Of a DNA stretch of 44,609 nt, positions 1 to 44,609 are shown piece by piece. The notes beneath the pieces are model-generated. The model saw only the letters and a list, made by a program, of their open reading frames with translations. It did no database searches and had not been told where the DNA came from. Source of the DNA: Streptosporangiales bacterium (GTDB lineage: Bacteria > Actinomycetota > Actinomycetes > Streptosporangiales > Streptosporangiaceae); assembly GCA_009380095.1 (NCBI GenBank), contig WHSL01000021.1, forward strand, positions 1-44,609. The letters run 5' to 3'. A program made the position numbers and the translations under genes. Within the stretch, counting starts at the first letter, position 1. Every line of letters begins with the position of its first letter.

Positions 1-21
1 CCGCCCGCATGGGGTGGATTC

Positions 22-83
22 TGGCACGGCGCCCGGCGGACGGGCCCGCCTTCGCGGGCGATGGCACGGCGCCCGGCGAACGG
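22..83. repeat. Two-copy 22-bp direct repeat, 40-bp period
   Basis: Bases 22-43 and 62-83 carry the same 22-mer (beginning TGGCACGGCGCC) with one mismatch. The copies flank a small perfect hairpin at 44-59. They lie just downstream of the minus-strand ABC permease stop. The second copy starts beyond the stop codon, so the repeat is essentially intergenic. No function can be assigned; it may be a local duplication around a terminator. Confidence 0.6.
44..59 (-). terminator. Small GC hairpin after the ABC permease
   Basis: GCCCGC, a CTTC loop, then GCGGGC form a perfect 6-bp stem about 30 bases downstream of the permease stop. There is no T-tract, as is common in high-GC actinomycetes. It is a plausible but weak terminator for the minus-strand kinase-regulator-ABC group. 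Confidence 0.35.
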
Positions 84-87
84 ACCC

Positions 88-2646
88 TCACTCGTAGGCG
101 ATGGCGCGCAGCACGTCGACGCGGGCGGCGCGTACGGCGGGCCCGATCGCCGCGAGCAGGCCCGCGACCAGCGCCAGCGCCAGGAAGATGGCCAGCGAGT
201 TCCACGGCAGCGTGGGCTCCAGCCCGTCCTCGTGGAAGGCGACCACCGCGGCCGCGCCGAGCGCCGCCCCGCACGCCACGCCGAGCAGCGCCCCGAGCAC
301 GGCGATGATCACCGACTCCACCGTCACCATGTGCACCACCTGCCCGCGCCGCATGCCCACCGCGCGGACCAGCCCCAGCTCCCGGGTCCGTTCCAGGATG
401 GACAGCGCCAGCGTGTTCACGATGCCGAGCACGCCCACCACCACGGCGAGGCCGAGCAGCACGTACAGCAGCGTCACCACCTGGTTGATCAGCCCGGCCT
501 GCTGGTCCACGTACGCGGACTGGTCCACCACCGACACCTCGGGCTCATCCTTCAGCAGCGTCGCCACCCGGTCCCGGACGCCGGTGGCGTCGGCGCCGGA
601 GGCGAGCTGCAGGTACCCGAAGGTCGCGCGCGGGGTGCGGAACCCCTCGGCGGCCTTGCTCGGAAGGATCATCGAGACCGGCAGCGCGGGCGATTCGCCG
701 TACACGCCGACCACCCGGTAGTCGCGGGCCTTGCCGCGCTGGGTGGTCACCCGCAGCGCCGATCCGGGCCCCAGGTCGCGTTCGATGGCGTACGGCTCGG
801 AGACCACGACCTCGCCCGGCTGCAGTGCGCCGAGCCGGCCCCGTACGGCGGTCAGCTCCAGGACGGAGGAGAGGTCGCGCAGCTCCCCGGCCGCCGCCGG
901 CGTGGCGGACTCGCCGGCCTGAACCGCGTCCATGTGCAGGGCGGTGGCCCGGGCCACGCCGGGCAGCCGCCGCGCCTCCTCGATCACCTCCGGGTCGAAC
1001 GTGCCGGGCATCCGCCCGACGCCGCCGGAGATCACCAGCTCGGCGTTGAGCCCCTCACTGAGCCGTTCCTCCGTGGCGTCCCGGACCGAGGCGGCCAGCA
1101 CGCTGACGCCGGTGATCAACGCCGTGCCGATCATCAACGCCGCGGCGGTGACCGCCGTACGGCGCGGGCTGCGCGCCGCGTTGCGCTTGCCGAGGCGGCC
1201 GGGGACGGTCCGGGCGAATCCGGCGCCGATCAGCGCGACGGCGGGCCGCGCCAGCCGCGGGGCCAGCAGCGCCACCCCGACGAGCGCCACCAGAGTCCCG
1301 GCGAACAGGAACGTGAGCCGGGAGGGGATCGCCTCGGTCACCCCGCCCAGCACCCCCACCCCGCCGGTCAGCGTGAGCAGCACGCCCGCATACGTGATGC
1401 GGCCCAGCGGCCGCTCGGGCGCGGACGTCTGGCGCATGGCCGCCACCGGCGGGATCCGCGAGGCGCGGAGCGCGGGCAGCAGCGCGGCGAGCGCGGACAG
1501 CCCGATGCCGACGGCGTACGCGACCCACACCGCGGTCCCCGGCACGACGACGCCCGCGACGGGCATGTCCATCCCGGAGAAGCTCGCCATGGCCTGCTTG
1601 AGCAGCCAGCCCACGCCGATGCCCGCGCCGAGGCCGAGGGTGGCGGCGACCGCCCCGATGACCACGGACTCGGCGAGCACCGAACCGATCAGCTGCCGGC
1701 GGCCCGCGCCGAGGGCGCGCAGCAGCGCGAGCTCCTGGGTGCGCTGCGCGGTGAGGATGGAGAACGTGTTGAAGATCAGGAAGGCCCCGACGAACAGCGT
1801 GATGCCGGCGAAGCCGAGCAGGATGTCGCCGAGGGTGCCCATGAGGTCGGTCAGCGGAGCGGCCTGGGCCTTGGCGAACTCGTCCCCGGTCTGCACGACC
1901 CAGTCGCCGCCGAGCTCGGCCCGTACGGCGTCGCGCAGTTGCACCGGCGTCACGCCGGGAGCGGCGACCAGCTCCACGGCGCTGTAGGCGTCCTTCTCGC
2001 CGAGCATCAGCCGCTGCGCCATCGGCTCGGTGAACGCGACCTCGGTCTCGCCACCGACCGAGTCGCGGCCGCCGGTGACGCCGAAGATCCCGGCGACCGT
2101 GAAGGTCCGCTTGGGCTCCCGGGTGAGCACCTCGATCCGGTCGCCGACCTGGAAGTCTCCGGACTCGGCCAGCGAGGCGTTGATCGCCACCTCGTGGTCG
2201 GTACGCGGCCCGTGCCCCGTACGCAGCTCGCGCAGCTCGTCGTCGCTCCACGCGGAGCCGAACGGCGGCGGTCCGAGCGGGATGATGACCTTGCCGTCCG
2301 GCCCGACCGCCCGGGCGCCCTCCTGGATGACGACCGGGTCGGCGGACGCCACCCCCGGGACGTCCGCCGCCCGCTCGGCGACGTCGGCGGGCACCGGGCG
2401 GGCCACCGGCTCGCCTCCCGTACCGCCGTCGTCGTCGCCCTGGCCCTGCCGCACCGTGTACGGCCCGGAGACGCGCACGTCGAGGTGCGTCGCCGAGTTC
2501 GCGAACAGCAGGTCGAAGGAGCGGCTCACGGTCTCGGTGAGCACCAGCGCGCCGGAGGCCGCCATCACGCCGAAGACCACCGCGAGGCCGGAGAGCACCA
2601 GGCGGAGCCGGCGCGCGAGCAGGCCGCGAATCGTGGCGCGGAACAT
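88..2646 (-). CDS. MacB/FtsX-type ABC transporter permease
   Basis: About 852 residues. This is the membrane subunit of a type VII (MacB/LolCDE-like) exporter or mechanotransmission ABC system. An N-terminal membrane helix (residues about 10-35) is followed by a large extracytoplasmic MacB-PCD-like domain (about 40-250). A first FtsX block has helices near 280-400, a second extracellular domain spans about 510-690, and a C-terminal FtsX block has three helices. This duplicated FtsX layout is typical of actinobacterial single-gene permeases. The ATG at 2646 overlaps the ATPase stop as TGATG, with GGAGG a few bases upstream. A GTG at 2649 is an alternative start. The gene is translationally coupled to the ATPase and sits beside a two-component system. 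The substrate is unknown; antimicrobial peptides or lipids are typical of the family. Confidence 0.93.
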   Translation of the reverse strand: MFRATIRGLLARRLRLVLSGLAVVFGVMAASGALVLTETVSRSFDLLFANSATHLDVRVSGPYTVRQGQGDDDGGTGGEPVARPVPADVAERAADVPGVASADPVVIQEGARAVGPDGKVIIPLGPPPFGSAWSDDELRELRTGHGPRTDHEVAINASLAESGDFQVGDRIEVLTREPKRTFTVAGIFGVTGGRDSVGGETEVAFTEPMAQRLMLGEKDAYSAVELVAAPGVTPVQLRDAVRAELGGDWVVQTGDEFAKAQAAPLTDLMGTLGDILLGFAGITLFVGAFLIFNTFSILTAQRTQELALLRALGAGRRQLIGSVLAESVVIGAVAATLGLGAGIGVGWLLKQAMASFSGMDMPVAGVVVPGTAVWVAYAVGIGLSALAALLPALRASRIPPVAAMRQTSAPERPLGRITYAGVLLTLTGGVGVLGGVTEAIPSRLTFLFAGTLVALVGVALLAPRLARPAVALIGAGFARTVPGRLGKRNAARSPRRTAVTAAALMIGTALITGVSVLAASVRDATEERLSEGLNAELVISGGVGRMPGTFDPEVIEEARRLPGVARATALHMDAVQAGESATPAAAGELRDLSSVLELTAVRGRLGALQPGEVVVSEPYAIERDLGPGSALRVTTQRGKARDYRVVGVYGESPALPVSMILPSKAAEGFRTPRATFGYLQLASGADATGVRDRVATLLKDEPEVSVVDQSAYVDQQAGLINQVVTLLYVLLGLAVVVGVLGIVNTLALSILERTRELGLVRAVGMRRGQVVHMVTVESVIIAVLGALLGVACGAALGAAAVVAFHEDGLEPTLPWNSLAIFLALALVAGLLAAIGPAVRAARVDVLRAIAYE

Positions 2647-3395
2647 CACGCCTCCAGGTGCTTCATGCGCTCGAGTACGGACTCGGCCGTGGGCGAGGGC
2701 AGCTCCGCCACCACCCGGCCGTCCGCGAGGAACACCACGTGGTCGGCGTGGCCGGCCGCGCCGGGATCGTGGGTGACCATCACCACGGTCTGGCCGAAGC
2801 GGTCGGCGGCGTCGCGGAGCAGGCCGAGCACCTCGGCGCCGGAGCGGGAGTCGAGGTTGCCGGTGGGTTCGTCGGCGAAGATCACGTCGGGCCGGGCGGC
2901 GAGCGCCCGTGCGCAGGCGACGCGCTGCTGCTGACCGCCGGAGAGCTCCGAGGGGCGGTGCTTCAGCCGGTCGCCGAGCCCCACCGACTCGATCACCTCG
3001 TCCAGCCAGGCCTTGTCCGGCTTGCGGCCCGCGATCGCCGCGGGGAGCGTGATGTTCTCCAGCGCGTTGAGCGTGGGGACGAGGTTGAACTGCTGGAACA
3101 CGAATCCCACCCGGTCCCGGCGGAGTCGGGTGAGGCCCCTGTCGTCGAGCCGGTCGACGCGGAGGTCGCCGATCCAGACCTCGCCGGCGGTGATCCGGTC
3201 GAGGCCGGCGAGGCAGTGCATCAGGGTGGATTTGCCGGATCCGGATGGGCCCATGATGGCGAGGAAGGTGCCGCGGGGGACATCGAGGTCCACCCCGGCC
3301 AGGGCCTCCACGCGTGTGGCGGCGTCATCGCCGAACACCTTGTGCACCGCCACGGCCCGCACGGCGGTGGTGGTCTTGACCGTGGTCGTCGTCAT
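2646..3395 (-). CDS. ABC transporter ATP-binding protein (MacB/LolD type)
   Basis: 249 residues, the usual length for a stand-alone LolD/MacB-type ATPase. Visible motifs are Walker A GPSGSGKST (about residue 50), Q-loop FVFQQFNL, signature LSGGQQQR, Walker B VIFADEPTGNLD and switch histidine MVTHD. The TGNLD extension after Walker B is characteristic of the MacB/LolD subfamily. It powers the adjacent FtsX-type permease, with which it overlaps. It lies 159 bp downstream of the response regulator in the same orientation, so regulator and transporter may form one regulon or a longer operon. Confidence 0.95.
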   Translation of the reverse strand: MTTTTVKTTTAVRAVAVHKVFGDDAATRVEALAGVDLDVPRGTFLAIMGPSGSGKSTLMHCLAGLDRITAGEVWIGDLRVDRLDDRGLTRLRRDRVGFVFQQFNLVPTLNALENITLPAAIAGRKPDKAWLDEVIESVGLGDRLKHRPSELSGGQQQRVACARALAARPDVIFADEPTGNLDSRSGAEVLGLLRDAADRFGQTVVMVTHDPGAAGHADHVVFLADGRVVAELPSPTAESVLERMKHLEA

Positions 3396-3554
3396 GCGTT
3401 CCAGCTTCCCGGGCGTCGCGGACGAAGTCGTCCGTCCACGGGCGCATCCCTGTCTACGTCCTGTCGCGTAGGGGCTCCCCCGTGGGGCGTAGGTGCCCGA
3501 GTTTCCGTGTCGCGGCCGGGGGGCGCTGCGCCGGTGGTTGCCGATGCGTGGGGG

Positions 3555-4211
3555 TTAGTTCTTGGCTAGGCCGTGTTGGAAGGCGAAGACGACCAGTTGG
3601 GCGCGGTCGCGGGCGTGGAGTTTGACCATGGCGCGGCTGACGTGGGTGCGGGCTGTGGCGGGGCTGACCACCAGACGGCCGGCGATCTCCTCGTTGGTGA
3701 GGCCTTCGGCGACCAGGCCCACGACCTCGCGTTCGCGTTCGGTGAGGGAGGCGAGGCCGGGGTGTGGGGCGGTGGAGCGCTGGGGGCGGCCGGCGAAACG
3801 TTGGATCACGCGGCGGGTGACGGTGGGTGAGAGGAGGGACTCGCCGTCGGCCACGACGCGGATCGCCCTCAGCAGCTCGACGGGTTCGGTGTCCTTGATC
3901 AGGAAGCCGCTGGCGCCGGCGCCGAGTGCGTCGAAGACGTACTCGTCCAGCTCGAACGTGGTGAGCACGATGACCTTGGTGCCGGAGAGGGCCTCGTCCT
4001 TGGTGAGCTCGCGGAGGGCCTCGATGCCGTCCATCTCCGGCATTCGGATGTCCATCAGCGCCACGTCGGGGCGGGTGCGGCGGATCTCGCGTAGTGCCTC
4101 GCGTCCGTCGGCGGCCTCGCCGACCAGCTCCAGGTCGTCCTCCGTTTCCAGGAGGACCTTTAGACCGTAGCGGACGAGCGCTTGGTCGTCGGCGACGAGC
4201 ACGCGGATCAC
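3555..4211 (-). CDS. NarL/LuxR-family response regulator
   Basis: 218 residues from a GTG at 4211 that overlaps the upstream kinase stop as GTGA. The receiver domain has the acidic pair D8-D9, the phospho-acceptor D54 in ALMDIRMPEMDG, T84 and K106 (FLIKD). A LuxR-type helix-turn-helix lies near residues 150-210, with the motif LTEREREVVGLVAEGLTNEEIA. The open frame extends much further upstream, but that part is shadow coding over the kinase. The overlap and the start of the receiver fold fix the start. It probably controls the downstream ABC transporter genes. Confidence 0.95.
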   Translation of the reverse strand: MIRVLVADDQALVRYGLKVLLETEDDLELVGEAADGREALREIRRTRPDVALMDIRMPEMDGIEALRELTKDEALSGTKVIVLTTFELDEYVFDALGAGASGFLIKDTEPVELLRAIRVVADGESLLSPTVTRRVIQRFAGRPQRSTAPHPGLASLTEREREVVGLVAEGLTNEEIAGRLVVSPATARTHVSRAMVKLHARDRAQLVVFAFQHGLAKN

Positions 4212-5479
4212 GGCGTCTCCTTGAAGGACTGCGCCTCCCCGAACGGCAGGCGGGCACGGACGGCGAACCCACCGGCGGGGCGCGGGCCCGCCTCCAGTGT
4301 GCCCCCCACCGCGGCCGCACGCTCGCGCATTCCGGTCAGGCCGTGTCCGCCGCCGCTGATCGTGTCGCCCAGCCGCGCCTGCCCGTCGTCGGTGACCTCG
4401 ACCGCCACCGCGCCCGGCTCGTACGTGACCCGTACGCCCGCCGTGGCCGGTCCGGCGTGCTTGAGCACGTTGGTCAGCGACTCCTGCACGATCCGGTACG
4501 CGGCCAGGTCCACCGCCGCGGGCACCTCGGGCCGGTCGCCGACCACGGTGATCGACACCTGCAGGCCACTGGCGGCCATGGCCTCGCCGAGCGCGTCCAG
4601 CCGGTGCAGTCCGGGCGGCGGCCGGCGGGGCGCCTCCTCGGAGCCGCCCTCCCCGTCCTGGGAGCGGAACACCGCCAGCGTGCCGCGGAGCTCCTCCAGC
4701 GAGTCCTTGCTGGCCGCCTTGATCGCCTCGAGCGCGACCCGGGCCTGCTCGGGGCGGCGGTCGAGCACGTGCAGCGCCACCCCGGCCTGCATGTTGATCA
4801 CGGCGAGCCCGTGCCCGACCACGTCGTGCACCTCGCGGGCCACGGTGAGGCGCTCCTCGTACGCGCGCCGCCGCTGCTCGTCCTCGTACCGCTCCCGGAC
4901 CGACCAGCGGCGGGTACGGACCAGCATGCCGACCGCGCCGCAGGCCACCAGCGAGATCCCCAGCCCGGCCGCGCCGCTGAGTTGGGCGAGCACTCCGCCG
5001 GCGTCGGAGCGCGTCACCCCGGCGACGACGAGTAGCACGAACACCCCGATCGTGGCCCCGCCGGCACGGCGCACCGGCAGCGTGCTGTGCGCGGTGTACG
5101 TGGCCACGGCGACGGTGAACAGAATGGGCCCGTACGCGTAGCCGAGCGCCAGGTAGATCGCGGTGGCGCCGCCGGTCACCAGCAGCGTGGCCAGCGGGCG
5201 GGTGCGCCGGAGCGCCAGCGCGATGACCGTCGTGAGCAGCAGCACTACGCCGATCCCGTCGAGCGGCGTGACGCCGGGGGCGATCGCGTCCGTCCACGAG
5301 CCGGGGCCCCACGGGCCGCCGGGCCCGCCGGGGCCGTGGCCCTCCCACTCCTGGCCCTGCCCGGGGCCGGGCGAGTACTGCGCGGCGAACGAGCCGAACA
5401 GCACGAGCGGCGTCACGAACAGCGCGAACAGCGCGTCCATCAGCAGCGTGCGGCGCGGTGACCGGCGAGAGTTGTTCAC
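4208..5479 (-). CDS. DesK/NarX-type sensor histidine kinase
   Basis: 423 residues. Five or six N-terminal membrane helices span about residues 12-188. They are interrupted by a Gly/Pro-rich extracytoplasmic loop at about 35-62. The HisKA_3 dimerisation domain has phospho-acceptor H218 in AREVHDVVGHGLAV. The C-terminal HATPase domain shows an N-box near TNVLKHAG and a G-box GGGHGLTGMRERA. It overlaps the downstream response regulator by 4 bp, so the two are a cognate pair. There is no recognisable ligand domain, so sensing is probably intramembrane. Proximity to the ABC genes suggests envelope-stress or antibiotic sensing, as an inference. Confidence 0.94.
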   Translation of the reverse strand: MNNSRRSPRRTLLMDALFALFVTPLVLFGSFAAQYSPGPGQGQEWEGHGPGGPGGPWGPGSWTDAIAPGVTPLDGIGVVLLLTTVIALALRRTRPLATLLVTGGATAIYLALGYAYGPILFTVAVATYTAHSTLPVRRAGGATIGVFVLLVVAGVTRSDAGGVLAQLSGAAGLGISLVACGAVGMLVRTRRWSVRERYEDEQRRRAYEERLTVAREVHDVVGHGLAVINMQAGVALHVLDRRPEQARVALEAIKAASKDSLEELRGTLAVFRSQDGEGGSEEAPRRPPPGLHRLDALGEAMAASGLQVSITVVGDRPEVPAAVDLAAYRIVQESLTNVLKHAGPATAGVRVTYEPGAVAVEVTDDGQARLGDTISGGGHGLTGMRERAAAVGGTLEAGPRPAGGFAVRARLPFGEAQSFKETP

Positions 5480-5612
5480 GCCTGAACCCTAGGCCGGGCG
5501 TTCACCGGCGGGCATCCGGCGAGACGCGTATCCCGGCATGCGCCCGCTGACGTACGGCAGGTGTCGCAGCTCGGCGGATTCCCGGGTACGCGCGGACGGC
5601 GATTCTCGTGAC

Positions 5613-6191
5613 ATGGAAGCGACAGCGAGAACCTCAGGGCGCCGGATGCCCCGGTACGCCCGCCGGGTGATGCTCACGGCACACGTGGTGGGCTCGGTCG
5701 GCTGGCTCGGCGCCGCGTACGTGAACCTGATGCTCGTCGTCACCGCACTCGTCACCGCCGACGTGCGGCTGCGCGACGCCGCCTACCTCGTGATGGGCGT
5801 GCTCGACCCCCTGGCGCTGATCCCGCTCGGGCTGGTGGCGCTGATCACCGGCGTGGTGCTGGGGCTGGGCACCCGGTATGGCCTGTTCCGGTACTACTGG
5901 GTCACGGCCAAGCTGGTGGCCGCCGTGGTGCTGCTGGTGGTGCCGTTCTTCGCCCGCATGCCGAGCGTGCGGGAGGCCGTCGCGGTCGTCACCGCCGGCG
6001 GGGACCTCGGCCGGCTCGGGCACGACGTGCTGCCCCCGTCGATCGCGGCAACCGTGGTGCTCACGCTGGCCACGATCATCTCCGTGTACAAGCCGTGGGG
6101 TCCGATCCGGAAGCGGCGGCCCGCGCGGGTCAGCTCAGCCGATAGTCGGCGAGTCGCGGACGCCGCGTCCGCAGCCAGTACTCCCAGGTGA
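5613..6191 (+). CDS. Integral membrane protein, DUF2269-like
   Basis: About 192 residues from the ATG at 5613; an ATG at 5646 is also possible. Four hydrophobic segments are visible: VMLTAHVVGSVGWLG, a long central helix around LALIPLGLVALITGVVLGLG, LVAAVVLLVVPFF, and IAATVVLTLATIISVY near the C-terminus. The HxxGSxGWLG start of the first helix resembles the DUF2269/YndA-like membrane family. The last 62 bases overlap the 3' end of the convergent monooxygenase gene, which is unusual. Role unknown. Confidence 0.75.
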   Translation: MEATARTSGRRMPRYARRVMLTAHVVGSVGWLGAAYVNLMLVVTALVTADVRLRDAAYLVMGVLDPLALIPLGLVALITGVVLGLGTRYGLFRYYWVTAKLVAAVVLLVVPFFARMPSVREAVAVVTAGGDLGRLGHDVLPPSIAATVVLTLATIISVYKPWGPIRKRRPARVSSADSRRVADAASAASTPR

Positions 6192-7620
6192 AACCGGGCC
6201 AGATGGTCCGGTTCACCCCCTTCTCATCGAGATACCAGCTCGTGCAGCCGCCCTCGTTCCACACCAGCTTCCCCAGCCGCCGCTGCAGCCGGTCGATGAA
6301 GTCGCGCTGGGCCTCGGGCCGTACGTCCAGCGTGTCGGCGCCGGCCCGCTGCAGCAGGCGGAGGCACTTGAGCACGTACTCCACCTGCGACTCGATCATG
6401 AAGACGACCGAGTTGTGGCCGAGCCCGGTGTTCGGGCCGAGCAGCATGAAGAAGTTCGGGAAGCCGGAGATCGTGATGCCGAGGTAGGCCTCGATGCCGT
6501 CCCGCCAGGCGTCCTGGATCTTCAGGCCCTGGCGGCCCACGATGTGCTGCTCGTGCAGCGCGTCGGTGACCTTGAAGCCGGTGCCGTAGATGATCGCGTC
6601 GACCTCGTGCTCGGTGCCGTCGGCGGTGACCACCGAGTGTTCCCGGATCTCCCGGATGCCGTCCGTGACGAGGTCGACGTTGTCCTTGGTCAGCGCGGGA
6701 TAGTAGTCGCTGGAGATGAGGATCCGCTTGCACCCGATGGTGTAGTCGGGGGTGACCTTGCGGCGCAGCTCCTCATCCGGGATCTGCCGTTCGAGGTGCC
6801 GCCGGGCGAGGATCTCGTGCGGCTTCATCAGCTTGGGGTCGATGGTGAAGCCGAGCGCCCGGCTCTCCAGCAGCCAGTAGATGGAGTCGCGGAAGCCGCG
6901 CGCGGCGCCGGGCACCTTGCGGAAGCCGGTCCGCACCCGTTCCGGGATCTCCACGTCCGGCTTGGGGTGGATCCACGGCGGGGTGCGCTGGAAGACCGTG
7001 ACCCGGCCGGCCGTCTTGGCGATCTGCGGGATGAACTGGATCGCGCTGGCGCCGGTGCCGATCACGGCGACCCGCTTGCCGGTCAGGTCGTAGGAGTGGT
7101 CCCACTCGGCGGAGTGGAAGGCCGTGCCATGGAAGCGCTCGCCGCCCGGGATGTCCGGGAAGGAGGGGACGTGCAGGGCGCCGATGCCGGACACCACGGC
7201 GCGGGTGACGAAGTGCTCGCCGTCGCCGGTGCCGATGTGCCAGCGGGCGGTGTCGTCGTCGTACTCCAGGGAGTCCACCTGCCGGCCGAAGCGGAGGTGG
7301 CCGCGTACGCCGTACTTGCCGGCGCAGCGCTCGAGGTAGTCCCAGATCTCCTGCTGGGGCGCGAACATCCGGGACCAGTCGGGGTTGAGCTCGAAGGAGT
7401 AGGAGTACATGTGCGAGGGGACGTCGCACGCGCAGCCGGGGTAGGTGTTGTCCCGCCAGGTGCCGCCGAGGGCGTCGTTCTTCTCCAGGATCACGAAGTC
7501 GTCGAAGCCCGACTGCTTCAGCCTGATGGCCATGCACAGGCCGGCGAAGCCGGAGCCGATGATCGTGATGGCGGGGGTCTCGGTGACCGTCGGCCCCGCA
7601 CTTGTGGACACAGTGCTCAT
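6130..7620 (-). CDS. Flavin-containing monooxygenase, Baeyer-Villiger type
   Basis: 496 residues, typical for type I Baeyer-Villiger monooxygenases. The FAD-binding motif GSGFAGLCMAIRL is near residue 22. The BVMO fingerprint FHGTAFHSAEWD (FxGxxxHxxxW) is near residue 160. It is followed by the NADPH-binding motif GTGASAIQFIPQI. Such enzymes convert ketones to esters or lactones, or oxidise heteroatoms, using NADPH and O2. The divergent TetR gene at 7731 and the tandem operator between them suggest substrate-induced derepression. The C-terminal codons overlap the convergent membrane-protein gene. The substrate is not predictable from the sequence. Confidence 0.93.
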   Translation of the reverse strand: MSTVSTSAGPTVTETPAITIIGSGFAGLCMAIRLKQSGFDDFVILEKNDALGGTWRDNTYPGCACDVPSHMYSYSFELNPDWSRMFAPQQEIWDYLERCAGKYGVRGHLRFGRQVDSLEYDDDTARWHIGTGDGEHFVTRAVVSGIGALHVPSFPDIPGGERFHGTAFHSAEWDHSYDLTGKRVAVIGTGASAIQFIPQIAKTAGRVTVFQRTPPWIHPKPDVEIPERVRTGFRKVPGAARGFRDSIYWLLESRALGFTIDPKLMKPHEILARRHLERQIPDEELRRKVTPDYTIGCKRILISSDYYPALTKDNVDLVTDGIREIREHSVVTADGTEHEVDAIIYGTGFKVTDALHEQHIVGRQGLKIQDAWRDGIEAYLGITISGFPNFFMLLGPNTGLGHNSVVFMIESQVEYVLKCLRLLQRAGADTLDVRPEAQRDFIDRLQRRLGKLVWNEGGCTSWYLDEKGVNRTIWPGFTWEYWLRTRRPRLADYRLS

Positions 7621-7654
7621 GGAGTCTCCCGGCGTTGCGATGCGATCTACTCGC

Positions 7655-7687
7655 GGTAACCTACCATCAGTAAGTTACCAGCGGTAG
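7655..7687. promoter_or_regulatory. Tandem TetR-type operator between monooxygenase and regulator
   Basis: Two adjacent 13-mers of the form YTACCNNCRGTAR lie at 7661-7673 (CTACCATCAGTAA) and 7675-7687 (TTACCAGCGGTAG). Each is an imperfect palindrome with arms resembling TTACC/GGTAA. A larger symmetric frame, GGTAAC-13-GTTACC, spans 7655-7679. The site lies 35 bp upstream of the monooxygenase ATG and 43 bp upstream of the TetR GTG. This fits a shared operator repressing both genes. Confidence 0.7.
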
Positions 7688-7730
7688 GGTTCGCCGCTAG
7701 GCTGGTCCGCGGAGACGAGGGAGGTGTGCG

Positions 7731-8336
7731 GTGGCACGGCAGCGGATGTCACGCGCCGAGCGCGAACGCCAGATGCTGGCCGTCGCCGAGGAGGTCTTCG
7801 CCGAGCGCGGCTACCACGCCGCCTCGATGGACGAGATCGCCGAGCGGGTCGGCGTCTCCAAGCCGATGCTGTACGAGTACTTCGGCTCCAAGGACGGGCT
7901 GATGCGCGCCTGCACCGACCGGCTCAAGTCGGAGCTGCTGGACGCCACCCGCACCGCGGTGGAGAAGGCGGACGGCCCGGAGGACGGGCTGCGCCGCGGC
8001 CTCGTCGCCTACTTCGCGTTCAGCGAGAGGCACGCCAAGGCCTGGGAGATGCTGGTCAGCGAGGGCGCCGCGCTGCGCGAGCTGTCCACCGAGGCCGAGG
8101 CCACCCGCATGCAGCAGTCGGACTTCATCGCCGTCGCGCTCGCCGCCAACGCCCCGCAGGCCGAGCCGGAGCGGCTTGACGCGTACGCGGCGATCCTCGT
8201 CGGGGCCTGTGAGCGGCTCACGCTCTGGCGGCGCCGGCACCCCGACGTCACCGCCGAGCAGGCCGCGGAGTACGTGATGGACGTCATCTGGACCGGGTTC
8301 GCCACCGCCGTACCCGAAAAGCCGACCACGATCTGA
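7731..8336 (+). CDS. TetR-family transcriptional regulator
   Basis: 201 residues from a GTG preceded by GGGAGG. The N-terminal TetR helix-turn-helix is clear, with AERGYHAASMDEIAERVGVSKPML near residues 24-47 followed by YEYFGSKDGLM. The C-terminal half is a ligand-binding helical bundle of normal length. It is divergent from the monooxygenase with a tandem palindromic operator between the two genes. It is probably an autoregulated local repressor of that enzyme, responding to its substrate or product. Confidence 0.93.
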   Translation: MARQRMSRAERERQMLAVAEEVFAERGYHAASMDEIAERVGVSKPMLYEYFGSKDGLMRACTDRLKSELLDATRTAVEKADGPEDGLRRGLVAYFAFSERHAKAWEMLVSEGAALRELSTEAEATRMQQSDFIAVALAANAPQAEPERLDAYAAILVGACERLTLWRRRHPDVTAEQAAEYVMDVIWTGFATAVPEKPTTI

Positions 8337-8505
8337 CCGCATCCAGCCCGCCCGTGGCTCGTCCGATAACCACCCGAAGTCTCTGGTCCGGTTAGGCTGA
8401 ATCTGATTCGTCCCGCTCACGGGGGCGGTCGTCACCACCTAAGGTGCCGGAGACGGGGTCGGACCGGCACCGGCGGGCCCCGCGGTCCCGCCGTCGGAAC
8501 GGAGA

Positions 8506-9810
8506 GTGGCACGGGTGAGCTTGATCGCGGTGCTTGGGATCGTCATCTTCGTTGTCGGAATCCTGGTCTCGGTGGCACTGCACGAGTTCGGCCACCTGAT
8601 CCCGGCGAAGATCTTCGACGTCAAGGTCACGCAGTGGATGGTGGGCTTCGGCCCCACCCTGTGGTCCCGCCACCGCGGCGAGACCGAGTACGGCATCAAG
8701 CTCATCCCGCTCGGCGGCTACAACCGCCTGATCGGCATGCTGCCGCCGCGCCGTGAGGACGGCGGCCGGCTGCGCGCCGCCTCCACCTCACCGTTCCACG
8801 GGGTCGTCGAGGCGAGCCGCGCCCAGGCGATGGACGAGATCCGGCCCGGCGAGGAGCACCGCGTCTTCTACGCCAAGCCGTGGTGGCAGAAGGCCATCAT
8901 CATGGCGGGCGGCCCGGCGGTGAACCTCGCGCTCGGCGGCGTGCTGCTGGCCGTGGCGCTCATGGGGTTCGGTACGAGCATGCCGCAGACCACCGTCAAG
9001 GGCGTGCAGGACTGCGTGATCCCCGCGGCCAAGCAGGGCGCGAAGTGCACCGCCCAGGACCCGGTCGCGCCCGCGGCCAAGGCCGGCCTGAAGCCCGGCG
9101 ACAGGCTGGTGTCGGTGGGCGGCGTCAAGGTGAGCGACTGGGCCTCGCTGACCCGGGAGATCCGGGAGGCGGGTGGCCGGACCGTGCCCATCGTGGTGGA
9201 GCGCGGCGGGTCCACGATGACGGTGTCCACGGACGTGATCGCCACCAGGCGGCCCGACCTCAACGACCCGGAGAAGCTGGTCAAGGTGGGCTTCATCGGC
9301 ATCGAGCCCACGTACGCCGTCGAGCGGCAGGGGCCCGGCGCGGTGATGGCCGCGTACGGCGACTCGATCGTCCGTACGGCCGGCGCGGTGCTGCGCTTCC
9401 CGGAGAAGATGGTGGACGTGTGGCACGCCGCGTTCAGCGGACGCGAGCGGGCGGCGGACAGCCCGGTGGGGATCGTCGGCGCGAGCCGCATCGGCGGTGA
9501 GATCGCCGCCGCGCCGGTGCCGCTGTCCGACCGGATCTCCTCCTTCGTCGGCATGCTCGCCTCGGTGAACCTGGCGCTCGGCATCTTCAACCTGGTCCCG
9601 CTGCTCCCGCTGGACGGCGGGCACATCGCGGGCGCGCTCTGGGAGGGGCTGCGCCGGCTGCGCTACAAGCTGACCGGACGGACCGGCCCCACGTACGTGG
9701 ACGTGGCGCGCGCGCTGCCGCTGACGTACGCGATGGCCGTGGTGATCATGGTGATGGGCGGTCTGCTGATCTACGCCGACCTGGTCAACCCGGTGCGCCT
9801 GATGCAGTAG
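8506..9810 (+). CDS. Site-2 (M50) membrane metalloprotease, RseP/Rip1-like
   Basis: 434 residues from the GTG at 8506. A GTG at 8515, with GGAGAG 8 bases upstream, is an equally good start. The zinc-binding HEFGH motif has H26, E27 and H30 in the first membrane helix. A central PDZ domain spans about 190-245 (AAKAGLKPGDRLVSVGG). The second active-site motif NLVPLLPLDGGH supplies D370. Members cut transmembrane segments of anti-sigma factors and related proteins. In many actinobacteria the Rip1 gene lies between dxr and ispG. Neither is visible here, so this may be a relocated copy or a paralogue. Confidence 0.94.
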   Translation: MARVSLIAVLGIVIFVVGILVSVALHEFGHLIPAKIFDVKVTQWMVGFGPTLWSRHRGETEYGIKLIPLGGYNRLIGMLPPRREDGGRLRAASTSPFHGVVEASRAQAMDEIRPGEEHRVFYAKPWWQKAIIMAGGPAVNLALGGVLLAVALMGFGTSMPQTTVKGVQDCVIPAAKQGAKCTAQDPVAPAAKAGLKPGDRLVSVGGVKVSDWASLTREIREAGGRTVPIVVERGGSTMTVSTDVIATRRPDLNDPEKLVKVGFIGIEPTYAVERQGPGAVMAAYGDSIVRTAGAVLRFPEKMVDVWHAAFSGRERAADSPVGIVGASRIGGEIAAAPVPLSDRISSFVGMLASVNLALGIFNLVPLLPLDGGHIAGALWEGLRRLRYKLTGRTGPTYVDVARALPLTYAMAVVIMVMGGLLIYADLVNPVRLMQ

Positions 9811-9814
9811 CACC

Positions 9815-9829
9815 GTGACGCTGTGTCAC
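9815..9829. promoter_or_regulatory. Short palindrome GTGAC-N5-GTCAC
   Basis: A perfect 5-bp inverted repeat lies 4 bases after the M50 protease stop. It looks like a CRP-type site but has one extra spacer base compared with the TGTGA-N6-TCACA consensus. It could be an operator for a downstream transcript or a weak hairpin. Low confidence. Confidence 0.3.
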
Positions 9830-9871
9830 AAATGGCGAATGGCGTGACATGGCGTTAGCGGATCGGTAAAG

Positions 9872-10159
9872 ATGCCCCTCCACACGGCTGCCACGATCAT
9901 GCTCGGCGGTGTCGTGCCGGCGCGTAGCGCCCCGGTCCAGGCCCGTGTCCAAGCGGCGGCACCCGCCGAGGTGACCGCCGCGGTCGGCCCCGACGATGCG
10001 TCGGCGGGGCCATGTCCGGCCCGCCGGCGGTGGCCACGTACGGCGCCGTACCGGCTCGCGCCGGAGGATCTGCGGCTGGTGGCGGCCACGTCGGCGAGCC
10101 TCTACCGCGGCGTTGTCGGCGCGTCCTCGATCGGCTGGGCGCGGCTCGGGCCCCTGTAG
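9872..10159 (+). CDS. Possible small protein, unrecognised
   Basis: 95 codons from an ATG, with third positions mostly G or C as in the neighbouring real genes. This is the main support. The product is Ala/Pro/Arg-rich and has no recognised domain. Its C-terminal part (APEDLRLVAATSASLYRGVVG) reads more like a folded protein than the N-terminal part. No strong ribosome-binding site precedes the ATG. It may be a real hypothetical gene or chance in GC-rich DNA. Confidence 0.3.
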   Translation: MPLHTAATIMLGGVVPARSAPVQARVQAAAPAEVTAAVGPDDASAGPCPARRRWPRTAPYRLAPEDLRLVAATSASLYRGVVGASSIGWARLGPL

Positions 10160-10279
10160 GCGCGGCACCGCCGTCCCCGGGACGGGTCACGAATCTCCTT
10201 CGCAACCAGGGCTTGATACGTCTTCCCCCGGCCGCCTCCCAATCGGTATCGTCATCGATGTTTCGCCTGGTAGCTGGTT

Positions 10280-10313
10280 GGTTACGATCAGTGCTGCACA
10301 GCTGATCACAACC
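10280..10313. promoter_or_regulatory. 34-bp inverted repeat upstream of orphan kinase
   Basis: The left arm GGTTACGATCAG and right arm CTGATCACAACC pair at 10 of 12 positions around a 10-base centre. The inner GATCAG/CTGATC core is perfect. The surroundings are less GC-rich than neighbouring genes. It could be an operator or the stem of a structured leader RNA for the kinase about 200 bp downstream. Confidence 0.5.
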
Positions 10314-10446
10314 AAAGTGGGCAGCATCCACCGCGAAGTCGCGAATCGGGTCCGGCGCCCCACGCCGTCGATCCGGAGCACCGCGGAGATGCACATCGGA
10401 GCTCATCCGGAGGGACCGCCGTTCGGGGGTGCGGCGGACCCGGTGT

Positions 10447-10482
10447 GGGGCCCGGCGGTGTCGGGGGTCACCGCCGGGCCCC
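10447..10482 (+). terminator. Strong hairpin just upstream of orphan kinase
   Basis: GGGGCCCGGCGGTG and CACCGCCGGGCCCC form a perfect 14-bp stem with an 8-base loop, followed by CCTTTAT. It ends 11 bases before the GGAGG of the downstream kinase. It either terminates an upstream transcript (from the M50 gene or an unseen RNA) or acts as an attenuator in the kinase leader. Confidence 0.65.
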
Positions 10483-10507
10483 CCTTTATGCCCGGAGGCG
10501 TAAGGGT

Positions 10508-11833
10508 GTGGGTTCGACGACTCAATCGATCCTGGTGCGGTCCACGGTCACCGCGGCCGTGGTCTCCGCCGTGCTGACCGGGTTCGTCTGTGTCCTGCTG
10601 ATGGTGGGCGTCTGGCTCTCGTACGCGGAGGAGCTGTGGGCCCGGCAGGACGCCGCGGCGCGCAAGCTCGCGCTGGACATCGGCCGGAACCGCCTCCCCG
10701 GCACGCTCGCCTCGCCCGACCGCTTCACCATCAAGGTCTACGACTCCTCCGGCCGGCTGCGCGCGGCGACCCCCGGCGCCCGCGCCCTGCCCCGGCCGGA
10801 CATCGACCGGCCCACCGACACGGACTCCCGTACGGAGGGCCGGTTCTGCACGGCGGAGCGGTGTTCGCTGGTGGCCGCGCTGCGCGCGTTCGGCCCGTCC
10901 GGCACGTACGACATCTACGTGTCCACGCCGCAGCCGGGCCTGTTCCCCCGGCCCATCGCGGCCACGGTGATCGGCGCCTGCGGCGTGCTCGTCGTCCTCG
11001 TGCTCACCGGCGTGATCTGGCTGAACGTGCGCCGTACGGTGGCCAGGATCGACGGGATCCGCGAGGAGCTGGCCGAGATCACCGCGACCGACCTCGGCCG
11101 CCGCATGCCGCGGGCCCGGCCGGACGACGAGATCGGCCGGCTCGCCGCGACCATCAACCGGACCCTGGACCGGCTGGAGAGCGCGGTGGCGCGGCAGCGG
11201 TCGTTCGCCTCCGACGCCTCGCACGAGCTGCGCAGCCCGCTCACCGCGCTCCGCACCGAGCTGGAGCTGGCGCGGATGTATCCGGACAGCACGAACCTGC
11301 ATCTCACCGTCGACAAGGCGATGGTCAACGTGGAACGGCTCTCGATGATCGTGAGCGACCTGCTGGAGCTGACCCGGCTGGAGGCCGATCCGCGCACCGG
11401 ACACGAGCGGGTGGACCTGGGCCTGCTCGTCACCGAGGAGCTGCGCTACCGGCGCGCGGTGGAGATGGAGGTCGACCTGCGCGCCCAGGTCATCGTGGAG
11501 GGCGACCGGCTGCGGCTGTCCCGGCTGCTCACCAACCTGCTGGACAACGCGGAGCGGCACGCGGAGAGCAAGGTGACGATACTGCTCGCGCGGGACGACG
11601 GCGAGGCCCGGCTCGAGGTGATCGACGACGGGCACGGCATCCCGCGCGAGGACCGGGAGCGCGTCTTCGAGCGCTTCACCCGGCTCGACGAGGGGCGGAG
11701 CCGCGACACCGGGGGCAGCGGGCTGGGCCTGGCGATCGCGCGTGACGTGGCGCGCATGCACGGGGGCACGCTCACCGTCGAGGACAGTCACCGGGGTGCG
11801 CGCTTCGTTCTCCGGCTCCCCGAGGCGAACTGA
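10508..11833 (+). CDS. EnvZ/CpxA-type sensor histidine kinase (orphan)
   Basis: 441 residues from a GTG at 10508 with GGAGG nine bases upstream. TM1 spans about 8-39, an extracytoplasmic sensor of roughly 100 residues contains two Cys (FCTAERC), and TM2 spans about 149-172. HAMP follows at about 173-225. HisKA has phospho-acceptor H239 in SHELRSPL. The HATPase domain shows NLLDNAERHA, DDGHGIP and GGSGLGLAIA. No response regulator gene is adjacent: an unrelated dehydrogenase converges from the other side with a 14-bp gap. Its partner must be encoded elsewhere or has been lost. Confidence 0.93.
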   Translation: MGSTTQSILVRSTVTAAVVSAVLTGFVCVLLMVGVWLSYAEELWARQDAAARKLALDIGRNRLPGTLASPDRFTIKVYDSSGRLRAATPGARALPRPDIDRPTDTDSRTEGRFCTAERCSLVAALRAFGPSGTYDIYVSTPQPGLFPRPIAATVIGACGVLVVLVLTGVIWLNVRRTVARIDGIREELAEITATDLGRRMPRARPDDEIGRLAATINRTLDRLESAVARQRSFASDASHELRSPLTALRTELELARMYPDSTNLHLTVDKAMVNVERLSMIVSDLLELTRLEADPRTGHERVDLGLLVTEELRYRRAVEMEVDLRAQVIVEGDRLRLSRLLTNLLDNAERHAESKVTILLARDDGEARLEVIDDGHGIPREDRERVFERFTRLDEGRSRDTGGSGLGLAIARDVARMHGGTLTVEDSHRGARFVLRLPEAN

Positions 11834-11847
11834 CGCCGGGGCCGTCG

Positions 11848-12921
11848 TCAGTGGCGGAGCGGGTGACCGGCGATGGGCAGCTCGGCGACGCCCGCCCGGC
11901 GGGCCTCCTCGCGCAGCGCCGCGAGCTCGCGGTCGCCGTACGGGATGCCGGTGGTTGCTCGCCGCGCTTCGAGCCGCGCCTCGATCTCGCCGGGGAGCAG
12001 GACCTCGTCGACGCCCTCCATGGGCGGGTTGGCGTGGATGCGGTCGACCAGGATGTCCATGCGGGCGCGGTAGTCGTCCGCGGGCAGGAAGAGGTCCGGC
12101 TTGAGCGCGAGGAAGAAGTGCCCGACGTTCTGCGGGCGGTCGTAGCTCTTGTACTGGTCGCCGACGTCGCCGGCGAAGGCCGCTCCGGACAGCACGCCGC
12201 ACATGATGTCCATCAGCAGGGCCAGCCCGGAGCCCTTGGGGCCGCCGATCGGCAGGACCACGCCCCCCAGCGCCGCCTGTGGATCCGTGGTGGCACGGCC
12301 CTCGGCGTCGAGGGCGTATCCGGGCGGAATGTCCTCGCCGCGCCGCGCGGCGAGCCGGATCTTACCGCGGGCGGCCACGGCGGGCGACATGTCCAGCACG
12401 TAGTGGGCCCGCCGGCCGCCGGGCGCGCCCACCGCGAGCGGGCTGGTGCCCAGCAGTGCCTCGCGCCCGCCCCAGGGCGGCATCGCGGGGGAGGCGTTGG
12501 TGAGCACCATCGCGATCATGCCCGCGTCGATCGCCTGCAGCACGTAGTTGGCGGCCATGCCGAAGTGCGTGCTACGCCGTACGGAGACGATGCCGGCGCC
12601 GGAGGTCCGGGCCATCGCGATCGCCTCGTCCATCGCCCGCGTGGCGACGACGAAACCGAATCCGTCCTGCCCGTCCAGCGCCGCCGCGACCGGGGTCACC
12701 CGCTCGGGCGCGAGCGCCGGGCGCGCGTTGACGAGCCGCCGGCGCAGCCGGTCCAGGTATCCGGGCAGCCGGACCAGCCCGTGCGTGTCCACGCCGCGCA
12801 GGTCGGCCCGTACGAGGCAGGCGGCCACGGTGGCGGCGTCGCGCTCGGGCAGGTCGTACGCGGCGAGCAGACGCCGCGCGAACGCGCCCGCGTCCTCGGC
12901 GCGGGCGTAGCCGTCGCTCAT
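11848..12921 (-). CDS. LDH2/malate-lactate dehydrogenase family oxidoreductase
   Basis: 357 residues, normal for the Ldh_2 family (YlbC, AllD, DlgD, ComC), which has its own NAD(P) fold unrelated to classical lactate dehydrogenase. Conserved features include DTHGLVRLPGY near residue 45, VRRSTHFGMAANYV near 115, the nucleotide-region motif LGTSPLAVGAPG, and GGPKGSGLALLMDIMCGVLSG near 228. The ATG at 12921 overlaps the stop of the upstream ThDP enzyme as TGATG, so the two are co-translated. The family oxidises 2-hydroxy acids such as ureidoglycolate, (R)-sulfolactate and L-malate. Pairing with a 2-oxo-acid ThDP enzyme suggests this protein makes or consumes that 2-oxo acid. Confidence 0.9.
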   Translation of the reverse strand: MSDGYARAEDAGAFARRLLAAYDLPERDAATVAACLVRADLRGVDTHGLVRLPGYLDRLRRRLVNARPALAPERVTPVAAALDGQDGFGFVVATRAMDEAIAMARTSGAGIVSVRRSTHFGMAANYVLQAIDAGMIAMVLTNASPAMPPWGGREALLGTSPLAVGAPGGRRAHYVLDMSPAVAARGKIRLAARRGEDIPPGYALDAEGRATTDPQAALGGVVLPIGGPKGSGLALLMDIMCGVLSGAAFAGDVGDQYKSYDRPQNVGHFFLALKPDLFLPADDYRARMDILVDRIHANPPMEGVDEVLLPGEIEARLEARRATTGIPYGDRELAALREEARRAGVAELPIAGHPLRH

Positions 12922-14591
12922 CAACCGCGGAGGAGGTCGAAGGTCCGCTGGGACGTCCGGGCGTCGACGTGGACGCCGAGGAGCAGCGGCGGTCCCGGTT
13001 CCCAGGCGCCGGCCAGCGCCTTGCGGATCTCGTCGGCCGTGCGCACGTCGGCGCCCCGGATCCCCAGCGCCTCCCCCAGCGCCCGGCAGCTGATCTCGGG
13101 CAGTTCCACGCCGACGGTGCCCAGCTCGCGCCGCGTCTGCTTGATCTCGATCTGGGACAGCGACCTGTCCATGATGGCCACGAACACCGGCGGCACCGGG
13201 GCGGTCGTGGCGATGGCCAGCTCCGTCGCCCGCATGAGCAGGGATCCGTCTCCCATGAAGGCAAGGACCCGTCCGCCGGACGCCCGGGCCGCCGCGACGC
13301 CCGCCGGCGCCGCGAACCCCATCGTGGACAGCGCGTTGGAGGCCAGGAAGTGGTGGCGTTCCGCGGTGTCGCTGAGGAGGGCGACGAGCGGCTTGCTGAA
13401 TCCGGCGTCGGCCAGCACGATCGTGTCCCGGTCGCAGGACTCAAGGACGGTCGCCACCGCGCGCGCCACGGAGATCCCGGGGCCACCGTCCGGGCCGTCG
13501 GGATCGCCCGGCGGGTCGTCCAGCAGGGTCTCCCGCAGCGTGCGCCGGTACTCCTGGACGTCCTCGGCGGTGAACACCGACGCGCCCCGTCCTCCCAGGC
13601 GTGCGGTCAGCTCCGCCAGGCAGGTCTCCGGATCGGCCTCGACGCGCAGGCCGAACGGCTGGTGCCACTCCAAAAGCGGCCGGGCGGTGACCGCCACGGT
13701 GGGGCAGGCGTACGCCCAGGGCCGGTTGTAGATGTCGTAGGACTCGAAGTTCAGGGTGATGATCAGATCCGCCTGCCCGAGCAGGCGCTTTTCGAGGTTG
13801 CCGTTGAGCAGGGTGCCGGCGAAGTACGGGCTGCGGTCGTCCAGGGCCCCCTTCTGGCCTGTCGTGGTGAACACCGGCGCACGGCACTGCTCGGCGAAGG
13901 CGGCGAGCGTCTCCCTGGACAGGGTGTCGTCGCGGCCGCCGACGATGAGGGCGGGCCGTTCGGCCTCGCGCAGCCGCCGGGCGAGATCGTCCATCAGCGC
14001 GCCGGGGGCCGTGAGCGTCGGCCTGCGCCCGGCCCGCCGTCCGGCGAGCTCCTCCTTGAGGAGCGCCACCGCGGCGTCGCCGGCCCGATCCGGCGATTCG
14101 GCCATCGCCACCTCGTCGGGGAGCTCCACGTAGACCGGCCCGGGGCGGCCCGCGAGGGCGATGTCGGCCGCCTTGCACACCAGCGCCGCGGGGTCCGCGC
14201 CGGGCGGTACGCGCGTCGTCCACTTGGTGCACGGCCGAAGCAGGCTCTCGATGTCGAACCCCTGGCGTACGACGAACGGCAGCCGGCCCGCGGCGAACTG
14301 GCCGGACAGCACCACCATCGGCAGCCCTTCCATGTAGGCGTGCAGGACCCCGTTGATCCCGTTGCTCACGCCGGGCGCCAGTGACAGCACGGCGACCCCG
14401 GGGCGTCCGGTGAGCCGGGCGTCGGTGGCGGCCATGATCACCGCGGATGACTCGTTGAACGCCGCGCGATAGTCGATGCCGCGGTCCTCCAGGGCGTCCA
14501 GCAAGGTCATGTGATCCTCGCCCGGCAGCCCGTAGGCGCGGGTGACGCCGAGTTCGGACAGGGCCCAGGCGACGCGCTGCGCGATGTTCAT
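12921..14591 (-). CDS. ThDP-dependent acetolactate synthase/decarboxylase-like enzyme
   Basis: About 556 residues from the ATG at 14591, with an alternative ATG at 14603. The three domains of the acetolactate synthase-like ThDP superfamily are present. The pyrimidine-binding domain has YGLPGE near the start and the catalytic Glu in FNESSA. The middle domain includes PALIVGGRDD. The PP domain has the Mg-ThDP motif FMGDGSLLMRATEL followed by IMDRSLSQIEIKQ. It probably decarboxylates or carboligates a 2-oxo acid. The residues seen do not single out a known substrate such as pyruvate, sulfopyruvate, phosphonopyruvate or benzoylformate. It is the first gene of a two-gene operon with the LDH2 enzyme and is divergent from the acyl-CoA dehydrogenase. 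Confidence 0.9.
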   Translation of the reverse strand: MNIAQRVAWALSELGVTRAYGLPGEDHMTLLDALEDRGIDYRAAFNESSAVIMAATDARLTGRPGVAVLSLAPGVSNGINGVLHAYMEGLPMVVLSGQFAAGRLPFVVRQGFDIESLLRPCTKWTTRVPPGADPAALVCKAADIALAGRPGPVYVELPDEVAMAESPDRAGDAAVALLKEELAGRRAGRRPTLTAPGALMDDLARRLREAERPALIVGGRDDTLSRETLAAFAEQCRAPVFTTTGQKGALDDRSPYFAGTLLNGNLEKRLLGQADLIITLNFESYDIYNRPWAYACPTVAVTARPLLEWHQPFGLRVEADPETCLAELTARLGGRGASVFTAEDVQEYRRTLRETLLDDPPGDPDGPDGGPGISVARAVATVLESCDRDTIVLADAGFSKPLVALLSDTAERHHFLASNALSTMGFAAPAGVAAARASGGRVLAFMGDGSLLMRATELAIATTAPVPPVFVAIMDRSLSQIEIKQTRRELGTVGVELPEISCRALGEALGIRGADVRTADEIRKALAGAWEPGPPLLLGVHVDARTSQRTFDLLRG

Positions 14592-14598
14592 TGACGTG

Positions 14599-14627
14599 AG
14601 CATTCAGCTCGCATGCAATGTTGTCAA
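14599..14627 (-). promoter_or_regulatory. Candidate promoter of the ThDP enzyme gene, possibly leaderless
   Basis: On the minus strand a perfect TTGACA (-35, 14627-14622) is followed after 17 bases by AATGCT (weak -10, 14604-14599). The predicted transcription start is about at the ATG at 14591, so the transcript would be leaderless. This is why the internal ATG is preferred over the one at 14603, which sits inside the -10. A TTGCAT element lies in the spacer. Confidence 0.5.
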
Positions 14628-14720
14628 CCCGCCTATACGCCTACCACCAGCAGCTCTCGCCATTGTCTCCTGATCCCTTTCTGATGACTGCGGAACGTGA
14701 TAGGGATGCTCGCATGCAAT
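14607..14720. promoter_or_regulatory. Repeated 13-mer GCTCGCATGCAAT in divergent promoter
   Basis: The identical 13-mer occurs at 14607-14619 and 14708-14720, 101 bp apart, in the space between the divergent ThDP enzyme and acyl-CoA dehydrogenase genes. The second copy contains the acyl-CoA dehydrogenase ATG. Both copies contain ATGCAA, the half-site of the palindrome at 22607-22619 upstream of one GntR gene. They are plausible binding sites for one or both cluster GntR regulators. Confidence 0.5.
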
Positions 14721-15886
14721 CCACATCCAAAGCGGCAGGCGCCCGCGAAGCGCAGTTCGCCCTCGATGAGGTGCAGTCGGACTTGCGTGCGCTCGCCCGG
14801 GAGATCTCCGAGCGCGAGTTCCGCGACCGTGCGCTGGGCTGGGAGCGCACGGGGGAGTTCCCCTGGCGGAACATCAAGATCCTCGCGGAACACGGCCTGC
14901 TCGGCGTCGCCCTGCCCGAGGAGTACGGCGGCGGTGGGGGCACCTGGCTGCACGCGGCGCTGGTGCTGGAGGAGGTGGGCCGCTGCTGTTACACGACCGC
15001 GATGGCCGCGCTCGGCGAGGTCGGCGTGCAGACCCAGGCCATCCTCAAGTACGGCACCGAGGAGCAGCGGCGCGCGTACCTTCCCGCGGTCAGCGCGGGG
15101 GAGCTGATCTGCGCCGTCTGCATCACCGAGCCGGACTCGGGCGGCGACCTGGCCGCGATGGGCACCATCCTGACCCGGTCCGGCGACGGCTTCGTGCTGA
15201 ACGGTCACAAGACGCTGATCAGCCGCGCCGACGTGGCCGGCCTCTTCGTGGTGTACACGAGGTTCGCCGGCGACGGGGGAGACCGGCCCATCGGAGCCGT
15301 CCTGGTGGAACGGGACACGCCGGGCCTGACCGTGACGGAGCGGTTCGACACCCTCGGCGGGGAGGGCCTGTACGGCGTCGTCTTCGACGACTGCCCGGTC
15401 CCCGCGGGCAACGTGCTGGTCCGCGAGGACGGCTTCCGCAAGATGCTCAGCGCGTTCAACGGGCAACGGTGCCTGAACGCCGCCATCAGCGTCGGCATCG
15501 CGCAGGGGGCCCAGGACGCCGCGGTCGCGTACGCCAAGGAGCGGGTGGCCGGCGGGAAGCTGCTCGGGGCGCATCAGGGGATCCGGTGGATCCTCGCGGA
15601 CAACGCGATCCAGATCGAGGCCGCCCGGCTTCTCGTCCACCGGGCCGCGGCCGAGGCCGGTGCGGGCTTTCCCTCCCGCTACCACTCCTCGATCGCCAAG
15701 ACGTTCGCCAACGAGATGGCGCTCAAGGTCACCGACAACGTCGTGCAGCTCTTCGGAGGCCACGGCTGGATCAAGGATGTTCCGGCCGAGCGCTACCTCC
15801 GGTGGGCGCGCTACGGACCGCTCGGCGGCGGCACGCCGCACATCCAGCGCAACGGCCTCGCCCGCCACCTGCTGGGCGACCTCTGA
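14714..15886 (+). CDS. Acyl-CoA dehydrogenase family protein
   Basis: About 390 residues from the ATG at 14714, with AGGG 8 bases upstream. The frame is open to 14618, but the extra residues are not dehydrogenase-like. Family landmarks are GVALPEEYGGGGGTWL, the FAD/substrate signature ICAVCITEPDSGGDLAAMGT, and the C-terminal VQLFGGHGWIKDVPAERYLRWAR. The last one supports an intact flavin site. Members introduce a 2,3-double bond into acyl-CoAs. Its position, divergent from the ThDP enzyme and directly upstream of an importer, places it in the same catabolic unit, although no CoA ligase is nearby. Confidence 0.9.
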   Translation: MQSTSKAAGAREAQFALDEVQSDLRALAREISEREFRDRALGWERTGEFPWRNIKILAEHGLLGVALPEEYGGGGGTWLHAALVLEEVGRCCYTTAMAALGEVGVQTQAILKYGTEEQRRAYLPAVSAGELICAVCITEPDSGGDLAAMGTILTRSGDGFVLNGHKTLISRADVAGLFVVYTRFAGDGGDRPIGAVLVERDTPGLTVTERFDTLGGEGLYGVVFDDCPVPAGNVLVREDGFRKMLSAFNGQRCLNAAISVGIAQGAQDAAVAYAKERVAGGKLLGAHQGIRWILADNAIQIEAARLLVHRAAAEAGAGFPSRYHSSIAKTFANEMALKVTDNVVQLFGGHGWIKDVPAERYLRWARYGPLGGGTPHIQRNGLARHLLGDL

Positions 15887-15931
15887 TGTAGCCGCCGCAT
15901 CCTCGCAACCGCCGTACAACCCGGAGTGGGC

Positions 15932-17026
15932 ATGGAGACCAAGGTCCGCAATCTGACCGTCAAGTTCGGCGGCCACGTCGCCGTGAACGACCTCAGCCTC
16001 GACATCGCCGACGGGGAGATGCTGGTGCTGCTGGGGCCGTCCGGCTGCGGCAAGACGACGACCATGCGCAGCATCGTGGGGCTGCAGAAGCCGGCCGCCG
16101 GCACGATCACGATCGGCGACGAGGTCGTCTTCGACGCGCGCCGCGGCATCAACGTGCCGGCCAACGACCGCAACATCGGGATGGTCTTCCAGTCCTACGC
16201 CATCTGGCCCCACCTGACCGTGGCCCAGAACGTGGCCTTCCCGCTCCGCATGCAGAAGGTCCCGAAGGCCGAGATCCGGGAACGGGTGGCGGAGGTCCTG
16301 GCCTCGGTCGGCCTGCAGGACTTCGGGCCGCGCGGCGCCAGCAGGCTCAGCGGCGGCCAGATGCAGCGGGTCGCCCTCGCGCGCAGCCTCGCGATGCGCC
16401 CGCGGATGCTGCTGCTCGACGAACCGCTCAGCAACCTCGACGCCAAGCTGCGCGAGAGGCTCCGCTACGAGCTGCGGGAGCTGCAGCAGAGCCTCGGCAT
16501 GACGGCCATCTACGTCACCCACGACCAGTCGGAGGCGCTGGCGCTCGCCGACCGCATCGCCGTCATGCGCGACGGCGTCATCGAGCAGCTCGCGGGGCCG
16601 GTGGACATGTACCGGAACCCGCGGACCTCGTTCGTCGCCGACTTCCTCGGGGTGGACAACATCTTCGCGGCACGGGTCACCGGGCACCGCGGGCCGGACG
16701 GGTCACACGGGTCGGTGGCCCGGCTGGACGGCTCCGCGATCGACATCACGGCGGCGGCGGTGAAGGAGGTGGGCTCGCCGGCCTACGTCTGCATCCGGCC
16801 CGAGGACGTCGTGCTCACCCCGTCAAGCCCGCGGCGTCCCGAGGACGCGCTGGCGGCGACGGTGGTCTCGGCCAGCTTCCTGGGCGACCGGACCCGATAT
16901 CACCTGGCGGTGGAGGATGGGCCGAGCCTGTTCGCGGTCGCCCCCGGGGCGGAGGATCCGCTGGCCCCGGGCGCGAAGGTCTTCACCCGTGTCCCGCCGA
17001 ACAAGGTGCAGCTGCTCGATGACTGA
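15932..17026 (+). CDS. ABC importer ATPase, FbpC/PotA type
   Basis: 364 residues from the ATG at 15932, with GGAG five bases upstream; a GTG at 15926 would add two residues. Motifs are Walker A GPSGCGKTTT, VFQSYAIWPHLTV, signature LSGGQMQRVALARSLA, Walker B MLLLDEPLSNLDAKLR and YVTHDQSEAL. A C-terminal TOBE-like regulatory region follows (about 280-360). This is the ATPase form used by Fe(III), 2-aminoethylphosphonate, thiamine and polyamine importers. It overlaps the permease gene by 8 bp and is followed by the binding-protein gene, so the transporter is complete. Confidence 0.94.
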   Translation: METKVRNLTVKFGGHVAVNDLSLDIADGEMLVLLGPSGCGKTTTMRSIVGLQKPAAGTITIGDEVVFDARRGINVPANDRNIGMVFQSYAIWPHLTVAQNVAFPLRMQKVPKAEIRERVAEVLASVGLQDFGPRGASRLSGGQMQRVALARSLAMRPRMLLLDEPLSNLDAKLRERLRYELRELQQSLGMTAIYVTHDQSEALALADRIAVMRDGVIEQLAGPVDMYRNPRTSFVADFLGVDNIFAARVTGHRGPDGSHGSVARLDGSAIDITAAAVKEVGSPAYVCIRPEDVVLTPSSPRRPEDALAATVVSASFLGDRTRYHLAVEDGPSLFAVAPGAEDPLAPGAKVFTRVPPNKVQLLDD

Positions 17027-18740
17027 CAACCGTGTGAACGCGTCCGCGCCGGCGGCCAGGGTGCTGCAGAGGCTCCCGCTCGCGGCCCTGGCCGCGATCC
17101 TCGTCGTCCTCGTCGTCGTGCCGATGGGCATCCTGCTCTACGCCTCGTTCGTCGACGTGCCGCCCCGCCCCGGCTCCCCGCCCGGCGACTTCACCGTCGA
17201 CAACTACGCGGCCCTGCTGTCGGCGGGCAACCGCGCGGCCATGCTCAACACACTGGTGATCGGGCTGGGCGCGACCCTGTTCGCGCTCGTCCTGGGGTGC
17301 GGCCTGGCGTGGCTCGCGGCACGTACGGACGTGCCGTTCAAGTCGCTGGTGCAGACGGCCGGCATCATGCCGCTGTTCCTGTCCTCGCTGGTGGGGGCGC
17401 TCGCGTGGTCGCTCCTCGGGTCGCCGGAGCAGGGGTACCTGAACATCGTGCTGCGCGATCTCGGCCTGCCCGACTTCGTCAACGTCTACTCCATCCCGGG
17501 CCTCATCTTCGTCTCCGGGGTCTACTACGCCCCCTACTCCTTCCTGCTCGTCTACAGCTCGCTGAGCCTCCTGAACCCGGAGCTGGAGGAGGCGGCGTAC
17601 GTCCACGGGGCGCGTTTCCGGCACGTTCTCGGAGGCATCACGTTCAAGCTCGTCACCCCGGCGGTGCTGGGCGCGGCGACGCTGACGCTGGTGTTCATCA
17701 TGGAGAACTTCCCGATCCCGCAGGTCCTGGGATCGCCCGAGGGGATCCACACCCTGCCGTCGCAGATCTACCGCCTCATGGCCACGGCGCCGTCCCAGCC
17801 CAACCAGGCCAGCGCCGCGGGAGCCATCCTGCTCGTCATCACCGCGGTCATGGTGTTCGTCCAGCGGCGGGTGCTGGCCACGCGCGAGTTCGTCACCGTG
17901 ACGGGCAAGGGCTTCACGCCCCGGCCGCGCGAGCTCGGCCGGTGGCGCTGGCCCGCCTTCGCCTGCGCGATGCTGTACGTCCTCGCGGCCGTCATGCTGC
18001 CCCTGTTCGCGCTGGTGCAGAGCGCGTTCCGCGCCAACCCGTACACCACCGGCATCGCCGCCATGTTCCGGCCCGAGTCCTTCGAGACCGAGGTGATGGC
18101 CGAGACACTGGAGTCCGAGGAGCTCCAGCAGAGCCTGCTCAACAGCATCGCCGTCGGCGCCGGAGCCGCGTTCGCCGGCGGCCTGCTCTACCTGGCGCTC
18201 GCCTACTACGTGCACCGGACCAAGGAGCCGGGCCGGCGCTTCCTGTCCTACGTCGCGATGTGGCCGGCGGCGGTGCCCGCGCTGGTCATCGGCCTGGGCT
18301 TCCTGTGGACGTGGACCCGGTTCCCGATCATCTACGGGACGCTGGCGATCCTCGTCCTGGCGTTCGTCGGCCACCTGCTGCCCCAGGGTTTCCAGGGGAT
18401 CTCCTCATCGCTGATCCAGGTGCACCCGGACCTCGAGGAGAGCGCGCGGGTGTGCGGGGCAGGGAAGATCCGCACCGTGTGGGAGATCCTGATCCCGCTG
18501 GTCCGTACCGGGGTCATCGCCACGATGCTCCTGATCTTCATCCTGTCGATGCGCGAGCTGAGCGTGGCGATCTTCCTGTTCACCTCCGACACCCAGGTGC
18601 TCTCGATCTCGATCTACAACGCCTGGGAGGGCGGCCGGCTGCCACCCGTGGCCGCCATGAGCCTTGTCTACATCGCGTTCCTGTTCGTACTCACCTTCGT
18701 ATCCCGCCGGTGGTTCGGCGTCACCAACCGAGGCGTCTAG
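17019..18740 (+). CDS. ABC importer permease, fused double domain (FbpB/ThiP type)
   Basis: About 573 residues with two BPD_transp_1 halves, each with about six helices. This is the fused layout of iron(III), thiamine or phosphonate permeases. The first half has an EAA-like loop around LEEAAYVHGARFRHVLGGITFKLVTP. The second has DLEESARVCGAGKIRTVWEILIPLV, so both ATPase-contact loops are intact. The start ATG at 17019 overlaps the ATPase stop; upstream open frame is read-through of the ATPase region. The permease is specific to the adjacent binding protein. Confidence 0.94.
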   Translation: MTDNRVNASAPAARVLQRLPLAALAAILVVLVVVPMGILLYASFVDVPPRPGSPPGDFTVDNYAALLSAGNRAAMLNTLVIGLGATLFALVLGCGLAWLAARTDVPFKSLVQTAGIMPLFLSSLVGALAWSLLGSPEQGYLNIVLRDLGLPDFVNVYSIPGLIFVSGVYYAPYSFLLVYSSLSLLNPELEEAAYVHGARFRHVLGGITFKLVTPAVLGAATLTLVFIMENFPIPQVLGSPEGIHTLPSQIYRLMATAPSQPNQASAAGAILLVITAVMVFVQRRVLATREFVTVTGKGFTPRPRELGRWRWPAFACAMLYVLAAVMLPLFALVQSAFRANPYTTGIAAMFRPESFETEVMAETLESEELQQSLLNSIAVGAGAAFAGGLLYLALAYYVHRTKEPGRRFLSYVAMWPAAVPALVIGLGFLWTWTRFPIIYGTLAILVLAFVGHLLPQGFQGISSSLIQVHPDLEESARVCGAGKIRTVWEILIPLVRTGVIATMLLIFILSMRELSVAIFLFTSDTQVLSISIYNAWEGGRLPPVAAMSLVYIAFLFVLTFVSRRWFGVTNRGV

Positions 18741-18802
18741 CGCCCCGTCCGTCCCACCTCGCCCCATCCACCCCATCCCCGTTCGTCCCGACCCGGAGGA
18801 AG

Positions 18803-19912
18803 ATGATGAGGAGCACGAGACGCCTCACGGCACTGACGGCCACGACGATGACCCTCTGCCTGTTGTCCACGGCATGCGGCGGAGGCGGAGACGGTGAGGC
18901 CGTCCAGAAGAGCGGCGAGCTCGCGGTGGACGGCGAGGTCATCGCGTCGGCCGAGCTCATGAACGCCGCGCAGGAGGAGAAGGCGGTCAACGTCTACACC
19001 TCGCTGAACGAGGTCAGCAACGACAAGGTCGCCGAGGCGTTCGAGAAGGACACCGGGCTGACGGTGGAGGGGATCCGGGCGCCGACCGGCCGTCTGATGG
19101 AGCGCATCCAGAGCGAGGCGGGCTCGGGGGCCCTGCCCGCGGACGTCATCACGATGCCGGACGACTCGCTGTTCCAGATCCTCGTGAAGAAGAATCTGTT
19201 CACCAAGCACGCCGTGCCGGCGGACAAGGCCATTCCCGAGGAGTACAAGTCCCCCGACGGCCTGTACTACGCGCTGATCTCCTCGCCGACCGTCATCGCG
19301 TACAACAGCAAGGCGATCCCCACCGACCAGGCCCCTAAGGCCTGGGCGGACCTGCCGAAGGCCGGCGCGGCGGGCCACAAGATCGGCATGGTGCACGCCT
19401 CGCAGGGGGCCGGTGGCTGGGGGCTGGCGCTGTTCACCCGGAAGAAGTTCGGAAAGGACTACTGGCAGCGGCTGGCGGCGACGAAGCCGCGCCTCGAGTC
19501 GTCGGTGGGGGCGCTCGCGGAGAAGCTGGGACGCGGCGAGGTCGCGGTCATCGCGGGACGGCCTCCCGAGATCGGCGAGCTGAAGGAGCAGGGCGCTCCG
19601 GTCGACTTCGTCTGGCCCGAGGACGGCACCCCGATGTTCAACTTCTTCATCGGCCGGGTGGCCAAGGGCAAGCACCCGAACGCCGCGCAGGTCTACCTCA
19701 ACTGGTCGATGTCCAAGCGCGGCCAGTCGGTGCTGGCGACCGAGGGCGGCGACTACCCCGTCCACCCCCAGGCGGCCAAGCCCCGCGTCCAGGGCAAGGA
19801 GCTGCCGGCCTTCGACTCGGTCCGGCCCGCGCTGCCGAAGACCGAGGACTGGCTGGGCCTGCGGAACTCGTGGATCGCCGAGTGGAACACGGTGTTCGGC
19901 TACCGCTCCTGA
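18803..19912 (+). CDS. Extracellular solute-binding lipoprotein (Fe/phosphonate-type cluster)
   Basis: About 369 residues. ATGs at 18803 and 18806 follow GGAGGA, and the second has better spacing. The signal peptide ends in lipobox LSTAC followed by GGGG, so this is a lipoprotein tethered to the outer face of the membrane. The mature part starts VNVYTSLNEVSNDKVAEAFEKDTGL, typical of type II binding proteins of the FbpA/PhnS/TbpA group (SBP_bac_6/8). Later segments PDGLYYALISSPTVIAYN and EGGDYPVHPQA support the same fold. No clear pair of adjacent Fe-binding tyrosines near the C-terminus was recognised, so an organic anion is as likely as iron. It is the last gene of the importer operon. Confidence 0.92.
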   Translation: MMRSTRRLTALTATTMTLCLLSTACGGGGDGEAVQKSGELAVDGEVIASAELMNAAQEEKAVNVYTSLNEVSNDKVAEAFEKDTGLTVEGIRAPTGRLMERIQSEAGSGALPADVITMPDDSLFQILVKKNLFTKHAVPADKAIPEEYKSPDGLYYALISSPTVIAYNSKAIPTDQAPKAWADLPKAGAAGHKIGMVHASQGAGGWGLALFTRKKFGKDYWQRLAATKPRLESSVGALAEKLGRGEVAVIAGRPPEIGELKEQGAPVDFVWPEDGTPMFNFFIGRVAKGKHPNAAQVYLNWSMSKRGQSVLATEGGDYPVHPQAAKPRVQGKELPAFDSVRPALPKTEDWLGLRNSWIAEWNTVFGYRS

Positions 19913-19953
19913 CGGCGGACCTGGCCCCTACGCGGGAGAGGACCGGTACACAG

Positions 19954-20940
19954 ATGGCACAGGCCCACGGGCGGGCGGGTGGGATCCACCTCGCCGTCCT
20001 GGACGTCTATCCGGCGCCGACGCGCGAGCTCATCCGGCGCCGGCTGCCGCCCGAATGGACGTGCGCCTTCGCCGAAGGCTACGAGGACGAACAGCAGCAC
20101 GCGGTCCTCGGCGATGCCGACGTCGCCTTCGCCAACTGGTACGGCGTGGACGCCCGGGCCCTGGCGGCCGCGAGGCGGCTGCGGCTGATCCACAAGCTCG
20201 GCGCCGGCGTGGACAAGATCGACCACGATGCCTGCCGGAGCCACGGGGTACGGCTGGCGCGGATCGCGGGCGGCAACGCCACGCCGGTGGCCGAGCACAC
20301 CATCATGCTGATGCTGGCCGCGCTGCGCCGGCTGCCGGAGATCGAGGCGCGCAGCCGCGCCGGCGAGTGGTTCAAGGAGGAGGCCCGCGTCCTGCAACGG
20401 CAGCTGTCGGGCCGCCGGGTCGGCCTGGTGGGGATGGGCGCCATCGGCCAGGCGGTCGCCCGGCGGCTGGCCGGCTTCGAGGTGGAGATCGTCTACCACG
20501 ACCCGGTCCGCCTGGGACCGGATCGGGAACGCGAGCTCGCGGCCACGTACCTCGAGCTCGATGACCTGCTGCGCACGGCCGACATCGTGTCCCTGCACCT
20601 TCCCCTGCTGCCGGCGACGCGCGGCCTGCTCGGTGCGGAGCGCATCCGCGACCTCAAGGACGGCGCCGTGGTGGTCAACTGCGCGCGGGGCGGGCTCGTC
20701 GACGAGGACGCGCTCGCCGAGGCGCTGCGCTCGGGGAAGGTGCTCGCGGCCGGCCTGGACACGTTCCGCGAGGAGCCGCCGGTCGGCAGCCCGCTGCTGA
20801 GCCTGCCCAACACGGCGCTGACCGCGCACGTCGCGGGGGCCACGTTCGACAACTTCGGCCACATGGTCGACCGGGCCGTCGCGAACACCGGCGCGTTCCT
20901 CCGGGGGGAGGGCATCCCGCCCGGCGACCTCGTTCTCTGA
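19954..20940 (+). CDS. D-isomer-specific 2-hydroxyacid dehydrogenase
   Basis: 328 residues from the ATG at 19954. The Rossmann motif is GMGAIGQAVARRL near residue 160. The catalytic triad is visible as Arg in NCARGG, Glu in FREEPP and His in LTAHVAGAT. This family interconverts D-2-hydroxy acids and 2-oxo acids with NAD(P)(H); (S)-sulfolactate dehydrogenase SlcC and phosphoglycerate dehydrogenase are members. It lies 41 bp after the binding-protein gene in the same direction, so it is probably co-transcribed with the importer. With the LDH2 enzyme it gives the cluster two unrelated 2-hydroxyacid dehydrogenases. Confidence 0.93.
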   Translation: MAQAHGRAGGIHLAVLDVYPAPTRELIRRRLPPEWTCAFAEGYEDEQQHAVLGDADVAFANWYGVDARALAAARRLRLIHKLGAGVDKIDHDACRSHGVRLARIAGGNATPVAEHTIMLMLAALRRLPEIEARSRAGEWFKEEARVLQRQLSGRRVGLVGMGAIGQAVARRLAGFEVEIVYHDPVRLGPDRERELAATYLELDDLLRTADIVSLHLPLLPATRGLLGAERIRDLKDGAVVVNCARGGLVDEDALAEALRSGKVLAAGLDTFREEPPVGSPLLSLPNTALTAHVAGATFDNFGHMVDRAVANTGAFLRGEGIPPGDLVL

Positions 20941-20977
20941 TCCCCCCCGCGCGACTTCGGAGGTCATGGTGCCGTTC

Positions 20978-20989
20978 CCACGTACGTGG
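20978..20989. promoter_or_regulatory. 12-bp perfect palindrome upstream of first GntR gene
   Basis: CCACGTACGTGG lies 31 bp upstream of the ATG at 21021, in an 80-bp gap after the hydroxyacid dehydrogenase. Its position suits an operator. It does not share the ATGCAA core seen upstream of the second GntR gene. GTAC-containing palindromes are common in this DNA, so confidence is modest. Confidence 0.35.
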
Positions 20990-21020
20990 CCGGGGCTCCG
21001 CCTCGCTGTACGGTGAGGCC

Positions 21021-21770
21021 ATGAGCGGCGTGTCACGCGCGGTCGGCGAGGGTGTGGACCCACCCCGGACCGCCCGCCAAGGCGAGCCGACAGCCGGCGC
21101 CCTGAGCGCGTACTTCGTGCCGCCGGAGGCCCGGGGACGGACCACCGAGGCGGTCACGGAGGCGCTGCGCGAGGCGATCCTCGACGGCGTGCTGGCCCCA
21201 TCGACCTGGCTGCGCGAGGACATGCTGGCGGAGATCTTCGAGGTCAGCCGGACACCTGTGCGCGAGGCGCTGCGGCGACTCGCCGACGAGGGCCTGATGA
21301 TCAAGACGGCTCACCACGGCACCGTGGTCGCCGGCCTGTCCCTGGAGGACATCCTCGCGCTCTACATCGTCCGGGAGAACCTCGAAGGGCTCGCGGCCCG
21401 GCTGGCGGCGGCCCGCCGGCCCGGCAGCCTGATCACCAAGCTCGAGTCGGTCCAGTCCGCCATGCGGCGGAATGCCGAGCGCGGCGACGACCAGCGCCTC
21501 GTCCAGCAGAACCTGGAGTTTCACCGGATCATCCGGGAGGCCGCGGGCAACCCCTACCTCGATCGGTTTCTCACCCAGGTGGAGCAGGCGGTCCGCCGCC
21601 TGCCCGGCAGCACGCTGACCCAGCCCGGCCGGCCCGAGGGGATGCTCCTGGAGCACGAGGCGATCCTCGACGCGATCCGGACAGGGAACGGCGAGGAGGC
21701 CGAACGGTCGGCCAAGGCGCACATGCGCAGAGCGCGGGAGATCCGGCTCTCCGCCCTGCTCGGCCACTGA
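21021..21770 (+). CDS. GntR-family regulator, FadR subfamily (copy 1)
   Basis: 249 residues from an ATG preceded by GGTGAGG. The N-terminal winged helix-turn-helix (about 40-105) includes ALREAILDG, FEVSRTPVREALRRLADEGL and the wing GTVVAG. The C-terminal all-helical FCD domain has NLEFHRIIREAAGNPYLDRF, containing part of the metal/ligand site. The sequence is strikingly similar to the convergent copy 2 at 21780-22565, with long near-identical stretches through the HTH and start of FCD. It ends 9 bp before that gene's 3' end. It probably responds to an acid intermediate of the cluster. Confidence 0.94.
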   Translation: MSGVSRAVGEGVDPPRTARQGEPTAGALSAYFVPPEARGRTTEAVTEALREAILDGVLAPSTWLREDMLAEIFEVSRTPVREALRRLADEGLMIKTAHHGTVVAGLSLEDILALYIVRENLEGLAARLAAARRPGSLITKLESVQSAMRRNAERGDDQRLVQQNLEFHRIIREAAGNPYLDRFLTQVEQAVRRLPGSTLTQPGRPEGMLLEHEAILDAIRTGNGEEAERSAKAHMRRAREIRLSALLGH

Positions 21771-21779
21771 CCGGGCGGC

Positions 21780-22565
21780 TCAGGAGCCGAGCACCATGGC
21801 CAGGCGCACGTTGCGCGCCTCGTGCATGTGCTTGGCCGCCGCGGCCGCCGCCGCGTCGCCATCGCCGTCGCGGATCGCGTCGATGATCGCCTGGTGCTCG
21901 TCGAACACCGCCGCGGTCCTGTCCCGCTGGGTGAACGTCGCGGGCAACCGCCGCACGGCATGCTCCACCTGGGTGAGGAACCGCTCCAGGTACGGGTTGC
22001 CGGTCGCGGTCCGCAGCAGCCGATGGAACTCCAGGCTCTCCTTGGCCATCTCCGCGGGGCCGCCTTGCTCGGCGGCCCGCGCCAGCCGCTTCTGCGTGGT
22101 CTCCAGCGCGGAGAGCAGGCGGTTGTCGGAGCGGACGGCCGCGAGCCGGCCGGCGAGACCCTCCAGATTCTCCCGCACGACGTACAGCGCCAGGATGTCC
22201 TCCAGGGACAGGCCGGCCACGACCGTGCCGTGGTGAGCCGTCTTGATCACCAGGCCCTCGTCGGCGAGTCGCCGCAGCGCCTCGCGCACCGGGGTGCGGC
22301 TGACCTGGAGGGTCTTGGCGAGCTCGTCCTCGGGGAGCCAGACGGACGGTGGCAGCGCGCCGTCGAGGATCGCCTCGCGGAGGGCGGTGGTCACCGCGTC
22401 GGTGGTCCCCCCGCGCGACGGCGTATCCCGCATGTACCGCGCCAGGTCGCCATGGAGGGTCGCCTCCGGCGCGCGACGCTCCCCCTGCCCGGTCTCCCGC
22501 CGGCCGCCACCGGACCGCGACGTGCCGGTCTGCCTGGCACGTCGCGTGACTCGCCTGCTGTCCAC
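21780..22565 (-). CDS. GntR-family regulator, FadR subfamily (copy 2)
   Basis: About 261 residues from a GTG at 22565. The frame continues upstream to 22823, but that part is not protein-like and crosses the candidate operator at 22607-22619. HTH: LQVSRTPVREALRRLADEGL. The FCD domain has SLEFHRLLRTATGNPYLERF and EHQAIIDAIRDGDGDAA, followed by an Ala-rich stretch. It is a close paralogue of copy 1 and converges with it. The C-terminal effector domains differ more than the DNA-binding parts, which suggests related operators but different ligands. Confidence 0.9.
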   Translation of the reverse strand: MDSRRVTRRARQTGTSRSGGGRRETGQGERRAPEATLHGDLARYMRDTPSRGGTTDAVTTALREAILDGALPPSVWLPEDELAKTLQVSRTPVREALRRLADEGLVIKTAHHGTVVAGLSLEDILALYVVRENLEGLAGRLAAVRSDNRLLSALETTQKRLARAAEQGGPAEMAKESLEFHRLLRTATGNPYLERFLTQVEHAVRRLPATFTQRDRTAAVFDEHQAIIDAIRDGDGDAAAAAAAKHMHEARNVRLAMVLGS

Positions 22566-22606
22566 GGACCAACGGTACTGGACGGATCCAAATCCGCCCT
22601 GTTTGG

Positions 22607-22619
22607 ATGCAACTTGCAT
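22607..22619. promoter_or_regulatory. 13-bp palindrome ATGCAACTTGCAT, probable GntR operator
   Basis: ATGCAA and TTGCAT form a perfect inverted repeat around one C. The site lies 42 bp upstream of the preferred GTG start of the minus-strand GntR gene. Its half-site ATGCAA recurs in the 13-mers at 14607 and 14708 within the cluster's divergent promoter. This suggests autoregulation plus control of the catabolic genes. Confidence 0.6.
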
Positions 22620-22795
22620 ACGCGCGATGGACATGGGCGCCGGGTCATCGTGGACCGCACCGGCCCGGGGCTGAGGTGATAATGGGTCGTGGCGCCCGCC
22701 GAGAAACCCCCGTGAATATCTGAATTCGGACACCAGGTCAGGTCGAAGCGGCGCAGAGTGTGATTCAGCGTGCCGTGATACCAGCGGGAGTTGCG

Positions 22796-24784
22796 ATGAC
22801 GGCCGAATGGGCCGGGCCCCCACCGGAGTGGGGCTCGACGACCGGCGACGCCGGCGCGGGCCGGATCCTCTGGGACGCGCACGTCTTCGGTGAGGTCAAC
22901 CTGCTGCGGTACTTCGGGCGGGAGCGCGGCGGCGAGGTGCTCTTCCCCGAGGACCGGATCGAGGCGGAGCGCGCCACGTACGTGCCCGTGCTCGGCTACC
23001 AGCGCATCCTCATCGGGCTCCGGGCCCGCAACGTCGTCGTGCTCACCGGCGCCGCGCACCGGGGCCGTACGACCACCGGGCTCGTCGCGCTCGCCGAGGT
23101 GCTGCCCCGCCTGTCGGTGCACCGGCTGCGGCGCGAGCCCGAGGGTGGCGGCTTCGGCCTCGACCACCCGGCCGCCGAGCGGGAGGCCGGCTACATCCTC
23201 GAGCTGGACGGCGAGGAGGACCCGCCGCAGCTCGGCCGGCTCATCGAGCGGGTCCGGGACCTCGACGCGTACCTGGTGCTGGTCACCGACGAGGTGACCT
23301 GGCGGCGGCTGTCGCTGGCGCACCAGGAGCTCACCGCGGTGAACGTGGCCCAGCCGGACGCCAAGGAGGTGTATCGGCGGCACCTCGCGCACCGCATGAT
23401 CGGCGACGACTGGCCGGAGTGGCCCGAGGGGCTGCGGCTGCTCACCGGCGCCCGGCCGGGGGACGCCGCGCGGCTGGCGTCGCTGGTGGCCGAGGCGCGC
23501 CGGGCCGGCCTCGCGGGCGGGGACCCGGACGAGCAGCGCCGCGCGGTCAAGTCCGCGTACCTCGGCTGGTCCACCGAGCTGACCCGGTGGTTCGGCGGGC
23601 ACCGCGGCCCGCACGACCGGGTGCTGCTGATCACCGTGGCGGCGCTGCAGCCGATCCCCGGCGACACCGCGCTCGCCTGCGCCGTGCCGCTCGCGGCGGC
23701 GATGGGCGAGCCCGGCACGGAGGGGCGGCTGGGCTGGCCGTCGGTGACCGAGCTGCCCACCCGGCTGGACGCGGTGACCGGCGAGGAGGGGCTGCGTTTC
23801 CCGCGCCCCGGATACGCGCGCGCCGTCCTCGAGCACGTCTGGGAGGAGTATCCGCTGGTCCGCGAGCACCTGGCGGGGTGGCTGGCGGACCTGCCGGCGT
23901 CCGTCCCGATGCGTCGCGGCACCCTCAACACGCTGGTGGACACGTACCTGGAGCTCGCCGCGCGCGCCCGGGACGGCGCCGCGGTGACCGAGATCGTGCC
24001 GCACTGGCTGGCGGCCGGGCGGCAGGAGGCCGCGGTCCGTGCGCTCAGCCAGGGGGGTGTGGACCTGCGCATCGGCGGGCACGTACGGCGCCGGCTGCTG
24101 GACTGGGCGCGTCGGCCCGACCTGGACCAGGCGCTCAAGCTGGCCATCACCGACACCTGCCGGCAGCTCGGCGAGGTGCACCTCTCCGCCGCGCTGACCC
24201 GGCTCAAGCACCTCGCCGCGCACGGCAACGCGCAGGTGCGGGACGAGGTCGTGGCGGTGGTGGAGAGCCTCGCGGACCGCCCGTACCGGCTGTACGCGGT
24301 GGCCTCGGAGGTGATCGGCTGGACGGCGCCGACCGGGGACTCCTCGGACACCGCGGCGCGCCGCGCCACCGGCGCGCAGCTGTTCATGTGGCTGGCGAAG
24401 AAGGTGGACAGCGACGGGCTGCCGCTGCTCCTCGTCGGCCGCCCCGCCCTCGCGGCCGGCGACACACGGTCGGCCTGGACCGCGGTGCTGATGTGGAAGC
24501 TGCCGGAGTTCCACACGGTGGTGCGCAGCTGGCTGGACGCGGCCGCGGACCGTACGGAGCTGCGCGAGACCGTGACCGCGACGCTGCTCGACGCGGCGGT
24601 GTCGGCGTCCGCGTACGGCCGGCTCACCGGGGCGGTCAAGGGCTGGCGGGCGCACCGCGACGACGAGGACGGGCGGGCCGTCCATGACGACCTCACCCAG
24701 CGGCTGCTGGAAGCGCAGCGCGGGCAGGTCGACCCGTGGGTCCGCGTCACCGGCGACCTGCTGTGCCGCTTCTTCCGGTTCTGA
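22796..24784 (+). CDS. Large P-loop-like protein of unknown function
   Basis: About 662 residues from the ATG at 22796, with CGGGAG five bases upstream. Near residues 80-100 the hydrophobic strand NVVVLTG runs into AAHRGRTTTG. This resembles a Walker A loop with Arg in place of the usual Lys. A Walker B-like ILELDGEED follows around residues 137-145. The rest is predicted mostly helical and repeat-like, without clear membrane spans (for example LRRLLDWARRPDLDQALKLAITDTCRQLG). It resembles uncharacterised actinobacterial STAND/AAA-like proteins, but no function can be assigned. It is a single gene, not overlapping its neighbours. Confidence 0.8.
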   Translation: MTAEWAGPPPEWGSTTGDAGAGRILWDAHVFGEVNLLRYFGRERGGEVLFPEDRIEAERATYVPVLGYQRILIGLRARNVVVLTGAAHRGRTTTGLVALAEVLPRLSVHRLRREPEGGGFGLDHPAAEREAGYILELDGEEDPPQLGRLIERVRDLDAYLVLVTDEVTWRRLSLAHQELTAVNVAQPDAKEVYRRHLAHRMIGDDWPEWPEGLRLLTGARPGDAARLASLVAEARRAGLAGGDPDEQRRAVKSAYLGWSTELTRWFGGHRGPHDRVLLITVAALQPIPGDTALACAVPLAAAMGEPGTEGRLGWPSVTELPTRLDAVTGEEGLRFPRPGYARAVLEHVWEEYPLVREHLAGWLADLPASVPMRRGTLNTLVDTYLELAARARDGAAVTEIVPHWLAAGRQEAAVRALSQGGVDLRIGGHVRRRLLDWARRPDLDQALKLAITDTCRQLGEVHLSAALTRLKHLAAHGNAQVRDEVVAVVESLADRPYRLYAVASEVIGWTAPTGDSSDTAARRATGAQLFMWLAKKVDSDGLPLLLVGRPALAAGDTRSAWTAVLMWKLPEFHTVVRSWLDAAADRTELRETVTATLLDAAVSASAYGRLTGAVKGWRAHRDDEDGRAVHDDLTQRLLEAQRGQVDPWVRVTGDLLCRFFRF

Positions 24785-24824
24785 CCGCCCCGCCCCCGGT
24801 GTGGCGGTGAATCGAACCGGATTC

Positions 24825-24830
24825 TAATGT
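24825..24830 (+). promoter_or_regulatory. -10 element TAATGT giving a leaderless carboxylase mRNA
   Basis: TAATGT ends six bases before the GTG at 24837. This places the transcription start at or very near the initiation codon. No Shine-Dalgarno sequence could then be used. No good -35 is visible upstream. Confidence 0.45.
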
Positions 24831-24836
24831 GGGGGT

Positions 24837-27800
24837 GTGACTCTGCGCAGCGTGCTCGTGGCCAATCGCGGTGAGATCGCGGTACGGATCCTGCGGACCG
24901 TGGCCGGTCTCGGGATCCGTACGGTCGCCGTGCACACCCCCGACGACGCCGGCGCTCTGCACGTACGGCTCGCCGACGAGGCCCGGCCGCTGCCGGTGCC
25001 GGGCGCGGCCGGCTACCTGGACGCCGAGGCCGTGCTGGACGCCGCCCAGGGCTGCGACGTGATCCACCTCGGCTACGGGTTCCTCAGCGAGAACGCCGAC
25101 TTCGCCGCCAAGGCCGAGGCGGCCGGGCTGGCCGTGGCCGGGCCCGGGCCGGACGTGCTGCGGCTGTTCGGTGACAAGACGGCGGCCCGCGAGCTGGCCC
25201 GGCGGCTCGGGGTCGCGATCCCCGAGGGTACCGGCGCCGCCGATCTCGACACGGCGCTCGGGTTCCTCGCCGCCGGCGGCGGGCCGGTCATGGTGAAGGC
25301 CGTCGCGGGCGGCGGCGGGCGTGGGATGCGGGTGGCCTCGACCGCAGAGGAGCTGACCGAGGCGTACGGGGTCTGCGCGGCCGAGGCGGAGCGGGCCTTC
25401 GGGGATGGGCGGCTGTACGTGGAGCGGTTCGTCCCGCGGGCCCGGCACGTGGAGGTGCAGATCGCCGGGGACGGCACCGGCGCCGTCGTGGCCATCGGGG
25501 ACCGCGACTGCTCGCTGCAGCGGCGGCACCAGAAGCTCATCGAGATCGCGCCCGCGCCCGGGCTGCCCGAGGCGCTGCGGACCGGCTTGCACAACGCGGC
25601 CGTACGGCTGGCGCGGGAGGTGCGGTATCGCGGGCTCGGCACGTTCGAGTTCCTCGCCGGCGCCGACGGTTTCGTGTTCCTGGAGGCCAACCCGCGGCTC
25701 CAGGTCGAGCACACCGTCACCGAGGAGGTGCACGGGCTGGACCTGGTCGAGGTGCAGCTCGCGCTGGCCGGCGGGGCGAGCCTGGAGTCGCTCGGGCTGC
25801 TGACGGCGCCGGCCGCGACCGGGATCGCCGTACAGGCGCGGGTGAACGCGGAGACCATGGCGGCGGACGGCACGGCGCGGCCCTCCACGGGGACGCTCAC
25901 CGCGTTCACTCCGCCGTCCGGGCCGGGCGTGCGGATCGACACGCACGGGTACACCGGGTACGCCGCCAACCTGGCGTACGACTCGCTGCTCGCGAAGGTC
26001 ATCGTGCGCGAGCGCTCCGGGGATACGGCGGCGGCGCTGCGCCGTACGGGCCGGGCGCTCGCCGAGTTCGGCGTCCGTGGGCTGCCGCTCAACCTGGAGT
26101 TCCTGCGCGCGCTGCTGGCGCGGCCGGAGGTGCTCGCCGGGGAGTGGCACACCGGGCTGGTGGAGGAGATCTCCGCGGAGCTCGTGGAGGCTTCGGCTCA
26201 CCTGCCGAGCCCGTTGCCGGTCGAGGATCCGGCGGCGTCCCCGGCGTCCCCGGCGTCCCCGGCGTCCCCGGCGGGCCCGGTGGCGGCGACCGCGGAGACT
26301 CCCGAGGGAACCGTGCCGGTGCCGGCGCCGCTCAGCGGGACCGTGGTCGGCTTCGAGGCGTCCCCCGGGGACACGGTGCCGGCCGGGACGCCGCTGCTGG
26401 TGCTGGAGTCCATGAAGATGCACCACGTGGTGGCCGCGCCGGTCGGCGGGGTGCTGCGGGACTTCCCGGTGGGGGTGGGCGACACGCTCGCCGAGGGCGC
26501 GCCGGTGGCGTTCCTCGCGGAGGCGGAGGTCTCCGCGGACGCGCGGGCCGGGGCGGAGGAGCTCGATCTGGACCGGATCCGCCCGGACCTGGCGGAGACG
26601 ATCGGCCGGCACGCGTACGGCCTGGACGAGAACCGGCCCGAGGCGGTGGCCAAACGGCACGGCACCGGGCACCGTACGGCCCGCGAGAACCTCGCCGACC
26701 TGATCGACCCCGGCACGCTGGCGGAGTACGGCCCGCTCACCATCGCGGCCCAGCGGCGCCGCCGTGAGCTGCAGGACCTCATCGAACGGACCCCGGCGGA
26801 CGGGCTCGTCGGCGGTGTCGCCGAGGTCAACGGCGCGCTGGTCGGGCGGGACCGGGCGCGCTGCGTGGTCATCTCGTACGACTACATGGTGCTGGCGGGC
26901 ACGCAGGGCAAGCACAACCACCGCAAGAAGGACCGGCTGTTCGAGGTCGCCGAGCGGCGGCGGCTGCCGCTGGTGCTGTTCGCCGAGGGCGGTGGCGGGC
27001 GGCCCGGGGATACGGACACCTCGTCCATGGCCGGGCTCGACGGGCCGTCGTTCTACCGGTTCGGGCGGCTGAGCGGGCTCGTACCGCTCGTCGGCATCGC
27101 CTCAGGCCGCTGTTTCGCCGGCAACGCCGCGCTGCTCGGCAGCTGCGACGTGGTGATCGCCACCGCGGACTCCACCATCGGCATGGGCGGGCCGGCCATG
27201 ATCGAGGGCGGCGGGCTCGGCGTGTACGCGCCGGAGGAGGTCGGCCCGATGAGCGTGCAGGTGCCCAACGGGGTCGTCGACCTGCCGGTCGCGGACGAGG
27301 CGGAGGCCGTCGCCGTGGCCAAGCGGTACCTGTCGTACTTCCAGGGGCCCCTCGCGTCCTGGTCGGCGCCCGACCAGCGGCTGCTGCGGCACGCGGTCCC
27401 GGAGGACCGGCTGCGGGTGTACGACATCCGGTCCGCCATCGCGACCCTGGCGGACGCCGACTCCGTACTGGAACTGCGCCGCGCCTTCGGCCCCACGATG
27501 ATCACCGCGCTGATCCGGATCGAGGGCCGGCCGATGGGGCTGATCGCCAACGACCCCCGGCACCTCGGCGGGGCCATCGACAGCGACGGCGCGGACAAGG
27601 CCGCCCGGTTCATGCAGCTCTGCGACGCGTTCGGGCTGCCCATCGTGTCGCTCTGCGACACCCCCGGCTTCATGGTCGGCCCCGACGCGGAGCGCACCGC
27701 CGCGGTGCGGCACATGTCCCGGATGTTCGTCGTCGGCGCCAACGTCAGCGTGCCGATCTGCATGATCATCACCCGTAAGGCGTACGGCCTCGGCGCGATG

Positions 27801-28124
27801 GCCATGGCGGGCGGCAGCACCAAGGTCCCGGTGGCCACGGTCGCCTGGCCGACCGGCGAGATGGGCGGCATGGGCCTCGAGGGCGCGGTCCGCCTCGGCT
27901 ACCGCAAGGAACTCGAGGCCGTCGCCGACCCCGCCGCCCGCCAGGCCCTGTACGAGCAGAAGGTCGCCGAGATGTACGCCCGAGGCAAGGCCATCAACGC
28001 CGCCTCCGTCTTCGAAATCGACGACGTCATCGACCCCCTAGAAACCCGCCACTGGATCACCACCGCCTTCGACACCACCCTCGCCCCCACCCCCCACCCC
28101 CGCCCCAACATCGACACCTGGTAA
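24837..28124 (+). CDS. Single-chain acyl-CoA carboxylase (BC-BCCP-CT fusion)
   Basis: 1095 residues from a GTG. The biotin carboxylase domain (about 1-450) has the ATP-grasp loop KAVAGGGGRGMRV and EANPRLQVEHTVTEE. A Pro/Ala/Ser linker at about 465-482 is encoded by a perfect 9-bp tandem repeat. The biotinyl domain (about 490-560) has VLESMKMHH, with K527 the biotinylated lysine. The remainder is a complete carboxyltransferase with both crotonase-like halves, for example GTGHRTARENLADLID and LCDTPGFMVGPDAE. Actinobacterial acetyl/propionyl-CoA carboxylases are usually split into alpha and beta chains. The one-chain layout matches the long-chain acyl-CoA carboxylase (LCC) type described in mycobacteria. 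Substrate range is uncertain. Confidence 0.94.
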   Translation: MTLRSVLVANRGEIAVRILRTVAGLGIRTVAVHTPDDAGALHVRLADEARPLPVPGAAGYLDAEAVLDAAQGCDVIHLGYGFLSENADFAAKAEAAGLAVAGPGPDVLRLFGDKTAARELARRLGVAIPEGTGAADLDTALGFLAAGGGPVMVKAVAGGGGRGMRVASTAEELTEAYGVCAAEAERAFGDGRLYVERFVPRARHVEVQIAGDGTGAVVAIGDRDCSLQRRHQKLIEIAPAPGLPEALRTGLHNAAVRLAREVRYRGLGTFEFLAGADGFVFLEANPRLQVEHTVTEEVHGLDLVEVQLALAGGASLESLGLLTAPAATGIAVQARVNAETMAADGTARPSTGTLTAFTPPSGPGVRIDTHGYTGYAANLAYDSLLAKVIVRERSGDTAAALRRTGRALAEFGVRGLPLNLEFLRALLARPEVLAGEWHTGLVEEISAELVEASAHLPSPLPVEDPAASPASPASPASPAGPVAATAETPEGTVPVPAPLSGTVVGFEASPGDTVPAGTPLLVLESMKMHHVVAAPVGGVLRDFPVGVGDTLAEGAPVAFLAEAEVSADARAGAEELDLDRIRPDLAETIGRHAYGLDENRPEAVAKRHGTGHRTARENLADLIDPGTLAEYGPLTIAAQRRRRELQDLIERTPADGLVGGVAEVNGALVGRDRARCVVISYDYMVLAGTQGKHNHRKKDRLFEVAERRRLPLVLFAEGGGGRPGDTDTSSMAGLDGPSFYRFGRLSGLVPLVGIASGRCFAGNAALLGSCDVVIATADSTIGMGGPAMIEGGGLGVYAPEEVGPMSVQVPNGVVDLPVADEAEAVAVAKRYLSYFQGPLASWSAPDQRLLRHAVPEDRLRVYDIRSAIATLADADSVLELRRAFGPTMITALIRIEGRPMGLIANDPRHLGGAIDSDGADKAARFMQLCDAFGLPIVSLCDTPGFMVGPDAERTAAVRHMSRMFVVGANVSVPICMIITRKAYGLGAMAMAGGSTKVPVATVAWPTGEMGGMGLEGAVRLGYRKELEAVADPAARQALYEQKVAEMYARGKAINAASVFEIDDVIDPLETRHWITTAFDTTLAPTPHPRPNIDTW
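26234..26269 (+). repeat. Four perfect copies of GGCGTCCCC in the carboxylase linker
   Basis: The 9-bp unit encodes Ala-Ser-Pro and is repeated four times without mismatch inside the interdomain linker. Perfect DNA identity suggests recent slippage expansion. Linker length may vary between strains without harming either folded domain. Confidence 0.9.
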
Positions 28125-28186
28125 CCCCGAAGAGCCGACGAGAAGGCCGCCCGGAGAGCCGACCGGGGAGCCGGCTGGGGAGTGGG

Positions 28187-28369
28187 GTGGGGAGTCTCCT
28201 ACTCCACCGTGAGCGAGCAGGCGTCAAGCAGGGGCCGTTCCCCGTGGACGGCCTGATTCCCCTGCTCAAACCTCTCGCCGACTATGGCTGGGCCATCGGG
28301 CTGTTCGCGGCACTCCTGCTGTGCACCGGGCTGATGTGGCCCAGCCGCACCCGTACCGCGCCCCCGTGA
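28187..28369 (+). CDS. Possible small single-span membrane peptide
   Basis: 60 codons from a GTG at 28187, or 41 codons from a GTG at 28244. The C-terminal part has one hydrophobic span (WAIGLFAALLLCTGLM) followed by a basic tail, and its codon third positions are GC-rich. The 280-bp gap between the carboxylase and the HAD gene has no other candidate. A G-rich run at about 28175-28215 could pair with the following CTCC-rich bases as a weak terminator. Low confidence. Confidence 0.3.
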   Translation: MGSLLLHRERAGVKQGPFPVDGLIPLLKPLADYGWAIGLFAALLLCTGLMWPSRTRTAPP

Positions 28370-28403
28370 TTGGCCAGGGCGGGAGATCGGGAAGACTTGT
28401 CCC

Positions 28404-29060
28404 GTGGTCAACGCGGTGATCTTTGATCTGGATGGGGTGCTCGTCGACTCCGAGCCGGTCTGGGAGGAGGTTCGGCGGGCGTACGTCAGCGAGATGGGCG
28501 GGCGGTGGCTGCCGGACAGTCAGTCCAGGCTGATGGGGATGAGCACGCAGGAGTGGGCGGCGTATCTGGCCGAGGATCTGGGGGTCGGAGGGTCGCCGGG
28601 GAAGGTCGCCGAGCAGGTGATCGACCGGATGGCGGCGCGGTACGCGGACCGGTTGCCGCTGCTGCCCGGTGCCGTTGAGGCCGTACGGCGGCTGGGTGCG
28701 CGGTGGCCGCTCGGGCTGGCCAGCTCCTCGCCGCGGCGGCTGATCGACACCGTGATCGCGGGCGCCGGGCTGGACGGGGCGTTCCAGGTGACCCGCTCGA
28801 CCGAGGAGGGCGGGCGCGGGAAGCCCGCTCCGGACGTCTACCTCTGGGTCGCCGAGCGGCTCGGCGCCGACCCGGCGCGGACCGTGGCGATCGAGGACTC
28901 CAGCAACGGGCTCCGGTCCGCGGCCGCCGCCGGCATGCGGGTCGTCGCCGTGCCCCGGCCGCACTATCCGCCCGCCGACGACGCCCTCGCCGGGGCCGCG
29001 TACGTGGCCGGCGATCTGGACGAGCTCACCGTCGCCCGGGTGGACGCGCTGACCGGTTAG
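28404..29060 (+). CDS. HAD-superfamily phosphatase, beta-phosphoglucomutase-like
   Basis: 218 residues from a GTG. Motif I IFDLDGVLVDSEPVWEEV carries both catalytic Asp residues. Motif II is LASSSPRRLID, motif III is the Lys in GKPAPDVYL, and motif IV is AIEDSSNGLRSA. A helical C1 cap lies between motifs I and II. This subfamily hydrolyses or isomerises small sugar phosphates, but the substrate is not predictable. It appears to be a stand-alone gene. Confidence 0.93.
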   Translation: MVNAVIFDLDGVLVDSEPVWEEVRRAYVSEMGGRWLPDSQSRLMGMSTQEWAAYLAEDLGVGGSPGKVAEQVIDRMAARYADRLPLLPGAVEAVRRLGARWPLGLASSSPRRLIDTVIAGAGLDGAFQVTRSTEEGGRGKPAPDVYLWVAERLGADPARTVAIEDSSNGLRSAAAAGMRVVAVPRPHYPPADDALAGAAYVAGDLDELTVARVDALTG

Positions 29061-29160
29061 GGCCAGGGAAGGCAGTCCCCCGCCGACGTGGACACCCAGC
29101 TCCGGCTGGTGCACGACGAGATCACGCCCGCGTTCGGCTGACGGGCCCCCCGCCGACAGG

Positions 29161-29451
29161 TCAGTCCGCGGCGAGGGCGTCGATACGGGTGGCGAGCTCG
29201 GCGTCGTAGCGGGTGAGCCCGCCGCTGGCGTGCGTGACCACCGACAGGTGCAGCGTGCGCCAGCGGATGTCGATGTCCGGGTGGTGGTTCATCTCCTCGG
29301 CGACCTCGGCGATCCGGGTCACGAGCTCGATCGCCGACGGGAACGATACGCACTGCACGTCCCGCCGGAGCACCCCCTCCTCGACCCGCCACTCGGGCAG
29401 GCCCTTGAGCGCGGCCTCCAGCTCTCCGCGGGTGAGCAGCGGTGGGCTCAT
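29161..29451 (-). CDS. 4a-hydroxytetrahydrobiopterin dehydratase (PCD/DCoH)
   Basis: 96 residues, the normal family length, from the ATG at 29451. That ATG has GGAGG eight bases upstream; an ATG at 29481 in the same frame is less likely. The active-site signature is EMNHHPDIDIRW followed by THASGGLTRYD. It dehydrates 4a-carbinolamine pterins formed by aromatic amino acid hydroxylases. No hydroxylase is nearby. It ends about 100 bp from the convergent HAD gene. Confidence 0.93.
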   Translation of the reverse strand: MSPPLLTRGELEAALKGLPEWRVEEGVLRRDVQCVSFPSAIELVTRIAEVAEEMNHHPDIDIRWRTLHLSVVTHASGGLTRYDAELATRIDALAAD

Positions 29452-29512
29452 CGGGGTCACCTCCGGATCGGGCGTGGCCATCGTACGGGAGTACCTCCCC
29501 GCGCGTGCGGGG

Positions 29513-30490
29513 TCAAACCGGCCCCCGCTCCCGGGATGCGCCGGCCCGGCTGAACGCGGTCCGGTACGCGGTCGGCGTGACCCCCACCCGGCGGTGCAGG
29601 TGCGCGCGGAGCGAGTCGGCCGTGCCCAGCCCACTGCGCCGGGCCACCACGTCCATCGGCAGGCCGGTCGTCTCCAGCAGTTCCCGCGCCAGGTCGATGC
29701 GCTGCTGGAGCAGCCACTGCAAGGGGGACAGCCCGGTCTCCGCGCGGAACCGCCGGCTCAGGGTCCGTACGCTGACGCCCGCGTGCGCGGCCAGCTCGGC
29801 GAGGCCGAGCGGTTCGGCGAGCCGGTCGCCGGCCCAGGCGCGGGTGGCGGCCAGCGAGCGCTCCCCGTTCTCCGGGGTCGGGGCGGCGATGAACTGCGCC
29901 TGCCCGCCCGTTCTGATCGGGGAGACCACGGTGGAGCGGGCGGCGGCGTTGGCGGCGGCCGCGCCGAGGTCGGTACGGATCAGGTGCAGGCACAGGTCGA
30001 TGCCGGCGGCGAGCCCGGCCGAGGTCAGCACGGTCCCCCCGTCCACGAACAGCACCGACGGGTCCAGCTCCACCCGGGGGAAGCGGGCCCGGAACTCGGC
30101 CGTATAGGCCCAGTGCGTGGTGGCGCGGCGCCCGTCCAGGATCCCCGCCTCGGCGAGGACGAACGCCCCGGTGCAGATGGAGACCGTACGGGTCCCGGCC
30201 GCGGCGGCGGTCCGCAGCGCCGCGAGCACGCGCTCGTCGTTCCCGTACTTGCGGTTCGTGCCCGGCACGATCACCGTGTCCGCGCCGGCCAGCGCGTCCA
30301 GCCCCTCCTCGATCACGAACCCGTACGCCACGCTCGAGTCCACGACGCCGGGGTCGGCGGTGCACGGCACGACCTCGTACGGCCACCGTCCCTCCCACGC
30401 GAGCCGCCCCAGCACCTGCGACGGGATCGTGAAGTCGAGCCCCACGACCGGCGGCACCGCCAGCACCGCCACCCGATGCGGCCGCCTCAT
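29513..30490 (-). CDS. GlxA-type AraC-family regulator with DJ-1/PfpI domain
   Basis: 325 residues from the ATG at 30490. The N-terminal DJ-1/PfpI-like domain (about 1-175) carries [24 protein letters not shown] around the nucleophile-elbow cysteine. In regulators this domain senses ligands rather than catalysing. The C-terminal AraC pair of helix-turn-helix motifs (about 220-318) includes [21 protein letters not shown] and [19 protein letters not shown]. It is divergent from an MFS transporter gene across 133 bp and is the likely regulator of that transporter. Confidence 0.93.
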
Positions 30491-30623
30491 GACGCGCCCG
30501 GCCAGGAGAGCGGCGATGGCCGAAATCTCATGATGCGTGTCATTCTGGCCACTGTTCCACGGTCGGACCCTCCAGGCAAGCTGTACTCCGGCCGGAAGGT
30601 CCGGTCCGCGAGGGGGAGGGCTC

Positions 30624-31937
30624 TTGTCCCGGATCACCCGGCTGAGCCGGCCGCACCGTGCCTGGCTCGTCGCCGCCGTCGCGTTCGTCGCGCTGATCGG
30701 GGCCGCGGGTTTCCGCGCCACGCCGGGCGTGCTCATGGTCCCGCTGCAGGAGGAGTTCGGCTGGTCCGCGGACCAGACCTCGCTGGCGGTCGCCGTCAAC
30801 CTCGTCCTCTACGGCCTGACCGCGCCGTTCGCGGCGGCCCTGATGAACCGGTTCGGCATCCGGCCGGTCGTCACGGTCGCGCTCGTCCTCGTGTCCGCGG
30901 GCAGCGGGCTCACCGTGTTCATGACCGCGAGCTGGCAGCTCGTGCTGTGCTGGGGGTTCCTGGTCGGGCTGGGCACCGGGTCGATGGCGCTGGTCTTCGC
31001 CGCGACGGTCGCGGAGCGCTGGTTCGAGCAGCGGCGCGGCCTCGTCGTGGGCGTGCTCACCGCGGGCGGCGCCACCGGCCAGCTCATCTTCCTGCCGGTG
31101 CTGGCGGTGCTGGCCGAGGACGGCGGCTGGCGGACGGCCTCCCTGGTGGTCGCGCTCGCCGCCCTCGCCGTGGTCCCGCTGGTCCTCGCCGTGCTGCGGA
31201 ATCACCCATCGGACGTGGGCCTGCGGCCGTACGGGGCCACCGCCGACGTCCCCCCTCCGCAAATCCCCAAGGGCGCCGCGCGGGTCGCCCTCCGGACGCT
31301 CGCCGAAGCGTCCCGCCGGCCGGTGTTCTGGCTGCTCGCCGGCGGCTTCTTCATCTGCGGCATGTCGACGAACGGACTCGTCGGCACGCACTTCATCCCG
31401 GCCGCGCACGACCACGGCATGCCGCAGACCACGGCGGCCGGACTGCTCGCGGTGATCGGCATCTTCGACGTGCTGGGCACGATCTTCTCCGGCTGGCTGA
31501 CCGACCGCGTCGACCCACGCTGGCTGCTGGGGTGGTATTACGCGCTCCGCGGGCTGTCGCTGTTCGTGCTGCCGGTGCTGTTCGCGGACGGCGTGCACCC
31601 CGGGATGCTGGTGTTCATCCTGTTCTACGGCCTGGACTGGGTGGCCACGGTGCCGCCCACGGTGGCGCTGGCGCGCCGCGCGTTCGGGGTCTCCGGCACG
31701 ATCGTGTTCGGCTGGGTCTTCGCCTCGCACCAGCTCGGCGCGGCCGCGGCGGCGGGCCTGGCCGGGCTGATCCGCGCCGACCTGGGCACGTACGACCCGG
31801 CGTGGTACGTGGCCGGCGCGCTCTGCCTCGGCGCGGCGGTGATGTCGATCGCCGTACGCACCTCGCCGGAGCGCCTGCGGCAGCCGGCCGAAACCCAGGA
31901 GGAGGCCGCGCCCGCGGCAGATGCTCAGGTCACCTGA
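30624..31937 (+). CDS. MFS transporter, monocarboxylate/oxalate-formate-like
   Basis: About 437 residues from a TTG at 30624 that follows a strong GGGGGAGGG. The frame is open to 30537, but the added residues are not transporter-like. About twelve membrane helices are visible. The motif NRFGIRPVVT between helices 2 and 3 and a central cytoplasmic loop near LRPYGATADVPPPQIPKG fit the MFS. The layout resembles the MCT/OFA group that moves small carboxylates. The last codons form the left arm of the MarR operator at 31921-31957. The upstream divergent GlxA-type regulator probably controls it. Confidence 0.9.
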   Translation: MSRITRLSRPHRAWLVAAVAFVALIGAAGFRATPGVLMVPLQEEFGWSADQTSLAVAVNLVLYGLTAPFAAALMNRFGIRPVVTVALVLVSAGSGLTVFMTASWQLVLCWGFLVGLGTGSMALVFAATVAERWFEQRRGLVVGVLTAGGATGQLIFLPVLAVLAEDGGWRTASLVVALAALAVVPLVLAVLRNHPSDVGLRPYGATADVPPPQIPKGAARVALRTLAEASRRPVFWLLAGGFFICGMSTNGLVGTHFIPAAHDHGMPQTTAAGLLAVIGIFDVLGTIFSGWLTDRVDPRWLLGWYYALRGLSLFVLPVLFADGVHPGMLVFILFYGLDWVATVPPTVALARRAFGVSGTIVFGWVFASHQLGAAAAAGLAGLIRADLGTYDPAWYVAGALCLGAAVMSIAVRTSPERLRQPAETQEEAAPAADAQVT

Positions 31938-31957
31938 AGGACAGGTAGGCTGAGCAT
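31921..31957. promoter_or_regulatory. 37-bp symmetrical operator at the MarR promoter
   Basis: ATGCTCA (31921-31927) mirrors TGAGCAT (31951-31957), and ACCTG (31932-31936) mirrors CAGGT (31942-31946) about the same centre (31939). TAGGCT at 31946-31951 is a likely -10 and the MarR GTG is at 31960, so the mRNA would be leaderless or nearly so. The palindrome covers the promoter and the 3' end of the upstream MFS gene. This fits MarR autorepression. Confidence 0.7.
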
Positions 31958-31959
31958 TT

Positions 31960-32391
31960 GTGACCGCCGCCGCCGACCTGCTGCCCGCCGCCACCCGGCT
32001 CCGTACGGCCGTGGCGCGCGTGCACCGCCGGTTGCGCCGCGAGTCGGCGGGCAGCCTCACCGCGACCCAGACCTCCGTGCTCGCCCGGCTCGACCGGGAG
32101 GGGCCGGCCACGCTCACCGAGCTCGCCGCCGACGAGGGCGTGCGGCCCCAGTCCATCGCCGTCTCGCTGGACCGGCTGGAGCAGCAGGGCCTGATCGCCC
32201 GCCGCCGCGCGGACCACGACCGGCGGCGGGTCACGATCAGCATCACCGAGCGGGGCCGCGAGACCATCGTCTCCGAGCGGCGCAGTCGCGACCTGTGGCT
32301 GGCCGGCGCGCTCGGCGCCGAACTCGACGCCGAGCAGCGCGACCTGCTACTGCACGCCTGCGAGCTGCTCGACAGGCTCGCGGAGCGGTGA
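31960..32391 (+). CDS. MarR-family transcriptional regulator
   Basis: 143 residues from a GTG. The winged helix-turn-helix core is LTELAADEGVRPQSIAVSLDRLEQQGLI, followed by the wing RRRADHDRRRVTISITERG near residues 80-100. Flanking helices provide the dimer interface. It is followed after only 7 bases by an MFS exporter gene and preceded by a long palindromic operator. It therefore most likely represses itself and the exporter, with release by a small aromatic or drug-like ligand. Confidence 0.94.
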   Translation: MTAAADLLPAATRLRTAVARVHRRLRRESAGSLTATQTSVLARLDREGPATLTELAADEGVRPQSIAVSLDRLEQQGLIARRRADHDRRRVTISITERGRETIVSERRSRDLWLAGALGAELDAEQRDLLLHACELLDRLAER

Positions 32392-32398
32392 CGGCGCG

Positions 32399-33760
32399 GT
32401 GACGGGGGAACCGGTCAGGCCGTTCGGGGTTCGCTTCATGACGCCGCTGCTGCTGGCGTCCACGCTCAACCCGGTCAACTCCACGATGATCGCCACCGCC
32501 CTGGTGTCGATCGGCCGTGACCTGCGCGTCGACGCCACCGACACCGCGTGGCTGGTGGCGATCCTCTACCTCAGCGCCTCGATCGCGCAGCCCGCGATGG
32601 GCCGGCTCGCCGACCGGTACGGGCCGCTCTGGGTCGGCATCGCCGGCCTCGTCATCACCGGCCTCGCCGGGCTCGGCGGGGCGCTCGCGCCGGACTTCGG
32701 CTGGCTGCTCGTCTCCCGGCTGGCGCTCGGCATCGGCAGCTCGGCCTCGTACCCGGTGGCGCTCACCATGATCCGCTACCACGAGTACCGCACCGGCATC
32801 CCCGCGCCGCCCGGCGTGCTCGGCGCGATGGCGATCTGCGGGCAGGCCACCGCCGCGATCGGGCCCACGCTCGGAGGCCTGCTCGTCGGCGTATTCGACT
32901 GGCGGGCCGTGTTCGCGGTGAACGTGCCATGGACGCTGCTCGCCATCGTGCTCGCCCTGCGATGGCTGCCCCGGGACCGGCCGGAGGGGGTGCCGCCGCC
33001 CGCGCGCGGCGGCATCGACCTGATCGGCATGGGGATCTTCGCGGTCGGCATGACGTCGCTGCTGCTGTTCCTGATGCGGCTACGGCCGGACCCGCCGTAC
33101 GCGCTGCTCGCGGTGGCGGTCGTCGGCTTCACGGTGTTCTGCCTGTGGGAGATGCGGCGCGCGGCCCCGTTCATCGACGTGCGGATGATCGCGGGGAACC
33201 CGGCGCTGCTGGCCACGTACGTACGGTTCGCCGGCACGTTCATCTCGGTGTACGTGATCCTCTACGGCCTCACCCAGTGGGTGGAGGAGGTCCGCGGACT
33301 CAGCCCGGCCGAGACCGGGCTCATCCTGCTGCCCATGTCGATCGTCGCGGTGGCCGCCGCGGCCATCGGGTCACGCCGCAAGCGGATGCGGATCCCGCTG
33401 CTCACCGGGCTCGTCGCGCTGCCCATCGGCTCGCTGGGCCTGCTGCTGCTCGACGCCGCGAGCCCGGTCGCGCTGCTCGTCCTCGTCGCCGGGGTGTTCG
33501 GGGTGACCAACGGGCTGAACAGCATCGGCAACCAGGCCGCGCTCTACAAGCTGGTGCCGACCACGCACGTGGGCTCGGCGTCCGGGCTGCTCCGTACGTT
33601 CCAGTACGTGGGCGCGATCGCCAGCTCCAGCCTCATCGGCCTCGCCTACGGCGACCGCGCCACCACCCCCGGCCTGCACGTCCTCGCCCTCGCCCTGGTC
33701 GCGCTGGGCGTCTTCCTGTTCACCATGACGCTGCTGGACCGCCGCCTCCGCGACCTCTGA
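32399..33760 (+). CDS. MFS drug exporter, EmrB/QacA-like
   Basis: 453 residues from a GTG 7 bases after the MarR stop, so translation is coupled. Twelve or more helices are visible. Motif A-like GRLADRYGPLWVGI lies between helices 2 and 3. Helix 1 has the DHA2-like LNPVNSTMIATAL, and the motif C-like region has GQATAAIGPTLGGLLVG. It is probably a proton-driven exporter of a toxic organic compound under MarR control. It ends at a strong inverted repeat shared with the convergent glpK gene. Confidence 0.93.
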   Translation: MTGEPVRPFGVRFMTPLLLASTLNPVNSTMIATALVSIGRDLRVDATDTAWLVAILYLSASIAQPAMGRLADRYGPLWVGIAGLVITGLAGLGGALAPDFGWLLVSRLALGIGSSASYPVALTMIRYHEYRTGIPAPPGVLGAMAICGQATAAIGPTLGGLLVGVFDWRAVFAVNVPWTLLAIVLALRWLPRDRPEGVPPPARGGIDLIGMGIFAVGMTSLLLFLMRLRPDPPYALLAVAVVGFTVFCLWEMRRAAPFIDVRMIAGNPALLATYVRFAGTFISVYVILYGLTQWVEEVRGLSPAETGLILLPMSIVAVAAAAIGSRRKRMRIPLLTGLVALPIGSLGLLLLDAASPVALLVLVAGVFGVTNGLNSIGNQAALYKLVPTTHVGSASGLLRTFQYVGAIASSSLIGLAYGDRATTPGLHVLALALVALGVFLFTMTLLDRRLRDL

Positions 33761-33763
33761 CGG

Positions 33764-33779
33764 CCCCAACGAATTGGGG
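33764..33779 (+). terminator. Short hairpin after the exporter, alternative to the long stem
   Basis: CCCCAA, loop CGAA, then TTGGGG form a perfect 6-bp stem directly after the exporter stop. GAAGGATTTT follows. Its right half overlaps the left arm of the 33773-33833 repeat, so the two structures exclude each other. Confidence 0.5.
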
Positions 33780-33833
33780 GAAGGATTTTGCGGGCCCGAC
33801 CTGCGGTTCCCTCTAAAAAATCCTTCCCCCAAT
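33773..33833. terminator. Bidirectional inverted repeat between convergent exporter and glpK
   Basis: ATTGGGGGAAGGATTTT (33773-33789) and its exact reverse complement (33817-33833) form a 17-bp perfect stem with a 27-base loop. Each convergent gene thus ends with the same sequence on its own strand. On the glpK strand the arm runs into six T residues. The T-run lies on the loop side of the stem, which is unusual for an intrinsic terminator. Confidence 0.75.
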
Positions 33834-33844
33834 GTGTGTTCGGG

Positions 33845-35362
33845 TCAGTCGACGTCGACCCAGCCGAGGGTGCGTTCGACGGCCTTTTTCCAGCCGGCGT
33901 AGCCGTCGTCGCGGCGGGCCTTGTCCCAGGCGGGCTCCCAGCGCTTGGACTCGTTCCAGTTGGCCCGGAGCTCGTCGGTGTTGCTCCAGAAGCCGACCGC
34001 GAGCCCGGCCGCGTACGCCGCGCCGAGCGCCGTGGTCTCCGCCACCACCGGGCGGCTCACCGGCACCCCGAGGGTGTCGGCCTGGAGCTGCATGCACAGG
34101 TTGTTGGCGGTGACGCCGCCGTCCACCTTGAGCACGTCCAGGTGCACCCCGGAGTCCGCCGCCATCGCCTCGACCACGTCGCGGCTCTGGTAACAGATCG
34201 CCTCCAGGGTGGCCCGGGCCAGGTGCGCGTTCGTGTTGAACCGGGACAGCCCGACGATCGCGCCGCGCGCGTCGGACCGCCAGTACGGCGCGAACAGCCC
34301 GGAGAACGCCGGCACGAAGTAGATGCCGCCGTTGTCCTCCACCTGGGCCGCGAGGTTCTCACTGTCGGCCGCACCGCTGATGATGCCGAGCTGGTCGCGC
34401 AGCCACTGCACGGCGGACCCGGTCACCGCGATGGAGCCCTCCAGCGCGAACACCGCCGGCTGGTCGCCGAACTTGTAGCACACCGTGGTGAGCAGGCCGC
34501 TGCGCGAGCGGACCAGCTCGGTGCCGGTGTTGAGCAGCAGGAAGTTGCCGGTGCCGTACGTGTTCTTGGCCTCGCCGGGGGCGAAGCAGACCTGGCCCAC
34601 CGTGGCGGCCTGCTGGTCGCCGAGGTCCCCGGTGAGCGGCACCTCCCGGCCGAGCGGCCCGCCGGTGGTGGTCGTCCCGTACCCGGCCGGGTCCGAGGAC
34701 GGCCGGATCTCCGGCAGCATCGCCCGCGGGATGCGGAACAGGGCGAGCAGCTCGTCGTCCCAGTCCAGCGTCTCGAGGTTCATCAGCATGGTGCGGCTGG
34801 CGTTCGTCACGTCGGTGACGTGCACCCCGCCGTTGACGCCGCCGGTGAGGTTCCACAGCAGCCAGGTGTCCGTGTTGCCGAAGATCGCGTCGCCGCGTTC
34901 CGCGTCGGCCCGTACGCCGTCGACGTTCTCCAGGATCCACTGGATCTTGCCGCCGGAGAAGTACGTGGCGGGCGGCAGCCCGGCCTTGGTACGGATCGTG
35001 TCGCCGTGCCCGTCCCGCTCCAGCGCCGAGGCGATCCGGTCGGTACGGGTGTCCTGCCACACGATCGCGTTGTAGTACGGCCGGCCGGTGCGCCGGTTCC
35101 ACACCACCGTGGTCTCGCGTTGGTTGGTGATGCCGAGCGCGGCGAGGTCCGCCGCGGTGATGCCGGCCTTGTTGAGCGCGGTCTGCAGCACCGCGCTGGT
35201 GCGTTCCCAGATCTCCACCGGGTTGTGCTCCACCCACCCGGCCCGGGGGAGGATCTGCTCGTGTTCGAGTTGGTGCTTGGCGACCTCGTTACCCCCATGG
35301 TCGAAGACCATGAAGCGGGTGCTCGTCGTGCCTTGGTCCACAGCACCGACAAAGTCGGGCAT
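33845..35362 (-). CDS. glpK: Glycerol kinase
   Basis: 505 residues from the ATG at 35362, with GGGAGGA upstream. FGGY-family landmarks are the phosphate-binding [13 protein letters not shown] at the N-terminus, [27 protein letters not shown], the glycerol-contacting region around [12 protein letters not shown], and [18 protein letters not shown] near the C-terminus. It phosphorylates glycerol to sn-glycerol 3-phosphate with ATP. It is the second gene of a glpF-glpK operon (18-bp gap), divergent from glpD. The 40 residues of open frame upstream belong to the glpF region. Confidence 0.97.
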
Positions 35363-35381
35363 TCTGGCGTCCTCCCTCGTC

Positions 35382-36227
35382 CTAGGCCTTGGCCTCGCTG
35401 CCCTCGGTGGTCTGCGCGGCAGGGGGCTCGACCGTCCCCTCATCGGGCAGGTAGCGCTCGACCAGGTACTTGTAACCCGCGGCACCGAGCAGCCCGCCGA
35501 GCAGGGGGGCGACGATCGGCACCCAGAAGTACAGGTCGCCGTACTGATCCTGCCAGGCGGTCTCGTACCCGGTCAGTGCGATGACGAGGCGAGGGCCGAG
35601 GTCACGGGCCGGGTTGATCGCGTAACCGGCGTTGGTACCCCAGGCCATGCCGATGGCGACGACGACGAGGCCGATCATGAACGGGGTCAGGTTGCCGAGG
35701 TTGGGCAGCACGTTCTTGGTGTCGGTCAGGGCCATGACCAGGAACAGCAGGATGGCGGTGCCGAAGATCTGGTCGCGGAAGCCGCCCCAAAGGGTGACAC
35801 CGAGCTCGGGATCGTAGTTGCCGGGTGCCGTGACGAACACGACCTGCGACTTGATCCCGAGGTTCGGGTCGAAGGCGTTCAGCACCTCCGTGTAGTTCCA
35901 CCGGACGATCATCGCCGCCACGAACGCCCCGGCGAGCTGAGCCACCATGAACGGCAGCACCTTGCGCCACGGGAAGTCACGGAAGACGGCCATCGACAGT
36001 GTTACGGCCGGGTTGATGTGCGCACCGCTGATCCGCGCGGCGACGTAGACGCCGAAGACGACGCCGAAGCCCCATCCCCAGGCGATGCTGTCGTGGTCGC
36101 CCAGGGCGCCGCCGGTCGCCACGACCTGGGCGACCACGGCTGTACCGAAAAGGATCAGGATCATCGTGCCGGCGAACTCCGCGCTCAGCTCACCGAGCAT
36201 GCCGGTGCGCTTGAACCGCTCAGCCAC
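35382..36227 (-). CDS. glpF: Glycerol uptake facilitator (aquaglyceroporin)
   Basis: About 281 residues from the GTG at 36227, with GAGGA just upstream; earlier in-frame starts give non-conserved sequence. The two half-helix motifs are intact: HINPAVT in the first half and [10 protein letters not shown] in the second. The Asp after the second NPA box is the GlpF-type feature that widens the pore for glycerol. Six membrane spans and a hydrophilic C-terminal tail are visible. It passes glycerol across the membrane for trapping by GlpK. Confidence 0.95.
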
Positions 36228-36304
36228 GCGTCCTCGCTCTCCCGCGGCCTCCGGCCGGAGGGCCGGCCGGCGGTGCCGCGTCATTGCGGACTGAAACCTG
36301 TGGA

Positions 36305-36341
36305 TTGACGACGCACATACGAGCCTTGACGATGTACATAC
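36305..36341. promoter_or_regulatory. Tandem 16-bp direct repeats in the glpF/glpD divergent promoter
   Basis: TTGACGACGCACATAC (36305-36320) and TTGACGATGTACATAC (36326-36341) match at 14 of 16 positions. Their starts are 21 bp apart, about two helical turns. They lie between glpFK (start 36227) and glpD (start about 36403). TTGACG in the second copy could double as the glpD -35. They are likely tandem sites for a glycerol regulator binding one face of the helix; GylR of the IclR family is the Streptomyces precedent. Confidence 0.6.
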
Positions 36342-36402
36342 ACCTTCGATCGTGATGTGGGCAAGGTCACAAGCCATCGCCCCTGCGGAAGGGGAGATTC
36401 AC

Positions 36403-38013
36403 GTGGGTATGACCGGGCGCTTGGACTCCGGCCGGCGGCGGGATCTGCTGCACCGTCTGAGCACGGAGCGGTTCGACGTACTGGTGATCGGGGGCGGTGT
36501 GACCGGGGCGGGCGCCGCGCTCGACGCCGCCGCCCGCGGTCTCCGGGTGGCGCTCGTCGAGGCCAGGGATCTGGCCTCGGGGACGTCCAGCCGGTCCAGC
36601 AAGCTCGTGCACGGCGGGCTCCGCTACCTGGAACGGCTCGACCTGAAGCTGGTGCGCGAGGCGCTGAAGGAGCGTGACCTGCTGGTCAGCCGCATCGCCC
36701 CGCATCTGGTCAAGCCGATCTCGTTTCTGTATCCATCGCGCCGCCGCATGTTCGAGCGCCCGTACGTGGGCGCCGGCCTGGTGCTGTACAACGCGCTCGA
36801 AGGGCTGAGACGGCCGGTCCCGTACCACCGCCATCTCTCGGCCACCCGCGCGCGCAGCCTCGCGCCCGCGCTCAAGCGGGACGGCCTCGTCGGCGGCATG
36901 CTCTACTACGACGCCCAGGTCGACGACGCGCGGCACACGCTCACCGTGGCGCGGACCGCGCGGGCGCACGGCGCGCTCATCGCCACCCGGGTCAGCGCGC
37001 TCGAGCTGCGCCGCGAGGACGGGGCGTTCGGCCGGGTCAGCGGGGTGCGGGTGCGGGACGAGGAGTCCGGCGCCGAGTTCGAGGTGGCCGCCCGCGCGGT
37101 CGTGCCGTACGGGGCCATCGACGCCGACACCGGCATGATCCTCCGTACGGAGCGCAGCGTGCTGTTCATCATCCCGTGGGGACGGCACTGGATCGTCGGC
37201 ACCACCGACACCGACACCGACTTCGACGGCGACGACCGGGCCGAGCCCACCGCCACCGAGGCCGACGTGGACTACCTGCTGGCCCAGGCCAACACGGCGC
37301 TGGAACGGCCGCTCACCCGCACCGACGTGGTCGGCGTGTACGCCGGGCTGCGCCCGCTGGTGGCGGCCGACGACGCCTCGCCCACCACCCGGCTCTCCCG
37401 CGAACACGTGGTGGACGTACCCGTTCCCGGGCTCGCGACGATCGCCGGCGGCAAGCCGACCACGTATCGGCTGATGGCGCGGGACGAGGTGGACGCGGTG
37501 CTGGCCGACTACGACCGGTGGGTGCCGGCCTCCGTCACCGACCGGCTGCCGCTGGCGGGAGCCGAGGGGCTCGCCGGGGTTCAGGCGGAGGCCCGGCGGC
37601 TCGCCGAGGACCACGGGCTGACCGTGCCGGTGGTGGAGCATCTCATCGAGCGGTACGGCACGCTGGCGCTCGAGCTGTTCGATCTGATCGACTCGGACCC
37701 GGGCCTCGGCCGTCCGCTGCTGGACGGGCACCCGTACCTGCGGGCCGAGGCGGTGTACGCCGTGACGCACGAGGGCGCGCTGCACGTCGAGGACGTGCTG
37801 GCCCGCCGGACGCGGCTGTACATGGAGTCGAGCTCGCGCGGCGCCGCCGCCGCGCGGGAGGTGGCCGGCCTGATGGCCGGGCCGCTCGGCTGGGACACCG
37901 CCCAGGCCGAGGACGAGGCCGCGCGCTACATCGCGGCCGTCGAGGCCGAGGCCGCCGCGTTGCGGGCGCTCGATGAGGACGCCGTGGCGCCCGGACCTCT
38001 CGGTGCCGCCTGA
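36403..38013 (+). CDS. glpD: Aerobic glycerol-3-phosphate dehydrogenase, apparently internally deleted
   Basis: About 536 residues from GTG 36403 (GGGGAG six bases upstream) or ATG 36409. FAD-binding VLVIGGGVTGAGAALDAAARG and ASGTSSRSSKLVHGGLRYLE are intact. So are ILRTERSVLFIIPWGRHWIVGTTDTDTD and AGLRPLVAADD. Family members oxidise glycerol 3-phosphate to DHAP and pass electrons to quinone. Between EVAARAVV and VPYGAIDADTG, near residue 234, the usual stretch of about 35 residues is missing. From family knowledge, that stretch begins NATGVW and ends RASKGVHIV. The frame is kept. If the assembly is right, part of the FAD/substrate wall is absent and activity is doubtful. Confidence 0.88.
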   Translation: MGMTGRLDSGRRRDLLHRLSTERFDVLVIGGGVTGAGAALDAAARGLRVALVEARDLASGTSSRSSKLVHGGLRYLERLDLKLVREALKERDLLVSRIAPHLVKPISFLYPSRRRMFERPYVGAGLVLYNALEGLRRPVPYHRHLSATRARSLAPALKRDGLVGGMLYYDAQVDDARHTLTVARTARAHGALIATRVSALELRREDGAFGRVSGVRVRDEESGAEFEVAARAVVPYGAIDADTGMILRTERSVLFIIPWGRHWIVGTTDTDTDFDGDDRAEPTATEADVDYLLAQANTALERPLTRTDVVGVYAGLRPLVAADDASPTTRLSREHVVDVPVPGLATIAGGKPTTYRLMARDEVDAVLADYDRWVPASVTDRLPLAGAEGLAGVQAEARRLAEDHGLTVPVVEHLIERYGTLALELFDLIDSDPGLGRPLLDGHPYLRAEAVYAVTHEGALHVEDVLARRTRLYMESSSRGAAAAREVAGLMAGPLGWDTAQAEDEAARYIAAVEAEAAALRALDEDAVAPGPLGAA

Positions 38014-38025
38014 CCGGTGCACCGG
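38014..38025. promoter_or_regulatory. 12-bp palindrome after glpD
   Basis: CCGGTGCACCGG is a perfect palindrome overlapping the end of the glpD stop region, in a 114-bp gap. It has no loop or T-tract, so it is not a good terminator. It may be an operator for the next gene or chance in GC-rich DNA. Confidence 0.25.
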
Positions 38026-38127
38026 AAGAAGTGCAGGTGACCGGGGGCGGAGAAGGGCCCCCTCGATGGCATGTGGGGTGTTTCGGCGGACCGTTGAGAG
38101 CCGGCACCCAGGGCCGGAAGGGTCGAC

Positions 38128-38814
38128 ATGCAGCATGACGATCGCGGCCGCGGCAAGCGGCCGCTCCTGACCTTCAGGCTCGACGGCGAGCTACGACGCC
38201 AGCTGGATCGGCGGCTGGGCACGGAGGGCCGCACGCTCTCCGAAGTGATCAACCGCGGCCTCCGGGAGTACGTGGGCCACGTCGACCCGCGCCCGATGGG
38301 CGGGGCCTCCGCGCGGCGTGCCGCCGGGCCGGTCACGGCCGTCGCCAGCCCCGCCGATCTCGTCCTCCCGCCGCAGATCGTGGCGTTGCTGAAGGACCTC
38401 AGGGAGTCGGGGGAGAGCGAGCTGCTGTCCGCCTCGCTGGCGGCCCTGCACGAGAAGGGCTGGCCGCTGCGCCCGCTCGCCGAGGCGCTCGGCATCAGCC
38501 GGCAGGCCGCCCAGGCGCGGATCCGCCGCCCGGTGCCGGACGAGGTGCGGCGGCGGGTGCCGGCGTACGTGCCGCCGCCCCCGTACCCGCGCCGCCGGCC
38601 CGCCGCGCCGGGCGCGCGCCGCCAGCACTTCACCGTCAAGATCGACCGCGGGTTACGCACCGCGGCCCGGCACAAGGCCACCCACGAGGGGAAGTCGCTG
38701 ACCCAGATCGTCGAACGGATCCTGCGCCGCTACCTGCGGCACGGGCTGCCGGACGAGCCCAGGCCGCCGATCGAGCTCGGCGACACGACCCCCACGCGCC
38801 CGTCCCGGCGCTGA
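38128..38814 (+). CDS. DNA-binding protein with RHH-HTH-RHH architecture
   Basis: 228 residues from an ATG with GGAAGG upstream. An N-terminal ribbon-helix-helix-like segment (about 12-49) has the strand LLTFRLDGEL and helices ending SEVINRGLREYV. A central helix-turn-helix-like segment (about 97-134) contains LAEALGISRQAAQARI. A second ribbon-helix-helix-like segment (about 166-204) has HFTVKIDRGL and SLTQIVERILRRYL. Basic, Pro-rich linkers join them. RHH proteins normally bind DNA as dimers, so two RHH units in one chain could form an intramolecular pair or bridge two sites. No toxin gene is adjacent. Function unknown. Confidence 0.82.
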   Translation: MQHDDRGRGKRPLLTFRLDGELRRQLDRRLGTEGRTLSEVINRGLREYVGHVDPRPMGGASARRAAGPVTAVASPADLVLPPQIVALLKDLRESGESELLSASLAALHEKGWPLRPLAEALGISRQAAQARIRRPVPDEVRRRVPAYVPPPPYPRRRPAAPGARRQHFTVKIDRGLRTAARHKATHEGKSLTQIVERILRRYLRHGLPDEPRPPIELGDTTPTRPSRR

Positions 38815-38896
38815 CGTTCCGTACGCCGGGCGGACGGATCGTGATACGGCATTATCAAGTCTTTGACGGGCCCGCCGACTCTGGTTGCCTCGAAGC

Positions 38897-39721
38897 ATGG
38901 CCGACGAGAGCGCAATTCCCGCAGGCATCGAAGGCATCGACACGAGCAGGCCGAGCATCGCCCGGCTGTACGACTACCTGCTCGGCGGCACCCAGAACTT
39001 TCCCATCGACCGGGAGATCGCCGCCAAGACGCTGCAGGTCGTTCCGCAACTCCGCGACGTCGCCCGGGACAACCGGGCGATCCTCATCCGCGGCGTCCGG
39101 CACATGGCCGAGGCCGGCATCCGGCAGTTCCTCGACCTCGGCTCCGGGCTGCCCACCGAGCAGAACACCCACCAGGTCGTGCAGCGCGTCGCGCCGGACG
39201 CCCGGGTGGTCTACGTGGACATCGACCCGCTGGTCAGGGAGCACGCGCTGGCCCTGCTCGGCGACTCGCTGCATGGAGACACAGCGCACACCACGCTGGT
39301 CTCCGGCGACATGCGCCGGCCCGAGGAGATCCTCGCCCACCCGGAGGTACGGTCCCTGATCGACTTCTCCGAGCCGGTCGGGCTCATGATGCTCGGGGTG
39401 ATCCACCACCTGCGGGACCACGAGGACCCGGACGGCATCACCACCGCCTACCGGGAGGCCCTCGTGCCCGGCAGCCTGTTCTTCCTCACCCACTTCTGCG
39501 CGTCGTACCCCGACGCGCTGGAGCTGGAGAAGACCATGCTGGCCACGCTCGGCACCGGACGGTTCCGTACCGAGGAGGAGATCGCCGCGTACTTCTCCGG
39601 CCTGGAGATGCTGCCGCCGGGGCTCGTCGCGCTGCCGGAGTGGCGCCCGGACGCGCCGCTCAGCGGCGCGCTCAGCGACAGCCAGCGGCTGATGATGGGC
39701 GGTATCGGGCGGAAGACGTAG
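38897..39721 (+). CDS. SAM-dependent methyltransferase, DUF574 family
   Basis: 274 residues from the ATG at 38897; an in-frame TTG lies at 38885. Family landmarks are SRPSIARLYDYLLGGTQNFPIDRE near the N-terminus, RGVRHMAEAGIRQFLDLGSGLPTEQNTHQV (SAM-binding loop DLGSG), VVYVDIDPLV and LMMLGVIHHLRD. This family is largely confined to actinomycetes, where many copies occur per genome and substrates are mostly unknown. It is monocistronic, ending at a perfect 13-bp hairpin. Confidence 0.93.
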   Translation: MADESAIPAGIEGIDTSRPSIARLYDYLLGGTQNFPIDREIAAKTLQVVPQLRDVARDNRAILIRGVRHMAEAGIRQFLDLGSGLPTEQNTHQVVQRVAPDARVVYVDIDPLVREHALALLGDSLHGDTAHTTLVSGDMRRPEEILAHPEVRSLIDFSEPVGLMMLGVIHHLRDHEDPDGITTAYREALVPGSLFFLTHFCASYPDALELEKTMLATLGTGRFRTEEEIAAYFSGLEMLPPGLVALPEWRPDAPLSGALSDSQRLMMGGIGRKT

Positions 39722-39731
39722 CGAAGACGCA

Positions 39732-39768
39732 TACGTGGCGGGCATCCCCCCGAGGTGCCCGCCACGTA
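39732..39768. terminator. Bidirectional terminator hairpin
   Basis: TACGTGGCGGGCA (39732-39744) and TGCCCGCCACGTA (39756-39768) form a perfect 13-bp stem with an 11-base loop. It lies between the convergent methyltransferase and small membrane protein genes, 10 and 5 bases from their respective stops. No long T-tract follows in either direction. Confidence 0.75.
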
Positions 39769-39773
39769 CGAGT

Positions 39774-39986
39774 TCAGCTTCCCAGGCGCTTGCGTCCTAC
39801 ACGCTTGAGGCGTGTGCGCTGGGACGGGTCGAGCATCATGTAGCCCACCACCGGCACCGCGATGAGCGCGAGCACCAGCAGCCAGTCGATCGGACTGGGC
39901 AGGATCCAGAACACCAGGATCGCCGCGACGATGCTCGCGAGTACGTACTTCGTCCGTGTCGACATCTCCGCCAACTTTCCGCCCAT
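39774..39986 (-). CDS. Small two-span membrane protein
   Basis: 70 residues from the ATG at 39986, with GGAG five bases upstream; an ATG at 39965 has poorer spacing. Two hydrophobic spans are visible: YVLASIVAAILVFWIL (about 14-29) and WLLVLALIAVPVVGYMML (about 35-52). A strongly basic C-terminal tail follows (RTRLKRVGRKRLG), predicted to be cytoplasmic. No family was recognised. It faces the methyltransferase gene across a shared terminator and is probably a stand-alone gene. Confidence 0.75.
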   Translation of the reverse strand: MGGKLAEMSTRTKYVLASIVAAILVFWILPSPIDWLLVLALIAVPVVGYMMLDPSQRTRLKRVGRKRLGS

Positions 39987-40063
39987 GGGTACTCCAGGTA
40001 CCCGTCATCATCCTGAACGCCCGAGCCCTCCGCACGGTTCCACAAGCCGTGCACATCAATACC

Positions 40064-40092
40064 TTGACGGACCGGCGATCTGCGTTCTTAAT
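40064..40092 (+). promoter_or_regulatory. Sigma-A-type promoter of the importer/ADH operon
   Basis: TTGACG (40064-40069) is followed after 17 bases by CTTAAT (40087-40092), 54 bp upstream of the first GTG of the importer operon. It is one of the better -35/-10 pairs in the window. The surrounding bases 39990-40100 are visibly less GC-rich than coding DNA. Confidence 0.55.
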
Positions 40093-40146
40093 CCACTGTG
40101 ACGGACCGTTGCCCGGCGTGGCCCAGCGCCGAGAGGGGCCGAATCG

Positions 40147-40911
40147 GTGGGAACCCCCAAGCTCGCCCTGGAGGACGTCTCCGTCGTCCTCGGATCCAAG
40201 CTGATCCTGCGGGACATCTCCCTAGAGGTCGGCGAACACGAGTTCGTCTGCGTCATCGGCGCGTCCGGCGGGGGCAAGACCACATTGCTCCGTACGGTCG
40301 GCGGGCTGATCCCCGCGGAGTCCGGCGCGGTGCTGCTGGACGGCGCCCCGCTGCCCGGCCCGAACCCGCGGCTGGCCATGGTCTTCCAGCACTTCAGCCT
40401 GTTCCCGTGGAAGAGCGTGCGGGCCAACGTGGCGTACGGGCTGCGCGTCCAGGGCCGGCGCGACGACGCCGGAGCCGTGGACCGGCTGCTCGGCGTCATG
40501 CGCCTCACGGAGGTCGCGGACCACTTTCCGCACCAGCTCTCCGGCGGGATGCGGCAGCGGGTGGGGATCGCCCGCGCGCTCGCCGTGGATCCGGAGGTGC
40601 TGCTGCTGGACGAACCGTTCAGCGCCGTCGACGCGATCACCCGGGAGCAGCTGCAGGCCGAGGTGCTCGCGCTCTGGGAGCGGGACGCGGCGCGCAGCGC
40701 CGTGCTCGTCACGCACGACATCGACGAGGCGATCCTGATGGCGGACCGGGTGGTGGTGCTGTCCGGGCCGCCGGGCCGGATCACCCTGGAGGTGCCGGTG
40801 CCGATACCCCGGCCGCGCAGCCCGTACGCGCTGCGCTCCCACGAGGACTACCCAGAGCTGCGGGCGCGGCTCTGGGAGGCGGTCCGGGCCGGGCTGGAGG
40901 GGGCGGCATGA
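40147..40911 (+). CDS. ABC importer ATPase, SsuB/TauB/NrtD type
   Basis: 254 residues from a GTG at 40147, with GAGAGGGG upstream. Walker A is GASGGGKTTL, Q-loop VFQHFSLFPWKSV, signature LSGGMRQRVGIARAL, Walker B VLLLDEPFSAVDAITR and switch VTHDIDEAI. The LFPWKSV region after the Q-loop is typical of the nitrate/sulfonate/taurine subfamily. It is the first gene of a four-gene operon and overlaps the permease start as ATGA. Confidence 0.95.
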   Translation: MGTPKLALEDVSVVLGSKLILRDISLEVGEHEFVCVIGASGGGKTTLLRTVGGLIPAESGAVLLDGAPLPGPNPRLAMVFQHFSLFPWKSVRANVAYGLRVQGRRDDAGAVDRLLGVMRLTEVADHFPHQLSGGMRQRVGIARALAVDPEVLLLDEPFSAVDAITREQLQAEVLALWERDAARSAVLVTHDIDEAILMADRVVVLSGPPGRITLEVPVPIPRPRSPYALRSHEDYPELRARLWEAVRAGLEGAA

Positions 40912-41651
40912 TCCTCCGGTGGCTCTCCGTGGTGGTGATCCTGCTCGCCTGGGAGGTCTACGGCCGGTCGATCAACCCGATCCTGCTCTCGTACCCCAGC
41001 GCGATCATCGAGTCCTCGCTGGACATGGTCATCGACGGCTCGCTGCCGAAGGCGCTGCGGGAGAGCCTCGTCGTGCTCGGCACAGGATTCCTCATCGGCT
41101 GCGTCGCGGGCGTCGTCATCGGGGTCCTCGCCGGCCGCCGCCGCGCCCTGGCGGCGCTGCTGGACTGGCCGCTGAACGCGCTGTACGCGACCCCGGCGGT
41201 GGCGCTCATCCCGGTGATCGTCGTGTGGTTCGGTTTCGGGGTGACCGCGAAGATCGTGGTCGTCACGCTGTTCGTGCTGTTCCCCGTGCTGATCAACACG
41301 ATGCGGGGGGTCCAGGAGGTGCCGCGCGACCTGATCGAGGTGGCCCGCTCGTTCTGCTCGCCGGAGCGCCGGATGTGGGGCGACCTCGTGCTGCCGTCCG
41401 CGCTCCCGTACATCGTGACCGGCCTCCGGCTGGCCATCGGCCGCGGTCTGATCGGCGTGATCGTGGCGGAGTTCTTCACCGCGTTCGCCGGCCTCGGCAA
41501 CCTCATCGTCACGAACGCGAACAACTTCCGGACCGCCCGGATGTTCGTGCCCATCGTGATCATCGCCGTTCTCGGGGTCGCGACCACCGCCCTCCTGGAA
41601 TGGCTCGAACGGCGGCTGTTCCGCTGGCGAAGGATGGATGAGACCCCATGA
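40908..41651 (+). CDS. ABC importer permease, SsuC/TauC type
   Basis: 247 residues from the ATG at 40908, which overlaps the ATPase stop. About six helices are present. The EAA loop region is EVPRDLIEVARSFCSPERRMWGDLVLPSALPYIVTGLRLAIGRG, matching the nitrate/sulfonate/taurine permease family. The frame extends upstream through the ATPase region, but that is shadow coding. It partners with the ATPase and the downstream lipoprotein. Confidence 0.94.
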   Translation: MILRWLSVVVILLAWEVYGRSINPILLSYPSAIIESSLDMVIDGSLPKALRESLVVLGTGFLIGCVAGVVIGVLAGRRRALAALLDWPLNALYATPAVALIPVIVVWFGFGVTAKIVVVTLFVLFPVLINTMRGVQEVPRDLIEVARSFCSPERRMWGDLVLPSALPYIVTGLRLAIGRGLIGVIVAEFFTAFAGLGNLIVTNANNFRTARMFVPIVIIAVLGVATTALLEWLERRLFRWRRMDETP

Positions 41652-42697
41652 ACCGATGCCCTCCCCGCCGATATCCCCGGATGACCGTGACCGCCCTCGC
41701 CCTGACGGCCGTCTTAGCCGTCGGCGCCTGCGGAGGTGGCGGCGACGCCAAGGCCGCCGGCGACACGATCGAGCTCGGCCTGCCCACCGGCGTGATCAGC
41801 TTCGCCAACTCGGACGTCGTCGTGGCCGACAAGCGCGGCTTCTTCCGCGAGGCGGGCATCACGGTGCGGTGGAAGAACTTCAGGTCCGGCGTGTCCGTGG
41901 TGCAGGGCGTCGTCGGCGGGTCGCTGGACGTCGGCGGCGCCAGCATCGAGCCGGTGGTCAACGCGTCGGCGCGCGGAGGCGGGCTCGCCGTCATCGGCGC
42001 GTACGCGGACCGGCTGACCGTCTCGATGGTGACGCCGAAGAGCATCGCCCAGCCCGCCGGCCTGCGCGGGAAGCGCCTCGGGGTGCAGGAGATCGGGGCG
42101 TTCCGCGAGGTCATGACCCGGATGGTGCTGCAGGACGCGGGCCTCACCCGCGACGACGTGGAGTACGTCCCGGTGGACGCGCAGGCCTACGTCGGCGCGC
42201 TCGACCAGGGCCGGATCTCATCGGCCATCCTGCAGACCGAGCAGGCGGTCGCCGCCCAGCGGAAGAACCCCGGGCTGCACCGGCTCGCCGACCTGAACGC
42301 GCTCAACCCCGACTACTTCTACGGCGCGTACTTCGTGTCCAAGCCGTGGCTGCAGGAGAACCGCGAGCTGGCGACGCGCTTCGTCACCGCGATCACCAAG
42401 GCGCACCGGTTCATGTACGCCAACCGCGCGGAGAGCGTGAAGATCATCGCGGCCGCCACCGAGTTCGAGCCGGCCGTGATCGACGAGGCGTACGAGCAAC
42501 TGCTCGTCAAGCAGGGCGTCTTCCCGGTCAACGACGGGCTCGACCCCACCCGGCTGGGCAAGACCGTCGAGCAGATGCGGCAGTACAAGATCCTCGAGGG
42601 CCCGGCGCCCGACCTGAACGCGTTCGTCGACCGCGGCCCGATCGGCGCGGCGGTCAAGCAGCTCGGCCCGATGACGGGAGATCCCCGATGGCACTGA
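41648..42697 (+). CDS. Substrate-binding lipoprotein, NitT/TauT family
   Basis: 349 residues from the ATG at 41648, overlapping the permease stop as ATGA. The signal peptide ends in lipobox AVGAC followed by GGGG. The mature domain has IELGLPTGVISFANSDVVVADKRGFFREAGI, GVVGGSLDVGGAS and a hinge around VPVDAQAYVGALDQGRISSAILQ. This is the NMT1/SsuA-like type II binding fold. Relatives bind sulfonates, nitrate, pyrimidine precursors or aromatic acids; the ligand here is unknown. Its 3' end overlaps the alcohol dehydrogenase start by 10 bp, so import and oxidation are linked. Confidence 0.93.
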   Translation: MNRCPPRRYPRMTVTALALTAVLAVGACGGGGDAKAAGDTIELGLPTGVISFANSDVVVADKRGFFREAGITVRWKNFRSGVSVVQGVVGGSLDVGGASIEPVVNASARGGGLAVIGAYADRLTVSMVTPKSIAQPAGLRGKRLGVQEIGAFREVMTRMVLQDAGLTRDDVEYVPVDAQAYVGALDQGRISSAILQTEQAVAAQRKNPGLHRLADLNALNPDYFYGAYFVSKPWLQENRELATRFVTAITKAHRFMYANRAESVKIIAAATEFEPAVIDEAYEQLLVKQGVFPVNDGLDPTRLGKTVEQMRQYKILEGPAPDLNAFVDRGPIGAAVKQLGPMTGDPRWH

Positions 42698-43761
42698 CGC
42701 CGCCTGCCACCATGCGTGCCGCCGTGCTGTACGGCCCCGGCGACATCCGGGTCGTGGAGCGTGCGGTGCCCGAGCCGGGGCCGGGTGAGGTGCTGGTCCG
42801 GGTCGCGATGTGCGGGACCTGCGGCACCGACCTGAAGATCCTCGACGGGCACTTCCCGCAGACGCCGCCGTACGGGGACTTCGTGCCCGGCCACGAGTGG
42901 GCCGGGACCGTGATGGCCTGCGGCGCGACGGTTGACGAGTTCAGCCCCGGGGACCGCGTCTGCATCGAGGCGCACAGCGGCTGCGGGCGCTGCGACAACT
43001 GCCTCACCGGCCGCTACACCGCCTGCCTGAACTACGCGAACGCGGCGAAGGGGCACCGCGCCAGCGGCATGACCGCCGACGGCGGCTTCGCCGAGTACGC
43101 GCTACACAACTCGAACGCGCTCTACCGGATGCCCGCCTCGGTGTCGTTCGAGGACGCCGTGCTCATCACCACCGCGGGCACCGGGCTCTACGGGCTGGAC
43201 GTGGCCGGTGGCTACATCGCCGGGCAGGACGTCGTGGTGTTCGGGCCCGGGCCGGTCGGCCTGATGACCGTGCAGCTGTGCACCGCGCTGGCCGCCAACC
43301 GGGTGATCCTCGTCGGGACCCGGGCCTCCCGGCTGGAGGCCGGGCGCCGGCTCGGCGCCACGCACATCGTCAACGCGCGGGAGACCGATCCGGTCAAGGA
43401 GATCCTCGAGCTCACCGACGGGCACGGCGCCGACGTGTCGATCGAGGCGTCCGGCGGCGCGGACGCACCCCAGCAGTGCGCGGAGGTCACCAAGCGGGCG
43501 GGCCGGATCGTGGTGGTCGCGTACTACGCGGACCGGGTCACCTTCGACCTGTCGGCGGTGGTCCGCAAGGACATCAGCATCTACACGTCCCGGGGCGAGG
43601 GCGGCAACAACGTGAAGCGCGCCGTGGCGATGGCGGCGGCCGGGCGGCTGCGCGGCGCCGAGCTGGTGACGCACCGGATCCCCTTGGACGAGGTCGCCGA
43701 GGCGTTCCGGATCGTCCGGGAACGCGACGGCGACCCCATCAAGGTGGTGGTCACACCCTGA
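42688..43761 (+). CDS. Zinc-dependent medium-chain alcohol dehydrogenase
   Basis: 357 residues from the ATG at 42688, with GGGAG seven bases upstream, overlapping the binding-protein gene. Catalytic zinc ligands are Cys in MCGTCGTD and His-Glu in PGHEWAG. The four structural-zinc cysteines are in CGRCDNCLTGRYTAC. The NAD(P) motif is GPGPVGLMTVQ. It belongs to the threonine/sorbitol dehydrogenase-like branch, which oxidises secondary alcohols or polyols. As the last gene of an importer operon it probably oxidises the imported compound or an early product. It might explain the substrate class. Confidence 0.94.
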   Translation: MALTPPATMRAAVLYGPGDIRVVERAVPEPGPGEVLVRVAMCGTCGTDLKILDGHFPQTPPYGDFVPGHEWAGTVMACGATVDEFSPGDRVCIEAHSGCGRCDNCLTGRYTACLNYANAAKGHRASGMTADGGFAEYALHNSNALYRMPASVSFEDAVLITTAGTGLYGLDVAGGYIAGQDVVVFGPGPVGLMTVQLCTALAANRVILVGTRASRLEAGRRLGATHIVNARETDPVKEILELTDGHGADVSIEASGGADAPQQCAEVTKRAGRIVVVAYYADRVTFDLSAVVRKDISIYTSRGEGGNNVKRAVAMAAAGRLRGAELVTHRIPLDEVAEAFRIVRERDGDPIKVVVTP

Positions 43762-43777
43762 TCAATGTCTTCTGGGG

Positions 43778-44284
43778 CTAGCCGAGTTGGCGGAGGAGGG
43801 CGGCGCAGAACGCCGGCAGGTCGGCGGGCGTCCGGGAGGTGATGAGGTTGCCGTCCTCGACGACCTCCTTGTCCACCCAGGTGGCCCCGGCGTTCTCCAG
43901 GTCGGTACGGATCGAGTGGAACGAGGTCACCGTCTTGCCACGGACGACGTCGGCCTCGGCCAGCACCCAGCCGGCGTGGCAGATGGCCGCCACCGGCTTG
44001 CCACTGTCGAATGCCGCGCGGGTGAGCGCGACGAGCTTCTTGTCCGTGCGTACCTTGTCCGGCGAATAGCCGCCCGGCACGACAACGGCGTCGAACTCGT
44101 CCGCCCGGACGTCACTCGAGCCCTGTTCGACCGTGACCTTCGCACCCTTCTTGCCGGTGACCTGCTTGCCCTTGGCCATGCCGACGATGACCGCCTCATG
44201 GCCCGCCTTGCGTACGTCGTCGTACGGCACCTGGAACTCGGAATCCTCGAAGATCTCGTCGACGAGGAACGCCACCTTGGCCAT
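43778..44284 (-). CDS. PfpI/DJ-1 family protein (type 1 glutamine amidotransferase-like)
   Basis: 168 residues, normal for the PfpI/YhbO group. The nucleophile-elbow cysteine is in AAICHAGWVLAEADVVRGK, with the conserved Glu near residue 15 in DEIFEDSEFQVPYDD and VVVPGGYSPD upstream. Members are reported as proteases, glyoxalases or protein/nucleotide deglycases in stress protection. It converges with the alcohol dehydrogenase (16-bp gap). Confidence 0.94.
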   Translation of the reverse strand: MAKVAFLVDEIFEDSEFQVPYDDVRKAGHEAVIVGMAKGKQVTGKKGAKVTVEQGSSDVRADEFDAVVVPGGYSPDKVRTDKKLVALTRAAFDSGKPVAAICHAGWVLAEADVVRGKTVTSFHSIRTDLENAGATWVDKEVVEDGNLITSRTPADLPAFCAALLRQLG

Positions 44285-44347
44285 CGTCGCGCCTTCCTTA
44301 CCGGGTGGAGGCCTGCAGTCGGCAGACCTTCATACCCAGGACGGGCC

Positions 44348-44609
44348 TCAGTAGTCGGCGGGGCGCTCGGTGCTCTCGAAGGGGAAGCGGCGGCGGAAGT
44401 CGTCGGTGGCCTCCTCCATGGTCACGAAGCTCACCCCGGAGTGCTCGGCGAAGTAGCCGAGGATGCGCTCCAGCATGAGCAGGACCTGCGGGCGGCCGGA
44501 GACGTCCGGGTGCAGGGTCATGCCGTACACGGCGTAGTCGAGCTCGCGGTAGACCCAGTCGAACTGGTCCCGCCAGAGCTGCTCGATGTCACGCGGGTTC
44601 ACGAAGCCG
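44348..44609 (-). CDS. Polysaccharide deacetylase-like protein (partial, 5' end outside window)
   Basis: At least 87 residues; the frame stays open to the last base, so the N-terminal catalytic part lies beyond the window. The visible end contains [26 protein letters not shown], then a long helix [14 protein letters not shown] and [18 protein letters not shown]. This matches the C-terminal part of NodB-fold polysaccharide deacetylases of the PuuE/peptidoglycan deacetylase type, in which LHP supplies the late catalytic His. The zinc-binding motifs are not in view. It reads away from the window edge and ends 63 bp before the PfpI gene start. Confidence 0.8.

Follow-up and report, generated by a model that had tools for sequence, protein, structure and literature searches.

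FAD-dependent glycerol-3-phosphate dehydrogenases (GlpD) are represented, among the best sequence and structure matches to the protein described here, by the E. coli enzyme (PDB 2qcu) and a Bacillus halodurans protein (3da1). The three share the DAO and DAO_C domains and the same order of motifs. The GlpD encoded in the window (the whole stretch of 44,609 nucleotides analyzed here, from a Streptosporangiales bacterium) differs in lacking a block of about 32 residues, marked in its homologues by the motifs G[VI]W and S[KR]GxH and situated within the DAO core. Its nearer relatives are the operon-type GlpDs (such as L006, L086, L087, and that of Trebonia kvetii, L009), whose genes often adjoin glpK and in some cases glpF. 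Each of the 16 compared has the block, spanning VVxCxGVW (slightly variable) through RMSKGVH, a segment that the window protein does not have. A Mycoplasma lacking glpD has been reported (PMC4357767), and no published account of a glpD lesion of the present kind was found among the titles and abstract openings listed, beyond which we make no claim.

The window glpD is a single, continuous open frame on the forward strand (positions 36352 to 38013, with the stop codon at 38011 to 38013). Its probable start is the GTG at 36403, with AGGGGAG a few bases upstream, which would place the gene at 36403 to 38013. The product matches DAO (PF01266; E = 3.9e-42), with the N-terminal FAD GxGxxG motif present as GGGVTGAG, and DAO_C (PF16901; E = 6.5e-35; profile positions 1 to 125 of 126). 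The first-pass annotation described a direct passage across a missing block with the frame intact, and this is borne out by the one open frame, which passes from EVAARAVV to PYGAIDADTG and reads across the junction as GAEFEVAARAVVPYGAIDADTGMILRTERSVLFIIPWGRHW. The junction itself is GTCGTG at 37099 to 37104 on the forward strand; it codes for Val228-Val229 when the frame is numbered from 36418, and the hexamer occurs only there on the coding strand of the gene. Conserved sequence flanks it on both sides, from the FAD GxGxxG region onward in the 5' part (36418 to 37098, forward strand; alignment and conserved-column count) and through the rest of DAO and DAO_C in the 3' part (37105 to 38010, forward strand; Pfam, alignment, and conserved-column count), while the G[VI]W...S[KR]GxH block is absent. 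Against NCBIfam NF008899, which has a curated score of 360 bits, the window GlpD scores 301.4, and intact GlpDs, at 360.4, 349.6, and 345.2, also lie at or below the cutoff.

To establish what normally occupies the junction, we aligned the window protein with homologues drawn from one genome per species (best 80 of 546) and from best-match loci in 297 genomes of the same family, giving 113 rows besides its own and 107 distinct proteins. In all 107, the stretch between two anchors includes a block in which both G[VI]W and S[KR]GxH occur. The 16 nearest orthologues read CAGVW (CTGVW in L101) there instead of the ATGVW of the first-pass annotation, whose KGxH motif does fit their KGVH. The anchors are separated by 27 residues in the window protein versus 51 to 67 in the homologues, the shortest of these values (51, in L093) reflecting a row ended by its contig end. 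The separation is 59 residues, or 32 more than in the window, in 92 of the 107, and the remaining 15 hold 24 to 40 residues more than the window protein between the same anchors. The observation of an in-frame gap is confirmed, but its size is 32 codons (96 bases) rather than about 35. Pairwise alignments with operon-type loci agree, with a junction gap of 32 residues in 8 of 10 and 33 in the other 2; these 10 include two pairs from the same genome, and two of the alignments have smaller extra gaps. In the phmmer alignment to characterized GlpD structures, the match likewise splits into two stretches at the junction.

The window protein belongs to the operon-type group, at 63 to 67% identity to its 16 nearest members, which include proteins of Trebonia kvetii and of metagenome bins assigned to Streptosporangiaceae. 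The split between the group and other GlpDs has a support of 0.98 in a tree of 37 proteins, the exact placement of the window protein having a support of only 0.53. Within the lost motif, operon-type GlpDs (L006, L007, L008, L009, and L086 to L102) have CAGVW (with the L101 variant) and RMSKGVH in place of ATGVW and RASKG[IV]H, respectively, the forms seen in most other GlpDs; RMSKGVH is found also in L045, L069, L078, and L080. By sequence comparison, CAGVW/RMSKGVH is a group-specific change.

Upstream of glpD lie two genes on the reverse strand, glpF at 35382 to 36200 (glycerol facilitator, MIP family; PF00230, E = 2e-48, profile 7 to 221 of 222; start approximate) and glpK at 33845 to 35362 (glycerol kinase; FGGY_N and FGGY_C over nearly full profiles; probable start at MPDFVG). 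Both look complete by Pfam profile coverage, in keeping with the normal appearance first ascribed to them. In tblastn comparisons with eight distinct relatives' loci carrying operon-type glpD, glpK was found in six and glpF in three; neither was found beside glpD in L008/L145 or L143. The window glpK is 68 to 84% identical to the glpK adjoining glpD in six relatives. A small gene encoding a DNA-binding-like protein of 228 residues follows glpD (38128 to 38814, forward strand). To the eye, both of its ends resemble ribbon-helix-helix-type stretches, and its central part matches HTH_23 weakly, just below the cutoff. By tblastn, the gene also adjoins glpD in four relatives (L006/L147, L008/L145, L143, and L144); no homologue was found beside glpD in L009, L146, or L148, and the L007 sequence does not extend far enough to decide. 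Its product may be a regulator tied to operon-type glpD. Beyond it, an S-adenosyl methyltransferase of the Methyltransf_19 family is encoded at 38885 to 39721 (forward strand; nearly full profile length; E = 1.2e-88).

We searched for other GlpDs without the block using the whole protein as query against 297 genomes of the family and short junction-spanning queries against 394 genomes of the class and 297 of the order, sets that overlap. At an E value of 0.001, the short queries matched in 323 of the 394 class genomes and 296 of the 297 order genomes (71 and 1, respectively, had no match). Among the matches listed in the class and order searches, the only end-to-end match across the junction was the window itself. 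Nine listed matches began clearly 5' of the junction; the four that were opened (G658, G076, G436, and G331) all have the block, and the borderline matches outside these four are G418, G363, and G445 in the class search and G208 and G143 in the order search. A natural clade of block-less GlpDs, which would have countered the proposed deletion, is thus not supported: the opened borderline loci are intact and the matches listed from the three genome sets contain no second case. The genus of the window is represented by one genome in the collection, a circumstance that would suit a loss of the block across the whole genus or a wider lineage using such a GlpD. We nevertheless consider such a loss extremely improbable, since the 16 nearest operon-type orthologues all have the block and the tree places the window gene among them; the loss therefore falls at most on the window's own branch.

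The junction had also been interpreted as the scar of recombination between short repeats coding for Val-Val. GTCGTG codes for Val-Val at the junction, and relatives have Val-Val codons at each end of the block or close to it, so that an in-frame slip is readily pictured. Yet in the 16 intact orthologues, exact matches at the required offset extend over no more than 2 to 7 bases (2 or 3 for half of the orthologues), and no longer recombination repeat was found at that offset in any of them. In only two, L086 (7 bases) and L009 (6 bases), is the match of a kind seen at fewer than 5% of gene positions. On the sequence, the deletion may have arisen by slippage from one Val-Val pair to another, a route that is unproven.

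We then examined how well the remainder of the gene is conserved. For this we used 174 columns whose conservation in 89 other GlpDs is 97% or higher. The window protein has 8 gaps at these columns, compared to none in 15 of the 16 intact orthologues and 1 in the sixteenth; by this count, its gap exceeds chance expectation. At the same columns it has 5 substitutions, compared to 5 to 12 in the orthologues. Where all 16 orthologues share one residue, the window protein departs from it at 10 of 208 columns; each orthologue left out in turn and treated likewise has 0 to 8 substitutions in 198 to 206. We do not take this excess as relaxation because the window branch is longer (its nearest relative is at 67% identity, and those of the others are at 77 to 96%). 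For codon-position differences, the third-position ratio is 1.8 to 2.1 in four pairs that include the window and 1.7 to 3.3 in five intact pairs, and GC3 on either side of the junction is 0.93 to 0.95. Advanced pseudogene decay is not supported, given the retained conserved columns and the codon-position differences like those of intact pairs; outside the gap, glpD shows no clear decay. The good conservation of the remainder is compatible with a recent deletion, a faulty assembly, or a protein that retains some use, and it fits assembly error or a working protein as well as it fits recent loss.

An assembly artifact, in which the gene is intact in the organism and 96 bases were dropped from the draft (a mixture of strains in the sample or a difficult GC-rich stretch being conceivable causes), would account for the apparent constraint on the rest of glpD and for the occurrence of the deletion in no other genome among the matches listed. 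The draft consists of 413 contigs and has a contamination estimate of 2.8%. We hold this explanation to be rather unlikely, though deserving of serious weight. The 2- to 7-base matches at the offset in the orthologues do not suggest a long repeat at the junction; matches of this length are shorter than assembler words. Nor is the missing piece found on another contig. With an intact orthologue as query and E values up to 10, the block was not found elsewhere in the genome; the query matched the two halves in the window, two further contigs described below (C304 and C356), and four weak matches. One weak match, on C332 (33% identity; E = 0.002), covers the block part of the query. It is probably not the missing piece: it lies in a separate 447-residue frame that also has a weak N-terminal match, and it looks like another flavoprotein. 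With the window DNA as query, no near-identical second copy was found in the genome. Two weak controls also speak against an artifact. Of 10 further window proteins, 8 have Pfam matches, mostly to nearly whole profiles (although TPP_enzyme_M is covered only over 2 to 85 of 137). In a gap control comparing 341,905 bases of this genome with 392,141 bases of relatives (alignments with an identity of 50% or more and a length of 120 residues or more, in which few genes were comparable), there was one other gap of at least 20 residues on the side of this genome, a gap of 22 residues in the C304 GlpD relative to L007, which we attribute to an insertion in L007 because the window protein also has a gap of 19 there.

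The consequences for the protein were considered with AlphaFold2 models. The intact orthologue L006 is predicted with a mean pLDDT of 88.4 and a pTM of 0.90, with values below 50 only at residues 345 to 352. In this model the lost block is a helix (229 to 239) and a strand (245 to 258) of the DAO fold, with mean pLDDT values of 79 to 93. Six residues within it (G229, W231, S250, K251, G252, and H254 in L006 numbering) are the same in all 32 intact GlpDs that were aligned. The lost strand and ATG-type motif presumably touch FAD, as we assume for this flavoprotein family, with the KGxH stretch near the active site. The window GlpD is predicted with a mean pLDDT of 76.4 and a pTM of 0.79, and pLDDT falls below 50 at residues 231 to 254, 256 to 258, 268 to 277, and 308 to 328, as well as at 56 to 59 and at the C-terminal end. 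Low pLDDT expresses the doubt of the model and is no measurement, and the prediction is biased by an input of the window sequence plus 32 rows, all of which contain the block. The model is overall still GlpD-like in its Foldseek matches to GlpD structures, with a TMq to E. coli GlpD (2qcu_A) of 0.73 (root mean square deviation [RMSD], 5.2) versus 0.81 (RMSD, 3.6) for L006. These models suggest that the window GlpD has likely lost activity. That the shortened protein remains active, or is an altered enzyme, strikes us as very improbable: the frame is kept exactly, the remaining conserved residues are retained, and the Pfam matches cover DAO_C and the greater part of DAO, but the six lost residues are invariant in intact GlpDs, the predicted structure is less confident 3' of the junction, and no clade of such architecture appears among the matches listed.

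The search for a second glpD, suggested with the original observation, returned two further homologues. The GlpD on C304 keeps the block and matches DAO and DAO_C over nearly full profiles; it is about 53% identical to the window GlpD, which lacks the block. It clusters with other actinobacterial GlpDs (L103 and L109; support, 0.996), outside the operon type, and neither glpF nor glpK was found within the 16 kb taken around its gene. A third, more distant homologue lies on C356 (L004:727-2979), in a 751-residue frame. The GlpD part of that frame begins near residues 257 to 274, and the N-terminal residues, which have no family match, may be a frame extension or a fused domain. The proposal that the organism relies on another glycerol-3-phosphate dehydrogenase thus gains an intact candidate at the sequence level, while flux through the C304 enzyme is inferred. 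The short protein could also be expressed, stable, and selected beside the C304 enzyme, either as a GlpD with a remodeled flavin site or as a noncatalytic regulator of glycerol use, a scenario that we judge very improbable.

Our preferred explanation, which we regard as probable, is that a recent 96-base in-frame deletion inactivated the operon-linked glpD and that the intact C304 GlpD covers for it. On this account, the deletion would have struck the gene recently, in the window's lineage, removing the G[VI]W and SKGxH piece from the core of the DAO domain. The product would then be unable to fold or bind FAD properly and would be inactive. Glycerol-3-phosphate produced through the intact GlpF and GlpK would be oxidized by the C304 GlpD and perhaps also by the C356 GlpD, leaving the window glpD as a young loss-of-function allele.

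Unless it is an assembly error, the lesion is an ordinary one for a gene, and it bears on no problem of long standing. A genuine deletion would offer a modest but clear example of a loss-of-function allele of recent origin, in which an essential-looking block is gone, nearly all other conserved residues are kept, and a paralogue is available. Domain-based annotation would probably still call the gene GlpD, and metabolic models could therefore count a probably dead enzyme.
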